From Saccoglossus kowalevskii (taxonomy: Eukaryota > Hemichordata > Enteropneusta > Harrimaniidae), in assembly GCF_000003605.2 (NCBI RefSeq), contig NW_003147278.1, positions 137,876 through 160,954 of the forward strand: a DNA stretch of 23,079 nucleotides. Direction: 5' to 3'. Below, in pieces: positions 1 to 23,079 of the stretch. Within the stretch, counting starts at the first letter, position 1. The number at the start of each line of letters is the position of its first letter. The translations under genes and the position numbers were made by a program. Under the pieces are notes generated by a model, which had not been told where the DNA came from, did no database searches, and worked only from the letters and a program-made list of their open reading frames with translations.

Positions 1-865
1 TTTATTTAAACTTCAAAAACAAGTTAATCGCCCGACTGCGCCAATCTAGGTAGTACTGGCCATAGTTTCGAACTGTAAATTTCCTAGCATCTGCCCCGAA
101 ATTATAGTTGTTATAGGGTGGAGTTATTTTAAACCGTCATAAGTCGTAAAACAGGTGCAATCAATTCTGTTGGGTGGTCATTGTCAATAGATGGCAAAAA
201 TTAGAGTTGAGAATTTGTTGGGATTGCCGAGTAAATTAGAGCAGCCAGTGTACAAGTGAATAACACCACGGGTTGTTTTTTTCGGTTTAAGCCCTTGCCA
301 CACCCACTTCGCCCCATGGTGTTTTCTACACTTAGCATATAATTCTGCATATAATCAATTATTAGGTTATATTATGATTGTTGATACTGTGTTTTGCACA
401 TTAGCATTTATTTGTAACCCTATGTTAAGCCGAATACTCCAGCTCTACCGATTTGCGAGATCTGTCACAAACTCACGGTTTAACGAAAATTCATTCTTCG
501 ATCGCTGGTAATATGTACTCATAAACGTCTCACAGTCATAAATTTATTTAACGTTTTTTTTTTATTCCAGAAACATATCACTGTCTCTGGCGATAATATG
601 CAAAGAAATAATTCATAAAAAGTGCGGCTAAATAGGGTCCATCAACATGATTCCTAACGATTTAAACTCGCTGTATGCGATATCGCGCCAACTCCTATTG
701 ATTCTCATTGAACAAAGGTGTCTCTTATAGCTGAAATATTCCACGCTTCGTATGTAATTTACATGTAGATGTGCAATATGAATAAACTAAATAATTCAAT
801 ATTCTCTCTCAGGAAATGATTGATTTGAACACATTTTATCAGATATCGTATAAATACGATAACAT
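1..865. other. AT-rich intergenic DNA, no gene seen
   Basis: No reading frame with supporting signals was found. There is one strong plus-strand acceptor-like site at about 555-570 (a T-run followed by ATTCCAG), but the sequence after it has stops in every frame within about 20 codons. A short minus-strand open stretch at about 467-535 has coding-like composition but no convincing acceptor in a compatible phase. Confidence 0.5.
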
Positions 866-871
866 TTTATT
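866..871 (-). promoter_or_regulatory. Polyadenylation signal AATAAA
   Basis: The minus strand reads GAAATAAAATG here, with the hexamer 67 bases downstream of the TAG of the secreted peptide gene. A T-rich stretch follows. The position fits a short 3' UTR of roughly 85-95 bases. Confidence 0.55.
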
Positions 872-938
872 TCATCATATATACGTGTATGTTAGACGTA
901 TACATTGCGACTGTTTATAATCACACAGTTGAAAAATA

Positions 939-1821
939 CTATGTCTTGCGTCCGCGAATACGATGAGCAGTTTCTCTAGCATGAAGTTGGGCTCTTTCTG
1001 TATTTTTCATTCTGTAAATGTAAATTAAAAGAATTTTTAATCTATTCAAAAACGTACAGTTGGGGTATGTGTCTTTGAATTGCAATATTATTATAATCAA
1101 TGACAATTTACTAATTTTAATAAATGAAACTAATTTAGTAGGACTTACTAGTAATTGCGTAAAGTAGAAATCTCGAATTAATGAAAATAGCTGTAATTAC
1201 TTGAATTAATCGAAATTTATAAACACAGCAATAATTCGCATGATGCAAGAAAACAAACAAAATGTGAGACACTGTCAAACACATTTTTTATCAATCAGAT
1301 AAAAACATCAAATACTGTACAGTCAATCAGTCAAATCCAATATGGTAATTATTCAGACGCAAACGTGTGTAACTTTGCAGCGTTTATACTGTTTTTGTGC
1401 ATTGAAGCATGGGATGTGGATCGACTAAACACATAATTCGCAGAGTGGCCACAAAATACCGATTTGTTGTTGAATTTTGGGATTGCGTTCCTTGAAAATA
1501 AGGTGTAAACCCGGAAGATACGTTGTATTTCTAATTGCAATCAGCATTTGAACAAATGTGTTTTAAATAACCATAAAACAACCAAAGACATAATTAAAGA
1601 TAAACGTGAAAACGTGTTTTTCAAAAACGTCTCTCTTCACATGACAAATACGAACTAATCGTCTGTACTTACCCGCTTCTGACTGCATCTTGTTCATTTC
1701 TCCGACCCACCACACGAGATCCCAAAGTCATCGTACGACCCCAGTTAATAGCTGTAGCTGTGTCGATCCACAAAGCTACAACCAGTATTACCATCACACA
1801 CACCCCTGTTACGTTTTTCAT
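939..1821 (-). CDS. Small secreted, probably amidated peptide precursor (two coding exons)
   Basis: Seen: the minus strand reads as join(1821..1673, 1011..939) and gives 73 codons plus TAG. The start ATG at 1821-1819 has A at -3. Residues 1-24 form a signal peptide: MKN, a hydrophobic core (VCVMVILVVALW), then a small-residue end (DTATA). The next residues are INWGRTMTLGSRVVGRR, where GRR is the usual amidation plus dibasic cleavage signal. Exon 1 ends in phase 2 at a strong donor (CGG|GTAAGTA, GT at 1672-1671). The second exon follows TTTTAATTTACATTTACAG (AG at 1013-1012), restores the frame as GGA, and encodes a tail ending AHRIRGRKT before the stop. AATAAA follows at 871-866. An acceptor-like site (TTTCTCTTTTACAAACAG) lies 22 bases before the ATG, suggesting a 5' UTR intron. 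Known: this layout is typical of neuropeptide and peptide-hormone precursors. Inferred: a secreted signalling peptide. The mature part is clearly cationic, so a defence peptide is an alternative. No family is assigned. Confidence 0.6.
1349..1490 (-). other. Possible alternative terminal exon of the secreted peptide gene
   Basis: Seen: an acceptor (TTTACACCTTATTTTCAAG, AG at 1492-1491) precedes an open frame. It accepts the phase of the upstream exon (GG from 1674-1673 plus G at 1490 gives GGG) and runs 46 further codons to TAA at 1351-1349. Joined to the signal-peptide exon it would give a 96-residue product with a different C-terminus. The segment has one cysteine and no dibasic site, so it looks less like a peptide precursor than the 1011-939 exon. 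Phase agreement alone has a one-in-three chance of arising by accident, so a chance open frame is quite possible. Confidence 0.25.
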
Positions 1822-1851
1822 CTTGACAAAGTGTTATTTTTCGCTGTTTGT

Positions 1852-6085
<4,234 letters not shown>

Positions 6086-6190
6086 GGATAATGATGGGGA
6101 CCGCGACTTGGTATCCAGAACGTATGTGTGGTATAAATTCAAAGTACGTGCGAAATTCAATGAATCGTCGAATAATAATCAACATTGGGA

Positions 6191-6951
6191 GGCAAAGTTA
6201 TTAAACAAAACAGTTGAGGAACATATTTGAAGACATAATGACACGTTTGAAGTCATATTAATTTGTTCTGTTCACGAAACAAACAATTAAAATAGACATG
6301 AAGGCAAAGTTATTAAACTAAAACTATTAAGTCATATTAATTTGTTCTATTCACCATCACCTATGGGTGAAGTAAAAGCAAATTATCAAACTAAAACTAT
6401 TGAGGCACACTTTTGAAGCCATGCTAATTTGTTCTATTCACGAACACCTAGTGGTGAGATGAAGACAGTTATTAGACTAGAACTACTGCGTGACACTTTT
6501 GAAGTCATATTAATTGAATCACGGACACCTAATGTTGAAATAAATTCAAATCATTCAACTAAAACTATCGAGGGACACTTTTGAAGACTAGGGGACACTT
6601 TTGAAGACTAGAGGACACTTTTGAAGTCATATTAATGTGTTCTATTCACGAACAACTAATGGTGCATAATTTAATAAACTAAAACTACTGCAGGACACTT
6701 TTGAAGACAAGAAGACACTTTTGAAGTCATATTAATTTGTTATATTCACGAACAACTAATGGTGACATTAATGCAAGGTCATTAAATTAAACCTATTAAG
6801 GGACACTTGTAGACATTGGGACACTCTTGAAGTCATGTTAATGTTTTCTACTAACGAACAACTGAAGGTGACACGAAGGCATAAAACTATTGAGAGACAC
6901 TTATGAAGACATGGGGCACTTTCGAAGTCATATTAATTCGGTTTATTTGAG
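6191..6951. repeat. Degenerate minisatellite of about 8 units (core about 85 bp)
   Basis: Each unit carries the same ordered blocks: GGCAAAGTTATTAAACTAAA, then ACTATTGAGGGACACTTTTG, AAGTCATATTAATTTGTTCT, and ATTCACGAACAACTAATGGT. Unit length varies from about 75 to 125 bases. Much of that variation comes from a nested repeat of GGACACTTTTGAAGACTA, present two to three times in the units near 6570-6620 and 6690-6725. Later units are more diverged. No coding potential is seen. Confidence 0.9.
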
Positions 6952-8792
6952 ATAACGTAACAGGAATATCTTTGAACACAAAGTCAAGTGTCAACTTAGG
7001 TATCCGCATTGCCGTCAAGGCAGTTCACATGTGAAGACTGATATTATCATACAGATTACCGCTCCAAAATGTTTATACAATTGTAGTACCAAATGAAATG
7101 TGTTTAGACATGGATACATACTATAATTTAACATACCATGTACGCATTGTAAAAGTAATTTATTTCAAATTTCCAAATCAATCCTGCTACATTTTAGTAG
7201 CAATACTTAGCATACCTTATCTCATTGCCAATACTGTTATTAAAATCTAGTCACACAACCCAGACATAAATACATACATACACAATAGTTTATTGTATTT
7301 TTGAACAATTAATCTCCTAATTGCAATAGAATTGACTAGTGAGTCCCATAAAGCATGTATCTGAGGATACTCTAACTATTATACAATATCCACCAAATCC
7401 ATCGGAATATTTCAAGTTGGAAGGTACGGGAGAAAAAGAAAAGGTTGTAAGTATGTCCAGGTTGTGTTATTAGATAAAAGAACTAATTTTGAGTTATAAT
7501 ACAAATCCAGATATACTACACAGTTCCTAGTATTTTGAAATTAAAATACCTAATCGATAGATATTGGCAAACTTGTACCGACAAGCAACCCAATCTTCCT
7601 TTACATACGTTTGTCTTTCAAAATGCACCCAACAAGATATATATAAACGAGCCATGCATACAGTTTGTTATAGTAACATAGTACAATATTGAGAGATAAT
7701 GTAATGGTAGTCACCAGTCTACTTGAAATGCATAAAATGCATCTCACACATAATCGAAACAGTTTTTTTGTGTTTATGCCCGGGATAAGAAAACTGCCAA
7801 ACTAACTAGTTAAAGGGCTGTTACCTATAATCCAATTAAAAAGTATGATGATTAGAAGACATTCAAGTTACACCTGTTCTATTTTTATAGAAGAACCTTC
7901 CCAAATAAAACAAATTCTAAAGTTTAAAAATTTAAGAGGTAGTCACTAAACCATGTACTTTCACACTCAAGCAAGAGAATAGACATGTTGGTGAACTAGC
8001 CTTGCACTGTGAGTGTTTTATTGTTTACACTCCAGTTTTTTTCACAAATAAAAAAATTAAAAAAAAAAGAACTGCAGACCACACTTCTTTATATTTTTAG
8101 TGGGCAAGCCGGTTTCCACATACAAAAATACACATAATATTTCTATTTAATTTATTTTATTTAAAAAAAAAAATATTTTAGAAGCATAACAATACAACGA
8201 CTAGATTTGGTGTCACAGTTTGCTCCCAATTCATACTGGAATATTGCCAGCAATAATTAATAAAGCTTGTTCAGAAAACATCATCATTGCCGACATCATA
8301 TTCAATGGCTAGTTCTCAGGATCTACAACAGTAAATAAATAAACAGAAATCATTTTGATGCGTGTTTTTTAGACGACACTGCCATATCGCACAGATATTC
8401 AACACCACCATATCGAATTTGGATTTGGACCATACCATTTCAAGCTGCAGGGTGTCTAAACAATGACTCAACAAACAATAAACACATCTTCCACCCACCA
8501 CACAAATTTTAGCCACAATTGAAAACCAAGAAAGCAACAAATATCAGGCTGCATCTTGAAAACAACGACATACCGCATTACAACCAGTCATTACAAACAT
8601 GAAATCCTCCACCCCTAGCAGTACACCCTACAACATTAATGGTTCCTATACTCATTTGCATCTATGTACAACAAGCTTAGCCAATAGATGCACCTGACTC
8701 ATCAAACTTTTGACCAACCACTCATTCTAAATATTGTGGAGTGAAGGCGCTATTTACTAATGAGAGGAATCTTTTAAACGAATTAAACAGAT
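6952..8792. other. AT-rich DNA without recognised features
   Basis: No gene, RNA or clear mobile element was recognised. There are A/T runs around 8037-8070 and 8156-8180. The 74-codon minus-strand open frame at 8316-8540 has no domain, no supporting splice sites and no recognisable composition signal, so it was not called. Confidence 0.45.
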
Positions 8793-8928
8793 CAAGCAGT
8801 GAGTATCTAGTTATGCTATAATTAGAGAAGGTATACAATTCACTCACCTGTAAACATACTATGGCATGACTTATAACTTGTTCCTATAGATTTGGTAGCC
8901 AAGGCGCAGTGAATACATCTACGATATA
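8793..8928. repeat. 136-bp direct repeat, copy 1
   Basis: Nearly identical (about 3-4 mismatches) to 9001-9136, from CAAGCAGTGAGTATCTAGTT to GCAGTGAATACATCTACGAT. The two copies start 208 bp apart in the same orientation. On the minus strand the repeat contains TTTACAG|GTGAGTG, a near-perfect splice donor. In copy 1 a short frame leading into it is open, but no acceptor or homology supports an exon. Confidence 0.93.
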
Positions 8929-9000
8929 CGTCTCAGATATTGAATTTGCTTTAGTTCTGAAATTAAAATAAAATATTAAAAATAATTCATTACAATATTA

Positions 9001-9136
9001 CAAGCAGTGAGTATCTAGTTATGCTATAATTAGAGAAGGTATACAATTAACTCACCTGTAAACATACTATGGCATGACTTATAACTTGTTCCTATAGATT
9101 TGGTAGCCTAGGCGCAGTGAATACATGTACGATATA
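9001..9136. repeat. 136-bp direct repeat, copy 2
   Basis: Second copy of the 8793-8928 repeat. It differs at a few bases, including one (CCTAGG for CCAAGG) that puts a stop into the minus-strand frame open in copy 1. It runs straight into the AT palindrome at 9132-9161. The donor-like GTGAGT on the minus strand is also kept in this copy. Confidence 0.93.
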
Positions 9137-9161
9137 TATATATACATGTATATATATATAT
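9132..9161. repeat. Perfect 30-bp AT palindrome centred on CATG
   Basis: (AT)n runs into ACATGT and back out as (TA)n, giving an exactly self-complementary 30-base stretch. This could extrude as a cruciform or slip during replication, and it abuts a segmental repeat. Confidence 0.85.
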
Positions 9162-9169
9162 ACATACGA

Positions 9170-10156
9170 AGTGTCAAAAAGTAAGCATACTTGCCGCATT
9201 CAAGAAGATGTCAAAAATATAGAGTGGATACCAACAAACAATACAAACAGCCCCGCTCTTTTGACTAACCAAGCTTAAAAAATAATATTCATGTTCCTCA
9301 AATGATTCCTCAAATGAATTATATTATAGGTATTATATCTCAATGTTCCATTAGAGTAATTTAACATTGTAGGAAAGTTATGAAATATAGTAAAGCAAAT
9401 ATTAGTTGTGTTCCTCGATTAAGTACATGTATTATATTTTCTCTCCAATGTTTCTATATAATACAATAAGAATTGTATAAAAGTTCCTAAAAATTGTAGC
9501 AAAATATCTAGGCAGAATTTTGGAAAAAATTACCAGCCAATGTGTTTCTTAATTAATATTACATTTACTGTATTAATCTCAATGTTCCTTACAGAAACTT
9601 GAATTGTATAAAAAGCCCCAAATAATAGTGTAGTAGAGAAGTGCTTCCAAATACAGCAAATACAGTATCTATCTAAAGCATGTTACACATCAAAATACCA
9701 AGTGGGTAAAATCTGCCTGTATTCTGGAATATACTATTAAGAAATATGATGGCTAAGTTGAATTAAACCAATGGAAACTAGGGATTACAAAGACTGTGAG
9801 ATTAGTGAGATTTTTTTTTGAAAAGCATGGCAATTTCAAATGAACTGTTCATTCTTATAACTAGTTAATAATCAAAGAAAGTGTAGGAATGGCATTCTGT
9901 CTGCTGGGGTATTGGAGAACCATGAATAACAATTTAGAATCTATTATTAGTCTTTTAAACATGGTGAATATAGTAGGTCTGATATTGAAGATGCACAACG
10001 TGAAGACAATTGTATTGTATTGAAGTTTATAATACATTTAATTACACATCTGTGTTTTGTAGTGTGAGTGTCTGTGCAACAATTAAAATCTCATTTTTTG
10101 AGATATAATTTTTTTTTGCAAATTAGTTAATTAATATGCTTAGTTTCAGCCTTAAA
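9170..10156. other. AT-rich DNA with weak internal repetition, no gene
   Basis: The phrases TCTCAATGTTCC (about 9338 and 9575) and GAATTGTATAAAA (about 9470 and 9600) recur within otherwise diverged sequence, which suggests an old, decayed tandem duplication. No coding signal was found. Confidence 0.4.
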
Positions 10157-10700
10157 CTAATCTCGTTTACGGATTACCCTCAGAGCACCTACATATATAG
10201 CTGTTGTTGCTTTCCGACCAGATTCTACTTTTTTGGTGACTTCATAAAGCGGTACTTTTTTGCAGGTATAACCTTACAAATCCCCCATTTCTGAATGTCA
10301 TTTCACTGCAAGTCACCTGTGCACAAGGTTGTTGAATGAGTCTTATGTTCTTTCATTGCTGTGTTCCAGAGACGTGATGTTTTCTCCATGTCAAACATCC
10401 TGTACACTGTCAGTACTTTGGTCGGAGACTGCAGATATTCATCAATCGTCTGAGGTGTCCCTTCTGTTCTTGGTTTCAGTTGTTGATATTTCACCACTGG
10501 GTCCAGCCTTTGTCATACATGTCCCTGGATAAACGCTGATATAATGAACCAGCTAAGTTCACACCTGTGGTCACTTTTTCTATTGTTAAACCTCTATTCC
10601 AGGCAACAGATCCTTTCTAGAACTTGGACTCAACTGCCACGACTTGCCTTCTTTTGAATCCCAACAAAGTTGAGATAACTGCTCTCAAATGTACTGCATG
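10157..10700 (-). pseudogene. Frame-broken relic of an unrecognised protein gene
   Basis: Seen: reading down the minus strand, coding-like sequence continues for about 180 codons but switches frame several times. Segments, in order: 10700-10617 (VISTLLGFKRRQVVAVESKF then stop); 10613-10491 (includes VAWNRGLTIEKVTTGVNLAG and YQRLSRDMYDKGWTQW, then stop); 10497-10303 (includes TEGTPQTIDEYLQSPTKVL and VYRMFDMEKTSRLWNTAMKE); about 10310-10248 (RNGGFVRLYLQKST); and 10246-10157 (YEVTKKVESGRKATTAIYVG, ending RKRD and a stop). Each segment has protein-like composition, and consecutive segments abut or overlap with no room for introns. This fits a pseudogene with indels. I do not recognise the family. 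A transposon-encoded or decayed host protein are both possible, and chance open frames cannot be excluded. Confidence 0.45.
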
Positions 10701-11493
10701 TATGCCTTTATATTAGGTGTTAACCAACCACACAACACTAAAATATAGCAATTATAGTCAGGCTTGCTCAGAATGCAGTTTTATGTCTCATGGTCACTGA
10801 CAGCCTTCTGACATCACAGGAAAGACAGAGAACCCGTATTTGGGCATGTGACTATTAAACATATACAGTAGAATATACAATGTTGACAGATTTGATTTAT
10901 TGATCTCTAGAGATCTGACCAAAATGCTAAAATTTTATTAAATTCAGTGTATTATTTTGGAAAAAAAAGTACAAGCAGTGACCAAAGTTGGTATATTCTT
11001 TTATGGGATGATTGTTTGTATAATACTCTTTCATTTTATTAATTAAAAACACCCTTTCCTGTTCAGAATTTTAGGTACAAGAACACTTGGTCAGATGGTA
11101 AATCTCTTCACTTGGGGCTGTAGTATGTGAAATGTATAGCGCCACCGTGAGTCCAACTTTTCTACATATATCTGAACTCTGTGAATTTGCATGAATTTTA
11201 ATCATCAAGTGTTGATTACACATTTTCTAACCTTCTTATTTATCTTAAGGTGTCATGCTACTAATCAACCAATGGCTACTTGTAGCCATCTCATTTCCAA
11301 TGAAATATTTTTAAATTGTTTTCTCAGGTGTTTCCTGTTTGAGGGCGCGATCAACTGGGTCAAAGGGGAGACTAACATGTGGTCTTTTGTTTACTACTTA
11401 GCGGCTCTATACCTGTGGGATTATTCTGTGTGTATTTGGATGTTCTAATCTTGGGGTTTTTCCAGTGATTTGTCTAGGTGCAGTCCAAACACA
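10701..11493. other. No supportable gene
   Basis: The relic at 10157-10700 may extend upstream to about 10860 on the minus strand (a few short coding-like phrases), but this is not firm. The plus-strand open frame at 11191-11448 starts with a hydrophobic stretch typical of T-rich chance frames. It has no flanking splice or other supporting signal, so it was not called. Confidence 0.4.
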
Positions 11494-11818
11494 GTAGGTG
11501 TGTCTTGTTTACCTAAGTTTTGCAAAAGTTTGAGCCATGTTTTCAAGTTTGTTTATTATTTTCATATATCAATCTCATCATATGTTAACATTGTCGTCTA
11601 TGGAGTTTCAATTAGTGGTATAAGTCATGTAGTGTAGTGTATTGTATTGTATTGAGTGGTATAGTCTGTAGAACGCCCTCAGTGGTGAGGTCATGGGTCA
11701 TCATTTTTGAGGGAATCATGCTTGTATTTTAGTATTTGGATCTATATACTATTTGGCAGAGATAATATGTCATATTTCAAACTGTGAGCTGGTAACATAT
11801 GCAGAAAAATGTCGTATT
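11494..11818. repeat. Segmental direct repeat, left of the assembly gap
   Basis: Matches 12326-12704 over its full visible length at roughly 90% or better, in the same orientation and offset by about 832 bases at the left edge. It begins GTAGGTGTGTCTTGTTTACC and runs into the N gap. Differences include an extra TGTAG/TATTG-type unit near 11632-11655 and the lack of the 59-bp block seen in the right copy. Confidence 0.93.
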
Positions 11819-12324
11819 NNNNNNNNNNNNNNNNNNNNNNNNNNNNNNNNNNNNNNNNNNNNNNNNNNNNNNNNNNNNNNNNNNNNNNNNNNNNNNNNNN
11901 NNNNNNNNNNNNNNNNNNNNNNNNNNNNNNNNNNNNNNNNNNNNNNNNNNNNNNNNNNNNNNNNNNNNNNNNNNNNNNNNNNNNNNNNNNNNNNNNNNNN
12001 NNNNNNNNNNNNNNNNNNNNNNNNNNNNNNNNNNNNNNNNNNNNNNNNNNNNNNNNNNNNNNNNNNNNNNNNNNNNNNNNNNNNNNNNNNNNNNNNNNNN
12101 NNNNNNNNNNNNNNNNNNNNNNNNNNNNNNNNNNNNNNNNNNNNNNNNNNNNNNNNNNNNNNNNNNNNNNNNNNNNNNNNNNNNNNNNNNNNNNNNNNNN
12201 NNNNNNNNNNNNNNNNNNNNNNNNNNNNNNNNNNNNNNNNNNNNNNNNNNNNNNNNNNNNNNNNNNNNNNNNNNNNNNNNNNNNNNNNNNNNNNNNNNNN
12301 NNNNNNNNNNNNNNNNNNNNNNNN
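11819..12324. other. Assembly gap (506 N)
   Basis: An uninterrupted run of N joins two copies of the same segment. Four reading frames crossing it are artefacts. The true distance and copy number between the flanks are unknown. Confidence 0.99.
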
Positions 12325-12704
12325 TGTAGGTGTGTCTTGTTTACCTAAGTTTTGCAAGAGTTTGAGCTAGCCAACATGTGCGTTTTTCCATGTGGTTGAT
12401 TATAGTTGATTTTCCCTTTTTAGAGCCATGTTTTCAAGTTTGTTTATTATTTTCATACAGCAATCTCATCATTTGTTAACATTGTCGTCTATGGAGTTTT
12501 AATTAGTGGCTTGAGCCCTGTAGTGTATTGTATTGTTTTGAGTGGTATAGTCTGTAGAACGCCCTCAGTGGTGAGGCAATGGGTCATAATTTGTGAGGGA
12601 ATCATGCTTGTATTTTAGAATTTGGGTCTATATACTATTTGGCAGAGATAATATGTCATATCTCAAACTGTGGGCTGGTGACATATGCAGACAAATGTCA
12701 TATT
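12325..12704. repeat. Segmental direct repeat, right of the assembly gap
   Basis: Second copy of 11494-11818. It carries a 59-bp block at 12367-12425 (CTAGCCAACATGTGCG to TTTTTAGAG) that the left copy lacks. The block is bounded by GAG on both sides, so it could be a small insertion with a 3-bp duplication or a deletion in the other copy. Confidence 0.93.
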
Positions 12705-13647
12705 GTGAAGGAAGTATTTTTTGATTTCTGAATTATTTTCAAAATCTGTGTACAAATCTGACAAACAACTTTTAATAACCAAAACGTAACTTTTGCCTGA
12801 CCTGAAACTTTCGTTACCCATGCATCCATATACCACAATGAAATGTTCATCGAAAAGACCATTTACGAGTAAAACATTCTACAGTGGTGGAGATACAGAC
12901 CGCCCCTATTAAACCATTGCCCCTTTCCATCCCACAATGCAATATGACGATGACGTGTTTTTATTTAGAAGAGAATGGTGAACCTGTATTTGTGAGGATA
13001 TATTTTCGATAACAAAATGGTTTTGTTATTTCGTGCCTTTTGCTTTAATAAAAAAACATACAGGTAAAACAATATTGCAAACAATACACTGAGCAGTTTA
13101 TTTACTAGGTATCCAAGCTTTAGACAGCACTGTGCTATTAATAAATTTATTTAAAATGATAAGCTGTTGCATGAAAAAAATCGACCAATCACTGATCCCT
13201 CGGCGAAAACAGGTTGAATACAGCTCAACTTAAAATAGGGTACACCCGTATTATTTGCGAGAGAGTATTCTGTGAACAAAATGATAGCTCATTTGGATTT
13301 TTTGACCGTTGGCGACGCTACAATATTCTTGCAAACTGCGAGACCTCGGACTGAGTCGTTTGTGCATCTCTTCAGTGAAATTCTTAACCATTGTTAACCG
13401 TTGGTGGTCGCCTGCTTCAATGTTTTTTTAAGTTTCTGTATATTGCACATAATTAAAAATGGAAATACACTTATTAAAGTTTTGGGGGGAAAATGTATTC
13501 TCTTCTTGTTTACAAATGTTTTTGATCAATGACCACAGGAAAACTGTGAATTATTGTTGTTTTTTAATGCCAGAAACAGCTTATCATTACTTTTAATATT
13601 TAACCATTTTCTGAGGCTGTTCTACATTTTGACATCAAATGCATTAT
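12705..13647. other. Unassigned DNA with one dispersed repeat
   Basis: No gene could be supported. The part around 12780-12990 is less AT-rich, with a CCCACAATGCA/TGACGTG stretch at about 12932-12957 that resembles promoter motifs, but nothing nearby confirms a promoter. A 38-codon plus-strand frame starts at the ATG at 13281 (begins MIAHLDFLTVGDATIF) and lacks any support. The segment 13049-13115 is repeated at 21049-21115. Confidence 0.4.
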
Positions 13648-13937
13648 AGCGCGGTAGTCGTCGCGCTGCGCATTTGTGTTGATAAACATTGATTTTCACA
13701 CAATCCAATGCGCTCTTCAAATGGAAATCACAAGTATGAGGTTTGACCTGGGCGCGACTTGCACTGATTACCGCTGGTGACTCCTTCGATACCTTCCAAT
13801 CACATGAAAATTACCTAATTAAAGCTTGGAAACATGTCAGTTCGTACTCGTTGATCTGCACAACAGTCAAAGTCGCCATCTTTGTTTATATGAGACCAAT
13901 ATATCTCGTACATGCGCAGCGCGACGACTACCGCGCT
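13648..13937. mobile_element. Non-autonomous DNA transposon (MITE-like), copy 1
   Basis: Seen: the 290-bp element starts AGCGCGGTAGTCGTCGCGCT GCGCAT and ends with the reverse complement (ATGCGC AGCGCGACGACTACCGCGCT), giving inverted repeats of at least 26 bases. It is flanked by TTAT on the left and TTAA on the right. A second copy lies at 14165-14447 with about 85% identity, including the interior. Known: terminal inverted repeats, small size and no coding frame define MITEs. The superfamily is unclear. A TTAA target would suggest piggyBac-like mobilisation, but only the right flanks fit exactly. The 82-codon frame inside is not a gene. Confidence 0.88.
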
Positions 13938-14164
13938 TTAATATTACTAACAAGTAATATATTTGTATGTGTTCCGGTAGAACATTGTTGAAGGTAACAT
14001 AATCTGTGGTATCCATAGAAACCAATACACTGAAGTACTTATTAGATGTCTTTCACATTCGTTCAGGGTAAGTCTCGATTTCTTCCATACCATCCTATGG
14101 GTAAAGTGCAAGTTGTCTAATCCATTGATGCTACTTCAATAGGTAAGATTTAATGAGAACAAAT

Positions 14165-14447
14165 ACGCGGTAGTCGTCGCGCATGTGTGACATTTGTGTT
14201 GATAAAGATTGATTGTCCCACAATCCAATGCGCTCTTCAAATGGAATCACAAGTATGAGGTTTAACCTGGGCGCGATATGCACTGATTACTGCCGGTGAC
14301 TCCTTAATACATTGGAATAACATGAAAATTATCTAATTAAAGCTTGGAAATTCATATTCGTTGATCTGCGCAACAGTCAAAGTCGCCATATTTGATTATA
14401 TGAGACCCATTTATCTCGCACATGCGCAGCGCGACGACTACCGCGCT
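14165..14447. mobile_element. Non-autonomous DNA transposon (MITE-like), copy 2
   Basis: Same family and orientation as 13648-13937, starting 517 bp further on. The right inverted repeat is intact (ATGCGCAGCGCGACGACTAC followed by CGCGCT and TTAA). The left one is damaged: CGCGGTAGTCGTCGCGC runs into an altered CATGTGTGA. No clear target-site duplication is seen at the left, so the two copies may have arisen by local duplication rather than two insertions. Confidence 0.87.
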
Positions 14448-14569
14448 TTAAGTACCTTAATAGCTTTATAGCATATAGCATTATGCAACTTCTGATAATG
14501 GACATACATAATTCTGTGATATAGTAATAAGGAAGGTATGCCATCTACGGCGCGCCAAGTGTTGCAACA

Positions 14570-15002
14570 ATATTCCATTATACAGAATAATAAAAAATAG
14601 AAAACAGTAAAAAAAAGAAATCGTAGCCTCTTTTGGCAAAATGTCATAATTTCTAAAAACACAATAATAATAATAATAAAAAAAATCACCCGCAAAAAAA
14701 ACAATAAAAACAAAGTAAGATAAATTAAAAATAATAAAGCAATGAAAGACAAATCAGATATAAAGTGAAAATCAAAAAGAAACTGCAAAATAACACAGAG
14801 GGAAATTACTAAATATAAAATATTAAATAAAAAGTTGGTATGTGAATAACAATATAACAATAACATAAAGATATAAATAAACATATAAATAAATAAAAAT
14901 CGGGTGGCAAACTAAATTTAAAAATAAATAAAAAAACTGAAAAAAACGAGGGGAAAAAAGGGCAGAAAGTACACAAAATATAAGAAGAAGACGGAAAAGT
15001 GA
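14570..15002. repeat. A-rich low-complexity tract
   Basis: A strong excess of A over T on the plus strand, with AAT triplet runs (about 14662-14682) and many AAAT/AAAAA pieces. The 148-codon minus-strand frame at 14438-14884 is Phe/Ile/Leu-rich only because of this composition and is not a gene. The tract directly precedes the integrase remnant. Confidence 0.8.
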
Positions 15003-15396
15003 ATAAAAAAACGTATCAACAATTGCTTAGAGAGTTTTCGGTTAGGCTGGAATAACCATCCACTCAGTACTCAACACAATTATAGCCCCAACCAGATGTG
15101 GATCAGAGGTGTGACAGCTAAACAAAATGCTAACAAGACTGCAATAAAGGAACTTTTAGATCCTGATATAATTGACAACAGTACATATGGTGTTGAGAAT
15201 CGTGTGCTGCAAACTAGCAACATTTCCCCCAACAGATGATACAACCGATGATGAACTTGACTCTAATGCAAGTGACCATCATCTTCTAATTCTTGGCCAA
15301 TCAGTTGACCCACTTTCAGAAAGTTGTAATGAGAGCGTTGACCTGTATATTAGAGCTTGTAAATTATTGTTCAACTTGCAGCAGTTTGTTTCATAA
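15003..15396 (+). pseudogene. Frameshifted 3' remnant of an integrase-core (rve/DDE) protein
   Basis: Seen: the frame open from 15003 encodes NNCLESFRLG, then WNNHPLSTQHNYSPNQMW at 15048-15101, IRGVTAKQNANKTAIKE and a YGVEN motif. It stops at TGA 15237-15239. The +1 frame takes over between about 15190 and 15225 with LATFPPTDDTTDDEL, then SVDPLSESCNESVDLYIRA, ending at TAA 15394-15396. Known: animal proteins with an integrase catalytic core often carry a WNxHxLxTxxxxSPxQxW stretch after the DDE core, followed by a YGV block and a VxPLxxSxxxGVDLY-type C-terminal block. This matches from memory, with no search run. The catalytic core itself is missing upstream, where the sequence is A-rich. AATAAA follows at 15398-15403. 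TTGCTTAG at 15023-15030 could be an acceptor, so a broken last exon is an alternative. Confidence 0.65.
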
Positions 15397-15403
15397 AAAT
15401 AAA

Positions 15404-15543
15404 CAATACAATATAATAATGCAAGTTATAAACTTTTCTCTTATATAAACATTTTGTAATTAAATAAAATTGTGTAAAATACGGTATTAAAAGTAAATGA
15501 AACTTTGACATGTTTCTATGGTTTACAACCATTCACAGAACGC
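15404..15543. other. Short AT-rich spacer, no gene
   Basis: No feature was recognised between the integrase remnant and the foldback at 15544-15684. Confidence 0.4.
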
Positions 15544-15684
15544 AGAAACAGACTTACAGTCTCTTGTTTTTTAATTTGTTTTGTTTTTAAATAAAATAAA
15601 ATAAAATGGCGAAAGCACACTCCCTTGGTATTTCATTTTATTGAAAAAAACACCAAGAGATAAACTAGAGACTGTATGTTTCTC
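15544..15684. repeat. Imperfect foldback, about 140 bp
   Basis: AGAAACAGACTTACAGTCTC at 15544-15563 pairs with GAGACTGTATGTTTCT at 15668-15683, and the A/T-rich interior is partly self-complementary (AAATAAAATAAAAT against ATTTCATTTTATT). It could be a decayed foldback element. No target-site duplication is evident. Confidence 0.5.
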
Positions 15685-17098
15685 AAAACATTTATCACCT
15701 CAATTATTATACCACTGCTGATCTGTTTTTACATCACCTTACCAATCAATAACTAATTATTATTATTGCACAAATGATCCACGGAGCGATGTCACAGAAC
15801 GTTTTACACTGCTAAGACGCGCACCCCTGTACCATGTATTTCTATGGGCTCTGTGCAAGCTGCTAAAGATAAGGTGAAAAAAATAGCACAAATGCACTAA
15901 TACTCATGAGCAACCAAATTTATATATGTTCTACATGTAGGGGTAATCTTGTAACCATGTTTAAGGCTCAACAACTATCCCAAAATACAATTTTCTGGAT
16001 GTTTTTGTTTCCACCATGATGGTTGCCAGACGATGAAAATGCCCGGATGAACAACCTTGTATTGTCTAATATTATGCAGATTACTTCATCAATAAGTATA
16101 TTTCAACTCTAGAATAAATTTGTCTGTAAAAAATCTCAGAATAAGTTACAAACTTAAGTTACAAAGTCACCCAATGAAATCATAGAAGTACATTAATTGA
16201 AAATGGTGGTTGGCCGACACTCCCTTATTCAATAGAACACATGATTAGTCAGTAGAAATAACATTAGCTGCAAACATTCAGATAAGGTAATACATTTGTT
16301 ACGTGAATGAAAATTATAATTTTGACCAATGCCCTTATAATGGTCAATATACCATATATTTGAAAGATATGCACTCAATTTTATTATCCATGCTACACCT
16401 ATGAGTATAGTACTCATGTGCAAACTTTCACCTGGCAATATATTAAGGTAGAAGCCTAGTCATAATGTTTGACAAAATTGGTTATAAATCCTATGACAAT
16501 TTTCATTAGTTTATTGTGTACAATCATGAAGCTAATGTCTCATGGTACGAATAGAACACAATGTTAAAGAAAAATGCATTTTTTGACAGTTTTTAAAACC
16601 CAGATTTTTGAAATATTTATGATTATCATTAACAATATATGATTTTTCACCAGGCTAAATTTTGAGATATTGCATTATATCTCTGCCATAGGAAACTGTG
16701 GTAAAAGTATTATAATATTGTCAAAATGGCGACTTTCAACTAAAGTACAACTATCAATTTCTCAAAAAAAGGCTGGTGACCCCCAACTTGTTTAAAGTCA
16801 ATATTCTTATATTGCCTTGTAGTACAATTTATTGCAAAATGAATAAATTCTGTTTTTTTTTTAATTTATGAGTAGGCTCAACATGGACATAAACAAAACC
16901 AAAATGGCCACCAGTATGTCATTTCTGTTTGATGCTTAAAAAAATGAGGTGTGCATCCAATATACATGGCCATGATATAAAGTTAGAATAAAATTGTCCT
17001 ATTATTCTCCTACAAAATGCCATCCAATTTGATAAATTCACAAACTAACACAACCTACGGTATCACCTAAGAGTGTAGTACTGAACCTTCGTTGTTAT
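15685..17098. other. AT-rich DNA without a supportable gene
   Basis: Contains a roughly 50-codon plus-strand frame ending at about 15880 and a 69-codon minus-strand frame at 16229-16438, neither with homology or splice support. CAAAATGGC-type motifs at 16722-16730 and 16900-16912 belong to a series continuing to 17878. Confidence 0.4.
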
Positions 17099-17357
17099 TC
17101 AGGATTCACTTTCAAAAAATCTTCCATATGCTTTTGATACCCAGCAAGAATAAAATACTGGTGTATTGGCCATGGAATTGTCATTAAGGTAATGCATTAA
17201 TGTATATACCACATCAATGCCAAAATCTTTTGCTGCTTTCACAGCACTGTCTATTTTCTTTTTCAGATTTTTTTTCAAATTCCCCAACATATTTTGCAAT
17301 AATATTATCTCTTTGGATTTCGGCAAGATTGTTTTTCTTGAACATCAAATAAGCACC
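17099..17357 (-). pseudogene. Probable terminal exon or exon relic of an unrecognised protein
   Basis: Seen: the minus strand has a strong acceptor, ATTTTATGTTTCTTGCAG, with AG at 17359-17358. The exon then reads GAYLMFKKNNLAEIQRDNII and AKYVGEFEKKSEKEN in one frame, which stops at 17214. A second frame, open from 17326, encodes a later part with protein-like composition: DSAVKAAKDFGIDVVYTLMH, YLNDNSMANTPVFYSCWV, SKAYGRFFESES, stop at 17101-17099. A one-base slip in the A-rich stretch around 17250-17285 would join them, so this is either a broken exon or contains a sequencing error. Charged, lysine-rich helical first half; no domain recognised. Upstream exons were not found. Confidence 0.45.
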
Positions 17358-18120
17358 CTGCAAGAAACATAAAATAAATTACATTATATTATATCAGCAT
17401 TCCAATTGCCCAAATAGGTCGGTGTGATTGGTAAAGAGAGTGTTTTTAATTAAACAAGCTGTGGTGAAATACACCGTATACCACAGTATTTCATGTTTAG
17501 AAATATACCCCAAACATGAATAGCACACAGCAGAAGTAAAAATTAAAATGTTTGACATTGTCATATTGTATCTGATCATCAAATGTGTACTTGTCCATAT
17601 TGACAGTTATTGCTCTGGAAAAGCATTGATAAAAACAAAATAGCCACTGCTTGGCCATTTTAAATACATTTGTATATCTATGACATGATGTATAATGAAT
17701 ATACAACATTTGAACATAATCAGTCAAAGAATGAGATATGGCCCTAGAACAACATTCATTAAAACAAATGGCTGCCAGTCAGCAATTTTGAATCCGATCT
17801 TAAAAACAAAAAGACCTGATTGCTTGATTTTGATGATTTTTCAGCACAAAATGGCCGCCATTTGGCTATCATGAATCAGAATTTAAAACAAATTGATGTG
17901 CATATGTATAATATTATGTATTATATATGTGTAAAGTTTGAATGTTATCATAGTTTGGGTTGTTGTGGACATGGAGTAAATTTGCCTCCAACGACAATGC
18001 TTAGTGCTGTGTTATTGATCGAAATGTTCCCGTCGCCAGATCATGAAGCTAAATACTAGTAATAGGCCAGATTACACGTTTTTGGGCTATGTGACGTTAC
18101 ACGCATACAAGCATGCATAT
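17358..18120. other. Noncoding DNA with recurring ATGGCNGCC-type motifs
   Basis: CAAAATAGCCACTGCTTGGC (17636), CAAATGGCTGCCAGTCAGCA (17765) and CAAAATGGCCGCCATTTGGC (17847) are related phrases, each followed within about 20 bases by ATTTTRAAT or ATGAAT. They look like a decayed repeat. Open frames here are not supported. Confidence 0.45.
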
Positions 18121-18280
18121 TAGCTACTAGCTGCAATTCTGTAGCTCCAGATTTCTCTGGTCTATTTTTGGCGTTTTCTGTTGCATCATGGTAGTCTAAT
18201 TCGTTCGTCTATTGGTAATTGCAAATAAAAACGCCTCAAACAGACACCAACGAAATTCACAGAACTGCAGCTAACTAGCT
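18121..18280. repeat. Long imperfect inverted repeat (hairpin-forming)
   Basis: TAGCTACTAGCTGCAATTCTGT at the left edge is mirrored by ACAGAACTGCAGCTAACTAG at the right edge. Inside, TCTATTTTTGGCGTTTT pairs with AAAACGCCTCAAACAGA, and the centre (GCATCATGGTAGTC against GTCTATTGGTAATTGC) closes around a loop near 18197-18206. Arms are about 70 bases with bulges. It could be a foldback element or a structured transcript. Confidence 0.6.
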
Positions 18281-18303
18281 TCGGACAGTCGTATTTATTC
18301 CAG

Positions 18304-18501
18304 AAGAGGATGGCGTATGCAGATGCACAACATTGTTTCTTACCTAAGATCTGTAACCATACCAATGATGACCCTAGATCGCATTGTGACGACCAATGCA
18401 AACTTGTCTGCACGGAAAGCGGTGACACAATAAACTACTGTCGAGGTATCGACAGCTATCCGAATCCACAAAAGTGGATAAATCACTATTGTTTACAATA
18501 A
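18304..18501 (+). CDS. Possible cysteine-rich terminal exon
   Basis: Seen: an acceptor-like CGTATTTATTCCAG ends at 18303, and the frame then runs 65 codons to TAA at 18499-18501. It begins KRMAYADAQHCFLPKICNHT and includes HCDDQCKLVCTESGDTINYC. From the ATG at 18310 the frame has seven cysteines in 63 residues, spaced C-x5-C-x10-C-x3-C-x3-C-x9-C-x16-C. Local base composition is less AT-rich than the surroundings. A donor-like GTAAGG follows the stop immediately. There is no signal peptide in this exon, and an upstream exon was not identified. The cysteine spacing suggests a disulfide-bonded domain, but no family is recognised, and a chance frame of this length is not rare. Confidence 0.3.
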   Translation, partial: KRMAYADAQHCFLPKICNHTNDDPRSHCDDQCKLVCTESGDTINYCRGIDSYPNPQKWINHYCLQ

Positions 18502-19080
18502 GTAAGGCCCAAAGTCCTGGCCGGTTCACGAGCAAGTAACACTTACAATTGCGACTGCGCAGAGCATGTGACGTGTAGATGCACACGCACGCATTTTTTT
18601 TTCTAATTGTTTTCTTTAATTATTATTTCTTTATTTTAGTTTTTTAATTGTTATTTCTAGATATATTTGAGAGCGTTAAGAAAAAGGCTGAAATACTGTT
18701 TTTTATTATTCTGTATGATAGGACACTTGGCGCGCAGTAGGCTGTAATGGATAACTCTAGTCTATTGGCACCCTGACATCAGACTTTTCATGTTTTAAGT
18801 TAGTTAACAATGTCTCATATACCTTTGTGTCAAATATTTTGGTTTGGGGTATTTATTTTTGGATGTTGACCGAAACTGTTGATTGGCATGATCATCATTT
18901 ATGTCATACATCATGTCACTTTAATATACTCATTTTGAATGAATCAAAGATGTCGGGGATTGTGGTGAACGTCGTTCATGCTTGCGTCCATGTTTTAGGG
19001 GTGACATCAATTGATATGCCAATCTTTGTTTAGTTCACACTACAAGAACTCAATTCTAGTTTAAAAGTAATGTAGTACTA
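18502..19080. other. No gene seen
   Basis: T-rich around 18590-18660. The 68-codon frame at 18827-19033 has no supporting signal. Confidence 0.4.
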
Positions 19081-19285
19081 CCATCTTTCCGAGCATGACT
19101 GCTACCAGGGACTACCGCCACTCTCAAAATGACCATCACTAACAACTTTTCATCTATCATAACTACCATTGACTAACACTACTCTTACTTGCGATACTAC
19201 TACCACTCATTAGATGACAATCATCACCAATCTTAGCCACAGTGAAACACAATAATAACTACCAAGACTACCGCTGCCATGATAG
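19072..19285. repeat. Degenerate ACT/ACC/ATC triplet-rich tract
   Basis: Low-G sequence built of variants of ACTACCACT and ATCATC (for example GATACTACTACCACTCATTA). It looks like an old, decayed trinucleotide repeat. Confidence 0.55.
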
Positions 19286-20026
19286 AACACCTTCATTGCT
19301 TCTATGACAATCGCCATTTTCACCAGCAGTTGTGTCACTAATGTGATCAGCTGAAAAAGAAAATGATCAGTACGAAATTGAAGATAATAATGATAATGAG
19401 GAGAAAGTGACGCAAGAAAAGATAACTCATCAATCGACCGGTTTCACTTACTTATAACAATTATTTTAGCATGTCTCCATATTTCCTTAACATTCTTATA
19501 CATTGACAATTAATGTACATTCACCGTGTTGTTCAGTACAGCCATACGTATCTACAAAAAATGTTATATCTACAGTTGGCAAAGTACTGCTAGTCTGCAA
19601 GGAAGTGCAAATAGTACATTCAATTAAAAGTCATTTCAATCAAAATATAATTTAGTTCGACACAAAAAAACCTACGTAAACGCCCAAATAACACTGAATG
19701 GAGACACCAATTCACAAATAACAGAGTTGCTTGGGGATGAATACTATCAATTAGCAATAACCAGTAGTATCATAAACCATCATTAGACACCACGACCCTT
19801 GCTTGCACGCACATTACATTCATTGAGCATGGAAATAGAAATTGTGTATAATACAATTGTTCACTGAAAAAGTATATTCACTTTTGTGGTGGCTTGTGTA
19901 AACAAAAATACTGGTGCTGTGTTATAGGTTGACGTTAACACACAAAATCAAAAAACATGATTTAATATTGACACAACACATAATAATCTCATATATAAAT
20001 TCTACATACATTGTACATGTACAAAA
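19286..20026. other. Unassigned DNA with one dispersed repeat
   Basis: Segment 19593-19671 (CTGCAAGGAAGTGCAAATAG onward) is repeated at 21161-21230. An exact palindrome TGTACATGTACA lies near 20012-20023, just before the minisatellite. No gene was found. Confidence 0.45.
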
Positions 20027-20411
20027 CAAACCACAACAGGAACAAAAACACAAAGGGAGCAATGCAAACCACAGCAGGAACAAGGCAAACTACAACAGGA
20101 ACAAGACAAATCACATCACATCAGGAACAATAAAACACAAAAAGAAAAGGCAAAACACAACAAACCACAACAGGAACAAGGCAAATTACAACAGGAACTA
20201 GCAAACCACAACAAGCACACAACAGGAACAAAGTAAACCACGACAGAAACAAGGCAAATCACGACAGGAAAAAGGCAAACCACTGGTAGGAACAAGGAAA
20301 ACCACTGACAGGAACACGGCAAACCACTTACAGGAACAAAGCAAACCACTGACAGGAACATGGCAAACCACTTGTAGGAACACGGCAAACAATTCGCAGG
20401 AACGCCACAAA
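20027..20411. repeat. Minisatellite, unit 21-22 bp, about 16 copies
   Basis: Units follow CAAACCACAACAGGAACAAG plus G. From about 20275 onward the unit lengthens to 22 bp by one base (CAAACCACTGACAGGAACAC plus GG). A few units carry insertions. Protein-like readings on either strand (VVCFVPVSGLPCSC repeats on the minus strand, Asn/Lys/His repeats on the plus strand) are by-products of the repeat. Confidence 0.92.
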
Positions 20412-20474
20412 TTAAGGAGTATGTTGCTGGAGTGAAAAAAGTAAGAAAAGTCAAAAAATAGGTTAGAGATTGTC

Positions 20475-20545
20475 TAGTCTGATTCCTTCTGAATTCATGA
20501 AATACATGAAAGTGATAAAACAATAGATACAGTAATGATAACAAT
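20475..20545. repeat. Dispersed repeat R, copy 1 (internally deleted)
   Basis: Carries the start (TCTGATTCCTTCTGAATTCA) and the end (AGTGATAAAACAATAGATAC then AGTAATGATAA) of the R unit, without the central AGAAAGCTACTTCCGT block. Confidence 0.6.
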
Positions 20546-20681
20546 CAATTACGTCCTCTTTGATCTTGTCAGTTTTTTGCCGAATGATAATTATATGGTA
20601 ACGATGACAATACCGGAAAAAAACAGATTTATGACTAAAACTAATACAAATAATGTGGAAACTAAACGTTAATAGAGAGTC

Positions 20682-20815
20682 AATTTTGATTTTCTCTGAA
20701 TACTTGACTCGGATATAGAAAGCTACTTCCGTAAAAAACAAGATGACATTCAACAATAAGCAATTAAAAGTGACAAGGCAATTCATAAACAGGCAGTAAT
20801 TAACAAATCTAATTT
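20682..20815. repeat. Dispersed repeat R, copy 2
   Basis: Full-length unit: TTGATTTTCTCTGAATACTT, GATATAGAAAGCTACTTCCG, AAGATGACATTCAACAATAA, then GTGACAAGGCAATTCATAAA and CAGGCAGTAAT. About 80% or better to copy 4. Confidence 0.8.
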
Positions 20816-21048
20816 TCATATACGGAAATTGCAAAATATTAGCTTTTGTTGCTGTTGGACGAAAGTGTTGATGATCTTGTCTGCCAGGGTCACTAACCTT
20901 ACCGAAACACTTTTTCATTACGGGCATTGCTCAAAAAATTCAAAATGCAAAGGCGTTGACGTCATTCCTTTAAAAAAGAATGATATACCCGTATTGTTTA
21001 ACAGAATGTGCTCGGTGGGTTTTCCCGGCTTTTCAAGGTTTTTCTTGA

Positions 21049-21115
21049 ATGATAAAAAAACATTAGGTAAAGCAATATTGCAAACACTTCAGTGAGCAAT
21101 TCATCTGCTATGTAT
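21049..21115. repeat. Dispersed repeat shared with 13049-13115
   Basis: The block ATTAGGTAAAGCAATATTGC followed by AAACACTTCAGTGAGCA matches ACAGGTAAAACAATATTGCA AACAATACACTGAGCA at the other site, in the same orientation. Confidence 0.7.
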
Positions 21116-21160
21116 TAGTACTCGAGTACAAACTCTTAACTGAAACAGAGGATGTATTAG

Positions 21161-21230
21161 TGACTGCAAGGTAGTGCAAGGAGTACATTCAATTAAATGT
21201 TATTTCAATCAAAATACGATTCACTTGGAC
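21161..21230. repeat. Dispersed repeat shared with 19593-19671
   Basis: ACTGCAAGGTAGTGCAAGGA, GTACATTCAATTAAATGTTA and TTTCAATCAAAATACGATTC match the other site with a few substitutions, in the same orientation. Confidence 0.75.
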
Positions 21231-21587
21231 ACGAGAAATTTCGTGTTTGACACGATGATCAAATGATCATGTTTATTCTTCTCACACTGTCAGCCCATAT
21301 ATGTTTTCCGTTATAAAAAATATCACTGAATGGAGTGTTACTAATTGAGTGCTCTTTGTGTGGAGTTTCCTAACTTGGTAACACTTTTGATAACCTTCGT
21401 TCTTGAATGGCCATCGACATAAACATATAAATGTTTATTCACCCAATAATAATTACATTGTAACGATGGCATTACAGGAAAAACAAAATATATAAGGAAA
21501 CTAATGAAAATAAAGATAAAAACTAAACATTAATGGGGTATGTTGTTTGGACTTAAAAGTTTAGAAAATAGTTTAGAGATAGTGTAG

Positions 21588-21720
21588 TCTGATTTCCTGT
21601 GAATAGTTGATTTTTTTTTTAAAAAAATATGAAGATTTAGCTTTCGTAAAAAGCAGGATGAGATTCAACACTAGGGAATTATAGGTAATAAACAATAGAT
21701 TAATAGACTGTAATGAAAAT
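21588..21720. repeat. Dispersed repeat R, copy 3
   Basis: Starts GTCTGATTTCCTGTGAATAG, has a T/A-run expansion near 21609-21627, then CTTTCGTAAAAAGCAGGATG and AATAGATTAATAGACTGTAA. It directly precedes copy 4, so these two are in tandem. Confidence 0.7.
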
Positions 21721-21734
21721 AAATACGTCGATCT

Positions 21735-21860
21735 TGATTGCCTGTGTATATTTGACTTGGAGATATAGAAAGCCACTTCCGTGAAATAAAAGATGACATT
21801 CAGCAACATGCAATTACAAGTGACAAAACAATTCATAAATAGGCAGTAATGAAAAGAATA
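21735..21860. repeat. Dispersed repeat R, copy 4
   Basis: TTGATTGCCTGTGTATATTT, GATATAGAAAGCCACTTCCG, AAGATGACATTCAGCAACAT, GTGACAAAACAATTCATAAA. Its minus-strand frame shares a hydrophobic phrase with copy 2 (YCLFMNCLVTFNCLLLN against YCLFMNCFVTCNCMLLN), which DNA-level repetition explains. Confidence 0.8.
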
Positions 21861-22934
21861 TAATTTCAATATTATGAGAAAATTGATTGTAGATTATAGA
21901 TGTATTGAATGTTTTGCAGGGAAATTTTAATTGATAGTTCCTTAGAATTGGATCATACCATTACTTGTTATATTGTAATCAGTGCCTTATTCAGAAATAT
22001 TATTATTAAATATATTTGTCGATCGTTCCCATAAACAGTATCAAGAACACTACAATTCATAGCAATAGTTTAGGCCGCAAAGTAACAATATCTGTTTGAG
22101 TCGTCGAATATGGGGTCATATTTCACTTTAGCGTCAAAAGGGCAGCACGTACAAAAAAACAACGTTTGACAACGAGGTTGATGCGCGTTTGAGTAAAATT
22201 CCGGTCTTACCGTGATGCTCAATCTTAAAAAATATATCAAATACTTGCAAATATATCAAATAGCATATATTTGAATTTAATTGTCAAAACTAAGTATTTA
22301 CTTTCAGCTCTGCAATACTTTAATTATGGTTAATATTTAGTGATATTTTCGTGGCTACGACTAAAACGTATCTCTAGATATTATTGACTTGTGTCATATG
22401 GCTAAATTTTATGCTCACAAAATCAAACTAATTCGAAGATGCATGATTGTGTATAATTGGTAAAATTCATTTGATGAAACAAAAAAAAGCATTATATTGT
22501 TTCAATCATAAATAATATGTTGAATAACCTTCAAATGACCCAATGGTTGACAATAATAATTCTCCAGAAAATATTTAAAATTACTAAAAATACTATAATC
22601 CGCTATACGCTGTCTGAAAATATTGGACACATTATTACATTTTACTTTCTCTGGAATCGATGTTCGTGACTGGTGGTTCGATATGCAATGAATGTAGCAC
22701 GTTAGATAGAATAGTTCCTCATTAATATCTTATGGAAGGTGCGCTACGAAATACGGAAGCTGCAATGTATTAGCTATTGTTCTATATGGTACTGAATATC
22801 TAACATGGCTGACAAAGACAAAGGACAGAACTAAATACACATTTGATCTACAATTGACGCACATCACAATGTAGAGCTATTTAATTGTTTTTCCCTTCCT
22901 TATTCGTAGGATTAATGTCGTGAAATCGCAAATC
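21861..22934. other. AT-rich DNA, no supportable gene
   Basis: A 30-codon plus-strand frame at about 22102-22190 has a lysine/arginine-rich composition but no splice or homology support. Nothing else was recognised. Confidence 0.4.
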
Positions 22935-23079
22935 GAGTAATAAAACAATAGATTAATAGACTATAATGAACAAAATTCAATCACGCCCTGTTTGATATTG
23001 ATTGCCTGTGTATATTTAACTTGGAGATATAGAAAGCTACTTGATGACATTCAACAATAAGCAATTATAAGTGATAAAG
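22935..23079. repeat. Dispersed repeat R, copy 5 with preceding unit end, cut by the window edge
   Basis: The end of one unit (AAAACAATAGATTAATAGAC at about 22942) is followed by the start of another (TTGATTGCCTGTGTATATTT, AGAAAGCTACTTGATGACAT). The CCGTAAAAAACAA block is missing here. The element continues past the window end. Confidence 0.75.

Follow-up and report, generated by a model that had tools for sequence, protein, structure and literature searches.

Small spliced neuropeptide genes readily escape the length cut-offs set for open reading frames (ORFs), and a stretch of 23,079 nt (hereafter the window; positions 137876-160954 of its contig, C3773, within a 572-Mb assembly) raises the question of whether a series of short signals on its minus strand makes up such a gene. 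A sequence-only reading of the window had proposed that a signal peptide, a GRR site, a splice donor, an acceptor, a second exon ending in GRK, a stop codon and an AATAAA all belong to one uncatalogued gene for a small secreted peptide. In this work we have analyzed whether these signals form a gene, which peptide the gene would release and to which peptide family the product may be related.

Organization of the candidate gene

All of the proposed signals were confirmed at their places on the minus strand, and so was the length of the product, since translation of the window sequence across the joint of 1821-1673 with 1011-939 gives a preproprotein of 73 residues (Table 1). The product reads MKNVTGVCVMVILVVALWIDTATA-INWGRTMTLGSRVV-GRR-NEQDAVRSGMKNTERAQLHARETAHRIRGRKT-stop; at the sequence level it is an open, spliceable frame in which a signal peptide of 24 residues is followed by INWGRTMTLGSRVV-GRR, a linker and exon B with its basic site, the latter ending in RGRKT and the stop. 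The ATG occupies 1821-1819 and has an in-frame stop five codons upstream, at 1836, and the stop codon TAG is found at 941-939. The donor of the coding intron, AGCGG/GTAAGT (1673/1672), scores 7.43 and is third among the 2646 GT sites of the window. Its phase-matched acceptor (1012/1011), with a score of 3.97 equalled or beaten by 38 of 2098 AG sites, is the better of the two downstream acceptors in the window that score at least 2.5; a longer gene formed via the other acceptor was rejected, as the latter gives a tail of 8 residues. The weakest part of the model is the 5' end, where a donor at 2145/2144 (score 4.57, the top of the five that exceed 3.5 in the 6 kb upstream) could pair with an acceptor a short way before the ATG, at 1844/1843 (score 3.44, with 49 of 2098 AG sites equal or better), to produce a putative 5'-UTR intron.

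Table 1 Features of the candidate gene in window coordinates (a slash marks a splice border)
Feature	Position	Strand	Basis or detail
Putative 5'-UTR intron, 301 nt	1844..2144	-	donor AAG/GTATGT, acceptor ACAAACAG/C
5' UTR portion of first coding exon	1822..1843	-	sequence
Coding exon A, 149 nt, with the signal and mature peptides, the GRR and the linker	1673..1821	-	
Signal peptide, residues 1-24	1750..1821	-	von Heijne score 7.83
Predicted mature peptide INWGRTMTLGSRVV, residues 25-38, predicted amidated	1708..1749	-	between predicted cleavage and Gly-Arg-Arg
Gly-Arg-Arg amidation and convertase site, residues 39-41	1699..1707	-	sequence
Coding intron, 661 nt, phase 2, GTAAGT...TTTACAG	1012..1672	-	donor 7.43, acceptor 3.97
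Coding exon B, 73 nt, ends ...HRIRGRKT-stop	939..1011	-	sequence; GC segment 943-994
AATAAA polyadenylation signal	866..871	-	begins 68 nt past the stop

Odds of a chance alignment

The signal peptide has a von Heijne score of 7.83, with cleavage at ATA/INW (24/25) and a peak 10-residue hydropathy of 3.55; the matrix behind this score and those used for the splice sites are simple ones, not SignalP. Eight ATG-led entries in the window pass loose limits for a signal peptide, two of them being nested starts of the candidate ORF, which is the strongest of the eight and the sole ORF among them with a downstream G[KR][KR]. The combination was then sought in simulated sequence, generated from the window by order-2 and order-3 Markov models (205 and 198 Mb, 403 Mb together, single strand). 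An equally strong signal peptide with G[KR][KR] arose once per 403 Mb, and a loose signal peptide with an amidation site and an in-frame donor ten times. The full combination was absent from the 403 Mb at strict and at loose thresholds alike, a result whose significance is somewhat overstated, because the thresholds were fixed after the observed values had been seen, and which refers to Markov sequence devoid of the patchiness of a real genome. The same contig offered 113,328 readable bases as a control on real sequence; they contained no other ORF with an equally strong signal peptide, and none that joined a loose signal peptide to an amidation site. Simulated and real sequence thus agree with the earlier claim that the combination is improbable by chance.

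Independent evidence of coding

Exon A has a GC content of 47.7%, as compared with 30.4% for the intron and 27.4% for the 3' UTR. The value of exon A is matched by 43 of 22,276 stretches of the same length, which lie in three clusters, exon A being one of them; that of exon B (42.5%) is matched by 2766 of 22,428. Maximal-scoring GC segments, for which splice signals were not used, include 1660-1813, overlapping exon A, and 943-994, overlapping exon B, and these rank first and third among the ten segments listed for 500-2500. The second-ranked segment, 1911-2020, lies inside the putative 5'-UTR intron and fits no proposed exon; a repeat or a promoter element might account for it.

In exon A 78% of the first codon positions are purines. 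Among the 2264 open frames of this length in the window, which overlap one another, 0.8% have at least as strong a bias, and none combines it with the GC content of exon A. For exon B both are jointly reached by 1.3% of 9593 open frames. The splice scores were calibrated on exon borders picked by eye in a neighbouring CDK11-like gene, known by sequence match, and in two P450-like genes, whose identity was likewise judged by eye: three donors score 2.73-5.99 and four acceptors 1.84-4.61, as compared with 7.43 for the candidate donor and 3.97 and 3.44 for the acceptors. GC segmentation, codon-position bias and splice calibration all agree with the exons, with exon B less strongly than with exon A, and together with the statistics of the signals they give good support to the spliced gene for a small secreted peptide that had been proposed.

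Predicted product and its processing

The product has two features of neuropeptide precursors, namely an N-terminal signal peptide, the best in the window by the von Heijne matrix, and a glycine with a dibasic site (GRR) that ends a short peptide 14 residues past the predicted cleavage. We therefore consider the locus, judged from its sequence, to be quite probably a single-copy neuropeptide (peptide-hormone) precursor gene, from which one amide of 13-14 residues would be released. By the established biology of prohormones, the precursor chain would enter the ER and be cleaved after residue 24, a prohormone convertase would cleave after Arg-Arg, a carboxypeptidase would remove the arginines, and peptidylglycine alpha-amidating monooxygenase would use Gly39 to give INWGRTMTLGSRVV-amide, with a predicted monoisotopic mass of 1587.867 Da. 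Trimming of the Ile would instead give the 13-mer NWGRTMTLGSRVV-amide (1474.783 Da). Once secreted, the amide would act on a G-protein-coupled receptor. If the intron 1012..1672 were retained, translation would end directly after residue 50 (GGG TAA), so that the same amidated peptide would be obtained from both forms.

Two details of the sequence-only reading have to be modified. It had counted about 50 cationic residues as mature sequence; the 49 residues past the signal peptide do carry a net charge of about +8, but the GRR more likely yields the amide of 13-14 residues and a separate C-terminal peptide. The GRK that ends exon B is present as described, but its use for amidation is uncertain, as a Thr sits between it and the stop.

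Searches for relatives

The search of the 572-Mb genome with the product returned two candidates, both of which were scored and proved to be the two exons of the candidate itself; it is on this result that the gene is read as single-copy, no second copy having been found in the assembly, in which stretches of N could conceal one. By hmmscan neither the product (E up to 10) nor its pieces matched a Pfam family, the exon-B segment giving a sub-threshold zinc-finger fragment (E 0.092). A phmmer search of PDB with the product gave one match at chance level (E 1.1), a scan of viral contigs gave six pattern matches with none confirmed, and no Rfam family reached its gathering score in the window. 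Peptide-string searches of the literature did not find the peptide. The gene may accordingly be called uncatalogued as far as Pfam, PDB, viral contigs and the literature searched are concerned. To judge by its sequence, the mature peptide has no match to a recognised family signature.

Comparison with known peptides

A panel of 56 peptides served for comparison, and p values were obtained by shuffling. Fish spexin-2 (NWGPQSMLYLKGRY-GRR) ranks first of the 56 with a shuffle p of 0.008, which after multiplication by the 56 comparisons becomes about 0.45 and is not significant, and chicken SPX2 ranks second (p 0.019); for SPX1 peptides p is 0.10 and 0.15. The score was the better of two query forms set against one shuffled form, and the comparison thus slightly favours matches. 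A gapped alignment with spexin-2 has NWG...M...L..R..GRR in common: the Asn-Trp-Gly start, Met, Leu and Arg that can be aligned with gaps, and the C-terminal Gly-Arg-Arg. The chicken SPX2 precursor is described as having 75 residues, a signal of 24 residues and one amidated peptide of 14 residues ending at GRR, and the layout found here is close to it (73, 24 and 14 residues). The two differ in that SPX2 has a spacer before the mature peptide, absent from the candidate, and in that four exons are described for the chicken SPX2 gene. The spexin signature NW[TG]PQ[AS][MI]LYLKGxx-amide is not matched by NWGRTMTLGSRVV, which is without PQ and LYLKG and, counted from Asn-Trp, is one residue shorter; because the LYLKG core is absent, membership of the spexin family is not claimed. 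The Pfam Spexin model (PF15171) had no hmmscan match in the product and none in the genome, but it had none in any of 14 control genomes either.

Galanin has the N-terminus GWTLNSAGYLLGP, which the candidate peptide does not share, and galanin is outside the best 15 of the 56 peptides. Genes of the GnRH/corazonin type have an intron in the 5' UTR near the ATG, and one exon encodes signal peptide, peptide, amidation site and the start of the associated peptide. The candidate resembles this layout, with its putative 5'-UTR intron shortly upstream of the ATG and such an exon following, but its peptide is without the pyroglutamate-forming Gln and without the family motif. Kisspeptin, for which the C-terminal consensus NXFGLRYamide is reported, gave p 0.047, uncorrected, with kisspeptin-10, and the candidate ends in SRVV instead of NxFGLR[FY]-amide. 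An APGWamide tandem query had five matches in the genome (best E 0.005), with no recognisable precursor in the three loci read, one of which carries different repeats, TGWGNNSF, and two no such motif; this is weak evidence against a mollusc, an origin that was rejected.

Galanin-type receptors in the genome

With a fragment of human galanin receptor 1 as the query, the genome gave 396 candidates, of which 150 were scored; at least 92 matches had an E value no higher than 1e-6, a number to be expected for rhodopsin-type receptors. The best three were fetched and two of them, both single-exon, were compared with PDB. One (L035:322-1446, plus strand, on contig C453) reaches 224-232 bits with galanin receptors 1 and 2, the next family being represented by somatostatin receptor 5 at 163 bits. 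The other (L034:299-1408, minus strand, on contig C173) scores 216 bits with galanin receptor 2, 200 with somatostatin receptor 2 and 198 with galanin receptor 1; it appears to belong to the galanin/somatostatin group, its assignment within the group being less clear than that of L035. Since L035 is clearly nearest to galanin receptors 1 and 2, the genome is taken to encode at least one galanin-type receptor, a name given by comparison with solved structures alone. Spexins are activators of galanin receptors 2 and 3. GALR-like receptors have been reported in cephalopods and annelids (PMC8514136), and a review of echinoderms from 2017 speaks of galanin-type receptors in the sea urchin, the peptide ligands of which were then yet to be identified (PMC5860471).

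Surroundings of the locus and other contigs

Among 30 other ORFs of the window one exceeded a family cut-off, an integrase-type transposon protein fragment at 15003-15236 on the plus strand (Pfam rva_4, E 1.5e-9); seven neighbouring ORFs that were scanned had no family match. The window also contains an ATAA microsatellite of about 60 copies (5847-6085) and tandem arrays of 21-22 nt (20027-20390). The CDK11-like kinase exon is located at L002:172-510 (plus), with a likely further exon, seen by eye, at 2723-2995 (plus). A LINE-like stretch was noted by eye at L002:8536-9715 (minus), with a match to a zinc-binding reverse-transcriptase family (zf-RVT) on 8536-8925 just under the cut-off (E 7.1e-6). 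The P450-like genes, taken by eye for cytochrome P450, stand in tandem at L024:1018-4887 and L025:1505-3542 (both plus), and each apparently has one large later exon.

The gene order on the mitochondrial contig C4830 (17,037 nt), as determined by eye, is ND4L-ND4-ND5-CYTB-ND6(minus)-rRNAs (placed by position)-ND2-ND1-COI(minus)-COII-ATP6-COIII-ND3. It is deuterostome-like, but COI is on the opposite strand, ND2 comes before ND1 and CYTB before ND6. Repeats of about 190 nt were seen by eye near 16243-17037. At positions which we take to be conserved, AGA stands for Ser in CYTB and once in ND1, ATA for Ile, AAA for Lys and TGA for Trp, AGG being absent from the eight genes read. In the echinoderm mitochondrial code AAA is Asn, which excludes echinoderms, and among the mitochondrial codes that of hemichordates agrees best with these codons; the genome is probably that of an invertebrate of this group.

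Discussion

A gene for one amidated peptide has to be weighed against other accounts of the same signals. It is unlikely, in our opinion, that they aligned by chance in non-coding DNA or are a decayed remnant. Single signals are indeed common, with 4.6-5.3 loose signal peptides expected per window by simulation and 7.7 per window length in the real flanking sequence, the case selected for the sequence-only reading was the best-looking one, and no similarity was found in Pfam, PDB or viral contigs; against this stand the absence of the full combination from 403 Mb, the absence of any signal peptide with an amidation site from the 113 kb of flanks, and a GC segmentation and codon-position bias that fit the exons independently of the signals. 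It is also quite improbable that the gene is a secreted one whose bioactive product, for example an antimicrobial, is the whole cationic chain of 49 residues. The charge of that chain (12 K/R and 4 D/E) would suit such a role, but there are no cysteines C-terminal to the signal peptide, the maximum of the helical hydrophobic moment is unremarkable, being reached by 18.6% of 1000 shuffles, on which ground an antimicrobial helix was rejected, and the Gly-Arg-Arg placed exactly 14 residues past the predicted cleavage argues against a whole-chain product.

As for the family of the peptide, a small but real chance is given to its being orthologous or closely related to the spexin/galanin peptides of vertebrates and acting on the galanin-type receptors of the animal. 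The first rank of spexin-2, the residues aligned with it, the SPX2-like layout, the galanin-type receptor in the genome and the sea urchin receptors described in 2017 as lacking identified ligands count toward this reading; the missing LYLKG core, the shorter peptide, the weak SPX1 scores and the loss of significance on correction count against it. A precursor of the pleurin/ETH type, giving a PRXamide as in trochozoans, is very improbable and was rejected as PRXamide is absent. The single-copy precursors of this type have a single coding intron, as the candidate does, and the layout of pleurin is alike, but the C-terminus here is SRVV-amide instead of PRX-amide (scallop pleurin is given as IFYTNKEGNDFPRIamide), and the mitochondrial contig, by its codons, does not look trochozoan. 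Pleurin is reported from trochozoans and ETH from ecdysozoans.

Most likely, then, the locus is a small neuropeptide gene, ordinary in kind, for which kinship with spexin and galanin is a bold and testable reading. If real, it adds a candidate amidated peptide that was not found in peptide-string searches of the literature. That this peptide is the ligand partner of a galanin-type receptor is a speculative hypothesis, and there is only a small prospect that the gene encodes, as a divergent spexin-like amide, the missing ligand of such receptors in a non-chordate deuterostome. The candidate peptide and the galanin-type receptor form a testable pairing that bears on the ligand question described as open for the sea urchin (PMC5860471), and, if the spexin-like reading were true, the spexin/galanin peptide lineage would extend back before chordates.
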